From contig NZ_JAUPED010000001.1 of NCBI RefSeq assembly GCF_030552475.1, forward strand, positions 496,001 to 560,000: a stretch of 64,000 bases of DNA. Reading direction: 5' to 3'. This document shows positions 1-64,000 of the stretch, piece by piece. The notes below the pieces were generated by a model. It was not told the origin of the DNA. It did not search any database and worked only from the letters and a program-made list of their open reading frames with translations. A program made the translations under genes and the position numbers. How positions within the stretch are numbered: the first letter of the stretch is position 1; every line of letters starts with the position of its first letter. The DNA is from Mariniflexile sp. AS56. GTDB lineage: Bacteria; Bacteroidota; Bacteroidia; Flavobacteriales; Flavobacteriaceae.

Positions 1-1166
1 ACACCAACTTAGCGTTATACGCCAATTACAGAACTTTAGAAAGTGAAGATGAAACTATTGATGACGAACAATCTATAAATTCCCGATTGCAGTTCAACCA
101 AAAATTATTTAACCAATTGGTGCAATGGAACACTTTATTTGAAACCAACTCGGGGAGTTTACCACAACAAGATTTTACGTATGTTGAAGTAGAACCTGGC
201 CAAGGTACTTACACATGGATTGATTATAACGAAAACAACATTCAAGAACTGGAAGAATTCGAAATTGCCCAATTTCAAGATCAAGGTAAATACATTCGGG
301 TGCTATTACCCAACCGGGTTTACATAAAAACCCATCAAAATAGATTGAGTCAAACACTTACCATCAATCCCGCAAAGTGGGCTGTAAGTGAGAATAAAAC
401 TCAAAAGTTCTGGTCTCATTTTTACAACCAAACCAGTTATTTAGTAGATAGAAAACTGAAGCGAGATGGTGGTGGCTTTAACTTAAACCCGTTCGAAAGC
501 AGTGAAGAAAACCAATTAGGCCTTCAATTAAACTTTAGAAATGTATTGTTTCTTAATCGCGGAAAACAGCACTACACAACATCTTACACCTACCTTTCTA
601 ACAAAACCCGTAATATTTTATCTATCGGTTTTATTGAAAACGGACTGAATAGTCATCAGTTTAATTTCAACCATAAAATTGCTGAAAGTTGGTTGCTAAC
701 ACTTCAATCTTATTTTGAAAACAATGAAAGCATTAGCGAAAATTTCGCAAGTAAAAATTACAATTTTGATGAAACCCGTTTAAACCCCAAATTATCCTAT
801 TTATTTAATGATAATTCACGATTCGACATCTTCTATCAACATGCCAGTAAAGCGAATACCATTGGTAGTTTAGAGACTTTAAATCAACAAAAATACGGGA
901 CATCTTTCACCTTCGCTGGAAGTCAAAAAAACTCCATAATTGGTGAGTTTAATTTTTTCTCTAATAAATTTGATGGAAATGCCAACACTCCCGTTTCTTA
1001 TCAAATGTTGGAAGGCTTGCAACCTGGTAAGAACTTTACTTGGAGTGTACTTGCCCAAAAAAAACTAACTGAGTTTTTGGACCTCAACCTGAGTTACTTT
1101 GGCAGAAAAACTGAAACTAGTAAAACCATTCATACAGGAACCGTACAATTGAAAGCTTATTTTTAA
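1..1166 (+). CDS. C-terminal part of a large surface / outer-membrane protein (5' end outside window)
   Basis: The frame is open from the first bases of the window (codons from base 3) to a TAA at 1164-1166, so this is the last ~388 residues of a longer protein; a TTG at 87 is internal. The segment YTWIDYNENNIQELEEFEIA looks like an acidic calcium-loop-type turn, followed by GKYIRVLLPN and then about 230 residues of alternating polar/aromatic stretches typical of outer-membrane beta strands. The protein ends in ...KAYF, an aromatic C-terminus as in barrels. I recall similar long, uncharacterised Flavobacteriaceae proteins but no named domain. Its stop overlaps the stop of the convergent M28 peptidase by 4 bases. 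Function unknown. Confidence 0.75.
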   Translation, partial: TNLALYANYRTLESEDETIDDEQSINSRLQFNQKLFNQLVQWNTLFETNSGSLPQQDFTYVEVEPGQGTYTWIDYNENNIQELEEFEIAQFQDQGKYIRVLLPNRVYIKTHQNRLSQTLTINPAKWAVSENKTQKFWSHFYNQTSYLVDRKLKRDGGGFNLNPFESSEENQLGLQLNFRNVLFLNRGKQHYTTSYTYLSNKTRNILSIGFIENGLNSHQFNFNHKIAESWLLTLQSYFENNESISENFASKNYNFDETRLNPKLSYLFNDNSRFDIFYQHASKANTIGSLETLNQQKYGTSFTFAGSQKNSIIGEFNFFSNKFDGNANTPVSYQMLEGLQPGKNFTWSVLAQKKLTEFLDLNLSYFGRKTETSKTIHTGTVQLKAYF

Positions 1167-2089
1167 AATTGTAGTACATCTATTTTTTCAAAAACAGACA
1201 TGATAACTTTGACTGCTTCAATATAAAATTCAGGATGAATGTTCTCATAATCATCAGTTGGTTTGTGGTAATCTTCATGATCATCTACTCCGAAATACAA
1301 AAACGGGATCTTCTTTTTATGGAAATTTGCATGGTCTGAGGCATAAGTCCAATTGTCTTTCCAATTCCCCTCATCATGCCCGGTCAAAAGACTCATTTTT
1401 AGCGAATAGTCATGATCTACAATCACATGTTTCAACGTTTCATTATGCACTGTACCTACTGCGAATAGTTCCTTTTTATCACTTCTACTAATCATATCCA
1501 AATTAAGATTTACCATGATATGTTTTAATGGAATTATGGAATGATTTACAAAATATTTGGAACCTTGAAGCCCCAATTCCTCAGCATCAAAAGCAGCCAA
1601 AATAACCGAGTGTTTTGGCGGATTATTTTTAAAATATTCAGCAAAACTAAACAAGGCACTCACCCCAGATGCATCATCATCTGCACCATTATAAATTTGC
1701 CCATTCTTAATGCCTTCATGATCGTAATGTGCACTAATAACAACATACTTTTCAGGGTATAGCGCACCTTTAATCAGCCCTAAAACATTCGAACCTTTAT
1801 ATTGTTTTCCTTCATTTGAAAATGAAAAAGGCTGCGTATAGCTTTTACCTAATGGCAAAACATGAGCTGCTACAAACTGATTGATAATATATTTTTCTGC
1901 TTTCTCGCCTCCCTTTGTTCCGGTTCTTCTCCCTTCAAAAGCATCGGATGATAAGGTTTTTATATGCTGAAGTAAAGAGTGTTCATTAAATAAAGCACTA
2001 GAAACTGAATCGTTTATAACGGATGATTGCCCATTGCCATGAAGAAACACGAGCAAACAAAGCGTACTTAAAAGAATATTTTTAATCAT
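1163..2089 (-). CDS. Secreted M28-family zinc aminopeptidase
   Basis: A 308-residue exported M28 metallopeptidase that should cleave N-terminal residues from peptides outside the cytoplasm. I see a signal peptide (MIKNILLSTLCLLVFLHGNG), then SAHYDHEG and GADDDASG (metal-binding His and bridging Asp), DAEELGLQGS (catalytic Glu and Glu ligand), LNLDMISR (Asp ligand) and a late His in DDHEDYHKPTD. This is the complete M28 metal and catalytic set. An in-frame TTG at 2128 would add 13 residues but lies inside the terminator of the upstream sdh operon, so the ATG at 2089 is preferred. The substrate is unknown; broad peptide scavenging is inferred. Confidence 0.9.
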   Translation of the reverse strand: MIKNILLSTLCLLVFLHGNGQSSVINDSVSSALFNEHSLLQHIKTLSSDAFEGRRTGTKGGEKAEKYIINQFVAAHVLPLGKSYTQPFSFSNEGKQYKGSNVLGLIKGALYPEKYVVISAHYDHEGIKNGQIYNGADDDASGVSALFSFAEYFKNNPPKHSVILAAFDAEELGLQGSKYFVNHSIIPLKHIMVNLNLDMISRSDKKELFAVGTVHNETLKHVIVDHDYSLKMSLLTGHDEGNWKDNWTYASDHANFHKKKIPFLYFGVDDHEDYHKPTDDYENIHPEFYIEAVKVIMSVFEKIDVLQF

Positions 2090-2119
2090 TAGTTCTAATT
2101 TATTTTTAAAACTAAACAA

Positions 2120-2145
2120 AAAACCCAAGCAAAAGCCTGGGTTTT
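2120..2145 (-). terminator. Intrinsic terminator of the sdhCAB operon
   Basis: Arms AAAACCCAAGC and GCCTGGGTTTT around an AAAA loop, with one mismatch. On the minus strand the hairpin is followed by a T-rich run. It lies just downstream of the sdhB stop and upstream of the M28 peptidase ATG. Confidence 0.75.
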
Positions 2146-2176
2146 ATAATTTATCGATGAAAGGAAGTGCGTACTA

Positions 2177-2917
2177 CTAAATACTCGCTTTCATTAATTC
2201 TCTATTCATACGTGCAATATTTTCTAATGAAATGCCTTTGGGACATTCAATTTCGCAAGCACCTGTATTTGTACAGTTTCCAAAACCTTCTAGATCCATT
2301 TGTGCTACCATGTTACGAACACGGTCTGCAGCTTCTACTTGTCCTTGGGGTAACAAAGCGTATTGCGATACTTTAGCACCTACAAACAACATCGCAGATG
2401 AGTTTTTACACGTAGCAACACAAGCTCCACAACCTATACAGGTTGCTGCATCCATAGCTTCATCGGCAGCATGCTTAGAAATAGGAAGCGAATTTGCATC
2501 TTGTGTGTTTCCTGAAGTATTAACAGAAATATACCCACCAGCTTGTTGGATACGCTCGAAAGCCATTCTATCTACTACTAAATCTTTTATAACTGGAAAT
2601 GCAGCCGCTCTAAATGGTTCGATAGTAATCGTATCGCCATCTTTAAACATACGCATGTGCAATTGACAAGTTGTTACGCCTCTATCTGGACCATGTGCTT
2701 CACCGTTTATGTACATAGAACACATACCGCAAATACCTTCACGACAATCGTGATCGAAGGCCACAGGCTCTTCTCCTGTATTTACTAACTGCTCATTCAA
2801 AACATCCATCATTTCTAAAAAAGACATATGTTCTGAAATTTCAGTTACTTTATAATCGACCATTTGACCCTTTGCTTTCGAGTCTTTTTGTCTCCAAATT
2901 TTAAGTGTTAAATTCAT
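2177..2917 (-). CDS. sdhB: Succinate dehydrogenase / fumarate reductase iron-sulfur subunit
   Basis: A 246-residue electron-transfer subunit of complex II, passing electrons from the FAD subunit to the membrane quinone site. The N-terminal ferredoxin domain holds the [2Fe-2S] ligands C58, C63, C66 and C84 (CREGICGMC...C). The C-terminal domain has [11 protein letters not shown] (C160, C163, C166, C170) and [14 protein letters not shown] (C215, C221, C225), which supply the [4Fe-4S] and [3Fe-4S] clusters. The length matches type B enzymes. It is the last gene of sdhC-sdhA-sdhB, 12 bases after sdhA, and is followed by a terminator. It works in the TCA cycle and aerobic respiration at the inner membrane. 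Confidence 0.97.
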
Positions 2918-2929
2918 AATGTCTTTATC

Positions 2930-4942
2930 TTATTTGTATGAACGTTGTTTTAGTTCAATATCTTTAAACTCTAATATTTCTTTATGTAAAACCGCATCAG
3001 CTGGCTCTCCTTTGTATTCCCAAGCAGCTACATACGCGTAATCTGTATCATTACGTTTTGCTTCACCTTTTTGTTCGCCGTCTAATTCAACCGACTCTTC
3101 TCTAAAGTGACCTCCACAAGATTCATTTCTATTAAGTGCATCTTTAGCAAATAATTCACCTAATTCAAGGAAATCTGCAACACGCCCTGCTTTTTCTAAT
3201 TCAGGATTCATTTCACCTGCAGAACCTGGCACTTTTACGTTTTTCCAGAAATCTTCACGTAAAGCTTTAATTTCCGTCATCGCTTCTTTTAAACCTTGTT
3301 CGTTACGTGACATTCCACATTTATCCCACATAATTTTTCCTAATTTTTTGTGGTAATAATCTACGGAGTGTTCTCCTTTATTATTAATGAAGAAATTGAT
3401 TCTATCTGAAACTTCTTTTTCAGCTTCATCAAACTCAGGTGTATTCGTTGGAATTTTTCCTGTTCTAATTTCATTAGAAAGATAGTCTCCAATAGTATAA
3501 GGTAATACGAAATAACCATCGGCCAATCCTTGCATTAATGCAGAAGCGCCTAATCTATTCGCACCATGCTCAGAGAAATTTGCTTCTCCAATACAGTACA
3601 ACCCATCAACCGAAGTCATTAAGTTATAATCCACCCAAATACCACCCATTGTATAGTGGGTTGCAGGATAAATCATCATCGGCATTTTGTATGGATCTTC
3701 ATCTACAATTTTCTCATACATTTGAAATAAGTTTCCGTATTTCTCTTCTACAATCGCTTGACCTAATGCATATATTTTAGCATCTGAAGCGTTTTCTATA
3801 TTCTGAATTTTAGCTTGTACTTTTCCGTAACGTGTAATAGCGGTAGCGAAATCTAAATATACAGCTTCACCAGTAGCATTCACACCATAACCAGCATCAC
3901 AACGTTCTTTAGCTGCACGAGACGCTACATCACGAGGTACTAAATTACCAAATGCAGGATAACGACGCTCTAAGAAATAATCTCTATTTTCTTCAGCGAT
4001 ATCCGTTGGTTTCATTTTACGTTGTTGTAATGCTTTAGAATCTTCAATATTCTTTGGCACCCAAATACGTCCGTCGTTACGTAACGATTCAGACATCAAC
4101 GTTAATTTAGATTGATAATCGCCCGAACGTGGAATACACGTTGGGTGAATTTGTGTATAACAAGGATTTGCAAAATGCGCTCCTTTTTTGTGAATTTTCC
4201 AAGCAGCAGTGGCGTTACTTCCCATCGCGTTAGTCGATAAGAAATATACATTTCCATAACCACCAGAAGCAATAACTACAGCATGTGCAGAATGACGTTC
4301 TATTTCACCAGTAATTAAATTACGAGCAATAATACCTCTAGCTTTACCATCAACTTTAACAACATCAAGCATTTCGTGACGGTTAAACATTTCAATTTTA
4401 CCACGTGCAATTTGACGGTTCATTGCTGAATAAGCACCTAAAAGTAGTTGCTGACCTGTTTGCCCTTTAGCGTAAAAAGTTCTTGAAACCAATACACCAC
4501 CAAACGAACGGTTATCTAATAACCCACCATAATCACGTGCAAAAGGAACCCCTTGAGCCACACATTGGTCAATAATATTAGCCGACACTTCAGCCAAACG
4601 GTATACGTTAGCTTCACGAGAACGGTAATCGCCTCCTTTTACAGTATCGTAAAATAATCTATATGTAGAATCGCCATCACCTTGATAGTTTTTGGCAGCA
4701 TTAATACCTCCTTGCGCTGCAATAGAATGCGCACGTCGAGGAGAATCTTGATAAGCAAATGCTTTTACATTATAACCTAGCTCTGCTAAAGTAGCTGCAG
4801 CAGAACCACCAGCTAATCCTGTTCCAACAACAATAATATCAATGTGACGCTTATTTGCAGGATTTACAAGATTGATATGATTTTTATAATCTGTCCATTT
4901 ATCTTTTAATGGACCGTGTGGTATTTTTGAATCTAATGCCAT
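2930..4942 (-). CDS. sdhA: Succinate dehydrogenase / fumarate reductase flavoprotein subunit
   Basis: A 670-residue catalytic subunit that oxidises succinate to fumarate. The FAD-binding motif [19 protein letters not shown] is at about residues 38-56, and [14 protein letters not shown] carries the His (H72) expected to hold FAD covalently. Further family motifs are [29 protein letters not shown] and [12 protein letters not shown]. The ~670-residue length fits the Bacteroidota/epsilon-type (type B) flavoprotein, longer than the E. coli-type SdhA. It is co-transcribed with sdhC (10-base gap) and sdhB (12-base gap). Confidence 0.97.
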
Positions 4943-4952
4943 ATATCTGAGA

Positions 4953-5633
4953 TTAATGGTGATTTAAATGATGAAATAGCGCAATAATTATAAACCCTAA
5001 AGGAATAATAATCGAGTAAGCTGTCCCTATATTTTGTAGTGTCTTTTTTCTTCCTGCAGTAGCACCCATCGATTGAAATGCAGAAGTAAAACCATGCAAT
5101 AAATGCAAGCCTAAGAACACAAATGCTATAACATAAGCACCTACTCTAATTGGGCTAACAAATTTTTCTTGTAACTCATGGAAATAACGATAGCCTTCTA
5201 CACCTTCGTGTACTCCAGACCAATCGCCTTGAATGAATTTCACGTTAATTTCTGGAAACCAAAAATCGATAAAATGTAAAATGATAAATGCTAAAATAGC
5301 AATACCACTGTAAATCATGTTTCTACTCATCCATGTAGAATTTGCTGCACCATTGTTTTTAGCATAACTAACACCTTGTGCTTTTTTGTTCCTTATTTCT
5401 AGAATAAAGCCCATAACAAAGTGAAATACTACTCCAAAAATCAACACAGGTTGCAATGCAAATTGAATTAACCAATTGGTTCCCATAAAGTGAGAGACCT
5501 CGTTAAAAAGGTCGGCACTGAAAACAGATAAAAGGTTAATTGCAAAATGTTGAAGTAAGAAAAACATGAGGAAAAAAGCTGAAAGCGCCATGGCTACTTT
5601 TCTTCCAATTGAAGATTTAAAAAATCCGCTCAT
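4953..5633 (-). CDS. sdhC: Succinate dehydrogenase cytochrome b subunit (type B, single-subunit diheme anchor)
   Basis: A 226-residue membrane anchor with about five hydrophobic segments (around residues 12-35, 55-78, 105-125, 160-182 and 205-222). Histidines suitable as heme ligands lie in the segments [24 protein letters not shown] and LHLLHGF. Type B complex II uses one such diheme subunit, and no sdhD follows, which agrees. It is the first gene of sdhCAB, 19 bases downstream of a predicted transcription start, so the leader is very short. Confidence 0.93.
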
Positions 5634-5658
5634 TATTTAATTTATTAAGTATAGTTTA

Positions 5659-5690
5659 CAAATGTAATTTACAATAAATTCATAGGCAAA
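5659..5690 (-). promoter_or_regulatory. sdhC: Candidate promoter of sdhCAB (TTTG - N20 - TACATTTG)
   Basis: Read on the minus strand, TTTG (5687-5690) is separated by 20 bases from TACATTTG (5659-5666). This matches the Bacteroidota primary-sigma pattern (-33 TTG, -7 TAnnTTTG). The start would fall near 5652, about 19 bases before the sdhC ATG. Confidence 0.6.
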
Positions 5691-5891
5691 AAGTTAAGCC
5701 GTAAAATTCTAATTTAGAACTATTATAAGTAAAAATACTTAGTTAACGCAAAAACTTGCGTTATTTACTGTTTACACACAGAAAAACTGAACATAATAAA
5801 ATTAAAAGGATATAAAACTAAAAATATCACAACAAAAGTAACGTCTCAACTATTTAAAATCTAGCAAAAACGCACTTAAACAAAAATAAAC

Positions 5892-7685
5892 TTAATCAAT
5901 AAGTATTTTTTTAGTGATTTCAGCTCTTTCGGAAATAATCTTAACAAAATACAAACCTTTTGAAACACCTCTTAAATTAATGGTTTTAGTACGTGAACCA
6001 CTAGTTGCATCTTGTTCAGAAATTAGCCTACCACTAACATCATAAACAACAATTTTATCTAAATTAACTAGAGATGTGTTTTTTATATAAAACAGACCAT
6101 TTGTAGGGTTCGGATACATACTTATTGAAGCATTTAACTCCTCTTCCTCAACACTTAAATAACACGGATGATTCGTCATAGACAACTGACCACAAGACAT
6201 AGAACTTGTACTTCTAGCTTGTATAACATTTGCCGCATTAATGTTTCTTGAACCCAATGCTCGTTGTTCTTCAGAGTTTGAAATCGCATAATGCAACACA
6301 TCGTTCGTATCGTTAACATGAGATAGTTGGTGCCCATGCCCCAACTCATGAAGTGCTACACTTTCAAAATCATACTGAGTAATCCCTGTTGAGTTGACAG
6401 CAGGACTATAATTCCAATTCGCTGCGTCATCAAAAACAATATCCAACTCTGCAACAAACCAACTAAACGTACTTCCTGAGGAACAACCATTAAAATAAGA
6501 TATACATTGACCCAAAACATCTGTTTCCAGTTCGGAGCCGTTATCAAATCTAATAACATTTACCCCGTCATCGGCATCAATATCTACAGTAGTTGTTGCT
6601 CCAATAACCCAATTAATTCCAGTAGCACAACGCCATGATTCAAACGCCCTTAAAAAGGCTGCCTTTGCATTCGCATTCGCATTAAAATCTGTAAACATTT
6701 GCCAAGTATAACCGCCTGCAGCGTTTTCATTAACATGTTGTAATTTATAAGCATAAGCAGGAAGCGGTCCAGCAGCATCATCAGCATCATACTCAATATT
6801 TGTTTCCGTAGCTGTAACTGTTAAATTACTCGCAGAAGGCGCCGAACCACTAGCACTATCTACAACTCTTATCTTACCTGTCCCCGCTCTTGAAGGGATT
6901 TCTACTGTAATTTTCGTATCCGTCCAAGTCAACACTTGCGTTCCTAATGCCTCTATAAATGTAGCACCTCCATCATCTGCATTACTAAATAAAACCTTCC
7001 CTTTACTTCCTCCAAAACCAGTACCATTAATAGTAAGTACTGTTTTAGTACCTCCTGTTCCTGAAGTTGGAGTGAACGTTATATTACCGGGTGCCAATAC
7101 ACTTTTACTAACACTAGATTGTTTGCTCATGCCCTCAAAACTAGAAACATTCACATAGCCAGTTTTAGTATGACTCATAATTTCATCATAAAAACGAGTT
7201 TCTATTCCTGACTTTTTATTAAACGGATTAATGGCTTGATCTGTATAAACATTATACTTGTAAAACCCCTGTAAAGACCCGTAAGGTTTAAATTGTTTTT
7301 TTGAAGTTTTACTTTGAGTATTCAACTTGACGTTATTATCATAAAGCATATAAACACCTACATCATTCACGTCCAATGTTAAACTTGGAGTCACAACTTC
7401 AGCAGATAAACCAACAGTTCCACCTCTAGTAACAACTTCAATAGTTTCTACAAATTCACCCTTAAAAACTTTATAAACCCGAACTGTATTCACGGTATAA
7501 ATATTTTTATTCCCTGCATCTCTAAAGGATTTCTTGGACACCACTTGACCTTCTACAACCAAGCTAGAATTATCAATTTGTTTTTTTAACGACGCTTCTT
7601 TAAGTAGGATTTGGGCATTTAAACCTGATACACTTACTAGAAAAACTAATAAGCTAAATCCTGTTTGTAACATAACTCTTTTCAT
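5892..7685 (-). CDS. Secreted zinc metalloprotease with IPT/TIG domain and T9SS sorting domain
   Basis: A 597-residue exported metalloprotease. From ATG 7685 it has a signal peptide (MKRVMLQTGFSLLVFLVSVS, then GLNAQ). An IPT/TIG-like domain (ITFTPTSGTGGTKTVLTING onward) is followed by a catalytic domain with HELGHGHQLSH (6318-6350), a complete HExxHxxxxxH metzincin zinc site. The C-terminal ~75 residues (SMYPNPTNGLFYIKN ... GLYFVKI ... KKILID) form a type A T9SS sorting domain, so the mature enzyme should be secreted or surface-anchored. An upstream in-frame TTG at 7739 overlaps the -7 box and is rejected. It is matrixin/M10-like by motif; the exact family is not certain. Confidence 0.85.
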   Translation of the reverse strand: MKRVMLQTGFSLLVFLVSVSGLNAQILLKEASLKKQIDNSSLVVEGQVVSKKSFRDAGNKNIYTVNTVRVYKVFKGEFVETIEVVTRGGTVGLSAEVVTPSLTLDVNDVGVYMLYDNNVKLNTQSKTSKKQFKPYGSLQGFYKYNVYTDQAINPFNKKSGIETRFYDEIMSHTKTGYVNVSSFEGMSKQSSVSKSVLAPGNITFTPTSGTGGTKTVLTINGTGFGGSKGKVLFSNADDGGATFIEALGTQVLTWTDTKITVEIPSRAGTGKIRVVDSASGSAPSASNLTVTATETNIEYDADDAAGPLPAYAYKLQHVNENAAGGYTWQMFTDFNANANAKAAFLRAFESWRCATGINWVIGATTTVDIDADDGVNVIRFDNGSELETDVLGQCISYFNGCSSGSTFSWFVAELDIVFDDAANWNYSPAVNSTGITQYDFESVALHELGHGHQLSHVNDTNDVLHYAISNSEEQRALGSRNINAANVIQARSTSSMSCGQLSMTNHPCYLSVEEEELNASISMYPNPTNGLFYIKNTSLVNLDKIVVYDVSGRLISEQDATSGSRTKTINLRGVSKGLYFVKIISERAEITKKILID

Positions 7686-7727
7686 GATATCTAAAATTTT
7701 TAATACTGGTTCGAATAGGGACAGTAC

Positions 7728-7735
7728 CAAATATA
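7728..7735 (-). promoter_or_regulatory. Candidate -7 box (TATATTTG) of the secreted metalloprotease gene
   Basis: TATATTTG on the minus strand fits TAnnTTTG and lies about 43 bases upstream of ATG 7685. No good -33 TTG is seen at 17-20 bases, so support is partial. Confidence 0.4.
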
Positions 7736-7759
7736 ACAAATTATTAGATATGATTTGCT

Positions 7760-7794
7760 TAGTTTTGCTACTTTAAGCATACTTAACGCTTAAA
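7760..7794 (+). promoter_or_regulatory. Candidate -7 box with overlapping inverted repeat upstream of aminopeptidase P
   Basis: TAGTTTTG (7760-7767) fits TAnnTTTG. An inverted repeat TTTAAGC / GCTTAAA (7772-7778 and 7788-7794) sits exactly where transcription would start, so it could be an operator. No -33 TTG is evident. Confidence 0.3.
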
Positions 7795-7865
7795 TAACAC
7801 AAACTTAAAAACATTAAAAGCTGTATCATATAAAATTGATTTACAGCGAATTTAAAAACAAACAC

Positions 7866-9158
7866 ATGAAATACTCACCAATAAACGCTTCACTATTCAT
7901 TAAAAACAGAAAAAATTTTGCTGCTAAAATGAAACCTAGCAGTTTAGCTGTTTTTAACTCAAATGACGTTTATCCAATAAGTGCAGATAGCACCTTGCCC
8001 TTTCAACAACATCGCGATATTTTTTATTTAAGTGGTGTAGACCAAGAAGAAAGTATTTTGGTTTTGTTTCCAGATTGCCCAAAAGAAAAACATCGTGAAA
8101 TTTTATTTTTAAAAGAAACCAACGACCATATTGCTGTTTGGGAAGGCGAAAAACTAACTAAAGAAAAAGCCTTTGAAACCAGCGGCATAAAAACAGTGTA
8201 TTGGCTTCAGGACATGGAAAAAATCATGTTTGAATTAATGACACAATGCGACACCGTTTACATAAATACAAACGAGCATTACCGAGCCAATGTTGAAACA
8301 GAAACTCGCGAAGACCGTTACACCAAATGGTTAAAAGGAAAATACCCTTCACATAGTGTTGCGAAAAGCGCACCCATTTTACAACGTCTACGCTCCGTCA
8401 AAGACCCTATTGAAATTGATTTAATTCAACAAGCCTGTAACATTACAGAAAAAGGGTTTCGTAGAATTTTAAATTTTGTAAAACCAGGTGTTTGGGAATA
8501 CGAAATTGAAGCCGAATTAATGCATGAATTTTTACGTAATCGCTCTAAAGGCTTTCCGTATACACCTATCATTGCCTCTGGGAACAATGCGAACGTATTA
8601 CATTATATTGAAAACAATAAGGAATGTAAAGCTGGTGATTTAATTTTATTTGACACCGCCGCTGAATACGCCAATTACGCTAGTGATTTAAGTAGAACCA
8701 TTCCCGTTTCCGGAAGATATACTGACAGACAAAAAGCCGTTTACAACGCGGTTTTAAAAGTAAAAAATGAAGCGACTAAACTATTAGTTCCTGGAACTAT
8801 TTGGGCAGATTACCATGTAGAGGTTGGTAAACTCATGACATCTGAATTACTTGGCTTAGGCTTACTAGACAAAGCCGACGTACAAAACGAAAACCCTGAT
8901 TGGCCCGCTTACAAAAAATACTTTATGCACGGTACCAGTCACCACATGGGACTAGACACACATGATTACGGCATTTTAACAGAACCCATGCAAGCCAATA
9001 TGGTTTTTACAGTTGAACCTGGAATTTACATACCTAAAGAAGGTTTCGGAATCAGACTAGAAGATGATGTTGTTATTCAAAAAACTGGAGAACCCTTCAA
9101 TTTAATGGGTAACATACCCATTGAAGCAGAAGAAATAGAAGAAATTATGAATTCATAA
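7866..9158 (+). CDS. pepP: Xaa-Pro aminopeptidase (aminopeptidase P, M24B)
   Basis: A 430-residue cytoplasmic dimetal peptidase removing an N-terminal residue next to proline. An N-terminal creatinase-like domain (about 1-170) is followed by the pita-bread domain. Metal ligands are visible as DTAAEYANYASDLSR (two Asp), HGTSHHMGLDTHD (His), TVEPGIYIP (Glu) and RLEDDVVI (Glu), the full M24 set. A TTG at 7836 would add 10 residues, but the ATG at 7866 begins the conserved-looking N-terminus. It is a single gene, divergent from the metalloprotease and ending at a strong bidirectional terminator. Confidence 0.93.
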   Translation: MKYSPINASLFIKNRKNFAAKMKPSSLAVFNSNDVYPISADSTLPFQQHRDIFYLSGVDQEESILVLFPDCPKEKHREILFLKETNDHIAVWEGEKLTKEKAFETSGIKTVYWLQDMEKIMFELMTQCDTVYINTNEHYRANVETETREDRYTKWLKGKYPSHSVAKSAPILQRLRSVKDPIEIDLIQQACNITEKGFRRILNFVKPGVWEYEIEAELMHEFLRNRSKGFPYTPIIASGNNANVLHYIENNKECKAGDLILFDTAAEYANYASDLSRTIPVSGRYTDRQKAVYNAVLKVKNEATKLLVPGTIWADYHVEVGKLMTSELLGLGLLDKADVQNENPDWPAYKKYFMHGTSHHMGLDTHDYGILTEPMQANMVFTVEPGIYIPKEGFGIRLEDDVVIQKTGEPFNLMGNIPIEAEEIEEIMNS

Positions 9159-9172
9159 TTCTTAAAAAGAAG

Positions 9173-9202
9173 AAAAGGGCTGTTTTAAAAAACAGCCCTT
9201 TT
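9173..9202. terminator. Bidirectional terminator between pepP and aspartate kinase
   Basis: Perfect 14-bp arms AAAAGGGCTGTTTT / AAAACAGCCCTTTT with a 2-base loop. T-runs on both strands serve the convergent genes on each side. Confidence 0.9.
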
Positions 9203-9228
9203 TGCTAACAATACTAAATTTTTGCAAT

Positions 9229-10551
9229 TTAAAGAGTGACTAATTCAAATAAATAATCGTTTAGTTTTTGTAGCGTATTAATTTTGTTTTTGGTATCAAC
9301 CAAAAGTGAAATATTGTTATTACTTCCTCCATAGGAAATCATTCTAATTTTTACATCCTGCAATATTTGAAACAACTTATGTGTTTCTTGATGATTTACT
9401 ACAGAGTGCCCCACCAAGCAAATAATACTTTGGTTTTTATCAACTTCAGTTGTAGAGAATTTATCTAACTCAGCTAAAATTTTATCTAAGTTTTTATCGT
9501 CATCAATAGTTAAGGATACCGCAACTTCCGATGTGGTAATCATATCAATAGACGTTTCGTAGGTTTCAAAAATTTCAAACACCTTTCTTAAAAAGCCATG
9601 TGCTTGTAACATTCTGCCAGATTTTATCTTTATAGCAGTAATACCATCTTTAGCAGCCATCGCTTTTACACCACTTTCAGAATGGTCGTCGTTTATTAAG
9701 GTACCATACGCTTCTGGATTCATCGTGTTTTTTAAACGAACCGGAATGTTAAGCGATCGAACTGGAGTTACAGTTTGTGGGTGTAGTATTTTCGCTCCGA
9801 AATAAGCTAATTCTGCAGCCTCATCAAACGATAAGTTTGAAATAGGTCTTGTATTATCAACATATCTAGGATCGTTGTTATGCATCCCATCAATATCTGT
9901 CCAAATTTGAACTTCTTCAGCATTTATAGCAGCACCAATAATAGTTGCTGTATAATCACTTCCTCCACGTTGAAGGTTAGAAATAACACCTTGATCATCC
10001 AAACAAATAAAACCTTGTGTGATATAAATTTGTGAATCTTCAACCTTATTATAGGTTGTTTTAAAATGTTCTTTTATATAATTTAAATCAGGATCTTTAG
10101 AAGCATCAATACGCATAAAATCCAATGCAGGTAATAATACAGAACTAACACCTTCTTGATTTAAATAACCATTCACCATATAGGTTGAAAGCAATTCGCC
10201 TTGTGCTACTATTTTATTTTCTAACTCAATTGAGTACGGCTTATCGGTACATTCTACTAATAAATTAAAAATACTAGACACGTATGTTTTCACATCTTTA
10301 TTTAAAGACACATCAGAAAGCAAACTATCTATAACATTAAAATAAGTTTCATGAAGTACATTAATAATATCAATAGCTTCATTCGCCTCATTATCTGCAA
10401 TATGTTTAGATATCGCAACTAATTGATTCGTTGTTCCAGACATAGCCGATAAAACAACCACCTTCTTTTCGCCATCGTTAATAAGATTTTTAACGTTAGA
10501 GATATTCTCAACAGAGCCTACAGAAGTGCCACCAAATTTTAATACTTTCAT
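9229..10551 (-). CDS. lysC: Aspartate kinase (monofunctional, with C-terminal ACT region)
   Basis: A 440-residue enzyme phosphorylating aspartate, the first step to lysine/diaminopimelate, threonine and methionine. The N-terminal kinase motif KFGGTSVGS is at residues 5-13, NLQRGGSDYTA binds substrate, and WTDIDGMHNNDPR is the nucleotide-site motif. Two ACT-type segments cover about residues 300-440, the usual feedback-regulation module. There is no homoserine dehydrogenase domain, so it is not the fused ThrA type. The symbol follows common use for monofunctional aspartokinases; which end product controls it cannot be told from sequence. It is divergent from a gene encoding a stand-alone ACT-like protein. 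Confidence 0.92.
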   Translation of the reverse strand: MKVLKFGGTSVGSVENISNVKNLINDGEKKVVVLSAMSGTTNQLVAISKHIADNEANEAIDIINVLHETYFNVIDSLLSDVSLNKDVKTYVSSIFNLLVECTDKPYSIELENKIVAQGELLSTYMVNGYLNQEGVSSVLLPALDFMRIDASKDPDLNYIKEHFKTTYNKVEDSQIYITQGFICLDDQGVISNLQRGGSDYTATIIGAAINAEEVQIWTDIDGMHNNDPRYVDNTRPISNLSFDEAAELAYFGAKILHPQTVTPVRSLNIPVRLKNTMNPEAYGTLINDDHSESGVKAMAAKDGITAIKIKSGRMLQAHGFLRKVFEIFETYETSIDMITTSEVAVSLTIDDDKNLDKILAELDKFSTTEVDKNQSIICLVGHSVVNHQETHKLFQILQDVKIRMISYGGSNNNISLLVDTKNKINTLQKLNDYLFELVTL

Positions 10552-10656
10552 ACTTTTATTAGCTTAATCTTTTACCTAATTGGTTCATTTTCATTAATTG
10601 AAAGTGCTAAATTATAACTCCTTAGCTTAAAAAAGATATTTATTAAAAAATATGTT

Positions 10657-10664
10657 TATTTTTG
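10657..10664 (+). promoter_or_regulatory. Candidate -7 box (TATTTTTG) of the ACT-protein gene
   Basis: TATTTTTG fits TAnnTTTG and predicts a start near 10671, leaving a leader of about 90 bases before the ATG at 10763. No clear -33 element was found. Confidence 0.4.
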
Positions 10665-10762
10665 CACATATTGTTAAATAATTAACACGCTATGTAACGT
10701 CTTACATTTTATTTCATGTAAAACGCACAAATTATTAACCAGCACCTAAAACTAGGCACACT

Positions 10763-11419
10763 ATGAAAACTGTATCAAACTGTGTAGAAGACATTCTAAT
10801 TACCCAACCTTATTTAGAAGAAGCACTTTCTAGAAACATTATAAATTTTAGCGCTTTAGCCATAGAACTTACAGAGCCTATAAGTAAAATGCTGAAAAAG
10901 GATGTAAAACCAGGCGCTATTATGATGGCTTTAAGGCGCTACAATCCGCCACCAGCCCTATCAAATTCTGTGAAGATGAAAAAATTCATGCAGAATTTAG
11001 GAGATATCACGGTACGCTCTAATTTAACAGATTTTACTATAAAAAATTCAGAAACGATTATTGATAACCATGCTAAAATATTAGACCGTATCAATCAAGA
11101 ATCCAAATTATTTTACACCTTTACTAGAGGTATTCATGAAAGCAACCTCATTATTTCAAGTAGTTTAAACGAATTTATTGTTGAAAACCTAAAAAACGAA
11201 ACCTTTATAGCAACTCAAGACGGCTTATCAGCCATTAGCATAAACCTACCTCAAGACAACTCGAAAATTGCAGGTTTATACTACCAATTTTTTAAGCGCT
11301 TAGCTTGGGAAGGCATCGTACTTTATGAAGTTATTTCAACCACCAACGAATTCACTATTTTGGTTGAAGACGAATTTGTAGACAAAGCCTTCACAGCTAT
11401 AAAAAAGGTAAAAGCCTAA
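10763..11419 (+). CDS. Small protein with C-terminal ACT-like domain, divergent from aspartate kinase
   Basis: A 218-residue soluble protein without signal peptide. The N-terminal ~85 residues look helical (EDILITQPYLEEALSRNIIN, then KPGAIMMALRRY), and the C-terminal ~75 residues (ATQDGLSAISINLP ... GLYYQFFKRLAWEGIVLYEV ... EFTILVEDEFVDKAFTAIKK) have the beta-alpha-beta-beta-alpha-beta pattern of an ACT domain. The latter is strikingly like the ACT units of aspartate kinases. It has no kinase domain. Its position head-to-head with lysC suggests a regulatory role in that pathway, perhaps amino-acid sensing, but this is inference. The downstream hydrolase gene begins 10 bases later, so the two are probably co-transcribed. 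Confidence 0.75.
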   Translation: MKTVSNCVEDILITQPYLEEALSRNIINFSALAIELTEPISKMLKKDVKPGAIMMALRRYNPPPALSNSVKMKKFMQNLGDITVRSNLTDFTIKNSETIIDNHAKILDRINQESKLFYTFTRGIHESNLIISSSLNEFIVENLKNETFIATQDGLSAISINLPQDNSKIAGLYYQFFKRLAWEGIVLYEVISTTNEFTILVEDEFVDKAFTAIKKVKA

Positions 11420-11429
11420 ACTATATAAT

Positions 11430-12209
11430 ATGATAGTAGCACACAAAGGCATCAACCTTTACTATACAGATAACGGCGTAGGCAACGCCGTAGTTTTTCT
11501 TCACGGCTTTTTGGAAAACTTAACCATGTGGGATGCATTTATTCCAAAACTATCAAAAAAAAACAGAGTTATTTGTATTGATTTACTTGGGCACGGCAAC
11601 ACCGAATGCCTTGGATACATACACACCATGGAACTTATGGCAGACGCCGTTGAAACGGTACTTAACCATTTAAACATTACACAAGCAACTCTAATTGGCC
11701 ATTCTATGGGTGGTTATGTGGCGCTCGCTTTCGCGGAAAAAAACCCAGAAACCCTAAAAGGATTATGCCTGATGAATTCTACCGCACTGCCCGACACTCC
11801 CGAAAAAAAACAAAACAGAGATCGGGCTATTGCCGCAGTAAAGCAGAATTACAAAACATTTATTAGAATTGCGGTTAACAACCTATTCCGTCCAAAAAAC
11901 AGAATCACTTTTTCAAACGAGATCAAAGAAGTCATCAACGAAGCACTAAAAACACCTTTACAAGGTATTATCGCCGCTTTAGAAGGTATGAAAATTAGAG
12001 AAAACAGAGAACATATCCTTAAAACACCAAATCTCAACAAGATGATGATTATCAGCATCAAAGATCCTGTTTTAGACTACAAAACATTATTAAAACAAAC
12101 AGAGAACACCAACATAAAAAGTATCCAATTTCCTGATGGACACATGAGCCATATCGAAAATAAGAACATTTTTCTTACAAGCATAATGCATTTCATCGAA
12201 AATAAATAG
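11430..12209 (+). CDS. Alpha/beta-fold hydrolase
   Basis: A 259-residue cytoplasmic alpha/beta hydrolase. VVFLHGFLEN (about 21-30) is the oxyanion HG motif and LIGHSMGGYVAL holds the nucleophile Ser92 in GHSMGG. SIKDPVLDY carries a candidate acid, and GHMSHIEN near the C-terminus holds the catalytic His. No signal peptide or membrane segment is present. It follows the ACT-protein gene by 10 bases and probably shares its transcript. The substrate (ester, thioester or other) cannot be read from the sequence. Confidence 0.88.
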   Translation: MIVAHKGINLYYTDNGVGNAVVFLHGFLENLTMWDAFIPKLSKKNRVICIDLLGHGNTECLGYIHTMELMADAVETVLNHLNITQATLIGHSMGGYVALAFAEKNPETLKGLCLMNSTALPDTPEKKQNRDRAIAAVKQNYKTFIRIAVNNLFRPKNRITFSNEIKEVINEALKTPLQGIIAALEGMKIRENREHILKTPNLNKMMIISIKDPVLDYKTLLKQTENTNIKSIQFPDGHMSHIENKNIFLTSIMHFIENK

Positions 12210-12266
12210 CTTTTCAACGATTTATTTGTTTTTTTCATTATCTTTAGTTTCCAAACAACTGTAAAA

Positions 12267-12533
12267 ATGAAAAAAAACACAACCAAATCGGCTTTCATAC
12301 CAAAGGTTTTCTGTAACATTTTTGGTCATGACTTTAAAGTAACTAAAAAAGTCACCTACTACGTAAAAGAGTACACCTGCGTACATTGCAAAAAGCAATT
12401 AACAACAAACAGCAACGGCAGCCTTATAGAGTTAACACCTAAGTTTAAGGAGATTAACGCCATTTTAGAAAGAATTCACAACACAAGAATAGAGCGATTA
12501 AAGGATAAAAGTCTCGTTTCATCGATTTACTAG
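12267..12533 (+). CDS. Small CxxC protein, copy 1 of a tandem pair
   Basis: An 88-residue protein of unknown function. The core FGHDFKVTKKVTYYVKEYTC, continuing VHCKKQLTTN, combines one CxxC with a preceding Gly-His, giving a possible zinc knuckle. It is followed by LTPKFKEINAILERIHN, a likely amphipathic helix. The same layout recurs in the next gene at 12605, so the two arose by duplication; conservation of C, C, H and the helix supports real coding. It has no signal peptide or membrane segment and no family I can name. Confidence 0.65.
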   Translation: MKKNTTKSAFIPKVFCNIFGHDFKVTKKVTYYVKEYTCVHCKKQLTTNSNGSLIELTPKFKEINAILERIHNTRIERLKDKSLVSSIY

Positions 12534-12604
12534 AAAGTTAACAATAAATATTGATTGTTTTTTATAGTTTAATAGTCTCTAATGTAGCTAATTAAAATAT
12601 TTAA

Positions 12605-12853
12605 ATGAAAAACATTCAGTGTCTGGTATTCGGGCATGGTTTCAAAGTAACTCGAAATGTTACCTATCATGTTAAAGAATACGCGTGTAAAACATGCAAC
12701 AAACAACTCACCACAAACGGCAGCGGCCACCTCACCGAATTAACGCCCAAATTCAAAGAAATAAACGATGTTTTAGAACGAATTCACAATAAGCGCATGT
12801 CTAAAACCAAGCGACAAAAAGTTAAAAGCGACTTACTCGTATTTAGTCATTAA
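12605..12853 (+). CDS. Small CxxC protein, copy 2 of a tandem pair
   Basis: An 82-residue paralogue of the preceding gene. The shared core reads FGHGFKVTRNVTYHVKEYAC, KTCNKQLTTN and LTPKFKEINDVLERIHNKRM, while the two ends differ: this copy has a short N-terminus and a lysine/arginine-rich tail (KTKRQKVKSD). The DNA of the two copies has diverged substantially while the protein core is kept, which argues for selection. The last 11 bases overlap the 3' end of the convergent thiL gene. Function unknown; a zinc- or nucleic-acid-binding role is a guess from the CxxC and basic tail. Confidence 0.65.
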   Translation: MKNIQCLVFGHGFKVTRNVTYHVKEYACKTCNKQLTTNGSGHLTELTPKFKEINDVLERIHNKRMSKTKRQKVKSDLLVFSH

Positions 12854-13883
12854 AATTTTTCCAGCCTTGTGCCTTAATAGGTATTCTAGAATCACCTCTA
12901 GTCACTAAATGCATGCCTTCACTAGCTTCTTTCATATAACCAATAACACTAAAATTTGGATTGGCTTGTATTTTAGGAAAATCGGCTTGCGACACGGTAA
13001 ATAATAATTCATAATCTTCACCTCCGTTTAAAGCAACGGTTGTACTATCAATATCGAATTCCTCGCAAGTTGAAATTACTTGAGGATCTAAAGGAATTTT
13101 ATCTTCATATAAATCGCAACCTACATTACTTTGCTTGCATAAATGCATAATTTCAGAGGATAAACCATCACTAACATCAATCATCGAAGTCGGTTTTACA
13201 TCTAAATCTTTCAATAATTTAATAATGTCTTTACGTGCTTCTGGCTTCAATTGACGTTCAATAATATACGTGTAAGGATCTAAATCCGGTTGATTATTTG
13301 GGTTTACTTTATACACTTCTTTTTCACGCTCCAACACCTGTAAACCCATGAAAGCACCACCTAAATCGCCTGTAACAACCAGTAAATCTTTAGGGTTTGC
13401 ACCACTTCTATAAACTTCTTCTTCCACTTCACCAATAGCCGTAACCGAAATTAAAAGACCCGTATTAGACGATGTTGTATCACCACCAATAACATCGATA
13501 TCATAAATTTTAGCAGCAGTTTCAATACCTGCGTATATATCTTCAAGCGCTTCCACAGGAAACCTATTCGATACGGCAATAGATACCGTAATTTGTGTTG
13601 CTTTAGCATTCATCGCATACACATCAGATAGATTTACAACAACCGCTTTATACCCCAAATGTTTTAAAGGCATATAGCTTAAATCGAAATGCACACCTTC
13701 AACCAACAAATCTGTAGTCACTACAATTTTTTTGTTTTCAAAACTCAAAACAGCGGCATCATCACCAATACCTTTAATGGTCGAACTGTGGCTAATCTCA
13801 AAATTCTTAGTTAAATGGTCTATTAATCCAAATTCACCAAATTCACTTAAAGGGGTACGTTGTTGATTTTTATCTTCTATCAT
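12843..13883 (-). CDS. thiL: Thiamine-monophosphate kinase
   Basis: A 346-residue ATP-dependent kinase making thiamine diphosphate from thiamine monophosphate. It belongs to the PurM/ThiL fold: GIGDDAAVL (about 42-50) and TTDLLVEGVHFDL are the N-terminal phosphate- and metal-binding motifs, followed by NLSDVYAMNAKA, DVIGGDTTSS and VTGDLGGAFMG. SMIDVSDGLSSE and LNGGEDYELLFTV mark the C-terminal half. Length is close to the family norm. It stands alone, convergent with the small CxxC gene (11-base overlap) and divergent from the suf operon. Confidence 0.95.
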   Translation of the reverse strand: MIEDKNQQRTPLSEFGEFGLIDHLTKNFEISHSSTIKGIGDDAAVLSFENKKIVVTTDLLVEGVHFDLSYMPLKHLGYKAVVVNLSDVYAMNAKATQITVSIAVSNRFPVEALEDIYAGIETAAKIYDIDVIGGDTTSSNTGLLISVTAIGEVEEEVYRSGANPKDLLVVTGDLGGAFMGLQVLEREKEVYKVNPNNQPDLDPYTYIIERQLKPEARKDIIKLLKDLDVKPTSMIDVSDGLSSEIMHLCKQSNVGCDLYEDKIPLDPQVISTCEEFDIDSTTVALNGGEDYELLFTVSQADFPKIQANPNFSVIGYMKEASEGMHLVTRGDSRIPIKAQGWKNFND

Positions 13884-14064
13884 GCTGCAAAAATAAGAAG
13901 CTTATTTTTATAAACGAATACACTTTGAATAATAAAAATTCAAATTTGTTACCATAAAACTAAAAATCTACAACAAACCTGTTGTTTTTTAATCAATAAG
14001 AAAAACCTATAAAACTATATGCTAATATAATGTTAGGTTACATGGTAATACGTGACTTATATTG

Positions 14065-14072
14065 TATATTTG
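14065..14072 (+). promoter_or_regulatory. Candidate -7 box (TATATTTG) of the suf operon
   Basis: TATATTTG fits TAnnTTTG and lies 67 bases upstream of the A-type carrier ATG. No -33 TTG at the right spacing was found. Confidence 0.45.
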
Positions 14073-14139
14073 TACCCTATTTAGAAATCGTCTTAATAAA
14101 ACACATCTTTAAGGCGAATCTAGATCTAATTAAAAAAAT

Positions 14140-14469
14140 ATGATAAAAGTTTCTGAAACAGCTAAGAAAAAAGTTATCGAACTTATGCAAGACGAAGGCT
14201 TTAACCCTACTGTAGATTTTGTACGTGTAGGCGTTAAAAGCGGCGGTTGTTCTGGCTTATCTTACGATTTGAAGTTTGATAAAGAAAATCAAGAAGATGA
14301 TAAAGTTTTTGTAGACAATGATGTTAAAATTATTGTAGACAAAAAAAGCTTTCTATACTTGATAGGAACGACTTTAGAATATTCTGGAGGATTAAATGGA
14401 ACCGGATTTGTATTTAATAACCCAAATGCAAATCGCACATGCGGTTGCGGCGAATCCTTTTCGCTTTAA
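14140..14469 (+). CDS. A-type iron-sulfur cluster carrier (IscA/SufA/ErpA family)
   Basis: A 109-residue carrier that receives Fe-S clusters from the SUF scaffold and delivers them to target proteins. The three conserved cysteines are visible: GGCSGLSYDL in the middle and CGCGESF at the C-terminus. Length is typical. It is the first gene of a run with sufB (51-base gap), sufC and sufD, so it is the SUF-linked carrier. A symbol such as sufA would be reasonable, but IscA, SufA and ErpA cannot be separated by motif alone. Confidence 0.93.
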   Translation: MIKVSETAKKKVIELMQDEGFNPTVDFVRVGVKSGGCSGLSYDLKFDKENQEDDKVFVDNDVKIIVDKKSFLYLIGTTLEYSGGLNGTGFVFNNPNANRTCGCGESFSL

Positions 14470-14520
14470 ACCCATCCCAACCTTCCAAAAGCGAAGGAGT
14501 TTACAACTAGTAAAAAAAAT

Positions 14521-15972
14521 ATGAGTAATAAATATACAGAGGACGATTTAAGAGAAGAGCTTAAAACCAAAGAATATGAATACGGATTTTATACTGATAT
14601 AGCTTCCGATACATTTCCTATTGGTTTAAACGAAGACATTGTTCGTGCAATTTCTCTTAAAAAAGAAGAACCAGAATGGATGACCGAATGGCGCTTAGAA
14701 GCTTTTCGTGCTTGGGAAAAAATGATTGAACCAGAATGGGCAAATGTGCATTATGCAAAACCAGATTTTCAAGCTATTTCATACTATTCGGCACCAAACA
14801 GTAAGCCTAAATATGATAGTTTAGATGAAGTAGACCCTGAGTTATTAGCAACATTTGCTAAACTTGGAATTTCTATTGATGAACAAAAAAAACTATCTAA
14901 TGTTGCCATGGATGTGGTTGTTGATTCCGTTTCGGTAGCAACAACATTCAAGAAAACTTTAGGTGAAAAAGGTATTATATTTTGTTCTATTTCTGAAGCA
15001 TTGCGCGAGCATCCAGAATTAGTGAGAAAATATATTGGTACCGTAGTGCCACAAAAAGATAATTTCTATGCCGCTTTAAACTCCGCAGTTTTTAGTGACG
15101 GTAGTTTTTGTTACATTCCTAAAGGCGTTCGTTGCCCAATGGAATTATCAACTTACTTTAGAATTAATCAAGCAGGAACTGGTCAATTTGAAAGAACATT
15201 GGTTATTGCAGATGAAGGTAGTTACGTTTCTTATTTAGAAGGTTGTACCGCACCAAGTCGTGACGAAAACCAATTACACGCAGCCGTTGTAGAGCTTATT
15301 GCTATGGACGATGCTGAAATAAAATATTCAACCGTACAAAACTGGTACCCAGGAAATGCTGAAGGTAAAGGTGGCGTTTTCAATTTTGTAACCAAACGTG
15401 GTTTATGCGAAAAGAATGCTAAAATTTCTTGGACGCAAGTAGAAACTGGAAGTGCTGTTACTTGGAAATACCCATCATGTGTATTGAAAGGAGATAATTC
15501 GGTTGGTGAATTTTACTCAATCGCTGTTACTAACAATTACCAACAAGCAGATACTGGAACAAAAATGATTCATTTGGGTAAAAACACCAAATCGACCATT
15601 ATTTCAAAAGGTATTTCAGCAGGAAAATCTCAAAACAGTTACCGCGGACTGGTTAAAATTAGCCCGAATGCAGATAACGCCCGTAACTTTTCGCAATGCG
15701 ATAGTTTACTAATGGGTAACGAGTGTGGCGCACATACCTTTCCATACATTGAAGTGAAAAACAAAACAGCAAAAATAGAGCACGAAGCAACCACTAGTAA
15801 AATTGGTGAAGACCAAATTTTCTATTGCAACCAACGTGGTATCGATACTGAAAAAGCCATTGCACTTATTGTAAATGGTTTTAGTAAAGAAGTACTAAAT
15901 AAACTTCCTATGGAGTTTGCTGTTGAAGCTCAAAAACTACTAGAAATTAGTTTAGAAGGCTCGGTAGGATAA
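14521..15972 (+). CDS. sufB: Fe-S cluster assembly scaffold subunit SufB
   Basis: A 483-residue scaffold subunit of the SufBCD complex, where nascent Fe-S clusters are built. The family's beta-helix core is visible with [32 protein letters not shown], the later [20 protein letters not shown] and a helical C-terminal domain ([20 protein letters not shown]). Length is the bacterial standard. It lies between the A-type carrier and sufC (39-base gap) in the same operon. Confidence 0.97.
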
Positions 15973-16011
15973 ATTATTTAAAAAGTATAAAATTAGAATC
16001 AAATTAACAAC

Positions 16012-16764
16012 ATGTTAAAAATTGAAAATTTACACGCAAGTGTTGAGGATAAAGCCATTTTAAGAGGCATAAATTTAGAAGTAAAAGCAGGAGAAGTTCA
16101 TGCAATCATGGGACCAAATGGTTCTGGAAAAAGCACATTAGCTTCAGTTATTGCTGGAAAAGAAGAGTACGAAGTAACTGAAGGAAGCATTTTCCTAAAT
16201 GATGAAGACATCGACGAATTAGCTGCTGAAGAGCGTGCACATAAAGGCATCTTTTTATCTTTTCAATACCCTATAGAAATCCCAGGCGTATCCGTTACAA
16301 ACTTCATAAAAACAGCTATCAACGCAAACCGTAAAGCTAAAGGCTTAGACGATATGCCTGCTAAAGACATGTTGAAGTTAATCCGTGAAAAATCTGAGTT
16401 ATTAGAAATTGATAGAAAATTTTTATCACGTTCTCTAAACGAAGGCTTTTCTGGTGGTGAAAAGAAACGTAACGAAATTTTCCAAATGGCGATGCTTGAG
16501 CCTAAATTAGCCATTCTAGATGAAACTGATTCTGGTTTGGATATCGATGCACTTCGTATTGTTGCTAATGGGGTTAATAAACTTAAAAGCAAAGACAACG
16601 CTGTTATTGTTATTACACACTACCAACGTTTGTTAGATTATATCGTTCCAGATTTTGTACACGTACTTTATAATGGTCGTATTGTAAAATCGGGTGGTAA
16701 AGAATTAGCGCACGAACTTGAAGAAAAAGGATACGACTGGATTAAAGAAGAAGTGAACGCATAA
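16012..16764 (+). CDS. sufC: Fe-S cluster assembly ATPase SufC
   Basis: A 250-residue ABC-type ATPase that dimerises with SufB and SufD to drive cluster assembly. Walker A GPNGSGKST (about 35-43), signature GFSGGEKKRNEI, Walker B LAILDETDSGLD and switch His in VIVITHYQR are all present. It has no membrane domain, as expected for SufC. It is third in the operon, and the 74-base gap to sufD contains an ACTGAAAACTG repeat tract. Confidence 0.97.
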   Translation: MLKIENLHASVEDKAILRGINLEVKAGEVHAIMGPNGSGKSTLASVIAGKEEYEVTEGSIFLNDEDIDELAAEERAHKGIFLSFQYPIEIPGVSVTNFIKTAINANRKAKGLDDMPAKDMLKLIREKSELLEIDRKFLSRSLNEGFSGGEKKRNEIFQMAMLEPKLAILDETDSGLDIDALRIVANGVNKLKSKDNAVIVITHYQRLLDYIVPDFVHVLYNGRIVKSGGKELAHELEEKGYDWIKEEVNA

Positions 16765-16801
16765 AAAAAAGTAAACAGTCACAGTAGCAGAATTCAGAAA
16801 C

Positions 16802-16834
16802 ACTGAAAACTGCGACTGAAAACTGAAAACTGAA
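16802..16834. repeat. Short direct repeats (ACTGAAAACTG) between sufC and sufD
   Basis: Two exact copies of ACTGAAAACTG (16802-16812 and 16815-16825) are followed directly by another GAAAACTG (16825-16832). They fill the end of the sufC-sufD gap and finish just before the sufD start. Confidence 0.7.
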
Positions 16835-16838
16835 CGAA

Positions 16839-18152
16839 ATGGATTTAAAAGAAAAATTAACAGCATCCTTTTTAGCATTCGAAAACCAAGTAGATACAGA
16901 TACCTACGTGCACGATGTTAGAAATGAAGCTATCAAAATATTTGAAGAAAAAGGCTTTCCTTCTAAAAAGGAAGAAGCTTGGAAATACACCTCTTTAAAT
17001 AGTGTTTTAAAGCAAGATTATAGCGTATTCCCTAAAAAGGAAAATGCGATAGAATATAGCGAAGTGAAAAAATATTTTATTCATGATATAGACACCTATA
17101 ATGTGGTATTTATAGATGGAAAATATTCTTCGCACCTATCTCAAACCACGCACGATGGTATAGATGTGTGCTTAATGTCTTCAGCCTTAACCAAACCAAA
17201 ATACCGTTTAGTTATTGAAAACTATTTTAATAAAGCAGCTACTAAAGATAGCTTACCTTCATTAAACACAGCGTTTTCAAATGAAGGTGCATACATTCAT
17301 ATCCCGAAAAACAAGTTAGTACAGAAGCCTATTCAAATCATTTACTTTTCAACAGGAAGTGAAGCGGCAACCATGTTACAACCACGTAACTTAGTTGTGG
17401 TAGACGAGAATTCGCATGTACAAATTATAGAGCGTCACCAAAGTTTAACCGATAATCCTGTTTTAACAAACAGTGTTACCGAAATTTTTACAAACAAACG
17501 CGCCATTGTCGACTATTACAAAATTCAAAACGACAACCAAAACGCGACGCTTATAGACAATACGTTTATAAAACAAAAGCAAGAAAGTGTTGCATCTGTG
17601 CACACGTTTTCTTTTGGCGGCAAGTTAGTTCGTAACAATTTGAACTTTTATCAATTAGGTGAACGTATCGAATCGATCTTAAAAGGGGTTACAATTATTG
17701 GCGATAAACAACATGTAGATCACAATACTTTAGTACACCACATCGAACCAAACTGCGAATCGCATCAAGACTACAAAGGTATTTTTGGAGAGAGTTCCAC
17801 TGGGGTTTTTAACGGAAAAATTATTGTTGAAAAATTAGCTCAAAAAACCAATGCGTTTCAAGCTAATAACAATATTTTAATAAGCGATAAAGCAACTATA
17901 AACACCAAACCGCAATTAGAAATTTTTGCTGATGATGTGAAATGTTCTCACGGTTGTACCATTGGACAGCTTGATGAAAGCGCGATGTTTTACATGCAAT
18001 CTCGTGGTATTCCAGAAAAAGAAGCCAAAGCACTTTTAATGTATGCCTTTAGTAATAACGTATTAAATTCGGTTAAAATTCCCGAAATTAAACAGCGCAT
18101 TACTAAAATTATCGCCAACAAATTAGGCGTTAATATCGGATTCGATTTATAA
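16839..18152 (+). CDS. sufD: Fe-S cluster assembly subunit SufD
   Basis: A 437-residue partner of SufB in the SufBC2D scaffold. The N-terminal helical part includes KKEEAWKYTSL, a common SufD motif. The middle is a beta-helix, and the C-terminal domain has DDVKCSHGCTIGQLDESAMF followed by YMQSRGIPEKEAKALL. These carry the conserved Cys/His residues of the SufB-SufD interface. It ends the sufBCD operon and is followed by a hairpin at 18164-18187. Confidence 0.95.
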   Translation: MDLKEKLTASFLAFENQVDTDTYVHDVRNEAIKIFEEKGFPSKKEEAWKYTSLNSVLKQDYSVFPKKENAIEYSEVKKYFIHDIDTYNVVFIDGKYSSHLSQTTHDGIDVCLMSSALTKPKYRLVIENYFNKAATKDSLPSLNTAFSNEGAYIHIPKNKLVQKPIQIIYFSTGSEAATMLQPRNLVVVDENSHVQIIERHQSLTDNPVLTNSVTEIFTNKRAIVDYYKIQNDNQNATLIDNTFIKQKQESVASVHTFSFGGKLVRNNLNFYQLGERIESILKGVTIIGDKQHVDHNTLVHHIEPNCESHQDYKGIFGESSTGVFNGKIIVEKLAQKTNAFQANNNILISDKATINTKPQLEIFADDVKCSHGCTIGQLDESAMFYMQSRGIPEKEAKALLMYAFSNNVLNSVKIPEIKQRITKIIANKLGVNIGFDL

Positions 18153-18163
18153 TATATATGGCC

Positions 18164-18187
18164 ATTCCCTCGAAAGAGGGAATTTCT
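18164..18187 (+). terminator. Hairpin after sufD, probable terminator or attenuator
   Basis: Perfect 8-bp arms ATTCCCTC / GAGGGAAT with a GAAA tetraloop, followed by TTTCTTTA. The T-run is interrupted, so partial readthrough into sufS is possible. Confidence 0.55.
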
Positions 18188-18216
18188 TTATATACACTTT
18201 AATAATATTTTTTTGA

Positions 18217-18290
18217 AGCTATTTCCCGCTATCCGCTATATCTTTTTTGCTTAAAAAAGAGCAAAAAAGGATGCCGCTTCTATCGGGGCT
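18217..18290. repeat. Palindromic REP-like dispersed element upstream of sufS
   Basis: Inner arms CTTTTTTGCT (18242-18251) and AGCAAAAAAG (18260-18269) are flanked by GC-richer imperfect arms CCCGCTATCCGC on the left and GCCGCTTCTATCGGGGC on the right. The base composition differs from the AT-rich surroundings. From memory, similar CCCGCTATCCGC ... CTATCGGGGCT elements recur in other Flavobacteriaceae intergenic regions. Only one copy is in this window. Confidence 0.6.
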
Positions 18291-18302
18291 AAACACAACC
18301 CT

Positions 18303-19517
18303 ATGTTCAACGTAGAAACCATTCGAAAAGACTTCCCCATCCTTTCTCGCAAAGTAAATGGCAAACCTTTAGTATATTTAGATAATGCAGCAACATCACA
18401 AACCCCACAACAGGTTATAGATGTTATTGTAGACTATTACTCAAACTACAACGCCAACATACATCGTGGTGTTCATACGTTAAGCCAAGAAGCTACCGAT
18501 AAATACGAACAAGCGCGATATAAAATACAAGCCCATGTAAACGCCAAGTTTGCGCATGAAATTATATTCACGTCTGGCACAACCCATGGAATTAATTTAG
18601 TGGCCAACGGTTTCTCGTCTCTATTAAAAAAAGGCGACGAAATTATTGTTTCAGCTTTAGAGCATCATAGTAATATTGTCCCGTGGCAAATGCTTTGTGA
18701 ACGTACAGGCGCTCTTTTAAAAGTCATTCCCATGAACCAAGAAGGTGAATTGGTTATGGCCGAGTACGACAAACTCCTATCAAAAAACACAAAACTTGTT
18801 TTTGTAAATCATATTTCAAATGCTTTAGGAACCATCAATCCTATTGAATATATTATTGAAAAAGCACACCAAGTAGGTGCTGCAGTTTTAATTGACGGCG
18901 CACAATCTTGTCCGCATATCAAACCAGATGTACAAGCATTGGATGTTGATTTTTATGTAACATCTGCACACAAAATGTGCGGACCAACAGGTCAAGGTAT
19001 GTTATACGGGAAAGAAAGTTGGCTAAAAAAACTACCGCCTTACCAAGGTGGTGGCGAAATGATAGCCGAAGTGACTTTCGAAAAAACTACCTATGCAGAT
19101 TTACCTCATAAATTCGAAGCAGGCACGCCAAACATATGTGGTGGTATTGCTTTTGGAGCCGCCATCGACTATATGAATCATATTGGTTTCGATGCTATTT
19201 CAGACTACGAACATGAGCTTCTCGAATACGCTACCACGCAATTATTACAAATTGAAGACTTAAAAATTTACGGTACTTCAAAAGAAAAAACCTCTGTTAT
19301 TTCTTTTAACTTAGAAGGTATTCACCCCTATGATGTTGGTACTATTTTAGATAAATTAGGAATTGCAGTTCGCACAGGTCACCACTGCGCACAACCAATT
19401 ATGGCTTTTTATAAAATTCCCGGAACGGTGCGTGCTTCCTTTTCATTTTACAACACAAAAGCAGAAATTGATGTTTTAGTTGCTGCCGTTAAAAAAGCTA
19501 AAATGATGCTTTCTTAG
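18303..19517 (+). CDS. sufS: Cysteine desulfurase, SufS type
   Basis: A 404-residue PLP enzyme releasing sulfur from cysteine as an enzyme persulfide for Fe-S assembly. TSAHKMCGPTG holds the PLP lysine, and the catalytic cysteine is in RTGHHCAQP, the group II (SufS) form. DNAATSQTP and TSGTTHGINLVA are substrate and PLP motifs. Length matches SufS. It is separated from sufD by a hairpin and a REP-like element, so it may have its own promoter. Its partner SufE is encoded 1.8 kb downstream. Confidence 0.96.
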   Translation: MFNVETIRKDFPILSRKVNGKPLVYLDNAATSQTPQQVIDVIVDYYSNYNANIHRGVHTLSQEATDKYEQARYKIQAHVNAKFAHEIIFTSGTTHGINLVANGFSSLLKKGDEIIVSALEHHSNIVPWQMLCERTGALLKVIPMNQEGELVMAEYDKLLSKNTKLVFVNHISNALGTINPIEYIIEKAHQVGAAVLIDGAQSCPHIKPDVQALDVDFYVTSAHKMCGPTGQGMLYGKESWLKKLPPYQGGGEMIAEVTFEKTTYADLPHKFEAGTPNICGGIAFGAAIDYMNHIGFDAISDYEHELLEYATTQLLQIEDLKIYGTSKEKTSVISFNLEGIHPYDVGTILDKLGIAVRTGHHCAQPIMAFYKIPGTVRASFSFYNTKAEIDVLVAAVKKAKMMLS

Positions 19518-19672
19518 TACGCTTTATTAAAACCACTCAACTCACATTTCTGTTAACTATTTAACAAAAACTTACGTTTTGTCGAATAATTAACAAATAC
19601 TTTGTCAAAATCACAGGTTTTTTCTAAAATTAATATATCTTGAACATCGACTAATTCAAATTTATATTAAAA

Positions 19673-20743
19673 ATGAAAAAACTATTTTTAAGTATGGCTG
19701 CTGTGGCTTTGGCTTTTACAGCGTGTGACAACGACAAAAATGAGATTACTCAACAACAAGAAGTTGATATGACTGACTTTTATGTTTTCACCGATTTTAA
19801 TGAAAACGAAATTGCAAAATCTGTCAATTCTAAAAAATCAACTAAATCTTGTTACACCATGAACGTGCTGAACAAGCAGTTGATGGATAATCCCGGTTTA
19901 GAAAAGAAAATGTATGATGTTGAATACCATACCAGACAATTTATAAACGCGAAAGGCAAGCCCACCGGCGGAGGTAAACCCGGAGGAAATGGCGGTGGAG
20001 AAACAGATGTTGATGTACTACCTATAGAAGATGGTTTAGGTACGGTAAACATTCCTGTTTATTTTCATATTGTATTACCAAACGCCAATGATGTGAGTAA
20101 TTCCCAAATACAATCACAACTAAACGTGCTTATTAGCGACTTTAATAACCCAAACACCAATCAGCTACCTTCTGGTGCGACGAACTTTGTTAACGATGCT
20201 ACAAACAGCAATATTAACTTCACATTGGCAGGAACAGCAAGATATAATGATAATACAGCGTCTTGGGGAACAAACAATGCCGTAAAAGCAGCATACCCGC
20301 CTATTACACCCCAAACACATTTAAATATTTGGATCTGTAATATTGGAGGTGGTATTTTAGGTTATGCACAATTCCCTGGTGGAAATTTATCCACAGATGG
20401 TGTTGTACTACTTCACTCTAGTTTACCTGGTGGATCGGCAGCACCATACAACCTAGGAAGAACAGCGACTCATGAAGTTGGCCATTATTTAAACTTACGT
20501 CACATTTGGGGTGATGGTAGATGTAAACAAGATGATTTTGTTGTAGATACACCAAGTTCAGACGGTGCTAATTACGGATGTCCTTCATTCCCAACAGTAA
20601 ATTGTAGCACTACCGATATGACTATGAATTATATGGATTATACCGATGACGCCTGCATGTACATGTTTACAGACGGCCAAAGAAACAGAATGCGCGCTCT
20701 TTTCACCTCTGGCGGAGCAAGAGCAACTATGGCAGGAAATTAA
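19673..20743 (+). CDS. Lipoprotein zinc metalloprotease, M43 (pappalysin/cytophagalysin) family
   Basis: A 356-residue exported protease. The N-terminus MKKLFLSMAAVALAFTAC is a lipoprotein signal with the lipobox Cys at residue 18. A Gly/Lys-rich linker (GKPTGGGKPGGNGGG) is followed by the catalytic domain with HEVGHYLNLRH, a full HExxHxxxxxH zinc site. Cysteines lie in DGRCKQDDF and PSFPTVNCSTTD, and the Met-turn is TMNYMDYTDDACMYMF. This order is characteristic of M43. It has no T9SS tail, so it should be membrane-anchored. It sits between sufS and sufE without an obvious functional link. Confidence 0.88.
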   Translation: MKKLFLSMAAVALAFTACDNDKNEITQQQEVDMTDFYVFTDFNENEIAKSVNSKKSTKSCYTMNVLNKQLMDNPGLEKKMYDVEYHTRQFINAKGKPTGGGKPGGNGGGETDVDVLPIEDGLGTVNIPVYFHIVLPNANDVSNSQIQSQLNVLISDFNNPNTNQLPSGATNFVNDATNSNINFTLAGTARYNDNTASWGTNNAVKAAYPPITPQTHLNIWICNIGGGILGYAQFPGGNLSTDGVVLLHSSLPGGSAAPYNLGRTATHEVGHYLNLRHIWGDGRCKQDDFVVDTPSSDGANYGCPSFPTVNCSTTDMTMNYMDYTDDACMYMFTDGQRNRMRALFTSGGARATMAGN

Positions 20744-20762
20744 TCCTTCCATAATAAATAGT

Positions 20763-20791
20763 AAAAAGGCGCCATATTTGGCGTCTTTTTT
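20763..20791 (+). terminator. Intrinsic terminator after the M43 protease gene
   Basis: Arms AAAAAGGCGCCA / TGGCGTCTTTTT with one G-T pair and a TATT loop, followed by a T-run. Confidence 0.8.
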
Positions 20792-20825
20792 GTATTATTA
20801 AGTATAGTAACCTAAATTTAAACCT

Positions 20826-21254
20826 ATGAAAATCCTATTTTTTATTATAACGCTTTTTACCATAAACAATGGTTGTGCACAACAACACATTAACCAAGAT
20901 TCTATAACTGTAGAGTATTCAGCCATGTCTAGAGGCTTATACAAAGTTATTAAAATCAACAAAAAAACTATTACATACGCATCTTTAAGAGAAGTAGCCC
21001 CTATTATAAAACTTTGTGACGACACCAATTGGGATTATATACTTCAGGCACTGAAACAAATAAATATTGAAAACTTACCCAATTTAAAAGCACCCTCAGA
21101 AAACCGCCTCTTTGATGGTGCCGCCATAGGGAAATTAAAAATAACTTATGAGGGTAAAACCTATGAAACCCCAAGCTTCGACCATGGCAACCCACATCAC
21201 GAAATAGCCGAACTTGTTAAAGAAATGCTATCTATTTCAGAAAACATTGAATAG
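20826..21254 (+). CDS. Small predicted lipoprotein of unknown function
   Basis: A 142-residue exported protein. MKILFFIITLFTINNGCAQQ is a lipoprotein-type signal with Cys17. The mature part contains NWDYILQALKQINIENLPNL, KLKITYEGKTYETPSF and DHGNPHHEIAELVKEM. I recognise the style of a conserved Flavobacteriaceae lipoprotein but no named family. It lies between the M43 protease terminator and sufE, and the sufE promoter overlaps its 3' end. Confidence 0.7.
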   Translation: MKILFFIITLFTINNGCAQQHINQDSITVEYSAMSRGLYKVIKINKKTITYASLREVAPIIKLCDDTNWDYILQALKQINIENLPNLKAPSENRLFDGAAIGKLKITYEGKTYETPSFDHGNPHHEIAELVKEMLSISENIE

Positions 21255-21277
21255 CAAGATTTGTTGTTGTATTTTTG
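21247..21277 (+). promoter_or_regulatory. sufE: Candidate promoter of sufE (TTG - N20 - TATTTTTG)
   Basis: TTG (21247-21249) and TATTTTTG (21270-21277) are spaced by 20 bases, matching the Bacteroidota consensus. The predicted start near 21284 leaves almost no leader before the GTG codons at 21289 and 21295. Confidence 0.55.
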
Positions 21278-21294
21278 CATAAAATTTAGTGCTT

Positions 21295-21717
21295 GTGACT
21301 ATTGAAGACATACAAAACGAAATAATAGACGAATTCTCAATGTTTGAAGATTGGGAAGAACGCTACCAATATATGATTGATTTGGGGAAAGATTTACCCC
21401 TAATTAACGACCAATACAAAACCGACAGCAACATTATAAAAGGTTGCCAAAGTAAAGTATGGGTTCATGCCGAAATGCAGAATGATAAAATAGAATTTAC
21501 AGCCGATAGTGATGCGATTATCACCAAAGGTATTATTGCTATTTTAATACGTGTATTTTCAAACCAGCATCCTAAAGATATTATTGCTGCCGATATGGAT
21601 TTTATTGATAAAATCGGGCTAAAAGAACATTTATCACCTACCAGAGCTAACGGCTTAGTGAGTATGATAAAACAACTTAAAATGTATGCTATTGCATACC
21701 AAACACAATTAAAATAA
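21295..21717 (+). CDS. sufE: Cysteine desulfurase activator SufE
   Basis: A 140-residue sulfur acceptor that takes persulfide sulfur from SufS and passes it to SufB. The acceptor cysteine lies in IKGCQSKVWV; FEDWEERYQYMIDLG and the helical C-terminus fit the family. Two in-frame GTG codons (21289, 21295) are possible starts. The second gives the family-typical N-terminus MTIEDIQNEII and is preferred. It has its own candidate promoter and is probably followed in the same unit by the MIP18-family gene. Confidence 0.94.
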   Translation: MTIEDIQNEIIDEFSMFEDWEERYQYMIDLGKDLPLINDQYKTDSNIIKGCQSKVWVHAEMQNDKIEFTADSDAIITKGIIAILIRVFSNQHPKDIIAADMDFIDKIGLKEHLSPTRANGLVSMIKQLKMYAIAYQTQLK

Positions 21718-21792
21718 GTTTATTCGTTGAATCGTTTATTTGTTAATTACTAATAAACGCCTTAACAAATCAACAATTAAACATTAATAAAA

Positions 21793-22116
21793 ATGAGCGA
21801 AACAATCGATACCACCGAATTAGGTGAAAAAATAGTAAACGTATTAAAAACCATTTACGATCCAGAAATACCTGTAGACATTTATGAATTAGGTTTAATT
21901 TATGATGTATTTGTAAATGAAGATTTTGACGTTAAAATTTTAATGACTTTAACAACTCCAAACTGCCCTGTAGCAGAGACATTACCTTTGGAAGTTGAAG
22001 AAAAAGTAAAATCATTAAACGCTGTAAAAAGCGCTGAAGTTGAAATTACTTTCGATCCGCCTTGGACTCAAGATTTAATGAGTGAAGAAGCGAAGTTGGA
22101 ATTAGGAATGCTATAA
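21793..22116 (+). CDS. MIP18/DUF59-family Fe-S maturation protein (SufT-like)
   Basis: A 107-residue DUF59 (MIP18, PaaD/YitW-like) protein thought to help mature Fe-S proteins. The motif TIYDPEIPVDIYELGLIYDV is the family hallmark, followed by TLTTPNCPVAETLP with the conserved Cys and VEITFDPPWTQDLMSEEA. It has the usual length without extra domains. Its place directly after sufE links it to the SUF system, as in many Bacteroidota. Confidence 0.92.
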   Translation: MSETIDTTELGEKIVNVLKTIYDPEIPVDIYELGLIYDVFVNEDFDVKILMTLTTPNCPVAETLPLEVEEKVKSLNAVKSAEVEITFDPPWTQDLMSEEAKLELGML

Positions 22117-22200
22117 TTCCTTATCCATTCGTAGTATTTAATAGTTAGTAAATAAAAAAAACGCTGTCCTTCTTCTTTGAAGAAATTAGAATCCGATTAT

Positions 22201-22707
22201 ATGTCAAATGAAATTATAAATCGCGTTGCGAATAGTGTACTTGTTACCATTAACCTTGAAGATTACTATCCAAAAGGCCAGCGTACTATTTTCGATATTA
22301 AAGATTGGCTATTTGAAGGTTTCGTGTTACGTGAAAAAGATTTTAGAGCCCAAGTTACAGAACATGATTGGTCACAATACCAAGATTGTTTTGTAGCCTT
22401 AACTTGCAGTAGCGATGCGATTATACCTGGTTGGGCGTATATGCTTATTAGCATTCAATTAGAACCGTTTGTGAAAAAGGCCCTTATAGGCAATCTTGAA
22501 TCTTTAGAAACTTCTATATATCAAGATGTTATAAATAATTTAGATATTTCAGAATTTAAAAACAAACCTTTAATTATTAAAGGTTGTTCAAAAAAACCCG
22601 TGCCTCAAAACGCGTATATTATGCTTGCTTCAAAATTAAAACCGGTAGCAAAATCTATTATGTACGGTGAAGCTTGCTCGTCTGTCCCTCTATATAAAAA
22701 CAAATAA
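22201..22707 (+). CDS. DUF2480 family protein
   Basis: A 168-residue soluble protein of the Bacteroidota-restricted DUF2480 family. Recognisable segments are EIINRVANSVLVTINLEDYY, FDIKDWLFEGFVLREKDFR and CSSDAIIPGWAYMLI; cysteines in LTCSS and IIKGCSKKPVP could bind metal or be redox-active. An in-frame TTG at 22177 would add eight residues; the ATG at 22201 is preferred. It follows the sufE/MIP18 genes on the same strand. Function unknown, although the neighbourhood suggests a link to Fe-S metabolism. Confidence 0.85.
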   Translation: MSNEIINRVANSVLVTINLEDYYPKGQRTIFDIKDWLFEGFVLREKDFRAQVTEHDWSQYQDCFVALTCSSDAIIPGWAYMLISIQLEPFVKKALIGNLESLETSIYQDVINNLDISEFKNKPLIIKGCSKKPVPQNAYIMLASKLKPVAKSIMYGEACSSVPLYKNK

Positions 22708-22727
22708 AAACACTTATCATATTAGTT

Positions 22728-22797
22728 TAATTTCGTACTTAATTCTGTAAAGTTTTTAGTACGAAATTACTATTTTTGCATTTTAAAATTATATTTG
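22728..22797 (+). promoter_or_regulatory. 12-bp inverted repeat with two -7 boxes upstream of the DUF3078 gene
   Basis: TAATTTCGTACT (22728-22739) and AGTACGAAATTA (22758-22769) are a perfect 12-bp inverted repeat with an 18-base spacer. A -7 box TATTTTTG (22771-22778) begins one base later, and a second, TATATTTG, lies at 22790-22797. The position suggests an operator; the low GC and missing direct T-run make a terminator less likely. Confidence 0.45.
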
Positions 22798-22820
22798 CAC
22801 ATCTTATTAAAACTCAAAAA

Positions 22821-23759
22821 ATGAAAAAAATCTTTTTATTAGCTTCCTTACTCTTCAGTATGGCGATGCTGAACGCACAAACAAAAGAAGAACTTGAAAC
22901 TCAAAAATCTGAAAAACAAGCCAAAGCCAAAGCATTTCAAGCAGAAGCGAAAGCTTTACAAGCTAAGATAGATGCCTTACCTGGCTGGAGAACTGGGGCT
23001 TTTGGTACTATTGGTGGTACTTTATCTAATTTCAACAATTGGTATTCACAGAGTGCACCGAATAATTCATCTGGAAATATAGGCTTCACTTTTAATGGTT
23101 ATGCTAACTTAATTCAAGAAAAGTTTTTTTGGAGAAATGCCTTAACAACCAATTTGAATTGGGTTAAATTGGACGATAAAGACGATCTAAATGATGACGA
23201 TAGTTTCAACCCGACAACAGATGTTTTTAATATATCATCATTATACGGAAGAAACATCACTAAAACATTAGCAGCTTCTGGGTTGATGGAATACAGAACC
23301 ACGCTTTTAGACAACTTTAACGACCCTGGTTATTTAGATTTGGGCGTTGGTGCTACTTGGACACCTATTAACAATTTAATAGTGGTAATTCACCCTTTAA
23401 ACTACAATTTTGTATTTAGTAAAGAAGACACTGTATTCGAATCGTCTTTGGGCGCTAAAATTGTGGCCGATTACACCAGACAAATTAACGCCGTGAATTT
23501 CAAAACAAACCTTTCTATGTTTCAAAGCTACAAAAGTAGCGATTACTCTAACTGGACATGGACAAACTCATTTAGCTACTCACTTTGGAAAATGATTGGT
23601 GTTGGTTTCGATTTTGGCTTAAGAAATAACAAGCAAGAAGCTTTAAACTATACAAGAAAACTTCCTATAGTTGATGGAGGCGACCCAACTGCCACTTTTG
23701 AAACTGTAGATAACGATTTACAAACTTATTACACTTTAGGTTTGAGTTATAAATTCTAA
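22821..23759 (+). CDS. DUF3078 family outer-membrane-like protein
   Basis: A 312-residue exported protein. It begins with a signal peptide (MKKIFLLASLLFSMAMLNAQ), then a short coiled coil rich in K, E, A and Q (about 20-50). About 250 residues of beta-rich DUF3078 sequence follow, with WYSQSAPNNSSG, NWVKLDDKDDLND and the C-terminal LQTYYTLGLSYKF. The final F and alternating pattern suggest an outer-membrane barrel. An earlier in-frame ATG at 22776 would add 15 residues before the signal peptide and overlaps the first -7 box; 22821 is preferred. Function unknown. Confidence 0.85.
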   Translation: MKKIFLLASLLFSMAMLNAQTKEELETQKSEKQAKAKAFQAEAKALQAKIDALPGWRTGAFGTIGGTLSNFNNWYSQSAPNNSSGNIGFTFNGYANLIQEKFFWRNALTTNLNWVKLDDKDDLNDDDSFNPTTDVFNISSLYGRNITKTLAASGLMEYRTTLLDNFNDPGYLDLGVGATWTPINNLIVVIHPLNYNFVFSKEDTVFESSLGAKIVADYTRQINAVNFKTNLSMFQSYKSSDYSNWTWTNSFSYSLWKMIGVGFDFGLRNNKQEALNYTRKLPIVDGGDPTATFETVDNDLQTYYTLGLSYKF

Positions 23760-23780
23760 TAATTCTCCTTTTATACAAAC

Positions 23781-23812
23781 AAAAAACGCACGTCTTTCGA
23801 TGTGCGTTTTTT
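23781..23812. terminator. Bidirectional terminator between the DUF3078 and PBP1A genes
   Basis: Arms AAAAAACGCAC / GTGCGTTTTTT with a 10-base loop and T-runs on both strands, placed between convergent genes. Confidence 0.85.
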
Positions 23813-23820
23813 TTGTTTAA

Positions 23821-26076
23821 TTACTTTTTGTTGCCTTTAAATTTCCGTTCCTTCTTTTTACTACTGAATATCCTTTTGAAAAAACCATCGCGTTTTTCTT
23901 CATGGCAGTCCAAGTCTGAAATCACGTCATTTGTCGGTTTTTCAAAATAGCTTTTTGTTATAAAATTGTATTGGGAATCTTTATTCAATTTGGTGTAGAA
24001 TTTCGCGAAAATTGGTAAAGCTGAATTAGCTCCTTGACCCAATCCTGTTGTTTTAAAACCAATGGCTTGATTATCGTTTCCTACCCAAGTAACCGTTACT
24101 AAGTTAGGAGTAATACCCACAAACCAACCATCTTTATTATCTTGGGTTGTTCCTGTTTTCCCTGCAATATCATTGGTTAACCCATAAGTACTTCTTAATC
24201 TTGAAGCCGTACCTTTATTAACTGTCGATTTCATAATTTCCAGCATCACCTGCCTTGTATAATCATTAAAAGCGGGTTCTGTATGTTTTGGCTTAAAGGA
24301 TGCAATAACCTTCCCGTTTCTATCCGTAACCTTCGTAATACAATAAGGCGTTACCGGCTTGCTGCTATTCACATAACTGGCATAAGCACCTGTAAGTTCT
24401 TTTAAATTAATTTCGGTGACCCCTAAGGCGATGGAAGGTAAGTTTGGTAAGTCTTTTTTAATTCCTAATTTTTTAGCCTGTTCTATTACTTTCGGAATTC
24501 CGACTTCATTTAAAACTTTTACAGCAATCGTATTTACGGAATTACTCAAAGCCATTTCCAAATTATAATTAAGATATGGGTCTTCAGATTCACCACCAGA
24601 ATTAGAAGGCGTCCAATCATTATAATTACTATAAGTCACTTCAGCTAAAGAAAAATAGGTGCACGGTTTCATCCCATTTTCAATGGCAGCTGTATAAACA
24701 AAAGGTTTAAAAGTAGAACCAACTTGACGTTCACTTTGTGATACATGGTCGTATTTAAAATAACGGTAATCAATGCCTCCAATATAAGCACGAACAGCGC
24801 CTGTTTTAGGCTCAATACTTAGCATACCTGTATTTAAGAACTTCAGATAATGTTGCAAACTATCTAAAACACTCATTTTTCTTATCGTGTCTCCTTTCCA
24901 GCCAAACAATTCTGTGTTTCGTTTTACTGAAAGTGAATCTCGAATTTGTGAATCAGACAAGCCTGCTTCTTTATACCGCATATATTGTGGTAATTTTTTA
25001 AAAGCACCTTCAATAAGCTTTTTATTGGTCCGCCAAGGCGCATAATTTCCATAAGATGTTTCAAAATCATTTTGTAACACGGTAAGATGCTCTTTCATGG
25101 CTTCTTCTGCCAATTGCTGCATCCCAACATCTAAAGTGGTATGAACTATCAATCCGTCACGATACAAATCATAACGTTCGCCATTTGGGTTTTTAATACT
25201 ATCTAAAATGGCAGCCAATTCCTTTTTAACCTGGGCTCTAAAATAAGGCGCAACACCTACATCATGGTTAAAAGATTTATAATCCAGTCCCAAAGGTTTA
25301 TTTGCATAAAAGGCCGCAGAATCTTGTGGCATATTGCCATACTTTACCATTTGGTTAAGCACCACATTACGCCTGTCTACACTTCTTTCAGGATTTAATC
25401 TAGGGTTGTAATAATTGTTAGCTTTTAAGGAACCCACCAAAGTAGCAGCTTCATCTTTTGTGAGCTGAAATGCGGGTTTATTAAAAAATTTACGAGCAGC
25501 ACTTTCAATACCATAAGTATTATCAGAAAAAGGAACCGTATTGAAATACATGGTTAAAATCTCTTTTTTGGAATAAATAGCTTCAATCCGTTCTGCAATA
25601 ATGGCTTCTCGAAACTTATTAATCACCATGCTAAAAAACCGATAGTTATTTCTACCATATAGATTTTTAGCAAGTTGCAAGGTGATAGTACTTCCTCCGC
25701 CAGCAGATTTATCTCTTAGCAAAATGCTTTTTACAAAAACCCGCATTAAACTAATATTATCGATGCCATCATGCTCAAAAAAACGAACATCTTCCGTAGC
25801 TACTAAGGCATCAATAAGGTGTTTTGGAAAATCTTCATAATGCAAAGGCTGCCTATCATAAATATAATATTTACCTATTAGCTTGCCTTCTTGATCTAAA
25901 ACCTGAGTAGCTTCTTCCTGTTTGATGGAACTAAGTTCTGTGCTGGTTGGTACTTTCCCAAAAACACCTAAATAAATACTAATATAAAGACCTACAAAAA
26001 AAATTAAAATGGCAGCAAAACCAACAAGTCCCCATTTTATCCATTTATTTTTCAATACACTTTTTATTAACTCCAT
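23821..26076 (-). CDS. Penicillin-binding protein 1A (bifunctional glycosyltransferase/transpeptidase)
   Basis: A 751-residue class A PBP polymerising and crosslinking peptidoglycan. One N-terminal membrane anchor (about 14-36) is followed by the GT51 domain with ATEDVRFFEHDGID, GGGSTITLQLAKNLYGR and ERIEAIYSKKEIL. The transpeptidase domain has QVGSTFKPF (SxxK nucleophile), the SNS motif in ALSNSVNT and AGKTGTTQ (KTG). A Lys-rich C-terminal tail (KKKERKFKGNKK) ends the protein. It lies 12 bases after hflX and is probably co-transcribed. The symbol could be mrcA or ponA; left open. Confidence 0.95.
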   Translation of the reverse strand: MELIKSVLKNKWIKWGLVGFAAILIFFVGLYISIYLGVFGKVPTSTELSSIKQEEATQVLDQEGKLIGKYYIYDRQPLHYEDFPKHLIDALVATEDVRFFEHDGIDNISLMRVFVKSILLRDKSAGGGSTITLQLAKNLYGRNNYRFFSMVINKFREAIIAERIEAIYSKKEILTMYFNTVPFSDNTYGIESAARKFFNKPAFQLTKDEAATLVGSLKANNYYNPRLNPERSVDRRNVVLNQMVKYGNMPQDSAAFYANKPLGLDYKSFNHDVGVAPYFRAQVKKELAAILDSIKNPNGERYDLYRDGLIVHTTLDVGMQQLAEEAMKEHLTVLQNDFETSYGNYAPWRTNKKLIEGAFKKLPQYMRYKEAGLSDSQIRDSLSVKRNTELFGWKGDTIRKMSVLDSLQHYLKFLNTGMLSIEPKTGAVRAYIGGIDYRYFKYDHVSQSERQVGSTFKPFVYTAAIENGMKPCTYFSLAEVTYSNYNDWTPSNSGGESEDPYLNYNLEMALSNSVNTIAVKVLNEVGIPKVIEQAKKLGIKKDLPNLPSIALGVTEINLKELTGAYASYVNSSKPVTPYCITKVTDRNGKVIASFKPKHTEPAFNDYTRQVMLEIMKSTVNKGTASRLRSTYGLTNDIAGKTGTTQDNKDGWFVGITPNLVTVTWVGNDNQAIGFKTTGLGQGANSALPIFAKFYTKLNKDSQYNFITKSYFEKPTNDVISDLDCHEEKRDGFFKRIFSSKKKERKFKGNKK

Positions 26077-26088
26077 ACTCGGTTTTAA

Positions 26089-27300
26089 CTAGTTCATATC
26101 TTCGTAGTCGGGGTACAAAAATTTGTTATAAGGAAAACGTGTGATGTGAATTTCGCGAACCTCATCATAAACACGCTTTTTAAAATCTTCTAAATTTTGT
26201 TTATTCAATGCTGAAATAAACAAGGCATTGTTACCTACTTTACTCATCCACGTACTTTTCCATTCATTAAGTGAATAATGCTTCGAACTACGTTCCGTTT
26301 CTAAATCATCGTCATCTAAAGGCTCTGCTTTATAGGCATCAATTTTGTTGAACACCATAATAATTGGCTTATCGGCACTTTTAATTTCACCTAATACCTT
26401 GTTTACAGACTCGATGTGTTCTTCGAAATTTGGATGTGAAATATCAACAACATGCAATAACATATCAGCTTCTCGTACCTCATCAAGCGTTCCTTTAAAA
26501 CTTTCAACCAATTGGGTTGGTAGTTTTCTAATAAACCCAACGGTATCACTCAATAAAAAAGGTAAATTTTGAATCACCACTTTTCTAACCGTTGTATCTA
26601 AAGTCGCAAACAATTTGTTTTCAGCAAAAACATCGCTTTTGCTTACCACATTCATTAACGTCGATTTTCCAACATTCGTATAACCCACTAAGGCAACACG
26701 CACCATAGCACCACGGTTACCACGTTGTACAGACATTTGTCTGTCAATCGTTTTTAGTTTATCCTTAAGTAAGGCGATTTTATCACGTACAATACGTCTA
26801 TCGGTTTCAATTTCTGTTTCACCAGGTCCACGCATACCAATACCCCCTTTTTGACGTTCAAGATGCGTCCACATACCACGTAATCTCGGTAACAAATATT
26901 CGCATTGTGCCAATTCAACCTGGGTTCTAGCATAACTGGTTTGTGCCCGTTGTGCAAAAATATCGAGTATTAAATTGGTTCTATCTAATACTTTACAATT
27001 AAGAATTTTACTTATGTTGCGTTCTTGCGCCGAAGATAATTCATCATCAAAAATAGCGGTACCAACTTCATTTTCTTCAATAAACTTTCGCACCTCTTCC
27101 ATTTTACCGGTTCCTATAAAAGTTTTAGGATTGGGCATTTCCATTTTTTGGGTAAATCGTTTTATCACTTCACCACCAGCTGTAAAGGTTAAAAACTCCA
27201 GCTCGTCTAAATACTCCTGAGATTTAACTTCATCCTGTGCTTTTGTAATAACACCTATTAAAACAGCCTTTTCCAAGGTAACATCTTTCTTTTCTATCAT
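26089..27300 (-). CDS. hflX: Ribosome-associated GTPase HflX
   Basis: A 403-residue GTPase that binds ribosomes, in other bacteria helping to split stalled ones. The N-terminal HflX domain contains FIGTGKMEEV and FDDELSSAQERNI, then a helical linker with GGIGMRGPGETEIETDRR. The G domain has GYTNVGKSTLMN (G1), DTVGFIRKLP (G3) and VFNKIDAY (G4). An ATG at 27336 adds 12 residues but lies upstream of the predicted transcription start (near 27311), so ATG 27300 is chosen. It leads a two-gene unit with PBP1A and is divergent from the EEP-family gene. Confidence 0.93.
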   Translation of the reverse strand: MIEKKDVTLEKAVLIGVITKAQDEVKSQEYLDELEFLTFTAGGEVIKRFTQKMEMPNPKTFIGTGKMEEVRKFIEENEVGTAIFDDELSSAQERNISKILNCKVLDRTNLILDIFAQRAQTSYARTQVELAQCEYLLPRLRGMWTHLERQKGGIGMRGPGETEIETDRRIVRDKIALLKDKLKTIDRQMSVQRGNRGAMVRVALVGYTNVGKSTLMNVVSKSDVFAENKLFATLDTTVRKVVIQNLPFLLSDTVGFIRKLPTQLVESFKGTLDEVREADMLLHVVDISHPNFEEHIESVNKVLGEIKSADKPIIMVFNKIDAYKAEPLDDDDLETERSSKHYSLNEWKSTWMSKVGNNALFISALNKQNLEDFKKRVYDEVREIHITRFPYNKFLYPDYEDMN

Positions 27301-27317
27301 AAAATAAAGGTAATATG

Positions 27318-27325
27318 CAAAGTTA
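27318..27325 (-). promoter_or_regulatory. hflX: Candidate -7 box (TAACTTTG) of hflX
   Basis: TAACTTTG on the minus strand fits TAnnTTTG. The start would be near 27311, just upstream of ATG 27300, which also decides between the two possible start codons. Confidence 0.5.
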
Positions 27326-27375
27326 CATAATTGCATCCATTTTAATTTTTATATTTTTAGTGATTATTTTGATTT

Positions 27376-28344
27376 ATGACAGACTCCCAAGAAGCTATAG
27401 AAGTACGCCACGATTTGCAAACCCTTGCGTTTTACAATCTTGAAAATTTATTTGATTTATTAGATGATAAACGTACGAATGACAATGATTTCCTGCCTAC
27501 TTCGGTAAAAAAATGGACACCAAAACGCTACGATAATAAACTCAGGAAATTAAGTTTCGCTATCTCTAGCATAGGAAAGAAAGAAACAGGAAAACACCCC
27601 GCTATTGTTGGGCTAGCCGAAGTTGAGAGCGCTAAAGTAATTCAAGATTTAATAGCTTATAAGCATTTAGAAACTTGCAATTACGCTTATGTACACTACG
27701 ATTCATTAGATGAACGCGGTATTGATGTTGCTTTAATTTATGACACTACTGCATTTGAAGTATCACATTCTGAAGTTTTTAGAATTCATTTAACCAATGA
27801 ACAGGGCATGCCTGATTACACCAGAGACATCCTATTGGTTTCCGGCTTTTTAGATGGTGAAGCGGTTCACGTTATTGTAAACCATTGGTCGTCTAGACGC
27901 GAGGGCGAAAAAGAAACGGAACCAAAACGCATGGCTTCATCACATAAAGTCGCTGAAATTATCAGCAATTTACGCTTAGAAAATCCAGAAGCAAAAATTA
28001 TTGTTATGGGAGATTTTAACGACGACCCTTCCAGTAATAGTATTAAAAATTTGGTTCAAACAGCAAACCTTTACAACCCCATGGATACCTTGCGTTCGTT
28101 TAGTCGAGGCACTACCATGCACAACCGCCAGTGGAATTTATTCGACCAGATTATTTTTTCTACTAACTTTTTTGAAAGCACACCCAATAAGTTAGAATTT
28201 GACAGTGCTAATATTTTTGATGAAGATTTTTTAAAACTCTTTAACGGAAAATTTAAAGGCACACCATACAGAACTTACATTGGCAAAAAATACCAAGGCG
28301 GTTATAGTGACCACTTTCCGGTGTATGCTATTTTTAAAAGGTGA
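27376..28344 (+). CDS. Endonuclease/exonuclease/phosphatase (EEP) family protein, no signal peptide
   Basis: A 322-residue metal-dependent phosphoesterase. LAFYNLENLFD (about 17-27) holds the Asn/Glu metal site, GLAEVESAKV a second Glu, and YDSLDERGIDVALIYD is a family motif. VNHWSSRREGEKETEPKR contributes active-site His, MGDFNDDPSSNS the Asp/Asn pair, and GYSDHFPVYAIF the C-terminal catalytic His. The N-terminus lacks a signal peptide, unlike its paralogue at 34124-35179, with which it shares most of these motifs. Substrate could be DNA, RNA or a phosphoester. It is divergent from hflX. Confidence 0.87.
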   Translation: MTDSQEAIEVRHDLQTLAFYNLENLFDLLDDKRTNDNDFLPTSVKKWTPKRYDNKLRKLSFAISSIGKKETGKHPAIVGLAEVESAKVIQDLIAYKHLETCNYAYVHYDSLDERGIDVALIYDTTAFEVSHSEVFRIHLTNEQGMPDYTRDILLVSGFLDGEAVHVIVNHWSSRREGEKETEPKRMASSHKVAEIISNLRLENPEAKIIVMGDFNDDPSSNSIKNLVQTANLYNPMDTLRSFSRGTTMHNRQWNLFDQIIFSTNFFESTPNKLEFDSANIFDEDFLKLFNGKFKGTPYRTYIGKKYQGGYSDHFPVYAIFKR

Positions 28345-28351
28345 TGCTTAC

Positions 28352-28445
28352 CTCATTGCGAGGAACAAAGCAATCTGTTGTTCTGCAAAGAAATGAATAA
28401 CTTCAATTAATAAGATTACTTCAGTCACACCTACTTGTAATGACG
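28352..28445. repeat. Decayed inverted-repeat element (CATTGCGAGGAAC...GCAATCT type)
   Basis: The left arm CTCATTGCGAGGAACAAAGC, ending AATCT, spans 28352-28376. A degraded reverse arm from AGATTACTTC to TTGTAATGACG spans 28413-28445. From memory, intact CGTCATTGCGAGGAACGAAG-type palindromes are dispersed in many bacterial genomes. Here the right half has several changes and an insertion, so it looks like an old copy. It fills most of the gap between two convergent genes. Confidence 0.5.
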
Positions 28446-28464
28446 AATAGTGGCTTGTTATAGC

Positions 28465-28842
28465 CTATGCTGCTTGAAAAAGAATAAGCGCCAATACAAT
28501 CACTCCAACAGGTAACAACAAAAGCAACCAAATATTATGTTGAGGACTTGCCTTTTTGGTCATTCTAGCCTTTATCATCATACGTCTTTTACCTGTGTAT
28601 TGCATCCAATTTTTAAAAAACACAAACAAGGAAACCAAAACAAAAAGCGTCCAAGCCTTTTCTTTGCTCATGGTACTCATATTCATCTGGTTAAAAAACT
28701 TCGCAAAGAAAATACCCAAAAACAATAATAAAGCACATTGCAATATCGAAATATAAGCAATAGCAATACTATTCGATTTTTGTTTGTATTTGGGTTTAAA
28801 AAAAGTAAAAATGCTATAGAAAAGGGAATCGAAGGTGCTCAT
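28465..28842 (-). CDS. Small integral membrane protein of unknown function
   Basis: A 125-residue protein with three likely membrane segments: about 27-48 (AIAYISILQCALLLFLGIFF), 62-79 (WTLFVLVSLFVFFKNW) and 103-123 (IWLLLLLPVGVIVLALILF). A basic cytoplasmic loop (GKRRMMIKARMTKK) separates the last two. No signal peptide or recognised domain is present. It starts 22 bases after the DUF2971 gene on the same strand and could be co-expressed with it. Confidence 0.65.
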   Translation of the reverse strand: MSTFDSLFYSIFTFFKPKYKQKSNSIAIAYISILQCALLLFLGIFFAKFFNQMNMSTMSKEKAWTLFVLVSLFVFFKNWMQYTGKRRMMIKARMTKKASPQHNIWLLLLLPVGVIVLALILFQAA

Positions 28843-28864
28843 TGGTTGGGTTTTAGTTAGAATA

Positions 28865-29629
28865 TTATTTAGGACACGTAATTATTTTAGTGAAAGTTAA
28901 TTTTCCAAAGGTAGTAGGTTTTTCTAGTTTATAAATTCCAACATTAGCATAATTGTTTTTAACATCGTAAAATACTTTTTTTACATATTGATAATCAGCA
29001 CTGTATCCCAAAATTACATTTCTTAATGCGTTTTTGTTAAATTTAGATTTGCGTTTAAAATTTTTGAGTAAACGAACTTCCTTTTCATATCCCCAGTTTT
29101 TATCCTTTCGGAAAAAAACTTTTCCTATTTCTTTTTCACTTGTAATTGGCATAAATTCCATTTGACTTAACTCTTCTTGATATTGAACGGGACCTAAAAT
29201 GGTGAAAAAATCTTTATCAATATCACTATTGAATTGTAAACAAACTCCTTTATGATTATTTGAATAATTTGCCCAAAGTGGCATATTCATAATATACATT
29301 GAAAAACAAGCAATTCCAAATTCCAAAATTAAGTCTAAAACCTTGCTTTGAGCATATTTTTGAAGAGATTCAGTAGTGTATTCCGACTTAAAGTATTCTT
29401 TTACTTTTTTATCAGTTATGCTCTCAGAAATTAAGTCATAAAATTTTGCTATTTCTTCTGAATTTTCAGTTAATCTAACCAGTTCTGGGCTTGAATCAAA
29501 TGGGTCATTCAATGAATTTCGATCTGCAAAAAAAATATAATTATTAACTATTTCGTCTATTGTTCGGTCAGAATCTGGTCGAAACCTAAATACGTATGGT
29601 CGTCCAGCCTTTTTAATTTCATCATCCAT
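28865..29629 (-). CDS. DUF2971 domain-containing protein
   Basis: A 254-residue soluble protein. The N-terminal YVFRFRPDSDRTIDEIV and FADRNSLNDPFDSS, then the central LWANYSNNHKGVCLQF, are the defining motifs of DUF2971, which has no known biochemical activity. A later charged region (FFRKDKNWGYEKEVRLLK) is also typical. A GTG at 29641 would add four residues; ATG 29629 is preferred. A -7-like box TAAATTTG lies at 29661-29668. DUF2971 genes are patchily distributed and sometimes found in accessory regions, so lateral transfer is possible. Confidence 0.8.
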   Translation of the reverse strand: MDDEIKKAGRPYVFRFRPDSDRTIDEIVNNYIFFADRNSLNDPFDSSPELVRLTENSEEIAKFYDLISESITDKKVKEYFKSEYTTESLQKYAQSKVLDLILEFGIACFSMYIMNMPLWANYSNNHKGVCLQFNSDIDKDFFTILGPVQYQEELSQMEFMPITSEKEIGKVFFRKDKNWGYEKEVRLLKNFKRKSKFNKNALRNVILGYSADYQYVKKVFYDVKNNYANVGIYKLEKPTTFGKLTFTKIITCPK

Positions 29630-29660
29630 TTTGTATAACACCTAACCTATTATATATAGA

Positions 29661-29668
29661 CAAATTTA
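29661..29668 (-). promoter_or_regulatory. Candidate -7 box (TAAATTTG) of the DUF2971 gene
   Basis: TAAATTTG on the minus strand fits TAnnTTTG, about 32 bases before the chosen ATG. No -33 element was seen. Confidence 0.4.
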
Positions 29669-29719
29669 ATCCATATCAACTAATCATTTCCGAATAACAG
29701 AAAATATATTTCTTAAACA

Positions 29720-31156
29720 CTACAGCATATAATCAACACTTACCTCATCCAACTCATAAACACCATCAAAAGCCTCTTGCCCGCTTCCGGTGTATTTAAA
29801 CGCAATATGGAGGTTTCCGGAAGCACAAGTTAAATCGACGTTTCCAGAATTAAACCAAGGCACGAAAGAATCGGAATCTTTCACTACATAAGCAGCAGAC
29901 AATACGCCCCAAGTAGCCAATTTAATATTCGCTGCTGTCCCATCCCAATCTAAAGAATACAAAACCTCTAAAAAACTACTATCGGCTAAACTATTTGAGG
30001 TTTTAAACCGAAGTGTCGCCCCCATTTTACCCGTTAAATTAATAGCGGGTGTAATTAACCAAGCGATATTACTAGCATCACCAGAACTAGCACTCTGAAG
30101 TCTCGCTGAACGCCCTAAAGATGCGTTTGTGGATGTAGAAGAATACGCTTCCCACGCTTTCGTTCCTGCTTCTATATAATTGGTCCAACCTTTGCCTGTA
30201 ATGGGTTTGTTGTTTGTTTGTGTTTCAAAATTGTCATAGAATAAATTACTCGTTCCGTGAGTAGCAGCAAGTCCGCAATTCAATTCCATTGGGTCGCAGC
30301 GTTCTGGTGTATTAAAATTAATATCGGTGGTACTGTTAATCATAATTACATTAAAATCATCTCCATAATCTCTCCCAAAAACACCTTGTATGGTTCCTTT
30401 TCCTTGCGGAACAATTAGCGATTTAAAATCGGCAAACGTGCTAGTTTGCATCAACATCGACACTCCCGAATCACAACTTTCTATGATACGAAATCCATCA
30501 AATTCATCGGTGCTTTCACCTGCATAAGTGGATGCTAAATCAAACCGATTCACTTGTACATTATTTAACTGAATAAGTGTGTTTTCATCTCTACTTGTTA
30601 AATCCTGTATCCTAACAGCTTTAGGTGTTAGTGTCGCAACTTCCGTACCTCTTAAAATGATTTTACGATATTCTGATGCTTGAATTTGTTTCAGCTTATT
30701 CGAATCACCCGTACCAATAGCGATCACGCCGTTAGATAATCCAATGGTTAATCCGTTTAGTTTTACATATACTTTCCTGCCAACTTCAAAGGTATTATAT
30801 AAACTACTGGTGTTTATTTCAATCTTTAGTCCTAAACGTGGGTCATTTTCAGGATCGCTTGCATCTATTTTATTCTGAATAATTAATTCTTCAAAAAAAT
30901 TGCCGCCTTTATCAGTCGAAATAACATAACCTTGAATATACAAATCCTGTTCATCTCTAATTAAAACAGTGGTATTTCCACCGTTAACAGCTTGCTCATA
31001 ACGCTCAACTATCGCTTTGAAAGTAGTAAGACTACTCGCTGGAATATGAGGTTCTTTAATAAGCGTATCTGGAATTGAGAAGTCATCATCTTGCACACAT
31101 GCAGGCATACTAATGGCAACAAAAACACATATTAGAAATTTAAATATATTATTCAT
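29720..31156 (-). CDS. DUF5689-type surface lipoprotein paired with a TonB receptor
   Basis: A 478-residue lipoprotein: MNNIFKFLICVFVAISMPAC gives a lipobox Cys20. About residues 38-285 match DUF5689, with LYIQGYVISTDKGGNFFEEL, GLKIEINTSSLYNTFEVG and KVYVKLNGLTIGL, a pattern I read as OB-fold-like strands. The C-terminal ~175 residues (FYDNFETQTNNKPITGKGWT ... ELDEVSVDYML) look like a jelly-roll, choice-of-anchor-type domain. It follows the TonB receptor gene by 12 bases, the place SusD-type partners occupy, although it shows no SusD features. I infer a surface binding role, perhaps for nucleic acid. Confidence 0.82.
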   Translation of the reverse strand: MNNIFKFLICVFVAISMPACVQDDDFSIPDTLIKEPHIPASSLTTFKAIVERYEQAVNGGNTTVLIRDEQDLYIQGYVISTDKGGNFFEELIIQNKIDASDPENDPRLGLKIEINTSSLYNTFEVGRKVYVKLNGLTIGLSNGVIAIGTGDSNKLKQIQASEYRKIILRGTEVATLTPKAVRIQDLTSRDENTLIQLNNVQVNRFDLASTYAGESTDEFDGFRIIESCDSGVSMLMQTSTFADFKSLIVPQGKGTIQGVFGRDYGDDFNVIMINSTTDINFNTPERCDPMELNCGLAATHGTSNLFYDNFETQTNNKPITGKGWTNYIEAGTKAWEAYSSTSTNASLGRSARLQSASSGDASNIAWLITPAINLTGKMGATLRFKTSNSLADSSFLEVLYSLDWDGTAANIKLATWGVLSAAYVVKDSDSFVPWFNSGNVDLTCASGNLHIAFKYTGSGQEAFDGVYELDEVSVDYML

Positions 31157-31168
31157 AATCCCTTTATT

Positions 31169-33988
31169 TTAAAATCTATAATTCATATTTACAAAATAAG
31201 TCGTACCCCGACCATACCAATACTTTGAACCAAATACGGGTTTTGCCAATGCTATATCATCCCTTATTTCTCTAAAATTCGCGTTTCGAGATTGCTCAAA
31301 TCCGCCTGTTTTATGAACAGCATCTAAAAGGTTATTCACACTCGCAAACAACCCAACATACTTACTTTTAATGCGCCACGACTTCCCTCCTGTTAGGTTT
31401 ACAAGCATATAACCATCAAACCGCTCTTGTTTTAATAATGCTTTGGCCTGAGTTTCATCATAATCATTAAAAGGTTGCCCATCTACATCTGTATTAAAAT
31501 TTGAACTTCTGGTTAATGGTGTTATATCAATATAAGTATTGCTGAAAAAATTTGCCGTTGCACCAAACCACCAATAATCGGGATCTTGGTATTCAAAACC
31601 AACAGAATAGGCGGATTGCGGACCCGCAGCCAGTTTGTAGTTTTTTAAATGAGCTTTTCCCAAATACACATTGGTAAAATCTTCTGAAGAGACATATAGA
31701 TTCGGGTTATTATTATAGGTAAACTGTCCCACTGCTAAGGCCCCTTTCAGTTTCATGGTTGGTGTTACTTGGGCTTCAATTCCTAATTCGGCACCAAGAT
31801 GTTTCTTTTCAATACCTTGAAGCACTTCTTGCACAAAATTAGCTTCTTCACCTGTCCCCGTTTCGGTAAAAGCATTAATGGCACCAATACCATCTGCAAA
31901 GAAAAATGAGATTTCGTTCGCATCTTCTATTTGAGTGTAATAGCCCGTAAGTTTGGCTTTCATTATAGACGACCTAAAAATATAACTAGCATCGACACTG
32001 TTTATTTTTTCTTCGGAAATATGAGGGACCACATTATGGTTTTCTCTTGAATTGGAATACGTGTTTTGAATGGATGGCGCTTTAGAAACGTACCCCAAAT
32101 TAATATCTAGCAGATGCCTTCCTGTAATTTTATAGGTCGTCCCACCCTTCAAACCGAAACCTAGAAAGTTCAATTCATCACCTTTCCCGAATGATTGCTC
32201 ACCAGGAAATGAGCCATTTTCATAAACACCATTTCTTTGATACTTGGTACGCGTTACATTTCCGGCCACATAAAAATCCACCTTATTGTATTTAAATTGT
32301 GACTGCGCAAAAACTCCAAACACCTCTGCATGGATATTGTAATTGTATTTAAACCTGTCGTCCACACCAACAATTCTATTCGGGTTAAGTAAATTGTTTT
32401 GAATCGCGTCAGGGTTATTTACAAAATCGTTGGCATACCCATCTACGTCCAAATAACTATTCGCTCCTAATAAATCGAGTACCTTGGCATAGTTTTTAGA
32501 CTTTAGTGTTTTATAATTCACCGCGGCATTAAAACTAACATGCTCGTTAATTTGAGAATTTAATATAGAATTAAAGGTGACTTGTTTGTCGTCTACACGA
32601 TCTTCATATAAAGCATAAACGGCGTGACCTCCTTGTGCCGAATTACTGATGTTTGCACTGTATAAATCGTGCCAATTAATTTGACCGTTATTTAAAAATT
32701 CTTGTTGTGCGGTGTAAGCAAATCCTAAATCATTAGGAAAATTACGCTCAAAATAACTTGGTAATTTTTGATAATAAGACGCACTCGGGTTAGACCCTCC
32801 GCCTTCGGGATAGCCATTTACCAAATCGGTGCCATTATAATCTAAACGGCTATTCCCTTGTTTCCCGAATTGATAAGCCATCGTAGTAGTTATGGCTGTT
32901 TTTTTATTAACAGTCCAATAATGACTCCATATCAAAATAGGTTCATCAACCTCTTTCATTCTAGAATTTCGTTTTTCACCATCTTGCCAACCCCAATATT
33001 CATTGTATTTAATCCCTTTTAAATCGTAAACTTCTTGCGTATTTGGTGATGATTTTCCACGTCTATTAGGCGTATAAATTCCCGTGAAATTGAGACTATG
33101 TTTATCATTAATTTTCCTTTCTACGGAAGTAAAAAAGGAATTAGAATCGTATAACGTCGCATCTTGATAGCCTTCATCACCCCAACGTCTGCCTATAGAA
33201 AAGGCAAATGCCCAATCGTTTTCTAGCAAACCCGAAGCGTAAGTAGCCATCAATCGATTTGCGTAACTTCTGTTAGACGCGGAATAGGTAACCCGACTAC
33301 CACTGCGATATTCTGAAGCCCTCGTATTGATATTAGTGGAACCATAAACACCTCCAAAATTATAATTAGAGGGCGTTAAACCTGTGGATAGTTCTTGATT
33401 ACGCAACACATCATTTAGGCCTCCCCAATTGCTCCACTGTGGTCGCCCATTATAAAGTTTGTTCATTTCTATACCGTTCAATAAAACGGTACTGTTTTCA
33501 GAATCTAAACCTCTCACTCTAAAAAATGCAGCGCTAAACTCGAAGGCGGCCGTACGCTGAAACACATCCAAAGACGCTGCTAGTAATCCCGAAATATTAT
33601 CAGACCCGCTGTTATCATCATTCAATTCATCATCGGAAAGGGTAATGGTAAACAAATCTTGAGTACTTGTAACATCAAGATCCAAGGTCATGTCTGTAAT
33701 ATTAACCGTTCTATTAAGGTTAACCACGACGGGAAATCGCTTCGTTTGATAGCCTATTTTATAAATTTTTATGATTTGTTCTCCCAAAGGGATGTGAGCA
33801 GAAAATATAAAAGCACCATTTGCGTCAGTTTGAGTTAATTGGTCTGTGCCTTCAATACTAATTGAAACATCGGGAATAGCATCAAAAGATAACGCATCTT
33901 TCACACTCCCTTTAATAATGGTTTGTTGTGCGAAAACTATAAAAATTGAAAATAAACTGAACAAAAAAGCAAACCATCTTTTTTTCAT
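31169..33988 (-). CDS. TonB-dependent outer-membrane receptor (paired with DUF5689 lipoprotein)
   Basis: A 939-residue receptor. Signal peptide about 1-20; a carboxypeptidase-regulatory-like N-terminal domain (IIKGSVKDALSFDAIPDVSI, to about 100); a plug with FFRVRGLDSENSTVLLNGIE and WSNWGGLNDVLRNQEL; then a 22-strand-type barrel ending YFVNMNYRF. It should import a substrate across the outer membrane using TonB energy. It precedes the DUF5689 gene by 12 bases and is divergent from an exported EEP-family nuclease. The WSNW motif in the plug is shared with the second receptor at 39321-41864. Substrate is inferred from neighbours only. Confidence 0.93.
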   Translation of the reverse strand: MKKRWFAFLFSLFSIFIVFAQQTIIKGSVKDALSFDAIPDVSISIEGTDQLTQTDANGAFIFSAHIPLGEQIIKIYKIGYQTKRFPVVVNLNRTVNITDMTLDLDVTSTQDLFTITLSDDELNDDNSGSDNISGLLAASLDVFQRTAAFEFSAAFFRVRGLDSENSTVLLNGIEMNKLYNGRPQWSNWGGLNDVLRNQELSTGLTPSNYNFGGVYGSTNINTRASEYRSGSRVTYSASNRSYANRLMATYASGLLENDWAFAFSIGRRWGDEGYQDATLYDSNSFFTSVERKINDKHSLNFTGIYTPNRRGKSSPNTQEVYDLKGIKYNEYWGWQDGEKRNSRMKEVDEPILIWSHYWTVNKKTAITTTMAYQFGKQGNSRLDYNGTDLVNGYPEGGGSNPSASYYQKLPSYFERNFPNDLGFAYTAQQEFLNNGQINWHDLYSANISNSAQGGHAVYALYEDRVDDKQVTFNSILNSQINEHVSFNAAVNYKTLKSKNYAKVLDLLGANSYLDVDGYANDFVNNPDAIQNNLLNPNRIVGVDDRFKYNYNIHAEVFGVFAQSQFKYNKVDFYVAGNVTRTKYQRNGVYENGSFPGEQSFGKGDELNFLGFGLKGGTTYKITGRHLLDINLGYVSKAPSIQNTYSNSRENHNVVPHISEEKINSVDASYIFRSSIMKAKLTGYYTQIEDANEISFFFADGIGAINAFTETGTGEEANFVQEVLQGIEKKHLGAELGIEAQVTPTMKLKGALAVGQFTYNNNPNLYVSSEDFTNVYLGKAHLKNYKLAAGPQSAYSVGFEYQDPDYWWFGATANFFSNTYIDITPLTRSSNFNTDVDGQPFNDYDETQAKALLKQERFDGYMLVNLTGGKSWRIKSKYVGLFASVNNLLDAVHKTGGFEQSRNANFREIRDDIALAKPVFGSKYWYGRGTTYFVNMNYRF

Positions 33989-34123
33989 CCTTCAATTAAA
34001 TATTATAAATTAAATGTGGTTAAAAACCCCTTTGTTTCATAAACATAAACTTACATTATTTTTTGATTACTATTTAAAATTGATTTAAATTTTACATCAA
34101 AAAAATAAAGCCCTTTTTTACTC

Positions 34124-35179
34124 ATGAAAAAAGTTAGATTCTATTTATTAGCTTTCATATTAGTTCTATTTACTAAAGCCAACTCGCAAGACAAAAAGCT
34201 TTACAAAATACACACACTCGCTTTCTATAATTTAGAAAACTTGTTCGACACCATGGACGACCCGACAAAGTTTGACGAATCTAGCCCCATCATGTCCATA
34301 AACACAAACCGAGACATCGTTTATAAAAAAAAGGTTAAAAATATGGCACTGGTTTTAGCCAATATTGGGAAAGAAGTCAGCAATAATTCGCCTGCCATCA
34401 TTGGTGTTTGTGAAGTTGAAAACAGAGACGTACTTGAAGACCTTGTTAATGATAGCTTATTACAAAGTATAGATTATGGTATAATTCATTATGATTCACC
34501 AGATCTTCGAGGTATTGATGTCGCTCTATTATACCAGAAAAAACTATTCACGCCTATTTCTACGAGCAGTCATGAATTAAAAATTTATGATGACCAAACA
34601 GGCAAACGAGTTTATACCAGAGATCAACTGCTGGTGAGTGGCTATTTAGAAGAAGAGCTTATTCACGTTATTGTAAACCATTGGCCCTCTAGAAGCGGTG
34701 GTGAGGCTAAAAGCAAACCTAAGCGCATAGCTGCGGCAAAATTAACCAAACATGTGGTAGACTCTTTAATTATAATTGACCCCTATGCAAAGGTTTTTAT
34801 TATGGGCGATTTGAATGATGACCCAACAAGTGAAAGTGTAAAAGCCATTTTGAATCCAGAAAAAGATAAAGACAAAGTTCTATTTAAAGGCCTTTACAAC
34901 CCTTTTGAAGCTTTTTATAAGAAAGGCCTGGGCACAACAGCCTATAGAGATGCTTGGAGCTTATTTGACCAAATAATAGTAACCAAACCGTTGCTTGAAA
35001 AAGATTATAGTTCGTTTCAATTGTACAAAGCAGGCATTTACAATAAAAACTATTTAATTGAGAAAGCGGGCACCTATAAAGGCTACCCAAAGCGTAGTTT
35101 TTCACAAAGTGGTTTTAATGATGGCTTTAGCGACCACTTTCCTGTTTACGTTTACCTTATAAAGGAAGTGAAACCTTAA
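34124..35179 (+). CDS. Exported endonuclease/exonuclease/phosphatase family enzyme
   Basis: A 351-residue exported phosphoesterase. MKKVRFYLLAFILVLFTKAN, then SQ, is a signal peptide. Catalytic motifs of the EEP fold are all visible: LAFYNLENLFDTMDD, GVCEVENRDVL, YDSPDLRGIDVALLY, IVNHWPSRSGGEAKSKPKR, MGDLNDDPTSES, LFDQIIV and GFSDHFPVYVYL. The HWPSRSGG form resembles extracellular nucleases. It is divergent from the TonB/DUF5689 operon across about 135 bases, which suggests joint regulation. Likely a secreted nuclease, though a phosphatase or sphingomyelinase-like activity is not excluded. Confidence 0.88.
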   Translation: MKKVRFYLLAFILVLFTKANSQDKKLYKIHTLAFYNLENLFDTMDDPTKFDESSPIMSINTNRDIVYKKKVKNMALVLANIGKEVSNNSPAIIGVCEVENRDVLEDLVNDSLLQSIDYGIIHYDSPDLRGIDVALLYQKKLFTPISTSSHELKIYDDQTGKRVYTRDQLLVSGYLEEELIHVIVNHWPSRSGGEAKSKPKRIAAAKLTKHVVDSLIIIDPYAKVFIMGDLNDDPTSESVKAILNPEKDKDKVLFKGLYNPFEAFYKKGLGTTAYRDAWSLFDQIIVTKPLLEKDYSSFQLYKAGIYNKNYLIEKAGTYKGYPKRSFSQSGFNDGFSDHFPVYVYLIKEVKP

Positions 35180-35194
35180 AAACACTTTCTGTTA

Positions 35195-35232
35195 AAACAA
35201 AACAAGCGACTTAAAAGTCGCTTGTTTTGTTT
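35195..35232. terminator. Bidirectional terminator, 18-bp perfect stem
   Basis: Arms AAACAAAACAAGCGACTT (35195-35212) and AAGTCGCTTGTTTTGTTT (35215-35232) with a 2-base loop. It serves the convergent nuclease and membrane-protein genes and abuts the stop codon of the latter at 35233. Confidence 0.85.
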
Positions 35233-35670
35233 CTAGGCTAACCACGTACTCCAAGGAATTCTTGATAATAACAATACCAAACCTAAAGAATAGAAAATAG
35301 CGATTGGTTTTAACTTTGCTTGCGACGTTAGTTTCTTTTTATGTTTTGAATAACCTATTGTAATTAATGCAATTGCAATAATATTTACAAATGGATGCTC
35401 TACTAAATACAAACGTGCTATTGAGTTTTTCATAACTTCACCTCCCATTTCTGCCCACAAATCGAATCGGGGTGAAACAAAATATAATATGATACCAATA
35501 AGTAATTGAATATGCGATACGATTAAAGTAAATAAAGCGATTCTAAAATCTTTAGGTTCATATTCTTTATCTCCAAATACTTTTAATAAGGCATTTACAA
35601 CCGCAATAATTAAAACTATAAACACTAGATATGCCCAATAAGAATGGAGCTTTAAAACAACATCGTACAT
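35233..35670 (-). CDS. Four-helix membrane protein (cytochrome-b-like family of Bacteroidota)
   Basis: A 145-residue inner-membrane protein with four hydrophobic segments (about 10-31, 43-64, 90-107 and 121-137). Membrane-embedded or edge histidines occur in LKLHSYWAYLVF, LIVSHIQLLIG and LVEHPFVNII, a pattern that could bind heme. I recall close relatives in many Flavobacteriaceae labelled cytochrome B or hypothetical. It sits inside the nuclease/TonB region but reads as an ordinary housekeeping membrane protein. No partner gene is evident. Confidence 0.75.
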   Translation of the reverse strand: MYDVVLKLHSYWAYLVFIVLIIAVVNALLKVFGDKEYEPKDFRIALFTLIVSHIQLLIGIILYFVSPRFDLWAEMGGEVMKNSIARLYLVEHPFVNIIAIALITIGYSKHKKKLTSQAKLKPIAIFYSLGLVLLLSRIPWSTWLA

Positions 35671-35721
35671 GAATTAAATAATTTAAAATTTATAAAAACA
35701 AATGTAATAATTAAAACATAA

Positions 35722-35749
35722 AAAAACCGCTTCCTGAGAAGCGGTTTTT
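35722..35749 (-). terminator. Terminator of the endonuclease I lipoprotein gene
   Basis: Perfect 12-bp arms AAAAACCGCTTC / GAAGCGGTTTTT with a CTGA loop, downstream of the stop codon at 35776. Confidence 0.85.
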
Positions 35750-35775
35750 AAAACTTAAAATAGTGACTTATATTA

Positions 35776-37416
35776 TTATTCCCATTTATTTTCAGCATCC
35801 GTACCACCCCAAATTAGGGTCGCTAAATATGCATTATCAATAAATGGATTTCTATTGCCTTGAGCTGCGTAAATCACATTATTTCGTTGTACTTCGAAGT
35901 CAGATACAGGGTCTTCAATGTTCCATTGTAAAAACATTTCTAATGTGCCTACTTTGGTAATTACTTCTCCATAGCGTATGTTTAAATATAAAACCATTCT
36001 TGCTACATCTCCTTTCCATTCGTCTCCAGGATACCATCTGTTTCCTCCAATTAATTGATTCGCTCCACTACCTGTTGTAAAACTATAATTACTACGTTGG
36101 CCATTTACTCCTGAATCACAAGACCTTAAATGATGTAAATCCGTTACAGCATCGGTTGTACTTAATAGAGACTGCGGAAATATATGCTCAGTGTTAAAAG
36201 TTTGTGGAGAATATGAATTTGAACCTGATGTGTATTCTTTCCAATATCTACTTTCACTTGTGTACATTAAAATCACATTATCGGTATTAGTCAAATCGGC
36301 ATCTGCATTGTATAAATATTCATGTCTTTGACCGTATGACAATATACTTGTATGTTTTGAAACAGTTATGCTTTCTAACTCTTCAAACATTAAATCTGTA
36401 TTTTCAGAAAATATAACACCATTATAATAGTCCCTTATTTCTGTTGGTATATTAAAATTTATTGAATTTAAAACAGTAATTGTTACTGTTGCTGTTGCAC
36501 AAGAATTATTAGGCGTATCATTATCACAAATGGTATATGTGAAAGTATCTTGGCCAATAAAATCGGTTTGCGGCTCATACGTAACAGTGCCATCTAAATT
36601 TAAAACTACTGTTCCTATGGAGCTAGAACTATTAATAAATTTTAAAACAGCACCGTCAATAATATCATCATTTTCTAATAAACTAGTAATTACTTTAGCT
36701 GTGTTTTCTAAAACATTAATGGCATCATCAACCGCAACTGGGTTACCTTCGTCTGTTACTGTTATTGTTACTGTTGCTGTTGCACAGGTTTTATTTGGCT
36801 TATCATTATCACAAATAGTATATGTAAAAGTATCTTCACCATTAAAATTTAGCTGAGGAGTATAAGTAATCGTCCCGTTTGAATTTAAAATGACTTTTCC
36901 TAAAGTGGCAGAAACATCGATAGATTCAATTAAAGCACCGTCTATAGTATCATCATTTTCTAATAAAGTATTAATGACTATAGTCGTATTTTCAATTACA
37001 CTAATGGCATCATCTACAGCAACTGGATCGCCTTCGTCAGTTACAGTTATTGTTACTGTTGCTGTAGAGCAATTTGGCGGTGTTTCTCTATCACATATCG
37101 TGTATGTAAACGTATCTTCACCTAAAAACCCACTTGCTGGAGAATATGTATAAGTTCCATCTCTATTATCAACTATTTTTCCTTGATTCGTGGTAACTGA
37201 ATCAAAACCAGTAATTTTCGCGTTATTTACAATAGTATCGTTTGATAATAAATTTTGAATAATCAAATCTGTATCTTCTACTGCTGTAACATTATCATCT
37301 ACCGCAATAGAAACACCTTTGGGTGTTGGGTCTGGCTTTGGCGAATCTTCTTCACCTGAACTACTGCAATTAAAGAACAGTAAAACAACTAGAAATAATA
37401 AACTAAATTTTTTCAT
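35776..37416 (-). CDS. Surface lipoprotein endonuclease I (EndA/NucM-like) with three cadherin/VCBS-like repeats
   Basis: A 546-residue lipoprotein nuclease. MKKFSLLFLVVLLFFNC gives lipobox Cys17. Three tandem ~90-residue Ig/cadherin-like modules (about 38-313) each contain a VAVDD or IAVDD start, DGT or NGT ... Y turns, EDTFTYTICD and ATVTITV. They form a stalk. The C-terminal domain (about 330-546) is of the endonuclease I type with a beta-beta-alpha-metal signature NTEHIFPQSLL, LHHLRSCDSGVNGQRSN and GDVARMVLYLNIRYG. It should cut DNA or RNA outside the cell. It is flanked on both sides by its own and a neighbour's terminators, so it is likely a single-gene unit. Confidence 0.9.
   Translation of the reverse strand: MKKFSLLFLVVLLFFNCSSSGEEDSPKPDPTPKGVSIAVDDNVTAVEDTDLIIQNLLSNDTIVNNAKITGFDSVTTNQGKIVDNRDGTYTYSPASGFLGEDTFTYTICDRETPPNCSTATVTITVTDEGDPVAVDDAISVIENTTIVINTLLENDDTIDGALIESIDVSATLGKVILNSNGTITYTPQLNFNGEDTFTYTICDNDKPNKTCATATVTITVTDEGNPVAVDDAINVLENTAKVITSLLENDDIIDGAVLKFINSSSSIGTVVLNLDGTVTYEPQTDFIGQDTFTYTICDNDTPNNSCATATVTITVLNSINFNIPTEIRDYYNGVIFSENTDLMFEELESITVSKHTSILSYGQRHEYLYNADADLTNTDNVILMYTSESRYWKEYTSGSNSYSPQTFNTEHIFPQSLLSTTDAVTDLHHLRSCDSGVNGQRSNYSFTTGSGANQLIGGNRWYPGDEWKGDVARMVLYLNIRYGEVITKVGTLEMFLQWNIEDPVSDFEVQRNNVIYAAQGNRNPFIDNAYLATLIWGGTDAENKWE
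36477..37305 (-). repeat. Three tandem ~90-codon repeats within the endonuclease lipoprotein gene
   Basis: The encoded modules repeat EDTFTYTICD (QDTFTYTICD in the third) and ATVTITV. At DNA level the near-identical tract GTTACTGTTATTGTTACTGT or its variant recurs once per module. Modules 2 and 3 are the most alike. Confidence 0.8.
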
Positions 37417-37450
37417 AACATTAATAAATGAATTAAACTTTGAAGAGAAA

Positions 37451-37478
37451 AAAAACCACCTTAAAAGAGGTGGTTTTT
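37451..37478 (-). terminator. Terminator of the TonB receptor 2 / lipoprotein operon
   Basis: Perfect 11-bp arms AAAAACCACCT / AGGTGGTTTTT with a 6-base loop, between the lipoprotein stop (37501) and the endonuclease start (37416). Confidence 0.85.
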
Positions 37479-37500
37479 ATACTATTTTAGTAATAAATTC

Positions 37501-39309
37501 TTATTGTACAACCCAAACACCTCCGGTTTTAACGAAGCCTGTTTGATAATCACTTTCACCATTATCAAAAATAACGTATGTTAAAATATACTTTTGTCCT
37601 TCTTCCGCATTTGGATCTAAATGATCTAAGAATATTGCTAAAGCAAAATTAATTTGTGCTTCAGTCCAGTTATAATCAAAATCACCATATTGTGCTAAGT
37701 TTCCAATTAATCCAGAATATTCTGCACTAGTTAATTGAGAAGCTATATACACATAATCTCCATTTCTTACTAAAGTATACTTAATGGTATTATCTGGAAC
37801 CCAAGTTGTACCATCGTGTCCAAACTTTAAAGAAGTATTAATAGTTGATTCATAAGCTACCCAAACACCATCTTTTTTAGTATATAAATTACCTCGCGTC
37901 TGCGCACCACTAGAGCTAGACACATAATTATACAATACATTCAATTCTTTACCCTCTTGAGCGTAAGGGAATTTTAGATTCAAGAAAGTAGGCAAATAGC
38001 TATTTGGTTGAGTAGAACTTCCAAAAGCTTCAATACCTATTGAAGCAAAATCTGTATCACTTACTGAGTAAAACTGATCTGCAACCGGTACTACCCATGC
38101 ATCACCTGTAAAAGTATAGATTGCTTTATGAGAAACTTTAGCTCCCACTACCTCATCTTCTAATACGTCATTAGTCATTAGAGACGACCAAGTATTTGCT
38201 ACACGTATACCGTCGATTACTCCAGTTGGACCACCATTTCCTTGGCGAATTCCGATTCTTTGTGCAGAATTTCCAGCATTTCCAGTACTTGTCGCTTCTG
38301 CGGTACCTGGTTCCGTCGCTTCAGCTGCTGACAATACATATAAATTAGATGTACCTGTAGCTATATCATAAGATGTAACAACAAGATATGTAGTATTTAA
38401 ATTAAAAGGAGTTGTCCCGTAAGTTAAAGAACTTGAACTTGCACCAATACCAAATAAAATATTACCGGCCCCATCACTTTTAGCACCAACTCTTGCTGAA
38501 TAATTAAAACTGCCATCCTCTTCCATAAGGTGGAAAAAATAAGTTCCATCACCAACTTCACTTAAATTCATTAAGGCACTAGAATATACAGTTCCTGTTG
38601 TAATTATTGTTGTCAATGAACTATTTACATCCTCAGAATCAGCACTAGATAAAGCCATAGCGCCTCCCATATTAGAAGAAGGATAATCTGCCATAGACAA
38701 ATTATTAGTTACATATTGCAATTGGTTAGGAGCTCCAGAATGATTTGCCCACTTATTAGTTGAAATAGTCGTTAAATCTCCTGTAGTAGTTCCATAATCA
38801 AAATTCTCATCAAAAGAAACAGCAGGAGTCACAGTAAAAGCACTTCCCGTATATTGGAAATATGATGCAGCCACATAATCTCCTTCTTTAGGAGTACTAT
38901 ATTTAGCAATAAGAATATCTGCTAAATAATCTGCTGGAGTTACATCAGATTGAAAACCTAATAAATTACTTCCACTTAGGGTATAATCTGCCTGTGTTAA
39001 ACCATAATCTTTTAGTCCAAAAGCATTCCCTATATACAATTTATAATTAACTGAAACTGTTGATTTATTTCCCCAAGTAGGATACATTTCAGTTAATAAA
39101 GACGGAATATCAGATTTGGCATCATCTTCAGAATTGAGACTGCCATAATTTGGATTAAGTTCTTCATAATCATCATCAGTTAGAGTGTATTCAGCATCTC
39201 CAACAATTGGTTTAGCCTGCGCATCAATTTCTGCATTGATATCTTCTAATGGATCACAAGAAGTGAATACCATTGAAAAAACGGTTAATAATAAAAATAT
39301 ATTTTTCAT
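37501..39309 (-). CDS. Large surface lipoprotein paired with TonB receptor 2
   Basis: A 602-residue lipoprotein: MKNIFLLLTVFSMVFTSC gives lipobox Cys18. An acidic N-terminal region (about 38-85) precedes VNYKLYIGNAF and YFQYTGSAFTV. A central ~200-residue segment (LTTISTNKWANHSGAPNQLQ to RVANTWSSLM) resembles a concanavalin-like jelly-roll domain. The C-terminal ~200 residues show repeated aromatic-Asn/Asp patterns and end GVWVVQ. No SusD motif is present and no family is recognised. It follows the TonB receptor by 11 bases, the same layout as the other receptor/lipoprotein pair, so it is probably that receptor's surface partner. Confidence 0.8.
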   Translation of the reverse strand: MKNIFLLLTVFSMVFTSCDPLEDINAEIDAQAKPIVGDAEYTLTDDDYEELNPNYGSLNSEDDAKSDIPSLLTEMYPTWGNKSTVSVNYKLYIGNAFGLKDYGLTQADYTLSGSNLLGFQSDVTPADYLADILIAKYSTPKEGDYVAASYFQYTGSAFTVTPAVSFDENFDYGTTTGDLTTISTNKWANHSGAPNQLQYVTNNLSMADYPSSNMGGAMALSSADSEDVNSSLTTIITTGTVYSSALMNLSEVGDGTYFFHLMEEDGSFNYSARVGAKSDGAGNILFGIGASSSSLTYGTTPFNLNTTYLVVTSYDIATGTSNLYVLSAAEATEPGTAEATSTGNAGNSAQRIGIRQGNGGPTGVIDGIRVANTWSSLMTNDVLEDEVVGAKVSHKAIYTFTGDAWVVPVADQFYSVSDTDFASIGIEAFGSSTQPNSYLPTFLNLKFPYAQEGKELNVLYNYVSSSSGAQTRGNLYTKKDGVWVAYESTINTSLKFGHDGTTWVPDNTIKYTLVRNGDYVYIASQLTSAEYSGLIGNLAQYGDFDYNWTEAQINFALAIFLDHLDPNAEEGQKYILTYVIFDNGESDYQTGFVKTGGVWVVQ

Positions 39310-39320
39310 GATTTCTTTTT

Positions 39321-41864
39321 TTAAAAATTAAGTTTGGCTCCAATACTAAATGTTCTACCTGTACCAAAGTACACTAATGCTGTACTTGAAGTACCATCAA
39401 AAGCATCCGTTACATATTCCGTATCAAACACGTTGTTTATACGTGCTACTAGATTTGCCTCAAATGGTCCAAAATCGAAACCATGACTAATAACAGCATC
39501 AAATAATCCATAATCAGGTAATTTCCATGCATCAGGCGAGTTTGGGTCATCTCTATCACTAGGGTCAAAATCAGCATAAAGGTTTCCAAAATAATTATAG
39601 TCAATAATTAACTTCGTTTTTGGAGTCAATTTATAATTTACACCAAGAGCTAAAGTAGTTTGAGCCGCATCACCTACGTGTAAATCTTCAATATAAAGAT
39701 CTACAGTTTCTATTAAGTTTTGATCTTCATCAAGAATTTGAACATCTGTTACATTGTTGCCCCATCTCCAATCTCCTAAGGAAACCATTCCAGTTAAATT
39801 TAATTTATCAGTAGCTTTATAGATAAAATCTAATTCAACGCCTTGGTGAATCGCACTTACACCTAAAATATTTGCAAATGCATTTGTACCATCTGGTTGT
39901 TGGAATGATGCAGTTTCGGTTCTATCTTTCCAAGTTGTTCTGTATACATTTACATTGGCTGTAAGTTTATCACTTCTGTATCCATAACCTAATTCGAAAC
40001 TTAGAATTTTTTGATTTGCAGCATCTTCATTGATATGTTCATTATCAAATTCTTGAAAAACCGCATCAAAATCAGCTGCTTTTTCAAAGTACCCAATATT
40101 AGCGAATACATTGTGGTTAGAATCAAGTCTATAATTCGCCCCCCCTTTTGTACTAAATCCTAAGAAATTATAATTATCGGTTTCTTGTAATGGATCGCTA
40201 TCTAAATAATTAAAGTAATCAACTCTTTTATAAGAAGTATTAGATAATGCTAAAGATACGAATGTGTTGAAGTTTGTATCTACATCATACTCTAACTGTC
40301 CAAAAGCACCTAACCATCCTACTAAACCATCGTTATAATAACTTCTTTTATCTCCTACTTTAGCAGCTGCATTTGGGTTATTAACGTCACTATCATCTAA
40401 GAAATACTGACCACCTAACAAATCTGTAACCTCCTGGAAGTGAATTCCTTTATAGTTTCTATAATCGATACCTGTTAAAAGCACTAAATCATCAGATAAA
40501 TTTGTTTTTAAAGTAGATAAAACACCATACCAATTATGGTCATTTCGAGAAGCTCTTAAAATCGTTTCAGATCCATTTGCGCCTCTAGCACTATTTTCTT
40601 CTACAATTTTATCAAAATCGATAGTACCATAAAGCCCTTTTCTATATTCACTGAAACCAGTATTACTGAAACCAAATTTATTAACACCAGCAATTCCACC
40701 ACCACCACCACTACCGAATGATGCATAAGCTACAGTTGCTATTGATGTATTATCATTTAAAGACCAATAATGGTTTAAAGACATTTGAGGTTTGTTATAG
40801 AAGTTATCTTCTTGATGTGTTACCTGTCCATCTTTATATCCCCAATCTGCATTAAATTTTCTACCACTTTCACTAGCTTTGAAAGTAGAAATTGTTTGTC
40901 TATTTTGTCTTTGTCCATGTCGTTGTTTTGAACCGAATGCTGTAAAGGAAATTTTATGTTCATCATTAATCTCTTTTGATAAATTAACAAAATACGAAAC
41001 CCCTTCAAATTCCGTTCCGTCTACATAACCATCTCCTTCAGTTTTAGCAGCAGAAACAGTTGCAGCAAATCCTTTATCATTTAGACCTGTAGAATAAGTA
41101 AGTCCATATTTCTCATAACCATCATTCGCTATAGAAGTAAATACACTTCCTCCAGCTTCAACATCGGTTGTTTTTGTAATAATATTAATAGTACCACCTA
41201 TAGAAGGCACTGCTACTTTAGAAGCTCCTAAACCTCTTTGCACTTGCATTGTTGAAGTCACATCACCTAAACCAGCCCAGTTAGACCAATATACAGCTCC
41301 GTTTTCCATATCATTAACAGGAATACCATTAATCATAACAGCAACGTTGTTGGATTGAAAACCTCTAATTCTAGTTTTCGCATCTCCATAACCACCACCT
41401 GTTTTAGTTGTATAAATACCTGGAGTAGATTTTAATATTTCAGGAAACTCTTGAGTTCCCAGTTTAAGTTCTATATCCTCTGATTTGATTGTAGAAACAG
41501 CAACAGGTGTTTTTCTATCTACAGCAACAGATGCTATAATTTGAATTTCACCTAAGCCTACTTGACTAGACTCTAATTCAATAGTTCCAACCGCTTTATC
41601 ACCACTAAAAGTGATTGTTTTGGAATTATAACCAATGAAGGTTATTACAATTTCTCCAGATTTAGACTGAGTTTTTAAAGAAAATTTACCATCAAAATCG
41701 GTAGTAACCCCATTTGTAGTTCCTTTTTCAATAACGTTTGCCCCAGGAAGTGGCACATTACTACCTGATTCTTTCACAACTCCAGAAATAGTACTTTGAG
41801 CCATTAAAACTGTAGAAAACAATAATACTACAGCGTACATTAAAAAATGCGTAGTTTTTTTCAT
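39321..41864 (-). CDS. TonB-dependent outer-membrane receptor 2
   Basis: An 847-residue receptor. Signal peptide about 1-22 (to VLMAQ); CarboxypepD_reg-like domain (ISGVVKESGSNVPLPGANVI, to about 105); plug with RKTPVAVSTIKSEDIELKLG, KTRIRGFQSNNVAVMINGIP and VYWSNWAGLGDV; barrel ending GRTFSIGAKLNF. The NGIPVNDMENG/WSNWAGL block matches NGIEMNKLYNG/WSNWGGL of receptor 1, so the two belong to the same subfamily. It heads a two-gene operon with the 37501 lipoprotein. A -7 box lies about 27 bases upstream of the ATG. Confidence 0.94.
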   Translation of the reverse strand: MKKTTHFLMYAVVLLFSTVLMAQSTISGVVKESGSNVPLPGANVIEKGTTNGVTTDFDGKFSLKTQSKSGEIVITFIGYNSKTITFSGDKAVGTIELESSQVGLGEIQIIASVAVDRKTPVAVSTIKSEDIELKLGTQEFPEILKSTPGIYTTKTGGGYGDAKTRIRGFQSNNVAVMINGIPVNDMENGAVYWSNWAGLGDVTSTMQVQRGLGASKVAVPSIGGTINIITKTTDVEAGGSVFTSIANDGYEKYGLTYSTGLNDKGFAATVSAAKTEGDGYVDGTEFEGVSYFVNLSKEINDEHKISFTAFGSKQRHGQRQNRQTISTFKASESGRKFNADWGYKDGQVTHQEDNFYNKPQMSLNHYWSLNDNTSIATVAYASFGSGGGGGIAGVNKFGFSNTGFSEYRKGLYGTIDFDKIVEENSARGANGSETILRASRNDHNWYGVLSTLKTNLSDDLVLLTGIDYRNYKGIHFQEVTDLLGGQYFLDDSDVNNPNAAAKVGDKRSYYNDGLVGWLGAFGQLEYDVDTNFNTFVSLALSNTSYKRVDYFNYLDSDPLQETDNYNFLGFSTKGGANYRLDSNHNVFANIGYFEKAADFDAVFQEFDNEHINEDAANQKILSFELGYGYRSDKLTANVNVYRTTWKDRTETASFQQPDGTNAFANILGVSAIHQGVELDFIYKATDKLNLTGMVSLGDWRWGNNVTDVQILDEDQNLIETVDLYIEDLHVGDAAQTTLALGVNYKLTPKTKLIIDYNYFGNLYADFDPSDRDDPNSPDAWKLPDYGLFDAVISHGFDFGPFEANLVARINNVFDTEYVTDAFDGTSSTALVYFGTGRTFSIGAKLNF

Positions 41865-41890
41865 AATTAATTATTTGAAATTAGTCGGGG

Positions 41891-41898
41891 CAAAAATA
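41891..41898 (-). promoter_or_regulatory. Candidate -7 box (TATTTTTG) of TonB receptor 2
   Basis: TATTTTTG on the minus strand fits TAnnTTTG. A start near 41884 gives a leader of about 20 bases. No -33 TTG is evident. Confidence 0.45.
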
Positions 41899-41959
41899 CA
41901 CATAAATATTTTACTATTATTATGATAATGTTAACATAATGACACTTTAACACAATTCA

Positions 41960-41995
41960 AAAGGGCCATCATAATTAAATTTATGATGGCCCTTT
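41960..41995 (-). terminator. Terminator of pgi
   Basis: Perfect 15-bp arms AAAGGGCCATCATAA / TTATGATGGCCCTTT with a 6-base loop, downstream of the pgi stop at 42026. Confidence 0.85.
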
Positions 41996-42025
41996 CGCAA
42001 TTATGAAGGATTATAAGTTAGTGTT

Positions 42026-43645
42026 TTACGACATTTTCTTATAATGATTTAATAAATTTTGAGTAGACGAATCATGCGCATTACTCGCGCTATTGTTAAA
42101 CTCTTGTAAAATTTTGCTTGCTAATTGCTTACCTAGTTCCACACCAAATTGGTCGTAACTAAATATATTCCAAATAATTCCTTGTACAAATATTTTATGT
42201 TCGTACATCGCAATTAATTTCCCTAAACTTTCTGGGCTTAATTTGTTAATAAAAATTGTATTTGTTGGTTTATTACCTTCAAATACTTTAAATGGAACTA
42301 TTTTAGCATCAGTATCTTCAGCCACCACTTCTGCTTCTGTTTTACCATTTAGCAAAGCTTCCGTTTGTGCTAAAAAGTTAGACATTAACTTATCTTGATG
42401 GTCTTGGTTACCATGTAGTGATTTAGTAAACCCAATAAAATCAGCCGGAATTAACTTGGTTCCTTGATGTATTAATTGAAAAAAGGCATGTTGTGAATTC
42501 GTTCCTGGTTCTCCCCAAATAATAGTACCTGTTTGATATTCTATAGGGTTTCCGTTTCTATCAATACTTTTACCATTACTCTCCATGATACCTTGTTGTA
42601 AATAGGTAGCAAATTGGTTTAAATATTGAGAATAAGGAATAACGGCTTCACTTTCAGCTTTAAAAAAGTTGTTATACCAAACACTTATTAAGGCTAAAAC
42701 AACCGGTATATTGGTTTTGAAATCTTCATTCTTAAAATGCTCATCCATTTTGTTGGCACCTTGCAATAAACTATCAAAATTTTTATACCCTACAGCCAAA
42801 CTAATTGTTAAACCAACGGCACTCCATAAAGAAAAACGACCGCCAACCCAGTCCCACATTGGAAAAATGTTGTTTTCATCAATACCAAAAGCTTTTACAT
42901 TTTTAATATTGGTTGATACCGCCACAAAATGTTTTGCAATAGCCTCTTCATTCGCCGATTTTAAAAACCATGCTTTCAAAGTATTGGCATTAGATAGTGT
43001 TTCTTGTGTAGTAAATGTTTTTGAAACAATGACAAAGAGTGTTGTTTCTGGGTTTAGTTTTTTAATAACTTCATTTACATGATCGCCATCTACATTACTC
43101 ACAAAATGAGTTGTTAAATGATTTTTGTAATATTGAAGCGTGTCTACGACCATGGCTGGTCCTAAATCGGAACCACCAATACCAATATTCACTACATCTG
43201 TAAATGCTTTTCCTGTAAACCCTTTTAATTCTCCAGTTACAACTTCATTTGTAAAGGCTTCTATTTTTTGCTTTACTTCATATATTTCTGGCATCACATT
43301 AACACCATCTACATGAAATTCTGCGGTTTTCGGTGCGCGTAATGCGGTATGTAGCACAGCACGACCTTCGGTTTGGTTTATTATTTCACCAGAAAACTGA
43401 CTTTTAATAGCCTCCTTCAGCTTCACCTCATCGGCCAATTCCAATAGATACTTTAAAGTATCTTCAGTAATTCTGTTTTTAGAAAAATCTACATAAAAAT
43501 CATCCCACTTGATGGTGAATTTATTTGCTCTATCTCCATCTTGAGCAAACAAATCTTTCATGTGATTGTTACTTACTTTATCAAAATGGTCTTGAAGCTT
43601 TTTCCAAGCATTTGTTGTTGTTGGGTTGATAGTTGGTAGTGCCAT
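42026..43645 (-). CDS. pgi: Glucose-6-phosphate isomerase
   Basis: A 539-residue cytoplasmic enzyme interconverting glucose-6-phosphate and fructose-6-phosphate. The signatures [26 protein letters not shown], the catalytic-region [13 protein letters not shown], and the C-terminal [20 protein letters not shown] are present. The 539-residue length fits the longer eukaryote/proteobacterial-type PGI. It follows the M23 lipoprotein gene by 3 bases, so it is translated from the tail of the kynA-M23-pgi transcript, and it ends at a strong terminator. Confidence 0.97.
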
Positions 43646-43648
43646 AAT

Positions 43649-44929
43649 TTATTCTTTTTGAGTTACAGTGGTTTTTACCTGTTTTTCTTTTGATTCATCA
43701 AAAATAGGTAACGTATCTAATTTAAGCTTTATTGGTCTAATAAAATCTAAGTAATCACCTTTTAGAGATTCTGCAATAGGTTCAGATTGAGATAATTTTT
43801 CTTTGAACGGATCAACCTGTTTACCATTTTTCCAAAAGCGATAGCATACGTGTGGACCTCCAGTATTCCCGGTCATCCCTATCCAACCAATAACATCACC
43901 TTGTTTTACATGTTGCCCAACATTAACCTTACGTTTTTGCATGTGTAGGTATTGAGTTTCATAAGTACTATTATGTCTAATTTTCACATAATTACCATTA
44001 CCGCCTTTATATTGCGATTCGGTAACTGTTCCGTTTGCCGTGGCCAAAATAGGTGTTCCTATAGCAGCTGCAAAATCGGTTCCTTTATGTGGGCGCAATG
44101 CAAAACCGTAGTACGCAATACGTCTATTTAAATTGTATTTAGATGATATTCTACTAAATTGTACGGGCGCTTTTAAGAAGGCACGACGTAAATCTTTAGC
44201 TGCTTCATTATAATATTCGTATATATTTTTAATAGAATCCGTTCTATATCTAAAGGCATAATACGGGGTGTTTTTATGATTAAAAACTACAGCTTTTACA
44301 TTATGTACTCCTGCATAAATAGTATCATCAATATATTTATCGGTATAAATTACTTTAAACGAATCGCCTTTTTGAAGTCTTGTAAAATCGATAGTCCATG
44401 CATAAATTTGTTCTGCTAGCATGTTGGTTAAAATAGGGCTAATACCTTTTTTATCTAACTCTTGAGATATACTACTATTTAAAACACCCGTAACCGATTT
44501 TTCTACATATTTAATAGGCTTTCTACTTGTGTAAGCATGAATAGAATCTTGAAAACTAATAACAACGAACTCCTCTTGATTAGGTTGATATATAAAACAT
44601 TTAGGAGTCTCTAAAGAATCCTTAGAGCAAAGTAAGGTATAAGGTTTTCCTATTTGAAGTCGTCTAATATCGAAGGTATCTCTTGCTTTTTCAGCAATTG
44701 AAAATATTCTTGGGTAACCAATTTTGTTTCTTTCTAAAATAACACCAAAGGAATCGCCTTGTCTTATGGTATCTCTTTTAACTACAAAATCGTTTAAATT
44801 AAAACCAAATTCGTAAATATCTGCTGGTTTTTCTACAACTGCTATTTCTTCTACTACAACTTGCTCTTTATCTTTACACCCAACGAATGCTAATAATACA
44901 ACGAGTGCTACTAAATATTTACTCCCCAT
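43649..44929 (-). CDS. M23-family peptidoglycan endopeptidase lipoprotein with altered zinc motif
   Basis: A 426-residue lipoprotein: from ATG 44929, MGSKYLVALVVLLAFVGC has lipobox Cys18. A long N-terminal region is followed by a LytM/M23 domain in the last ~150 residues. RPHKGTDFAAAIGTPILA gives the first zinc His and Asp, YLHMQKRKVNVGQHVKQGD follows, and the usual HxH is written GPHVCYRFW, with Cys in place of the second His. An in-frame start at 45007 would overlap kynA by 97 bases and bury the signal peptide; 44929 overlaps by 19. It should act on peptidoglycan crosslinks in the periplasm. Confidence 0.88.
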   Translation of the reverse strand: MGSKYLVALVVLLAFVGCKDKEQVVVEEIAVVEKPADIYEFGFNLNDFVVKRDTIRQGDSFGVILERNKIGYPRIFSIAEKARDTFDIRRLQIGKPYTLLCSKDSLETPKCFIYQPNQEEFVVISFQDSIHAYTSRKPIKYVEKSVTGVLNSSISQELDKKGISPILTNMLAEQIYAWTIDFTRLQKGDSFKVIYTDKYIDDTIYAGVHNVKAVVFNHKNTPYYAFRYRTDSIKNIYEYYNEAAKDLRRAFLKAPVQFSRISSKYNLNRRIAYYGFALRPHKGTDFAAAIGTPILATANGTVTESQYKGGNGNYVKIRHNSTYETQYLHMQKRKVNVGQHVKQGDVIGWIGMTGNTGGPHVCYRFWKNGKQVDPFKEKLSQSEPIAESLKGDYLDFIRPIKLKLDTLPIFDESKEKQVKTTVTQKE

Positions 44930-45828
44930 TCTTCTATTTCTTGCTTTGTCCATAAGTCCGGAAAGAATATTCTTTTTTGATACTTTGGATGCATGTATTT
45001 TACCCATTCACTTCCTCCTGTTGCTTCGGCGGTTTTTCCACCTATATTTAAATAATGATTTGCCGTGTTATAATGTGCCATTACCCATTTGATATTCACG
45101 GTATAATCAAAATGGCGCATAGCATCCACTAAAGTTTTATCCTCTCGAGCTTCCTTTGGAAGTTCCTTAAATTTAGAGTATAAATTATTAGTGCTATAAA
45201 ACTGCGCAAATCTAATAAATTCGTCTTTATATCTTTCTTCAAAGACTGTTAATGTGTAACTTTTTTTCCCTGTTTTATAATTCTTGCCTGCTGCTTGCCA
45301 ATATAGATGCTCAAAAGCATTTTCATAAGATGAATTTCTATCGATAGAATCCCTAAAACGTTTATCTATAAGATTGATAAGTTCTGTGGATGCAAACTCA
45401 ATTTTTCGGTATTGTGCACTTTGAAAACCACTCGCAGGTGTTAAAGTCGCTCTAAATTTATTGTATTGCGCAACATCCATACCGTCTTTCATGATGCTGA
45501 AAGAAGATGTAAGCATATCAAAATAACGACTGATGCGCATTAATTTGGAAGTAAACAGTTCCACTGTTAATTCATTACTTTTTGCTACTTGATCAATTTC
45601 AACAAGTATCATTTTAAACAATAACTCATTGATTTGATGGTACATAATAAAAACCATCTCGTCAGGAAAAACGGTGCGTTGCGTTTGAAGACTTAGCAAG
45701 GCATCCGTTTGAATATAGTCCCAATAATTAATTGGTTTACTATGTAATAAACCCTCCAAATAAGCTTCTAAATCTTGGTCTATCGCCTCGTATTTCTCTT
45801 TAAGTTGATTGTTTATTTTTGATTCCAA
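44911..45828 (-). CDS. kynA: Tryptophan 2,3-dioxygenase
   Basis: A 305-residue heme enzyme opening the indole ring of L-tryptophan to N-formylkynurenine. Family motifs: DALLSLQTQRT and FIMYHQINELLFKMILVEID (active-site His and helix), FRATLTPASGFQSAQYRKIE (substrate loop), and the C-terminal TVNIKWVMAHYNTANHYLNI with GGKTAEATGGSEWVKYMHPK (heme-ligand region and TGGSEW signature). Length fits bacterial TDOs. It follows the DUF3108 gene by 8 bases and overlaps the M23 lipoprotein by 19. The next kynurenine-pathway genes are not in this window. Confidence 0.93.
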   Translation of the reverse strand: MESKINNQLKEKYEAIDQDLEAYLEGLLHSKPINYWDYIQTDALLSLQTQRTVFPDEMVFIMYHQINELLFKMILVEIDQVAKSNELTVELFTSKLMRISRYFDMLTSSFSIMKDGMDVAQYNKFRATLTPASGFQSAQYRKIEFASTELINLIDKRFRDSIDRNSSYENAFEHLYWQAAGKNYKTGKKSYTLTVFEERYKDEFIRFAQFYSTNNLYSKFKELPKEAREDKTLVDAMRHFDYTVNIKWVMAHYNTANHYLNIGGKTAEATGGSEWVKYMHPKYQKRIFFPDLWTKQEIEEWGVNI

Positions 45829-45836
45829 AATATCTT

Positions 45837-46619
45837 TTAGTTTTCAACAACAATTTTAAAAGGATGCTTCAACCCCTTAAAGGCCTCTAAATCCGCTCGT
45901 AAAGACCCCACTCTTAAGTCGGCCTTGATACGCAAAGGTATTTTATTTTTATCTTTCGACACCCAAAGGGATAAACTTTCTTCTTCTTTAAAAACACGTC
46001 CAGCCATTACATAGGGTCTGAATTTTAAGGTTTCAATCATACCGAAATCGGTTTCAATAACCTCGGTGCCTAGATATTGTAATTTGAATCCATAATTTTC
46101 ATCATCAAAAAACATATCTGTACGAATCTCATCACCTATTTTCAACGTATTGATGTTAATTTTATTTCGCAAATAATAATAAGTAGACACCATATCTTGA
46201 ATATTCGGTTTGGTATCAAATACTGCTTGTGTTTTATGTTTTTTATCGTTTACGTAGGCTTTATTGTTTTTTTGATCAAAATCAACCTCTATATCTTTCG
46301 TGTGGCCACCTTCGTCTATATTTCTAATAAACTTATATGGCAACAAGGTGTATTTATCAAAATAGCTTTCGTAACGATCTTTAACTTTGAAAAACCATTT
46401 GATCATTCCAGAAGTCCATCCTTTCCCTATCACATGGTACACGTCCTTGTTATTTAGCTTGGTCTCATTCACATAAAGTGTGGCATTTCCTGCTTTTAAA
46501 AAGCCACTATAACTCATTTTAAATTGAAACCATTCGCCATCACCAAATGCCGATTCTTGCTGCGCAAAGGATATTTGTGTAATTATTATTGCTGAAATTA
46601 TAAGTAGTATCTTTTTCAT
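45837..46619 (-). CDS. DUF3108 domain-containing exported protein
   Basis: A 260-residue protein with a signal peptide (MKKILLIISAIIITQISFAQ). The mature part matches the DUF3108 pattern: QFKMSYSGFLKAGNATLYVN, GKGWTSGMIKWFFKVKDRYE, FIRNIDEGGHTKDIEVDFD and LRIKADLRVGSLRADLEAF. Such proteins are periplasmic or surface-located, of unknown function, with a lipocalin-like beta-rich look. It is the first gene of a unit with kynA, the M23 lipoprotein and pgi (8-base gap to kynA). Confidence 0.85.
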   Translation of the reverse strand: MKKILLIISAIIITQISFAQQESAFGDGEWFQFKMSYSGFLKAGNATLYVNETKLNNKDVYHVIGKGWTSGMIKWFFKVKDRYESYFDKYTLLPYKFIRNIDEGGHTKDIEVDFDQKNNKAYVNDKKHKTQAVFDTKPNIQDMVSTYYYLRNKININTLKIGDEIRTDMFFDDENYGFKLQYLGTEVIETDFGMIETLKFRPYVMAGRVFKEEESLSLWVSKDKNKIPLRIKADLRVGSLRADLEAFKGLKHPFKIVVEN

Positions 46620-46770
46620 CTTTATTGGGGTAATTGGAACTCACTTCTTGAGTTTGTTTTATTATAATTAAATAAGAATTTGCAATTACTGTTCCAAAAA
46701 TATAAAAATTACTTATACGGTTTGTAATTATAGGAAAACCTTAATATTAATTCACTTCTAATGTAAACAA

Positions 46771-46798
46771 AAAAAGCCACCAATACAGGTAGCTTTTT
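46771..46798 (-). terminator. Terminator of hppD
   Basis: Arms AAAAAGCCACC / GGTAGCTTTTT with one mismatch and a short loop, followed by a T-run on the minus strand; just downstream of the hppD stop at 46819. Confidence 0.7.
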
Positions 46799-46818
46799 AA
46801 TAAAATATTTAACAATTT

Positions 46819-47979
46819 CTAAAGAGTTCCTCTGTTAGCTTGTTCTCTTTCTATAGATTCAAAAAGGGCTTTAAAGTTTCCTGCCCCAAAACCACGAGCT
46901 CCCATACGTTGTATAATTTCGAAAAACAAGGTAGGTCTATCTTCAACTGGTTTTGTGAAAATTTGCAATAAATAACCTTCTTCATCAGCATCAATCATAA
47001 TACCCAAACTTTTAAGTGTTTCGATATCTTCTCGTAATTCATGATTATGCTCATGCAATCTTTCTGGAACAGCGCGATAATAATCTTCAGGTGGGGTTGA
47101 TAAAAACTCAACACCTCGTGCTTTCAATTCACTCACTGCTTTTATAATATCATCGGTGGCTACAGCAATATGTTGCACCCCTGCGCCTTCATAAAAATCA
47201 AGATATTCTTCAATTTGAGAGCGTTTTTTTCCTTTGGCAGGTTCATTAATTGGAAATTTAATTCTACCATTACCATTACTCATTACTTTACTCATTAAGG
47301 CTGAATATTCGGTATGTATTTGCTTATCATCAAAGGACAAGAAATTTTCAAAACCCATAACCACTTCATACCATTTTACCCAGGTGTTCATTTGGCCCCA
47401 GCCTACATTACCCACCATGTGATCAATATATTTAAGGCCTACTGGTGTTGGATTATAATCTGATTTCCACTCCCGAAAACCTGGTAAAAATGAACCATTA
47501 TAATTTTTACGTTCTACAAACATATGCACGGTTTCCCCATAGGTATAAATACCTGCACGCACCACTTCACCATGTTCGTCTGTTTCTACAACAGGCTCCA
47601 TATATGATTTTGCACCACGTTTCATGGTTTCTTCGTATGATTTTCTAGCATCTTCCACCCAAAGCGCCACAACTTTAACACCATCACCATGTTTTACAAT
47701 ATGGTCGTTTATAGGCGATTTACTGTTTAAAGGCGTGGTTAAAACCAACCTAATTTTATCTTGTTTAAGCACATAACTCACAGAATCTTTCGAGCCTGTT
47801 TCTAAACCTTTATACGCATACGATTGAAACCCAAAGGCTGTTTTATAAAAGTGTGCCGATTGTTTCGCATTCCCTACATAGAATTCTACATAGTCTGTTC
47901 CTAAAAGCGGCAAAAAATCTTGAGCGCCTTTAAATATTTTTTCTAAACCGTAGTTTACTGATTTTATGTCTTTACTCAT
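46819..47979 (-). CDS. hppD: 4-Hydroxyphenylpyruvate dioxygenase
   Basis: A 386-residue Fe(II) enzyme converting 4-hydroxyphenylpyruvate to homogentisate in tyrosine degradation. Two vicinal-oxygen-chelate domains are visible. The iron ligands are the His in YIDHMVGNVGWG, the His in GVQHIAVATDDI, and the Glu in PTLFFEIIQRMG. The C-terminal RMGARGFGAGNFKALFESIE closes the active site as in the family. It lies downstream of hmgA on the same strand (115-base gap), forming a homogentisate pathway pair. Confidence 0.96.
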   Translation of the reverse strand: MSKDIKSVNYGLEKIFKGAQDFLPLLGTDYVEFYVGNAKQSAHFYKTAFGFQSYAYKGLETGSKDSVSYVLKQDKIRLVLTTPLNSKSPINDHIVKHGDGVKVVALWVEDARKSYEETMKRGAKSYMEPVVETDEHGEVVRAGIYTYGETVHMFVERKNYNGSFLPGFREWKSDYNPTPVGLKYIDHMVGNVGWGQMNTWVKWYEVVMGFENFLSFDDKQIHTEYSALMSKVMSNGNGRIKFPINEPAKGKKRSQIEEYLDFYEGAGVQHIAVATDDIIKAVSELKARGVEFLSTPPEDYYRAVPERLHEHNHELREDIETLKSLGIMIDADEEGYLLQIFTKPVEDRPTLFFEIIQRMGARGFGAGNFKALFESIEREQANRGTL

Positions 47980-48094
47980 TGTGTTGAAAGTTTAATTGTT
48001 TATTCGTTTCGTTGGTTTCGAATATTCGGGTTTTAACCCTAATTGTTACGACATCCTTTTTTACTTATAAAATAGAACATCACTTTTAATTTAT

Positions 48095-49255
48095 TTAATG
48101 ATCCATCCACGATTTAAAATAATCGTCGTCGGCTATTTTCATGCCCTCTTCCGTAACCATTAAAGGCTTAAAGGTATCTACCATTACAGCGAGTTCATCG
48201 GTTTTGGTTTTACCAATACTGCGCTCTGTAGCTCCTGGATGTGGCCCATGCGGAATACCTGCTGGATGTAATGAAATATGGCCTGCTTCAATATCGTTTC
48301 TACTCATAAAATCGCCATCTACGTAATACAACACCTCGTCACTATCTATATTACTGTGGTTGTATGGTGCAGGAATGGATAAGGGGTGGTAATCGTACAA
48401 CCTAGGCACAAAACTACACACTACAAAAGCATCGGTCTCAAAGGTTTGGTGCACTGGTGGCGGCTGGTGAATTCGCCCCGTAATAGGCTCAAAATCATGA
48501 ATTGAAAAAGCATATGGATAATTATAGCCATCATACCCAACCACATCAAAAGGATGTGATGCGTAAACCATTTCTATAATATCATCTTGCTTTTTCACCT
48601 TAATTAAAAAATCGCCCGTTTCGTTATGCGATTCTAGTTCTTCTGGCCTGCGAATATCGCGCTCGCAAAAAGGCGAATGCTCTAAAAGTTGCCCGAACCA
48701 ATTTCTATAGCGTTTTGGGGTGTAAATAGGACGTCGAGACTCGACAATAAACAAACGGTTATCTGGAGTATCGAAATCTATTTTATAAATAACACCTCGT
48801 GGTACTAATAGATAGTCGCCATATTTAAAATCAAGATTTCCTAAATGGGTTCTTAATTTACCGGTGCCTTTATGTATAAAAATAAGTTCATCGGCATCGG
48901 TGTTTTTATAAAAATAATCTTGGGTAGATTGCTGTGGAGCCGCCAAAATAATAGCACAATCCTTATTTATTAAAACAGTTTTTCTGCTTTCTAAATAATC
49001 TTGTTCAGGTTTTACTTGAAAACCTTTTAAACGATACGATTGTATATTGTTTGATTTGGCAATTTTCGGTGCCACACTGTACTGCTTTTCTATGGCTTTT
49101 ACTTGTGTTGGGCGCTGCTGATGGTAACTATTTGTATACATACCATCAAAGCCAATAGTGCCAAATAACTGCTCGTAATACAGACTGCCATCTGGTTTTT
49201 TAAATTGTGTATGGCGTTTATGCGGAATACTTCCTAATTTATGATAAAAAGGCAT
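48095..49255 (-). CDS. hmgA: Homogentisate 1,2-dioxygenase
   Basis: A 386-residue cupin-fold Fe(II) enzyme opening the homogentisate ring to maleylacetoacetate. Segments recognised: QLFGTIGFDGMYTNSYHQQR (N-terminal), GDYLLVPRGVIYKIDFD (cupin turn), NYPYAFSIHDFEPITGRIHQ, and the metal-site HPAGIPHGPHPGATE near the C-terminus. It is shorter than the ~430-residue proteobacterial enzyme but matches the short Bacteroidota form. It is upstream of hppD. The next enzymes (isomerase, fumarylacetoacetase) are not in this window. Confidence 0.93.
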   Translation of the reverse strand: MPFYHKLGSIPHKRHTQFKKPDGSLYYEQLFGTIGFDGMYTNSYHQQRPTQVKAIEKQYSVAPKIAKSNNIQSYRLKGFQVKPEQDYLESRKTVLINKDCAIILAAPQQSTQDYFYKNTDADELIFIHKGTGKLRTHLGNLDFKYGDYLLVPRGVIYKIDFDTPDNRLFIVESRRPIYTPKRYRNWFGQLLEHSPFCERDIRRPEELESHNETGDFLIKVKKQDDIIEMVYASHPFDVVGYDGYNYPYAFSIHDFEPITGRIHQPPPVHQTFETDAFVVCSFVPRLYDYHPLSIPAPYNHSNIDSDEVLYYVDGDFMSRNDIEAGHISLHPAGIPHGPHPGATERSIGKTKTDELAVMVDTFKPLMVTEEGMKIADDDYFKSWMDH

Positions 49256-49441
49256 ACTCTAAAAATTTAAAAGTTAAAAGTATAAAGTTGAACGTTGCCC
49301 CAATGAAAGTGTTCACGGGTAACAATAAACTAAAAATCAATTACATATAAAGATACAATAAAGTATACTTACTCAGGATTTCTCTTGATAAGGAAGTGTA
49401 GAAATAATAATAAGTCTTGCCAAAAATGTTGCATAACCTAA

Positions 49442-49449
49442 CAAATATA
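49442..49449 (-). promoter_or_regulatory. hmgA: Candidate -7 box (TATATTTG) upstream of hmgA
   Basis: TATATTTG on the minus strand fits TAnnTTTG. It would give a leader of about 180 bases in the 255-base gap before hmgA. Apart from this and a CGCTTTCGCGGAAA motif, nothing else is seen in the gap. Confidence 0.3.
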
Positions 49450-49510
49450 GTCTTTTTTATTATAAAATAGCTTTAAGATTTTCGCTTTCGCGGAAATGAA
49501 AAAAAGGCCA

Positions 49511-51742
49511 TTAAAACCAAAAACCAACATTAAAAAACCAATTACTTTCTTTCGACTCTGGTGAATAACTGTATTTTGCTTGAATAGGCCCAATAAAAGT
49601 TTCTACCCCATAACCCAAGGCATAACCTCTATAATCTGGTAGTGTAAACCATTCCCCGGTTTGAAAAATATCATCATCAATATTGGCCCAATTCCCCTCT
49701 AATGTGATGTGGTGTTTTTTCATAATTTGATAATCGGCACTTATATAAGCTTTCACATAGCTATTCCCCGTAAGGGATATAAAATCATAACCAACAAATG
49801 GAATAAAATTATTAATAAGGTTATTACCATAGCCGCCAAGTGCAAAATCTAAAAATTTAGTCGATTTATCGCCTATTTTAAATCCGCCACTGGTTTGTAA
49901 ATTAAACGCCAACCTATCTGAAACACTAAAAGCATACCCCATATTTGCTTTTGCTAATGAAAAATTTTCAAAATCTTCATTAAAACGGGAAGCATATAAA
50001 TACATATGCAAATCACCATCAAAGTAAAGTCCCTTTTGAGGAAAGTATTTATTATCGTAACTATCTAATTTCAAACCTCCGAATGTGCTTAAATAATCGG
50101 TGTTTTCGAATATAAATTTATTGGTTTGACTATTTGTAGAGAGAGTTTCCGTTTTTATTCCCAATCGCTTATGTTCTAATCCTGCATTAAACGAAAAATC
50201 TTTTCTAAATAAGGTTTGAACATAAAATTGATTGGTTTGGTCTTGTAGTTTAACATCTACTTTATTTAACTCAGACCCTGTTAATTGCGCATCATCCAAC
50301 AACAACCTCGCACTAATATCTTTATTAAATTGGTTGTAGCGCGATTTCAACCCGATGCTCCAATAAAACCCCTTGTCTATGAAATACTCGAAATTGTAAC
50401 GCACGTTATCCCCTAAAATCACATCAACGGAAGCTACATCATTGTCAAACAACAAACGTTTCTTCGTTAAATTTACTAAGGCAGCACTTTTATATAAATC
50501 ATCAAAATGCAAGCCTAATTTCAAAAAGGTGGTAATTTTAGTTTCAACCAAATTTGCTGTTAAATCGAAGCCTTCTTTATCCTCACTACTTTTCAATTCA
50601 TATTCGAAAGAATCAAAATTATTAGTTGCCACTAAATTATTAACCCCCATATTGAAATAGTTGTAACTAATTTTTTCTTTATTTTTAAGTTTCAACTTCC
50701 CTAAAACATAGGCTCTGGTATATTTAGAGTTGCCATTTATAGTGATATCATTAATTGTAATACTATCTCGCTCTCTACAATTAATTTTAGGCCTTACCAC
50801 AAAAGCATCATTATCAACTAGTTTTTTTAGCGCATCTACTTCCGCAATGGTTGCTTGTTTTCCGTTTTCAATAATTTGAGCCCCTTCACTAAAGGATACT
50901 ACTGAATATTCTTTAATATCTGGTTTTATATAAATGTCTGTTTTTTTAATCTTAGCCTTCAAGTCTCTAATAGTCCTGAAATTATTTATTTGAACTAAAA
51001 CATCTGGAGCCGATGTTAGTTCTTCTCGTGTAGCCAACCCATCTTGTACATCTACCCCAATAATGACATTCATGCCTTTAGCCAGCAATTCATCTATAGG
51101 GTAGTTATTTACAACACCACCATCTATTAACACCTGATCTTTAATAGTAACCGGCTGATAAAGCGTTGGTAATGCACCACTCGCCATAACCGATTGCGCT
51201 AAATTACCAGAATCTAACAATACAGCTTGACCTGTTTCTACATCTGTTGCTATACAGAAAAAAGGTGTTGGTAATTTGCTAAAATCGTTGATACCATTAA
51301 CATGCAGCGTGAGTCTGGAAAACAACCCGTAGGTATTTTGACCACGTGATAATGCCGATGGTAATTTCACTTTAAGATGCTCAAAAGGCAGTGTTACCGC
51401 ATATTTTTCAGAATTATCACGCTCATAAAATGCTTTAGAATCTCTTGGTAAATCGTCGTTTATCAGCCTATCAAAATCCAGTTTTTTAAAGATAGAATCC
51501 AGTTGATGGCCTGAATACCCCGAAGCATAAAGAGCTCCAATAATTGCCCCCATGCTAGTACCTGCGATGTAATCTATTTTCACACCCAAGCTATCAATAA
51601 CTTTTAGCACGCCAATGTGCGCCAAACCTTTAGCTCCACCACCACTTAAAACCAGACCAACTTTAACAGGCTCTTTATCAATGTTTTGAGAAAGCCCCTC
51701 AAAACAAAGTACAAAAACAAGACATGTTAAAAAATATTTCAT
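49511..51742 (-). CDS. Patatin-like phospholipase fused to an outer-membrane barrel (PlpD-like)
   Basis: A 743-residue exported protein. Signal peptide about 1-18; patatin domain (about 25-300) with VLSGGGAKGLAHIG (oxyanion), the nucleophile Ser in GTSMGAIIGAL and the catalytic Asp in DGGVVNNYPIDEL. A POTRA-like segment follows (ITINDITINGNSKYTRAYVL), then a ~350-residue beta-barrel ending SNWFFNVGFWF. This order is that of type Vd autotransporters, which place the lipase at the cell surface. The catalytic dyad is complete. It probably hydrolyses phospholipids or other esters. Confidence 0.92.
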   Translation of the reverse strand: MKYFLTCLVFVLCFEGLSQNIDKEPVKVGLVLSGGGAKGLAHIGVLKVIDSLGVKIDYIAGTSMGAIIGALYASGYSGHQLDSIFKKLDFDRLINDDLPRDSKAFYERDNSEKYAVTLPFEHLKVKLPSALSRGQNTYGLFSRLTLHVNGINDFSKLPTPFFCIATDVETGQAVLLDSGNLAQSVMASGALPTLYQPVTIKDQVLIDGGVVNNYPIDELLAKGMNVIIGVDVQDGLATREELTSAPDVLVQINNFRTIRDLKAKIKKTDIYIKPDIKEYSVVSFSEGAQIIENGKQATIAEVDALKKLVDNDAFVVRPKINCRERDSITINDITINGNSKYTRAYVLGKLKLKNKEKISYNYFNMGVNNLVATNNFDSFEYELKSSEDKEGFDLTANLVETKITTFLKLGLHFDDLYKSAALVNLTKKRLLFDNDVASVDVILGDNVRYNFEYFIDKGFYWSIGLKSRYNQFNKDISARLLLDDAQLTGSELNKVDVKLQDQTNQFYVQTLFRKDFSFNAGLEHKRLGIKTETLSTNSQTNKFIFENTDYLSTFGGLKLDSYDNKYFPQKGLYFDGDLHMYLYASRFNEDFENFSLAKANMGYAFSVSDRLAFNLQTSGGFKIGDKSTKFLDFALGGYGNNLINNFIPFVGYDFISLTGNSYVKAYISADYQIMKKHHITLEGNWANIDDDIFQTGEWFTLPDYRGYALGYGVETFIGPIQAKYSYSPESKESNWFFNVGFWF

Positions 51743-51770
51743 TTGCTAATTCTTAGTGTTTATGAATGTA

Positions 51771-53564
51771 CTATTTAGTATGGTAATAATTATAAATTTT
51801 TTCGGCTCTAGAAACCCCTACAACAGGTTCCAACTCATCTAACTTGGCATTTGCCACCCGTTTTGCAGATTTAAAATGCTTCAACAAATCAATAACTGTT
51901 TTTTCACCAATGCCTGGAATGGTTTCCAACTCTGTATTTAACGCCGTTTTACTTCGTTTATTTCTATGATGTTCAATACCAAAACGGTGCGCCTCATTAC
52001 GTAACTGCTGTATTATTTTAAGGGTTTCACTTTTCTTATCTAAATATAGTGGAATTGGATCGTTTGGATAGAATAATTCTTCCAAACGTTTTGCAATTCC
52101 GATGATTGCAATTTTTCCGCGTAAGCCCAAAACATCTAAACTCTTTAATGCGGATGATAATTGCCCTTTTCCACCATCAATAATAATGAGATGTGGCAAA
52201 GGTTGCTCTTCCTCCATCATTCGTTTATAACGACGATACACAACTTCTTCCATCGATGCGAAATCGTCTGGACCAACTACTGTTTTTATATTAAAGTGTC
52301 TATAATCTCTTTTACTTGGTTTTCCGTTTCTAAAAACAACACAAGCTGCAACGGGGTGTGTTCCTTGAATATTCGAGTTATCAAAACACTCTATATGTCG
52401 TGGTTCTTCGTGTAACCTTAAATCGGCTTTCATTTGCGCCATAATCCTATTGGCATGCCTGTCTGGATCTACAATTTTATCTTGTTTAAAACGCTCCATA
52501 CGGAAGTATTTTGCATTTCGAAGGGATAAATCTAAGATGTGCTTTTTATCACCCAACTGCGGCACAGTTACTTTAAGCCCCTCGCCCAGTTCTACTTTAA
52601 AAGGTACGTAAATTTCCTTGGACTTGGAATGGAACCTTTGGCGAATCTCCGTAATAGCCAACTCCAACAATTCCACATCAGTTTCGTCTAATTTCTTTTT
52701 AATTTCCAAAGTATGCGACCTAATAATAGACCCGTATGATAGTTGCAAGAAGTTTATATACCCATAACTTTCATCACTCATTATTGAAAACACATCTACG
52801 TTGCTAATTTTCGGGTTTACAATGGTCGATTTAGATTGGTAATTTTCAAGAACTTCTATCTTTTCTTTAATTTCTTGAGCCTCTTCGAAGTGCATCTCTT
52901 CAGCCAATTGCTTCATTTGCACTTTAAACTGAGACAGAGAGTCTTTGAAATTTCCTTTTAAAATTTCTTTAATATCCTTTATATTCTCACTGTATTCTTC
53001 CTCGGTTTCATAGCCTTCACAAGCGCCTTTGCAGTTTCCTAAATGGTACTCTAAACAGACTTTATACTTACCTCCTTCAATTTTATTTTCAGATAAATCG
53101 TAGTTACAATTCCGAAGTGAATACAAACCTTTTATTAAATCCAGCAAGGTGTGAACCGTTTTCATGCTGGTATAGGGTCCAAAATAATCGCTGCCATCTT
53201 TAAAAACGCGGCGGGTTGAAAAGACTCTAGGAAATCGTTCGTTTTTTATGCAAATCCATGGGTATGATTTGTCATCTTTCAACAACACATTATACTTGGG
53301 TTTGTGCTTCTTTATAAGATTGTTTTCTAGCAGTAACGCATCGGTTTCCGTGTCGACTACAATGTGCTTTATAGTTACTATTTTCTTAACCAATACACGT
53401 GTTTTTCCATTCTCGTGTGTTTTGGTGAAATAACTACTAACCCGTTTCTTTAAGTTTTTAGCTTTTCCAACGTAAAGTATCATGCCATCAGCATCATAAT
53501 ACTGGTACACACCCGGCTCATTTGGCAAGGTCTGTAATTGTATTTCTAAAGTAGGTTTATCCAT
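51771..53564 (-). CDS. uvrC: Excinuclease ABC subunit C
   Basis: A 597-residue nucleotide-excision-repair nuclease making both incisions around a lesion. The N-terminal GIY-YIG domain has GVYQYYDADGMILYVGKAKN (about 18-37); a four-Cys region (CNYD...CLEYHLGNCKGAC) follows, then a UVR motif (EEAQEIKEKIEVLEN), the RNase H-like endonuclease domain (HIECFDNSNIQGTHPVAACV, IIDGGKGQLSSAL) and a C-terminal helix-hairpin-helix (LETIPGIGEKTVIDLLKHF). Complete and of normal length. It is followed on the same strand by the patatin-barrel gene after 28 bases. Confidence 0.97.
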   Translation of the reverse strand: MDKPTLEIQLQTLPNEPGVYQYYDADGMILYVGKAKNLKKRVSSYFTKTHENGKTRVLVKKIVTIKHIVVDTETDALLLENNLIKKHKPKYNVLLKDDKSYPWICIKNERFPRVFSTRRVFKDGSDYFGPYTSMKTVHTLLDLIKGLYSLRNCNYDLSENKIEGGKYKVCLEYHLGNCKGACEGYETEEEYSENIKDIKEILKGNFKDSLSQFKVQMKQLAEEMHFEEAQEIKEKIEVLENYQSKSTIVNPKISNVDVFSIMSDESYGYINFLQLSYGSIIRSHTLEIKKKLDETDVELLELAITEIRQRFHSKSKEIYVPFKVELGEGLKVTVPQLGDKKHILDLSLRNAKYFRMERFKQDKIVDPDRHANRIMAQMKADLRLHEEPRHIECFDNSNIQGTHPVAACVVFRNGKPSKRDYRHFNIKTVVGPDDFASMEEVVYRRYKRMMEEEQPLPHLIIIDGGKGQLSSALKSLDVLGLRGKIAIIGIAKRLEELFYPNDPIPLYLDKKSETLKIIQQLRNEAHRFGIEHHRNKRSKTALNTELETIPGIGEKTVIDLLKHFKSAKRVANAKLDELEPVVGVSRAEKIYNYYHTK

Positions 53565-53680
53565 TAAGGTAAAGGTAATTATTTTAATTTTTTATTGATA
53601 AAATACCCTTGTATAAATCTGTTAAACTTTTGAAGCTACCTAACTATTCGTTACATTGCGGCACATTTCAAAACTATAAA

Positions 53681-54106
53681 ATGAATAAAAAAATAATTGG
53701 CAGAGTGGATAAAATTGATTTCCCGCTGTTAGGCCTGTACAATATCGATGTTAAAATCGATACGGGTGCTTACACCTCTGCAATTCATTATTCTGAAATA
53801 ATTGAAGAAAACAACACCTTACGTTGTGTTTTCAACAGTGATGAGCATCAAAATTTTGGTAAAACCGAGATTACTTTCAACGAGTACACCCGTACCAACG
53901 TTAAAAGTAGTAACGGATTTAAAGAAAATCGTTATAAAATAAAATCTGAAGTCGAATTTTTCGGCAAAATATATAAGATTAATTTAACTTTAAGCACCCG
54001 AGACGACATGAAGTTTCCTGTGCTAATTGGCAGGCAATTTTTAAAACGAAAATTTATGGTCGATGTCGATTTAGAAAATGTTTCTTATAATTCAAAAACC
54101 TTATGA
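53681..54106 (+). CDS. rimB: RimB-like retropepsin-type protease of the RimK system
   Basis: A 141-residue member of the RimK-associated ATP-dependent zinc protease family (PF05618 type). [17 protein letters not shown] carries the aspartyl-protease-like D-T-G-A, and [20 protein letters not shown] is the second hallmark (LIGR). Family members are reported to trim the glutamate tail that RimK adds to ribosomal protein S6. An upstream in-frame start at 53609 adds 24 residues; ATG 53681 is chosen because it begins [15 protein letters not shown], the family N-terminus. It overlaps rimK by 4 bases (ATGA), so they are translationally coupled. Confidence 0.85.
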
Positions 54107-54981
54107 ACATAGTTATATTATCCAGGAATTCTAATTTATATTCAACTGAAAGACTTGTTGAAGAAGGTGAAAAGAGAGGACACAAAATTGAAATTATTGA
54201 CCCTTTAAAATGTGATATCATCATTGAAAAGGAGAAACCAACCATTTTCTACAAAGACCGTTATTTAGATTATGTAGATGCTATTATTCCTAGAATTGGA
54301 GCTTCTATCACGTTTTACGGTTGTGCGGTAGTACGTCAATTTGAAATGATGAATGTATTTACCATTGCAACTTCAGACGCTATTCAACGTTCTAGAGACA
54401 AACTTAGAAGTTTACAACGCTTAAGTAAAGCAGGAATTGGCATGCCTAAAACGGTATTCACCAACTATTCCCGCGATGTGGAAGAAGTTATTGAACACGT
54501 AGGTGGTGTACCCGTAATTATAAAATTACTGGAAGGAACACAAGGATTAGGTGTTGTTTTAGCTGAATCAAAAAATGCAGCTGAATCTGTTTTAGAAGCT
54601 TTCAATGGCTTAGAAGCACGTGTTATTGTGCAAGAATTTATTAAAGAAGCTAAAGGTGCCGACTTACGTGCGTTAATTGTAGACGGACAAGTGGTAGGCG
54701 CTATGAAACGTCAAGGTAAAGAGGGTGAATTCCGCTCTAACTTACACCGTGGTGGTTCTGCTAATATTATTAAATTAAGTGAAGCTGAATTACGCTTAGC
54801 CATCAACGCTTCTCGTGTACTTAAACTACCGGTTTGTGGAGTAGACATGCTACAATCTGCGCGAGGTCCTTTGCTTCTAGAAGTGAATTCCACTCCAGGT
54901 TTAGAAGGTATTGAAGAAGCCACTGGTAAAAACATCGCCAAAAACATCATTACCTATATTGAGAGCAACACCCATAAATAA
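54103..54981 (+). CDS. rimK: RimK-family ATP-grasp glutamate ligase (ribosomal protein S6 modification)
   Basis: A 292-residue ATP-grasp enzyme that in E. coli adds glutamates to the C-terminus of ribosomal protein S6. Motifs: [51 protein letters not shown] (ATP-binding glycine-rich loop), [31 protein letters not shown] and [20 protein letters not shown] (metal ligands). It sits between rimB (4-base overlap) and an AstE-like gene (2-base gap). Other RimK relatives make different glutamate ligations, so the target is likely but not proven. Confidence 0.93.
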
Positions 54982-54983
54982 TT

Positions 54984-55955
54984 ATGACATTAGCGAACAA
55001 TATACTAACCATACTAGACACCAAAATATATCCTGGCGAAAGCAAAGAGATCGATTTTGATGTTGCCAACTTACACACCTCATCACCGGTAAACGTGCCT
55101 ATTATTATTGAGCGCGCCAAAAAACCTGGACCCATTGTATTATTTACCGCTGGTATTCATGGTGACGAAGTAAATGGGGTTGAAATTGTAAGACAGCTTA
55201 TTGCCAAAGGCATTAATAAACCTAAAATTGGGACTATTATATGTATTCCGGTTATTAACATTTTCGGGTTTATAAATTTAAAACGCGAATTTCCCGATGG
55301 CCGAGATTTAAACCGCGTGTTTCCAGGTAGTGTAGACGGCTCTTTAGCCAGTCGTGTTGCCCATAAATTAATACACGACGTTATTCCTTGTGTAGATTGT
55401 GTTATCGATTTTCACACAGGTGGCTCGGGTAGATTTAATGCACCACAAATACGCATAAGTAAAGAAAACAGACGGCTAAACGAACTGGCTAAAGTGTTTG
55501 CTGCACCCTTCGTGTTGTATTCTAAAACCCTAAGCAAATCGTTTAGAAACACCTGTTTTAAATTAGGAAAAGACATGTTGCTTTTTGAAGGTGGCAAATC
55601 CATTCATATTGATGAAAGTGTTACCATTCATGGTGTTAACGGGTCTAAACGTATATTGAAACATTTAGGTATGCTTAACACAAGCTCTAAAGCAACCATA
55701 GCAAAAAAGGAAACCGTATTTATTAATGAAAGTAGGTGGCAACGTGCTAGTTTTTCAGGCATGTTTAGGGCCACTATAGCCACTGGAAGCCTTGTTAAAA
55801 AAGGCGATGTTTTAGGCTATATTACAGACCCTTATGGTAAACTAAACCAAGCTGTTAAAGCACCAAATTCTGGGTATATCATTAATGTAAACGAATCGCC
55901 CATTGTATACCAAGGGGATGCTTTGTTTCATATTTCCACCAAACTTAAACGCTAA
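54984..55955 (+). CDS. Succinylglutamate desuccinylase / aspartoacylase family zinc hydrolase
   Basis: A 323-residue M14-like zinc hydrolase. GIHGDEVNGVEIV gives the HxxE zinc pair, NRVFPGS the Arg/substrate loop, and DFHTGGSGRF the third His. A C-terminal ~90-residue beta-barrel domain (SFSGMFRATIATGSLVKKGD, VLGYI) follows. It is translationally adjacent to rimK (2-base gap). In this setting it could remove or process glutamate-linked modifications, although the AstE family acts on N-acyl amino acids. No second arginine-catabolism gene is present, so classical AstE function is unlikely. Confidence 0.87.
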   Translation: MTLANNILTILDTKIYPGESKEIDFDVANLHTSSPVNVPIIIERAKKPGPIVLFTAGIHGDEVNGVEIVRQLIAKGINKPKIGTIICIPVINIFGFINLKREFPDGRDLNRVFPGSVDGSLASRVAHKLIHDVIPCVDCVIDFHTGGSGRFNAPQIRISKENRRLNELAKVFAAPFVLYSKTLSKSFRNTCFKLGKDMLLFEGGKSIHIDESVTIHGVNGSKRILKHLGMLNTSSKATIAKKETVFINESRWQRASFSGMFRATIATGSLVKKGDVLGYITDPYGKLNQAVKAPNSGYIINVNESPIVYQGDALFHISTKLKR

Positions 55956-55962
55956 TAAGAAC

Positions 55963-56526
55963 ATGCTTAAAGCCGAATTACGAAAACAATATAAAACCCT
56001 TCGTAATGCCTTATCAACTCCTGAAGTTGATGATTTCAGCCTATCCATAGCCAATCAACTTTTAAAATTACCTATTTGGGAGCTTTCATTCTATCACATT
56101 TTTTTAGCGATTGAAGAACACAAAGAAGTAAATACCGATTATATTTTAAATATTTTATCTGGCAAAGACAAACACATTCTCATTTCTAAAAGTGATTTTG
56201 AAACCGGCTTGATGACGCATTTTCTTTTAACCGATAATACCGTTATTAAAAAAAACAGCTACAACATTCCCGAACCTGTTGATGGTATTGAAATTCTAAA
56301 CGACAAGATTGAGGTGGTTTTCATACCGCTGTTAGCTTTTGATAAAAAAGGAAATCGTGTGGGCTATGGCAAAGGTTTCTACGACCGCTTTTTAGCCAAC
56401 TGCAAACCCGAAACCATTAAAATTGGGCTTTCTTTTTTTGAAGCTGAAACCGAAATAACCAATCTTTTTGAAAGTGATATTAGATTGGATTATTGTGTGA
56501 CGCCGAAGGAGGTTTACAAATTTTAA
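55963..56526 (+). CDS. 5-Formyltetrahydrofolate cyclo-ligase
   Basis: A 187-residue enzyme converting 5-formyl-THF to 5,10-methenyl-THF with ATP. MLKAELRKQYKTLRNAL is the N-terminal basic helix, IFLAIEEHKEVNTD and IPLLAFDKKGNRVGYGKGFY follow, and GYGKGFYDRFL is the family signature. An in-frame start at 55903 lies within the previous gene and is not used; ATG 55963 follows that stop by 7 bases. It is the last gene of the rimB-rimK cluster and ends 4 bases into the convergent OmpA-like gene. Confidence 0.93.
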   Translation: MLKAELRKQYKTLRNALSTPEVDDFSLSIANQLLKLPIWELSFYHIFLAIEEHKEVNTDYILNILSGKDKHILISKSDFETGLMTHFLLTDNTVIKKNSYNIPEPVDGIEILNDKIEVVFIPLLAFDKKGNRVGYGKGFYDRFLANCKPETIKIGLSFFEAETEITNLFESDIRLDYCVTPKEVYKF

Positions 56527-58430
56527 TTAACGCAATTCTCGCAATAGGCATCATTTAAATAATCGTTTTGTAACAGTTGAAAGGTCACACCTCCCTTATC
56601 TATAGAATTAAATAATTTACAATAACGCTCTTTATTCATGTTGATGGCATTCAACATAATTGTTCTGTAATTTGAGTCTTCCGTCAATTCATTATCAATT
56701 AATGTTAAGTTTAAATAATAGAACAATAAATCTTCGTTAATATCAATACTCTTCGCTTTATTTTCCAATAGTTTAACAGACATAGTTGAATTGGCATAAT
56801 AACTAAAAAACTGGGCTAAACTTAAATAATCGTAATCTGATAAAGGGAAATTCTTATAATGACTATTTATAAATGCCACCGATTTATCCTTGTTCTCATA
56901 ATCCCTTTCACGCATAAAACTTTCAGCTTTTATAATATGAAAGTTGACCATCATTCTATCAATTAGCGCAGCATCTATTTTATAACTCTTTAAAGCAGCA
57001 ATTTCGCCTTTAAGTTTTGCTTCGTCTACTGGCAACGCTTTATGGCGCCACAATTTTATCATAATAGCTGTTTTATTGTACTTCACTTCACCATCTTTGG
57101 GCGCCAATTTTTCCAATTCTAGCAATTCATTATATACAATTAAAGATTGTCGTACATCTAACACACTTCGAAAGGCTGAGTTTTTATTAAATATTTTAAC
57201 AAATTTAGATTGTTTTGGAACCTCCATTTTACCCAAAAAATCAGGATTAACCACTTTATTCTTCAACTTTTCGAAAATGGAATTCTGAATTTCCAAGGCG
57301 TCACTTATAGCTTCAGATTTTATAGTCGCGTTAAACTTGCTCATCAATTCATCTGGCGACATGTTCTCGTACTTATCTTTCCTTTCTAACTCCAATTCTA
57401 AAACGGCCTTTCTGTGATTCTTCAGAATAGGTTCCAACTCGACAGCAAGCCCATCATTTAATTGCTCTTTAATTTTACTTTTTGACAATTCAATCAAATT
57501 TTCATGGTTTGACCCTTTAATATCGTTCAAAAATTCAACCCAATTTTCAGATGAAGAAACCTCTGTTTTAATAGTTGCCTTTTGGAATGATTGCAAAGCC
57601 AAAACAATACTATTCGCTCTTGATTCCTGAAGTTTTACATTCCGTTCTAAACTTCCTTCAACCGATGAATAGGCTTTAATTTTAATCGCCTTTATATCAT
57701 AATTTGTCAACCTTAACGAATCATAAATGGGCTTAATATCCCCTTGCGAATAGGCTGCTTTGTTTTTCTCGAATGGAATTTTAAATTTTAATGTTTTATT
57801 TCTAATAACAACTTCAGTATCAGAAATGGTTTTTATTTCTTTTGGGTTATAGGTTAGAGAATCTAAGTACAATCCCATATCTAGCAAATCCCAAGGGTAA
57901 GATTCCAAGTGGTAAATCCAATAATATCTACATAAATTATTGTTGTTTAAAAACAATATATTGAATTCTAATTCCTTACTTACCAATGCTTCTGGCACAT
58001 TCCCAACATGCACTCGAAATAAATTTTCTCCATATGGCTTTAAACTTCCTCGTAATTTTGGAGTAAAAACAGGCCGAAGCAACTCGCCTTTTATTTGTGG
58101 ATTTCCAATAATAATTTCATCACAACCATAAATTTCTTTCGAAACTACGTCTATAGCGAGTCCATCTTGAGCATTCTTAAAAAGCTTTTGGAACCATGCT
58201 TTATCATTTACTTGAAAGTATAAACGATTTTGATCTCTTACAATGGAAAATTGAACCTCTTTTGGCTTCTGATTAAATACCTGAATACATTCTTGACATT
58301 TTTGATCTCTATCATTTCCTGGAAAAATAATACCAAATTTATCTTGAGCGGAAAGCACCGAAAAATTGAAGATTGCAAATGAAATAATTAAGAGAATGTA
58401 GTATTTATTTAACTGACTTTTTTTGTTCAT
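56523..58430 (-). CDS. Exported protein with OmpA-like segment, function unknown
   Basis: A 635-residue protein with a signal peptide (MNKKSQLNKYYILLIISFAI, cleaved near SAQ). Cysteine pairs lie at both ends: CQECIQVFN near the mature N-terminus and YCENCVN at the very C-terminus. The middle contains IKIKAYSSVEGSLERNVKLQ followed by ESRANSIVLAL, which resembles the OmpA-family peptidoglycan-binding fold. The C-terminal ~250 residues are helical and repeat-like (TPR-like, e.g. ALIDRMMVNFHIIKAESFMR). No family is firmly recognised. It may be an envelope-anchored scaffold. It is convergent with the 5-formyl-THF cyclo-ligase gene (4-base overlap). Confidence 0.75.
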   Translation of the reverse strand: MNKKSQLNKYYILLIISFAIFNFSVLSAQDKFGIIFPGNDRDQKCQECIQVFNQKPKEVQFSIVRDQNRLYFQVNDKAWFQKLFKNAQDGLAIDVVSKEIYGCDEIIIGNPQIKGELLRPVFTPKLRGSLKPYGENLFRVHVGNVPEALVSKELEFNILFLNNNNLCRYYWIYHLESYPWDLLDMGLYLDSLTYNPKEIKTISDTEVVIRNKTLKFKIPFEKNKAAYSQGDIKPIYDSLRLTNYDIKAIKIKAYSSVEGSLERNVKLQESRANSIVLALQSFQKATIKTEVSSSENWVEFLNDIKGSNHENLIELSKSKIKEQLNDGLAVELEPILKNHRKAVLELELERKDKYENMSPDELMSKFNATIKSEAISDALEIQNSIFEKLKNKVVNPDFLGKMEVPKQSKFVKIFNKNSAFRSVLDVRQSLIVYNELLELEKLAPKDGEVKYNKTAIMIKLWRHKALPVDEAKLKGEIAALKSYKIDAALIDRMMVNFHIIKAESFMRERDYENKDKSVAFINSHYKNFPLSDYDYLSLAQFFSYYANSTMSVKLLENKAKSIDINEDLLFYYLNLTLIDNELTEDSNYRTIMLNAINMNKERYCKLFNSIDKGGVTFQLLQNDYLNDAYCENCVN

Positions 58431-58509
58431 TTTATATATTTTGAAACATCAAACAGAGGCTCCAATTTATGAAAAAAAACTTACAGTTATTGATTCTCAA
58501 TAGAAAAAC

Positions 58510-59130
58510 CTAATGCTTAGGAAATGCTCTTTTATTAAAAACAATAAGCATGATAAAACCTGTGCTTATCGCCATGTCTGCAACGTTAAAAACGGGTTCG
58601 AAAAAATTAAAGCGTTTCCCGCCACCTAATGGAAACCATTCGGGTAAATCTATCTCAAATAACGGAAAGTACAACATATCGACTACACGGCCATGTAGCA
58701 AGCTATCATAACCACCTGTTTCTGGCAAAAAGGCGGCAACTTGATTAAAACTATCTTCAAATAAAACACCGTAAAAAACAGAGTCGATAATATTACCTAA
58801 AGCACCTGCAAAAATAAGCGCGATTGATAGAATTAAAATTCTAGATGCATTTTTTCGAGTGGCATCAAACAACCAATACCCAATTCCAAAAATAGCAACA
58901 ATTCTAAATACGGTTAAAAATATTTTAGCAGAACGGTCTGAAATGAAAGACACAAAATCGCTAATTTTTGTTCCCCAAGCCATCCCATCATTCTCAATAA
59001 AATAGATTTGAAACCAGCTAAATACCTCAATATTTTCTTGAAGTTTGAAATGTGTTTTTATATATATTTTACTGACTTGATCGATAAGCAAAACTATAAA
59101 AATTAGAACGATTGATTTTTTTAATGACAT
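58510..59130 (-). CDS. lspA: Lipoprotein signal peptidase (signal peptidase II)
   Basis: A 206-residue inner-membrane aspartyl protease that cleaves prolipoprotein signal peptides, needed for the many lipoproteins here. Four membrane segments are visible. The catalytic aspartates lie in GALGNIIDSVFYG and FNVADMAISTG, and the conserved IENDGMAWG replaces the usual N-x-G-x-A-F-G loop. It is longer than the ~165-residue E. coli protein, mainly through inserted loops such as FNQVAAFLPETGGYDSLLHG. It is downstream of the dksA-like gene, separated by a terminator hairpin. Confidence 0.94.
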   Translation of the reverse strand: MSLKKSIVLIFIVLLIDQVSKIYIKTHFKLQENIEVFSWFQIYFIENDGMAWGTKISDFVSFISDRSAKIFLTVFRIVAIFGIGYWLFDATRKNASRILILSIALIFAGALGNIIDSVFYGVLFEDSFNQVAAFLPETGGYDSLLHGRVVDMLYFPLFEIDLPEWFPLGGGKRFNFFEPVFNVADMAISTGFIMLIVFNKRAFPKH

Positions 59131-59176
59131 AAACGAAAATTACAATTTAAAATTCACGGTTTTAACCAAACAAAAA

Positions 59177-59213
59177 AACGTCTCAAACCCGATAAGCATC
59201 GGTCGAGACGTTT
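59177..59213 (-). terminator. Terminator between the dksA-like gene and lspA
   Basis: Arms AAACGTCTC / GAGACGTTT, with an inner stem built from CCCGAT and ATCGGT, followed on the minus strand by a long T-run. Confidence 0.8.
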
Positions 59214-59234
59214 AATTATATACTTAAAATAATA

Positions 59235-59615
59235 TTATTGCATATTTTTTGCTTCAATACTTAAAGTAGCATGAGGCACTAGTTTTAAACGCTCTTTAGC
59301 AATTAGCTTACCAGTAACTCTACAAACACCATAGGTTTTGTTTTCAATTCTAATTAAAGCATTTTTTAAATCGCGAATAAATTTCTCTTGTCTAATAGCT
59401 AAAGCAGAGTTAGACTCTTTACTCATCACTTCACTTCCTTCGTCAAAAGCTTTAAAAGTTGGCGACGTATCTTCTGTTCCATTATTATGGTCGTTCATAT
59501 ACGCACTTTTAATCAACTCTAAATCGTGTTGTGCTTTCACTATTTTATCTTGAATTAGCGCTTTGAATTCGGCTAAATCAGCATCAGAATATCTTACATT
59601 TAAATCTAGGCTCAT
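59235..59615 (-). CDS. DksA/TraR-family protein with a one-cysteine degenerate zinc finger
   Basis: A 126-residue cytoplasmic protein of the DksA/TraR family, which modulates RNA polymerase. A long coiled coil (about 12-95) has an acidic tip region GTEDTSPTFKAFDEGSEVMS. The C-terminal zinc-finger region reads YGVCRVTGKLIAKERLKLVP followed by HATLSIEAKNMQ: only one of the four expected cysteines remains, the others being Thr, Ser and Ala. This degenerate form is, from memory, usual in Flavobacteriaceae, not a local loss. It lies 4 bases after ileS and is co-transcribed with it. Confidence 0.9.
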   Translation of the reverse strand: MSLDLNVRYSDADLAEFKALIQDKIVKAQHDLELIKSAYMNDHNNGTEDTSPTFKAFDEGSEVMSKESNSALAIRQEKFIRDLKNALIRIENKTYGVCRVTGKLIAKERLKLVPHATLSIEAKNMQ

Positions 59616-59619
59616 AATA

Positions 59620-62600
59620 TTAATGTTTTTGAATGAACAATTTGGTATTTACATCATCAAACGCAATTTCTATACCACTATCTAATTTATCAATAATTTC
59701 AAGATCTTCGGTTAGTGTTTCTGCTTTAATATACGACAAATTTATATTTATTGCCATATCTATTTGCGCATCGCTTTGCAATTTAACATCTATTCTATCG
59801 GTTACTTCAAACCCAGAGTCTTTTCTTAAGTTCTGAATACGGTTTACAAGTTCTCTGGCAATTCCTTCTCTTTTCAAATCTTCAGAGATAGTAACATCTA
59901 AAGCAACGGTTAAATTTCCTTCGTTTGCTACCAACCAACCCTCAATATCTTGTGATGTAATTTCTACATCATCAAGTGCTAAAGTTATATTTTTTCCATT
60001 AACTTCAATATCTAAAACACCGTTTTGTTCTATTTTGTTAATATCTTCTGCTAAAAAGTTAGTAACTGCTCCAGCAATGGCCTTCATATCCTTTCCAAAA
60101 CGAGGTCCAAGGGTTTTGAAGTTCGGTTTTATTTGTTTCACCAACATTTCTGAAGCTTCCTCTAAAAGTTCAACTTCTTTAACGTTCACTTCATGCTTTA
60201 TCAAATCTGATACAGCCAAAATCTCTTCCTTTTGTTGCTTACTAGTAACAGGAATCATGATTTTTTGAAGTGGCTGGCGTACTTTTATCTTTTCTTTAGC
60301 ACGTAATGATAACACTAAAGACGATATAGTTTGTGCCGCTTCCATTTTGCGTTCCAAAATTTTATCTACAAAAGCTTCATCATACACAGGGAAATTTGCC
60401 AAATGCACACTTTCAAAACTTTCTTTTTTGGTCACGGCATTTAAATCTAAATACAATTTATCCATAAAGAAGGGCGCAATAGGTGCGCTTAACTTCGCAA
60501 TGGTTTCCATACACGTATAAAGCGTTTGGTAAGCCGAAATTTTATCTTGTTGGTAATCGCCTTTCCAGAAACGTCTTCTACTTAAACGCACATACCAGTT
60601 ACTTACATAATCTTGTGTAAAATCTGAAATGGCACGTGCTGCTCTTGTTGGTTCGTACTCCGCATAAAACGCGTCTACTTTCTTGATTAATGTGTTTAAT
60701 TCTGAAAGAATCCAACGGTCTATTTCTGGGCGTTCGTTTAAAGCAATATCCGCTTCAGCATACGTGAAATTATCTAAATTTGCATACAACTGAAAGAATG
60801 AATAGGTATTATAAAGCGTTCCGAAAAACTTACGTTTTACTTCCTCAATACCTTCTAAATCGAATTTTAAATTGTCCCACGGGTTGGCATTCGCAATCAT
60901 GTACCAACGTGTAGCATCGGCGCCATAAGTTGATAAAGTCTCGAAAGGATCGACTGCATTCCCTAAACGCTTGGACATTTTTTGTCCGTTTTTATCCAAC
61001 ACCAATCCGTTAGACACTACGTTTTTATAAGCAACCGAATCGAAAACCATAGTACCAATAGCATGAAGTGTATAAAACCAACCACGTGTTTGGTCTACGC
61101 CTTCTGCAATAAAATCAGCTGGATACGAGGTTCCATTATCAATTAAATCTTTATTTTCAAACGGGTAATGCCATTGTGCATAGGGCATAGAACCAGAATC
61201 GAACCAAACATCTATTAAATCGCTTTCGCGGAACATTTTTTGACCCGATGGCGATACTAAAACAATAGCATCTACAATATTTTTATGTAAATCGATTTTC
61301 GCATAGTTCTCTTCAGAATTGTTTCCAATTTCGAAATCTTCAAAAATATCTTTTGAAAGTACACCTGCTGAAACCGCTTTCGCCATTTCACCTTTCAACT
61401 CTTCCACAGAACCGATGCAGATTTCCTCTTTACCATCTTCCGTTCTCCAAATTGGTAATGGAATACCCCAATAACGGGAACGCGATAAATTCCAATCGTT
61501 CGCATTTGCTAACCAGTTTCCAAAACGTCCTGTACCGGTTGCTTTTGGCTTCCAGTTTATAGTTTCATTTAATTCGAACATGCGTTCTTTTACATCGGTT
61601 ACCTTAATAAACCAAGAATCTAATGGATAATAAAGAATTGGTTTATCGGTTCTCCAACAGTTTGGGTAACTGTGTTTATATTTCTCAACCTTAAAGGCTT
61701 TATTTTCTTCTTTTAATCTAATAGCAATTTCAACATCTACCGAGCGCTCTGGCGCTTCACCATCGTTGTAATATTCATTCTTCACGTATTTACCAGCGTA
61801 TTCACCCATTTCTGGTCTGAATTTCCCTTGTAAATCTACCAACGGCACCAAGTTTCCATTCTCATCTTTTACCAACAATGGTGGTATTTCAGGTACGGCT
61901 TGTTTAGCAACCAAGGCATCATCTGCACCAAAAGTTGGCGCGGTGTGTACAATTCCTGTACCATCTTCCGTGGTTACGAAATCGCCAGCAATAACTCTAA
62001 AGGCATTTTCAGGGTTATCGTTTGGAAGCACATATTGTAATAATTGCTCGTATTTTATGCCTACTAAATCAGCACCTTTACATTCGGCCGCCACTAAAAA
62101 AGGAATCTTTTTATCTTCTTTTGTATAGCTACTTAATACCTCAACATCTTCCGTTTGTTTATATTTTCCAGCAAATTGTTTTGCTACTAAATTTTTAGCA
62201 AGAATAACATGAACAGGCTCGAAAGTGTATTGGTTGTATGTTGCAACAACTACATAGTCAATTTTAGCACCTACTGTTAAGGCAGTATTACTTGGCAAGG
62301 TCCAAGGTGTGGTTGTCCAAGCAAGAATGTGTAAATGATCGAATTGTTTTAGAAACTCAGGTAATGAGTTAACATCAGCTTTAAACTGTGCCACGATAGT
62401 CGTATCGGTTACGTCTTGATACGTTCCTGGTTGGTTTAGCTCGTGCGAACTTAAACCTGTACCTGCTTTTGGAGAATATGGCTGAATGGTGTACCCTTTG
62501 TACATCAAACTCTTATTATAAATCTCTTTAAGCAGCCACCAAACAGACTCCATGTATTTTGGCTCGTAGGTAATGTATGGATCGTCCATATCTACCCAAT

Positions 62601-63039
62601 AGCCCATTTTTTGAGTTAAATCATTCCAAACATCTGTATAACGCATCACCGCCTTACGGCAAGCAGCGTTATAATCTTCTACCGAAATGGTTTTCCCAAT
62701 ATCTTCTTTTGTAATGCCTAATTCTTTTTCAACACCCAATTCAATAGGTAAACCATGCGTATCCCAACCTGCTTTACGCTTTACTTGGAACCCTTTCATG
62801 GTTTTGTAACGTGGAAAAATATCTTTAATGGCACGCGCTAAAACGTGGTGTACACCTGGCAAACCATTTGCAGATGGTGGTCCTTCAAAAAACACAAACG
62901 ATTCGTTGTTCTCTCTGGTAGAAACACTTTTTTCAAATATGTTGTTTTCTTGCCAGTAGTTAAGAATTTCGTCAGCTACTTTTGGCAAGTCAAGACCTTT
63001 ATATTCAGGGAATTTAGCACTCATTGTATCAAATTTCAT
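59620..63039 (-). CDS. ileS: Isoleucyl-tRNA synthetase, type 2 (IleRS2) with altered HIGH motif GVHH
   Basis: A 1139-residue class I synthetase charging tRNA-Ile. Motifs: FFEGPPSANGLPGVHHVLAR (residues 51-70) is the HIGH region, GWDTHGLPIELGVEKELG follows, an editing domain (AWTTTPWTLPSNTAL) comes next, and KMSKRLGN is at about residue 687. The length, the C-terminal region and the sequence around the HIGH region place it in the eukaryote-like IleRS2 group. The normal HxGH is replaced by GVHH (62845-62856). ATG 63039 gives MKFDTMSAKFPEYKG; an ATG at 63024 (MSAKFPEYKG) is an equally possible start. It leads the ileS-dksA pair. Confidence 0.96.
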   Translation of the reverse strand: MKFDTMSAKFPEYKGLDLPKVADEILNYWQENNIFEKSVSTRENNESFVFFEGPPSANGLPGVHHVLARAIKDIFPRYKTMKGFQVKRKAGWDTHGLPIELGVEKELGITKEDIGKTISVEDYNAACRKAVMRYTDVWNDLTQKMGYWVDMDDPYITYEPKYMESVWWLLKEIYNKSLMYKGYTIQPYSPKAGTGLSSHELNQPGTYQDVTDTTIVAQFKADVNSLPEFLKQFDHLHILAWTTTPWTLPSNTALTVGAKIDYVVVATYNQYTFEPVHVILAKNLVAKQFAGKYKQTEDVEVLSSYTKEDKKIPFLVAAECKGADLVGIKYEQLLQYVLPNDNPENAFRVIAGDFVTTEDGTGIVHTAPTFGADDALVAKQAVPEIPPLLVKDENGNLVPLVDLQGKFRPEMGEYAGKYVKNEYYNDGEAPERSVDVEIAIRLKEENKAFKVEKYKHSYPNCWRTDKPILYYPLDSWFIKVTDVKERMFELNETINWKPKATGTGRFGNWLANANDWNLSRSRYWGIPLPIWRTEDGKEEICIGSVEELKGEMAKAVSAGVLSKDIFEDFEIGNNSEENYAKIDLHKNIVDAIVLVSPSGQKMFRESDLIDVWFDSGSMPYAQWHYPFENKDLIDNGTSYPADFIAEGVDQTRGWFYTLHAIGTMVFDSVAYKNVVSNGLVLDKNGQKMSKRLGNAVDPFETLSTYGADATRWYMIANANPWDNLKFDLEGIEEVKRKFFGTLYNTYSFFQLYANLDNFTYAEADIALNERPEIDRWILSELNTLIKKVDAFYAEYEPTRAARAISDFTQDYVSNWYVRLSRRRFWKGDYQQDKISAYQTLYTCMETIAKLSAPIAPFFMDKLYLDLNAVTKKESFESVHLANFPVYDEAFVDKILERKMEAAQTISSLVLSLRAKEKIKVRQPLQKIMIPVTSKQQKEEILAVSDLIKHEVNVKEVELLEEASEMLVKQIKPNFKTLGPRFGKDMKAIAGAVTNFLAEDINKIEQNGVLDIEVNGKNITLALDDVEITSQDIEGWLVANEGNLTVALDVTISEDLKREGIARELVNRIQNLRKDSGFEVTDRIDVKLQSDAQIDMAININLSYIKAETLTEDLEIIDKLDSGIEIAFDDVNTKLFIQKH

Positions 63040-63128
63040 TTCGAGGAGCGAAATTAAGGAATTTTGATAAAAAAGTATGTTTAAATAAACAAAAACCTTT
63101 ACCTGAATTTAAATGTGAGGTATTTAAA

Positions 63129-63590
63129 CTACTGCGCCTTTTTAAATGCTTTTTGAAAGCGAGTTGCTTTGTTTAAAAGTATTTTTTGTTCTTCCGCATT
63201 CACTTGCTCTTTAGCAACCACTTTTTTGTTTTGAATGTAGATTTTTTTTGCCGGCGTATTTGCAGTTTCTGAAGTAATGAAAATCAATTTATTATCCGAA
63301 AAATAATAAGTCTCTGTGATGGTTTTACTCGTTATTTCAATGTTTTTTATTTTAACTAATTCTTTACTATTTTCATCAAAAAACACGTAGTATTTAAACG
63401 TTCCAATATCTTTAAAACCATCTTTATCGGTTAAAGCGCCTTCTGTTAAAGTTTCTTTTAAATTTTTATTAGCATCAATTTTAAGTGTTGCTTTTTCTGT
63501 TTTAGCCACAGCGGCATCTGTACTTAAAGTTGTTTTAGTTCCACAAGAAAGAACCGTTACTAGTAATAATATATATGCTAAATTTTTCAT
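63129..63590 (-). CDS. Small predicted lipoprotein, function unknown
   Basis: A 153-residue exported lipoprotein: MKNLAYILLLVTVLSC gives lipobox Cys16. The mature part is rich in Lys, Thr and Glu, with a beta-rich middle (TFKYYVFFDENSKELVKIKN, TETYYFSDNKLIFITSE) and a basic helical C-terminus (LLNKATRFQKAFKKAQ). No family is recognised. It lies between ileS and a T9SS-secreted protein gene, with a strong terminator on its upstream side, so it is probably a single-gene unit. Confidence 0.7.
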   Translation of the reverse strand: MKNLAYILLLVTVLSCGTKTTLSTDAAVAKTEKATLKIDANKNLKETLTEGALTDKDGFKDIGTFKYYVFFDENSKELVKIKNIEITSKTITETYYFSDNKLIFITSETANTPAKKIYIQNKKVVAKEQVNAEEQKILLNKATRFQKAFKKAQ

Positions 63591-63628
63591 CTATTTTTCG
63601 TTTTTCAATAGATGTGAATGTAAAACAT

Positions 63629-63662
63629 AAAAAAAGCCTAAACAAATGTTTAGGCTTTTTTT
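63629..63662. terminator. Terminator of the T9SS protein gene (63678-64000)
   Basis: 16-bp perfect arms AAAAAAAGCCTAAACA / TGTTTAGGCTTTTTTT with a 2-base loop, T-runs on both strands. Confidence 0.85.
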
Positions 63663-63677
63663 ATGAGTGCTATGAAA

Positions 63678-64000
63678 CTAGTTAATTATTATTTTTTTTG
63701 TTATTACTTGACCTGTTTCCGTTTTAAACCACGCCACATAAGCACCTGTAGACATGTTTCTAATTTTTAAACCCTTGGCTAATGTTTCCGCGGTAACGTT
63801 ACTAAACTCTAACACGGTTTGTCCACGCATATTTACCAAGGTTAATGTGTCTACAGTCGTTTTTAAATCTTTGGCAAACAACTTCTTGGTTTTATTATGA
63901 TAGTAAATTAAGTTTTCTTCAAAACTAGATACTTCCGTACTTAGTAATTCTGATTTTGCTTGAAATACCACCTCAAAACGCTCTTTAAATTCACCTTCTT
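63678..64000 (-). CDS. C-terminus of a T9SS-secreted protein (5' end outside window)
   Basis: The minus-strand frame is open from the end of the window to a TAG at 63678-63680; about 107 C-terminal residues are seen. Upstream of the GTG at 63971 the frame continues as EGEFKERFEVVFQ, so that codon is not the start. The tail (EENLIYYHNKTKKLFAKDLK, LTLVNMRGQTVLEFSN, MSTGAYVAWFKTETGQVITK, KIIIN) is a type A T9SS sorting domain, so the complete protein should be secreted or surface-bound. Its catalytic or binding part is outside the window. Confidence 0.85.
   Translation of the reverse strand, partial: EGEFKERFEVVFQAKSELLSTEVSSFEENLIYYHNKTKKLFAKDLKTTVDTLTLVNMRGQTVLEFSNVTAETLAKGLKIRNMSTGAYVAWFKTETGQVITKKIIIN

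Follow-up and report, generated by a model that had tools for sequence, protein, structure and literature searches.

Receptor 1 and lipoprotein 1, a TonB-receptor-like protein and a DUF5689 lipoprotein encoded side by side in Mariniflexile sp. AS56, probably constitute the outer-membrane stage of natural transformation, with a divergently encoded nuclease of the EEP family probably cutting the DNA. Their genes lie in the window, a stretch of 64,000 nucleotides (contig NZ_JAUPED010000001.1, positions 496,001 to 560,000), where the original prediction had seen a surface system that degrades and imports nucleic acid as a nutrient. DNA is most likely the substrate of one of the two receptors, receptor 1, but the nutritional part of the claim is unlikely: the best reading is DNA import for transformation rather than nutrient scavenging, since the Riemerella anatipestifer counterparts of the pair, RA0C_RS04915 and RA0C_RS04920, are needed for transformation, which fits genetic uptake. 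Receptor orthology, a conserved gene triad and co-loss with competence genes are the contributions of this analysis, while essentiality comes from R. anatipestifer only and is not proof of a channel.

Two units in one locus

Open reading frame checks and Pfam and NCBIfam profiles recovered all the genes expected in 29720..41864, at their coordinates and with the domains described; signal peptides and lipoboxes were assigned by eye, with no predictor. The locus consists of two units. Unit 1 comprises lipoprotein 1 (29720..31156, minus strand; 478 aa), receptor 1 (31169..33988, minus strand; 939 aa) and, beyond the intergenic region at 33989..34123, the divergent EEP-family nuclease (34124..35179, plus strand; 351 aa). 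Lipoprotein 1 carries the anticipated DUF5689 domain (PF18942, E 4e-57) and a choice-of-anchor J module (NF038128), and its lipobox ends, by eye, at C20, with a mature start of CVQDDDF. Receptor 1 has a CarbopepD_reg_2 domain (E 3e-10), and the nuclease matches Exo_endo_phos_3 (PF19580, E 1e-109) behind an apparent signal peptide. The gene of a small membrane protein adjoins that of the nuclease (35233..35670, minus strand) and was matched in 74 of 109 loci. An EEP paralogue outside the triad (27376..28344, plus strand; PF19580, E 1e-101) appears by eye to have no signal peptide.

Unit 2 (35776-41864), entirely on the minus strand, encodes a lipoprotein endonuclease I (35776..37416; 546 aa) with three Big_9 modules and an Endonuclease_1 domain (PF04231, E 7e-36), lipoprotein 2 (37501..39309; 602 aa), and its partner receptor 2 (39321..41864; 847 aa), in which Plug and TonB barrel matches lie above their cut-offs. 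The Plug match of receptor 1, at 20.4 bits, falls short of its 23.9-bit threshold, and the Pfam barrel profiles do not match this receptor, which was counted against the transformation reading.

Both units resemble SusCD loci in having a TonB-linked receptor gene followed by a lipoprotein gene, and in the N-terminal carboxypeptidase-regulatory domain. They differ in the absence of SusD and of glycan enzymes: as had been foreseen, domain profiles found neither a glycoside hydrolase nor a SusD domain in the ten proteins scanned, and against the TIGR04056 cut-off of 368 bits receptor 2 scores 90 while receptor 1 gives no match. The 12- and 11-base spacings between receptor and lipoprotein genes (31156/31169 and 39309/39321) are real, but as a sign of one common class they mean little, because the gap behind receptor 1 spans -92 to 1346 bases among 96 relatives. 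The shared plug motif likewise exists (WSNWGGL in the 939-aa receptor, WSNWAGL in the 847-aa one), but WSNW[GA]GL was rejected as a class marker because it falls within a conserved stretch, and R. anatipestifer has YGNWGGL. Nor is the receptor/lipoprotein class new, having already been reported in 2021 (PMC8459023, available part).

Neighbours were counted within 9 kb of receptor 1 in 109 loci, the window included. A lipoprotein homologue lies behind the receptor in 106/108 evaluable loci of the family set, and the EEP nuclease before it in 96/105, as well as in 14 of 16 evaluable loci from other families of the class. The triad is kept in several families, in one of which the nuclease gene has the same direction as the receptor gene and lies 9 bases before it. 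The predicted conservation of gene order therefore applies to the receptor, the DUF5689 lipoprotein and the EEP gene, but not to endonuclease I, found in 7/109 loci; with lipoprotein 2 in 16/109, the proposal that the two operons form one system fails. Among the first 111 loci, 16 contain a comF-like gene no more than ~10 kb from the pair, a count of loci rather than of separate origins that serves as support only, and a further case comes from a locus in another family; dprA lies within ~10 kb in two loci, as does comEC in R. anatipestifer. The flavobacterial promoter consensus, TTG-17/23-TAnnTTTG, was sought in the 140 bases before the receptor, nuclease and lipoprotein genes; it was present in 0 of 96 upstream regions of each, with about one in shuffled sequences.

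Unit 2 is a separate TonB-receptor unit that is only sometimes a neighbour of unit 1. Of the 16 loci with lipoprotein 2, 7 also have endonuclease I, once on the opposite strand, and the relatives of lipoprotein 2, some of which have a choice-of-anchor J module, gave no DUF5689 match in the 16 scanned. The presence of receptor 2 relatives is uncoupled from the loss of DUF5689. A single nutrient system was rejected, as unit 2 and endonuclease I are unstable neighbours and receptor-2-like genes persist where the triad and comEC are lost (genomes G004 and G030).

Riemerella counterparts and co-loss with competence genes

In R. anatipestifer, markerless mutants of RA0C_RS04915 and RA0C_RS04920 transform below detection, each gene being essential, according to the accessible text of PMC8459023. 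The genes compared here are those of strain CCUG25054, whose record has no RA0C tags, and they were equated with RS04915/RS04920 by domains, adjacency and distance from comEC. The strain has the identical layout of nuclease, receptor and lipoprotein, with the EEP gene divergent and the DUF5689 gene directly behind the receptor, the order also found in unit 1; comEC lies ~4 kb away there, whereas in Mariniflexile it is on another contig, and function has been tested only in R. anatipestifer. Receptor 1 is the reciprocal best match of the R. anatipestifer receptor (36% identity, E 6e-158; 528 bits vs 94 for receptor 2), and a quick tree, supported by SH-aLRT only, places these two on one side of a 100% branch and 24 different receptor-2-like rows on the other, the side of receptor 2. 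Lipoprotein 1 scores 196 bits against NF052645, the family of M949_1556, below the cut-off of 475 (R. anatipestifer, 591), and is by this measure a homologue rather than a formal member. Judged by sequence and gene order, receptor 1 together with lipoprotein 1 represents the flavobacterial version of the RS04915/RS04920 pair.

Counting genes from comEC, the R. anatipestifer EEP gene would be RS04910. Should that count hold, the nuclease entered the measurements of the 2021 study solely as an unaffected upstream neighbour (PMC8459023, in part). Transformation is likewise reduced in R. anatipestifer mutants of tonBA and tonBB, and the tonBA mutant shows no iron defect (PMC8383284, available portion). 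Homologues are present in Flavobacterium johnsoniae, yet it was found not to be transformable, as far as the available text of PMC8459023 reports.

The loss of DUF5689 tends to go with that of competence genes. Among 100 near-complete genomes, seven lack DUF5689 and four lack ComEC, all four being among the seven (p 9e-6), and the three without DprA all lack DUF5689 as well (p 2e-4), whereas for the control, a receptor-2-like gene defined by a match at E 1e-75 or better, 31 genomes lack it and three of these are among the seven (p 0.37); these p values ignore the kinship of the genomes. A looser count at E 1e-40 (p 0.20) was dropped, as some of its matches fall on receptor 1 itself. Genome reduction may account for part of the co-loss, many losses being in small genomes. 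In G030 (3.6 Mb, 100% complete) the site otherwise matches but the triad is missing, as are comF, comEC and the ComEA-like gene; this genome has only a partial DprA match, retains a receptor-2-like gene, and its sole EEP gene is of the paralogue type represented by 27376..28344. G004 keeps an EEP gene and a receptor-2-like gene, the rest of the triad and comEC being gone.

Exceptions occur in both directions. DUF5689 is absent but ComEC found in four of 120 genomes (G032, G046, G092 and G112), among which G032 retains full comEC, dprA, comF and the ComEA-like gene, and G046 and G092 keep comF and dprA with shorter ComEC frames. Conversely, four of the 120, all 82-87% complete and two of them without DprA, have DUF5689 and no ComEC. 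A strict bond between the EEP gene and competence is not claimed, as G004 and G032 break it. The genome from which the window was taken encodes ComEC, DprA and a ComEA-like protein along with a comF-like gene, the ComF label resting on likeness, with only phosphoribosyltransferase matches below cut-off in Pfam. We know of no natural transformation in Mariniflexile sp. AS56, a point counted against the transformation reading.

A candidate nuclease for transformation

The protein at 34124-35179 belongs to the EEP superfamily by its fold family and by the invariance of N36, E97, H186, D229, N231, D337 and H338, which we take to be catalytic, across 17 rows, one of them the window paralogue and the other 16 proteins of this type. 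The metal motif of the nuclease domain is absent from the ComEC frames examined. The strand-degrading activity that is missing could therefore come from the EEP enzyme, which, on this basis and by its linkage to the receptor, may be an unrecognised, apparently exported part of the DNA-uptake machine. In Streptococcus pneumoniae, the strand-degrading nuclease of transformation is EndA. Elsewhere this role is assigned to the beta-lactamase-like domain of ComEC (PMC12455585, available part). The candidate activity proposed for the EEP enzyme is the same breakage of one strand, but it has a different fold and is encoded with an outer-membrane receptor. DUF5689, EEP and LTD are parts shared with ExeM/NucH nucleases and secreted LTD-DUF5689-EEP fusions; LTD occurs in some lipoprotein 1 relatives, and in two proteins (L184 and L185) all three domains are fused ahead of a T9SS tail, whereas here the parts are two separate proteins tied to a receptor. 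No NF033681 match was obtained for the apparently exported EEP protein, and its profile found nothing in the PDB at E 0.001.

Lipoprotein 1 is acidic, the pI of 96 relatives ranging from 4.05 (the lowest value that the programme gives) to 5.29, and thus no simple electrostatic DNA binder. Its single-sequence AlphaFold model reached a mean pLDDT of 33.7 and a pTM of 0.23, too low to be used for judging the suggested OB fold of DUF5689, and no homologues for modelling were confirmed in viral_contigs. Against the PDB, the C-terminal part of the lipoprotein profile weakly matches gingipain chains (best E 0.036), alongside one chance-level match, and the receptor profile matches through its N-terminal domain (best E 3e-4), with a stretch of OprC at E 0.57.

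Proposed route of DNA and rival explanations

Extracellular DNA would be captured at the surface by lipoprotein 1, presumably through direct binding, and handed to the TonB-driven receptor 1, the proposed outer-membrane channel, which would pass it to the periplasm. From there it would proceed through the ComEA-like helix-hairpin-helix protein, ComEC, ComF, DprA and the RecA recombinase. The EEP nuclease, whose gene diverges from that of the receptor, if exported as predicted, would probably cut the incoming DNA or remove one strand.

That surface nucleases instead break down DNA or RNA, the receptors importing fragments for phosphorus, nitrogen or nucleosides, is unlikely. Nuclease genes are close by, the EEP gene strongly linked to receptor 1 and endonuclease I found with lipoprotein 2 in 7/16 loci, and G004 keeps its EEP gene without competence genes; however, just 7/109 loci of receptor 1 include endonuclease I, DUF5689 is lost along with comEC and dprA, transformation in R. 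anatipestifer depends on the counterparts of the pair (PMC8459023, in part), and a limited search of the literature for flavobacteria with TonB receptors that use DNA as a source of phosphorus returned nothing on point. Loss of DUF5689 together with cytoplasmic and inner-membrane competence genes, and a nuclease as the conserved neighbour, also make it distinctly improbable that the pair serves to maintain the cell surface, its loss affecting transformation only in an indirect way. A 2015 study reportedly, by its title, ascribes to M949_1556 a role in antigenicity and pathogenicity. An envelope role would agree with the naming of the NCBI family matched by the R. anatipestifer lipoprotein (591 bits) after M949_1556, which is listed as LPS-associated (PMC4976936, part seen). 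That the system is an ordinary TonB importer for a small ligand such as a cofactor, siderophore or peptide, with the nuclease a chance neighbour, is very improbable: receptor 2, like the N-terminal part of receptor 1, does resemble ordinary TonB receptors, and R. anatipestifer transformation depends on iron and TonB for further reasons as well (PMC8383284, available portion), but co-loss with competence genes and a triad kept across several families of the class, once codirectionally, speak against this reading.

Transformation thus remains the preferred reading. In other Gram-negative bacteria, DNA enters by a type IV pilus and secretin. A more tentative proposal, somewhat doubtful at present, is that Bacteroidia possess in place of this route an old, vertically inherited machine of TonB-driven receptor, DUF5689 lipoprotein and exported EEP nuclease, the last supplying the strand degradation that ComEC seems to lack. 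The receptor/lipoprotein pair, whose transformation phenotype has been published, is now linked to a conserved nuclease gene, giving a defined three-gene module with a wide distribution and natural losses, which bears on how DNA crosses the outer membrane of Bacteroidota.

Two receptor units in the window

Unit 1 comprises lipoprotein 1 (29720–31156), which carries DUF5689, receptor 1 (31169–33988) and a divergent gene for an EEP nuclease (34124–35179), and unit 2 an endonuclease I lipoprotein (35776–37416), lipoprotein 2 (37501–39309) and receptor 2 (39321–41864). All of the genes named in the original prediction were found at these positions, and domain scans confirmed its domain assignments; signal peptides and lipoboxes, including the signal-like start of the EEP nuclease, were read by eye. 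Two genes (28465–28842 and 28865–29641), one with DUF2971, lie between lipoprotein 1 and an EEP paralogue without a signal peptide (27376–28344).

The two operons had been read as one system for nutrient uptake from nucleic acids. Of 109 loci (window included), 42 have a receptor-2-like gene, 16 lipoprotein 2 and seven endonuclease I no more than 9 kb from receptor 1; most loci extend ~8.5 kb upstream, so that more distant neighbours are missed. Where lipoprotein 2 occurs (16 loci), endonuclease I accompanies it in seven, on the opposite strand in one (L055). DUF5689 was found in none of the 16 lipoprotein-2 relatives scanned, some of which share a choice-of-anchor J module. Unit 2 is separate from unit 1. 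Nor do the 12- and 11-base receptor/lipoprotein spacings mark kinship, as the gap behind receptor 1 ranges from −92 to 1346 bases among 96 relatives, the largest values stemming from receptors broken into two frames.

Receptor 1 and the Riemerella transformation pair

Natural transformation in Riemerella anatipestifer has been examined by transposon screen, and markerless mutants of RA0C_RS04915 (carboxypeptidase-regulatory domain, predicted outer-membrane location) and of RA0C_RS04920 (DUF5689 and choice-of-anchor J) each transformed below the detection limit (PMC8459023). The two genes are predicted to form one operon; their homologues lie side by side in most Flavobacteriaceae examined there, and RS04915 homologues were found solely in that family. 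The authors proposed that DNA is bound by RS04920, then taken across the outer membrane by RS04915, and left open which protein converts double-stranded to single-stranded DNA (PMC8459023). Mutants of tonBA and tonBB also showed reduced transformation, tonBA without an iron defect, according to a companion paper (PMC8383284).

Strain CCUG25054, located via one comEC primer from that paper, served as the R. anatipestifer comparison. Its receptor shares 36% identity with receptor 1 (E 6e-158, genome search), and the back-search ranked receptor 1 first (528 bits, against 94 for receptor 2). The gene after this receptor encodes a DUF5689 lipoprotein (E 2e-56), and the divergent gene ahead an EEP protein with 45% identity to that of the window. 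On the same contig, comEC is ~4 kb away from this receptor and separated from the EEP gene by two others, so that counting locus tags would make the EEP gene RS04910; the record carries no RA0C tags, and equating the pair with RS04915/RS04920 rests on domains, adjacency and comEC distance. In a receptor tree of 67 rows (66 different; 25 receptor-2-like, 24 different), made by a quick method without bootstrap, a 100% branch divides receptor 1, the R. anatipestifer receptor and other-family receptors from the receptor-2-like rows. The receptor-1 side tracks families, as expected of vertical inheritance; the receptor-2 side forms two main groups, the window's receptor 2 lying in one and the genes of genomes G030 and G032 in the other.

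The proposed DNA substrate is most likely right for receptor 1, orthologous to the receptor of a published transformation pair. The receptor/lipoprotein pair, first read as a distinct class, belongs to a published, if little-known, kind (PMC8459023).

Conservation and co-loss with competence genes

Loci of up to 20 kb were fetched around receptor-1 or DUF5689 matches: 108 family genomes, no two of the same genus, supplied 109 and R. anatipestifer one, and the window itself brings the total to 111. Because loci were picked for having a match, the following counts are conditional on receptor presence. Receptor 1 is matched above 250 bits in 109/111, and the lipoprotein then follows in 106 of 108 with sufficient flank; the exceptions are L148, where DUF5689 is nonetheless encoded, and L146, a second locus of its genome (G086). 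The EEP gene lies ahead of receptor 1 in 96 of 105 loci, is somewhat farther off in two and is not there in seven. Of the two loci set aside, L153 carries all three genes, its receptor being diverged, and L145 the lipoprotein with no receptor adjoining. The predicted gene order was therefore kept in relatives for receptor, DUF5689 lipoprotein and EEP gene, but not for endonuclease I. In a phylum-wide sample, the receptor was found at E 1e-60 in 46/296 genomes, 17 of them outside the family, where the lipoprotein follows in 16 of 17 loci and the EEP gene lies ahead in 14 of 16 evaluable; in the two loci of family f11 it is co-directional with the receptor, 9 bases ahead in L175. Within the literature searched, both this broader distribution and the nuclease partner go beyond PMC8459023.

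Domain number varies: locus L118 (G003:C75:11200-31100) has the receptor–lipoprotein pair in tandem duplicate, each lipoprotein of ~900 aa with three DUF5689 copies, and two or three copies occur in lipoprotein-1 relatives of G043, G002, G047, G073, G074, G076, G114 and G119. In G108, G021 and G339 the receptor-1 gene is in two frames, through decay or sequencing error. In G060, dprA directly adjoins lipoprotein 1 (L087:12883-13989, the same gene as L161:283-1389).

Among 120 genomes, DUF5689 was found in 109, ComEC in 109 and DprA in 112; both DUF5689 and ComEC are missing from seven, DUF5689 alone from four (G032, G046, G092, G112) and ComEC alone from four, these last being 82–87% complete and two of them also without DprA. 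In the 100 near-complete genomes (≥90% complete, ≤5% contaminated), seven lack DUF5689, four ComEC and three DprA, and all ComEC and DprA losers fall within the seven (p 9e-6 and 2e-4, ignoring phylogeny, many losers being small genomes). Receptor-2-like genes, as a control, are missing in 31, three of them among the seven (p 0.37); a looser count (p 0.20) also took in hits to receptor 1 itself.

G030 (3.6 Mb, 100% complete) gives the clearest individual example: its matching site keeps pgi, a receptor-2-like gene and the small membrane protein gene but lacks EEP, receptor 1 and lipoprotein 1. Genome-wide, comF-like, comEC and ComEA-like genes were not found, one helix-hairpin-helix match lying in a 716-aa frame that resembles ~710-aa frames elsewhere and is another gene; DprA is matched only partially. 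The comF label is by likeness, Pfam giving phosphoribosyltransferase matches only, below cut-off. Exceptions argue against a strict bond between triad and competence: G032 has lost receptor and lipoprotein yet keeps comEC, dprA, comF, the ComEA-like gene and an intact EEP gene; G046 and G092, without DUF5689, keep comF and dprA, with shorter ComEC frames; and G004 keeps EEP without comEC, dprA, comF or the ComEA-like gene. In G032, a 72-residue match to the receptor-1 N-terminus (L155:11874-12089) adjoins the EEP gene and is probably a remnant; comEC of G046 is seemingly in two overlapping frames (L158:10100-12152). Orthology to the transformation pair and co-loss with competence genes speak against the nutrient reading, and a role in transformation is likely.

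A candidate nuclease for DNA entry

In transforming bacteria one DNA strand is degraded upon entry. A 2025 study assigns this to the ComEC beta-lactamase-like domain (PMC12455585), and the Bacteroidetes passage of a ComEC survey reports that DUF4131 was gained and that the profile in Porphyromonadaceae is Competence-only, naming no Lactamase_B gain (PMC6299819). A pattern search found HxHxD in none of 12 ComEC frames, two of them partial, and 66 to 162 residues extend beyond the Competence domain in the 11 where it could be placed. Against five solved ComEC chains of 799–837 residues, the best match of the R. anatipestifer protein covers residues 156–430, and none extends to the end of the chain. 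A separate nuclease would therefore be useful.

The EEP nuclease, with its signal-like start, has retained the putative catalytic residues, and its gene is receptor 1's most stable neighbour besides the lipoprotein. Single chains combine LTD, DUF5689, EEP, an SprB repeat and a T9SS sorting tail (L184:1462-6099, 1545 aa; L185:1050-5111, 1353 aa) and LTD is present in some lipoprotein-1 relatives, which suggests, at the level of domain architecture, a shared substrate for DUF5689 and EEP.

The mature start of lipoprotein 1, C-V-Q-D-D-D, resembles an acidic surface-export signal. Lipoprotein 1 would most likely sit on the cell surface and present DNA to receptor 1, passage would be powered by TonB, the EEP nuclease would trim the incoming DNA, and the ComEA-like protein, ComEC, ComF and DprA would take the onward steps. 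Lipoprotein 1 is acidic, with pI values across 96 relatives between 4.05, the lowest that the programme gives, and 5.29, which argues against simple electrostatic DNA binding. The full reading, nuclease included, is tentative and somewhat doubtful. What is new here is the nuclease partner, the wider taxonomic range and the co-loss with competence genes.
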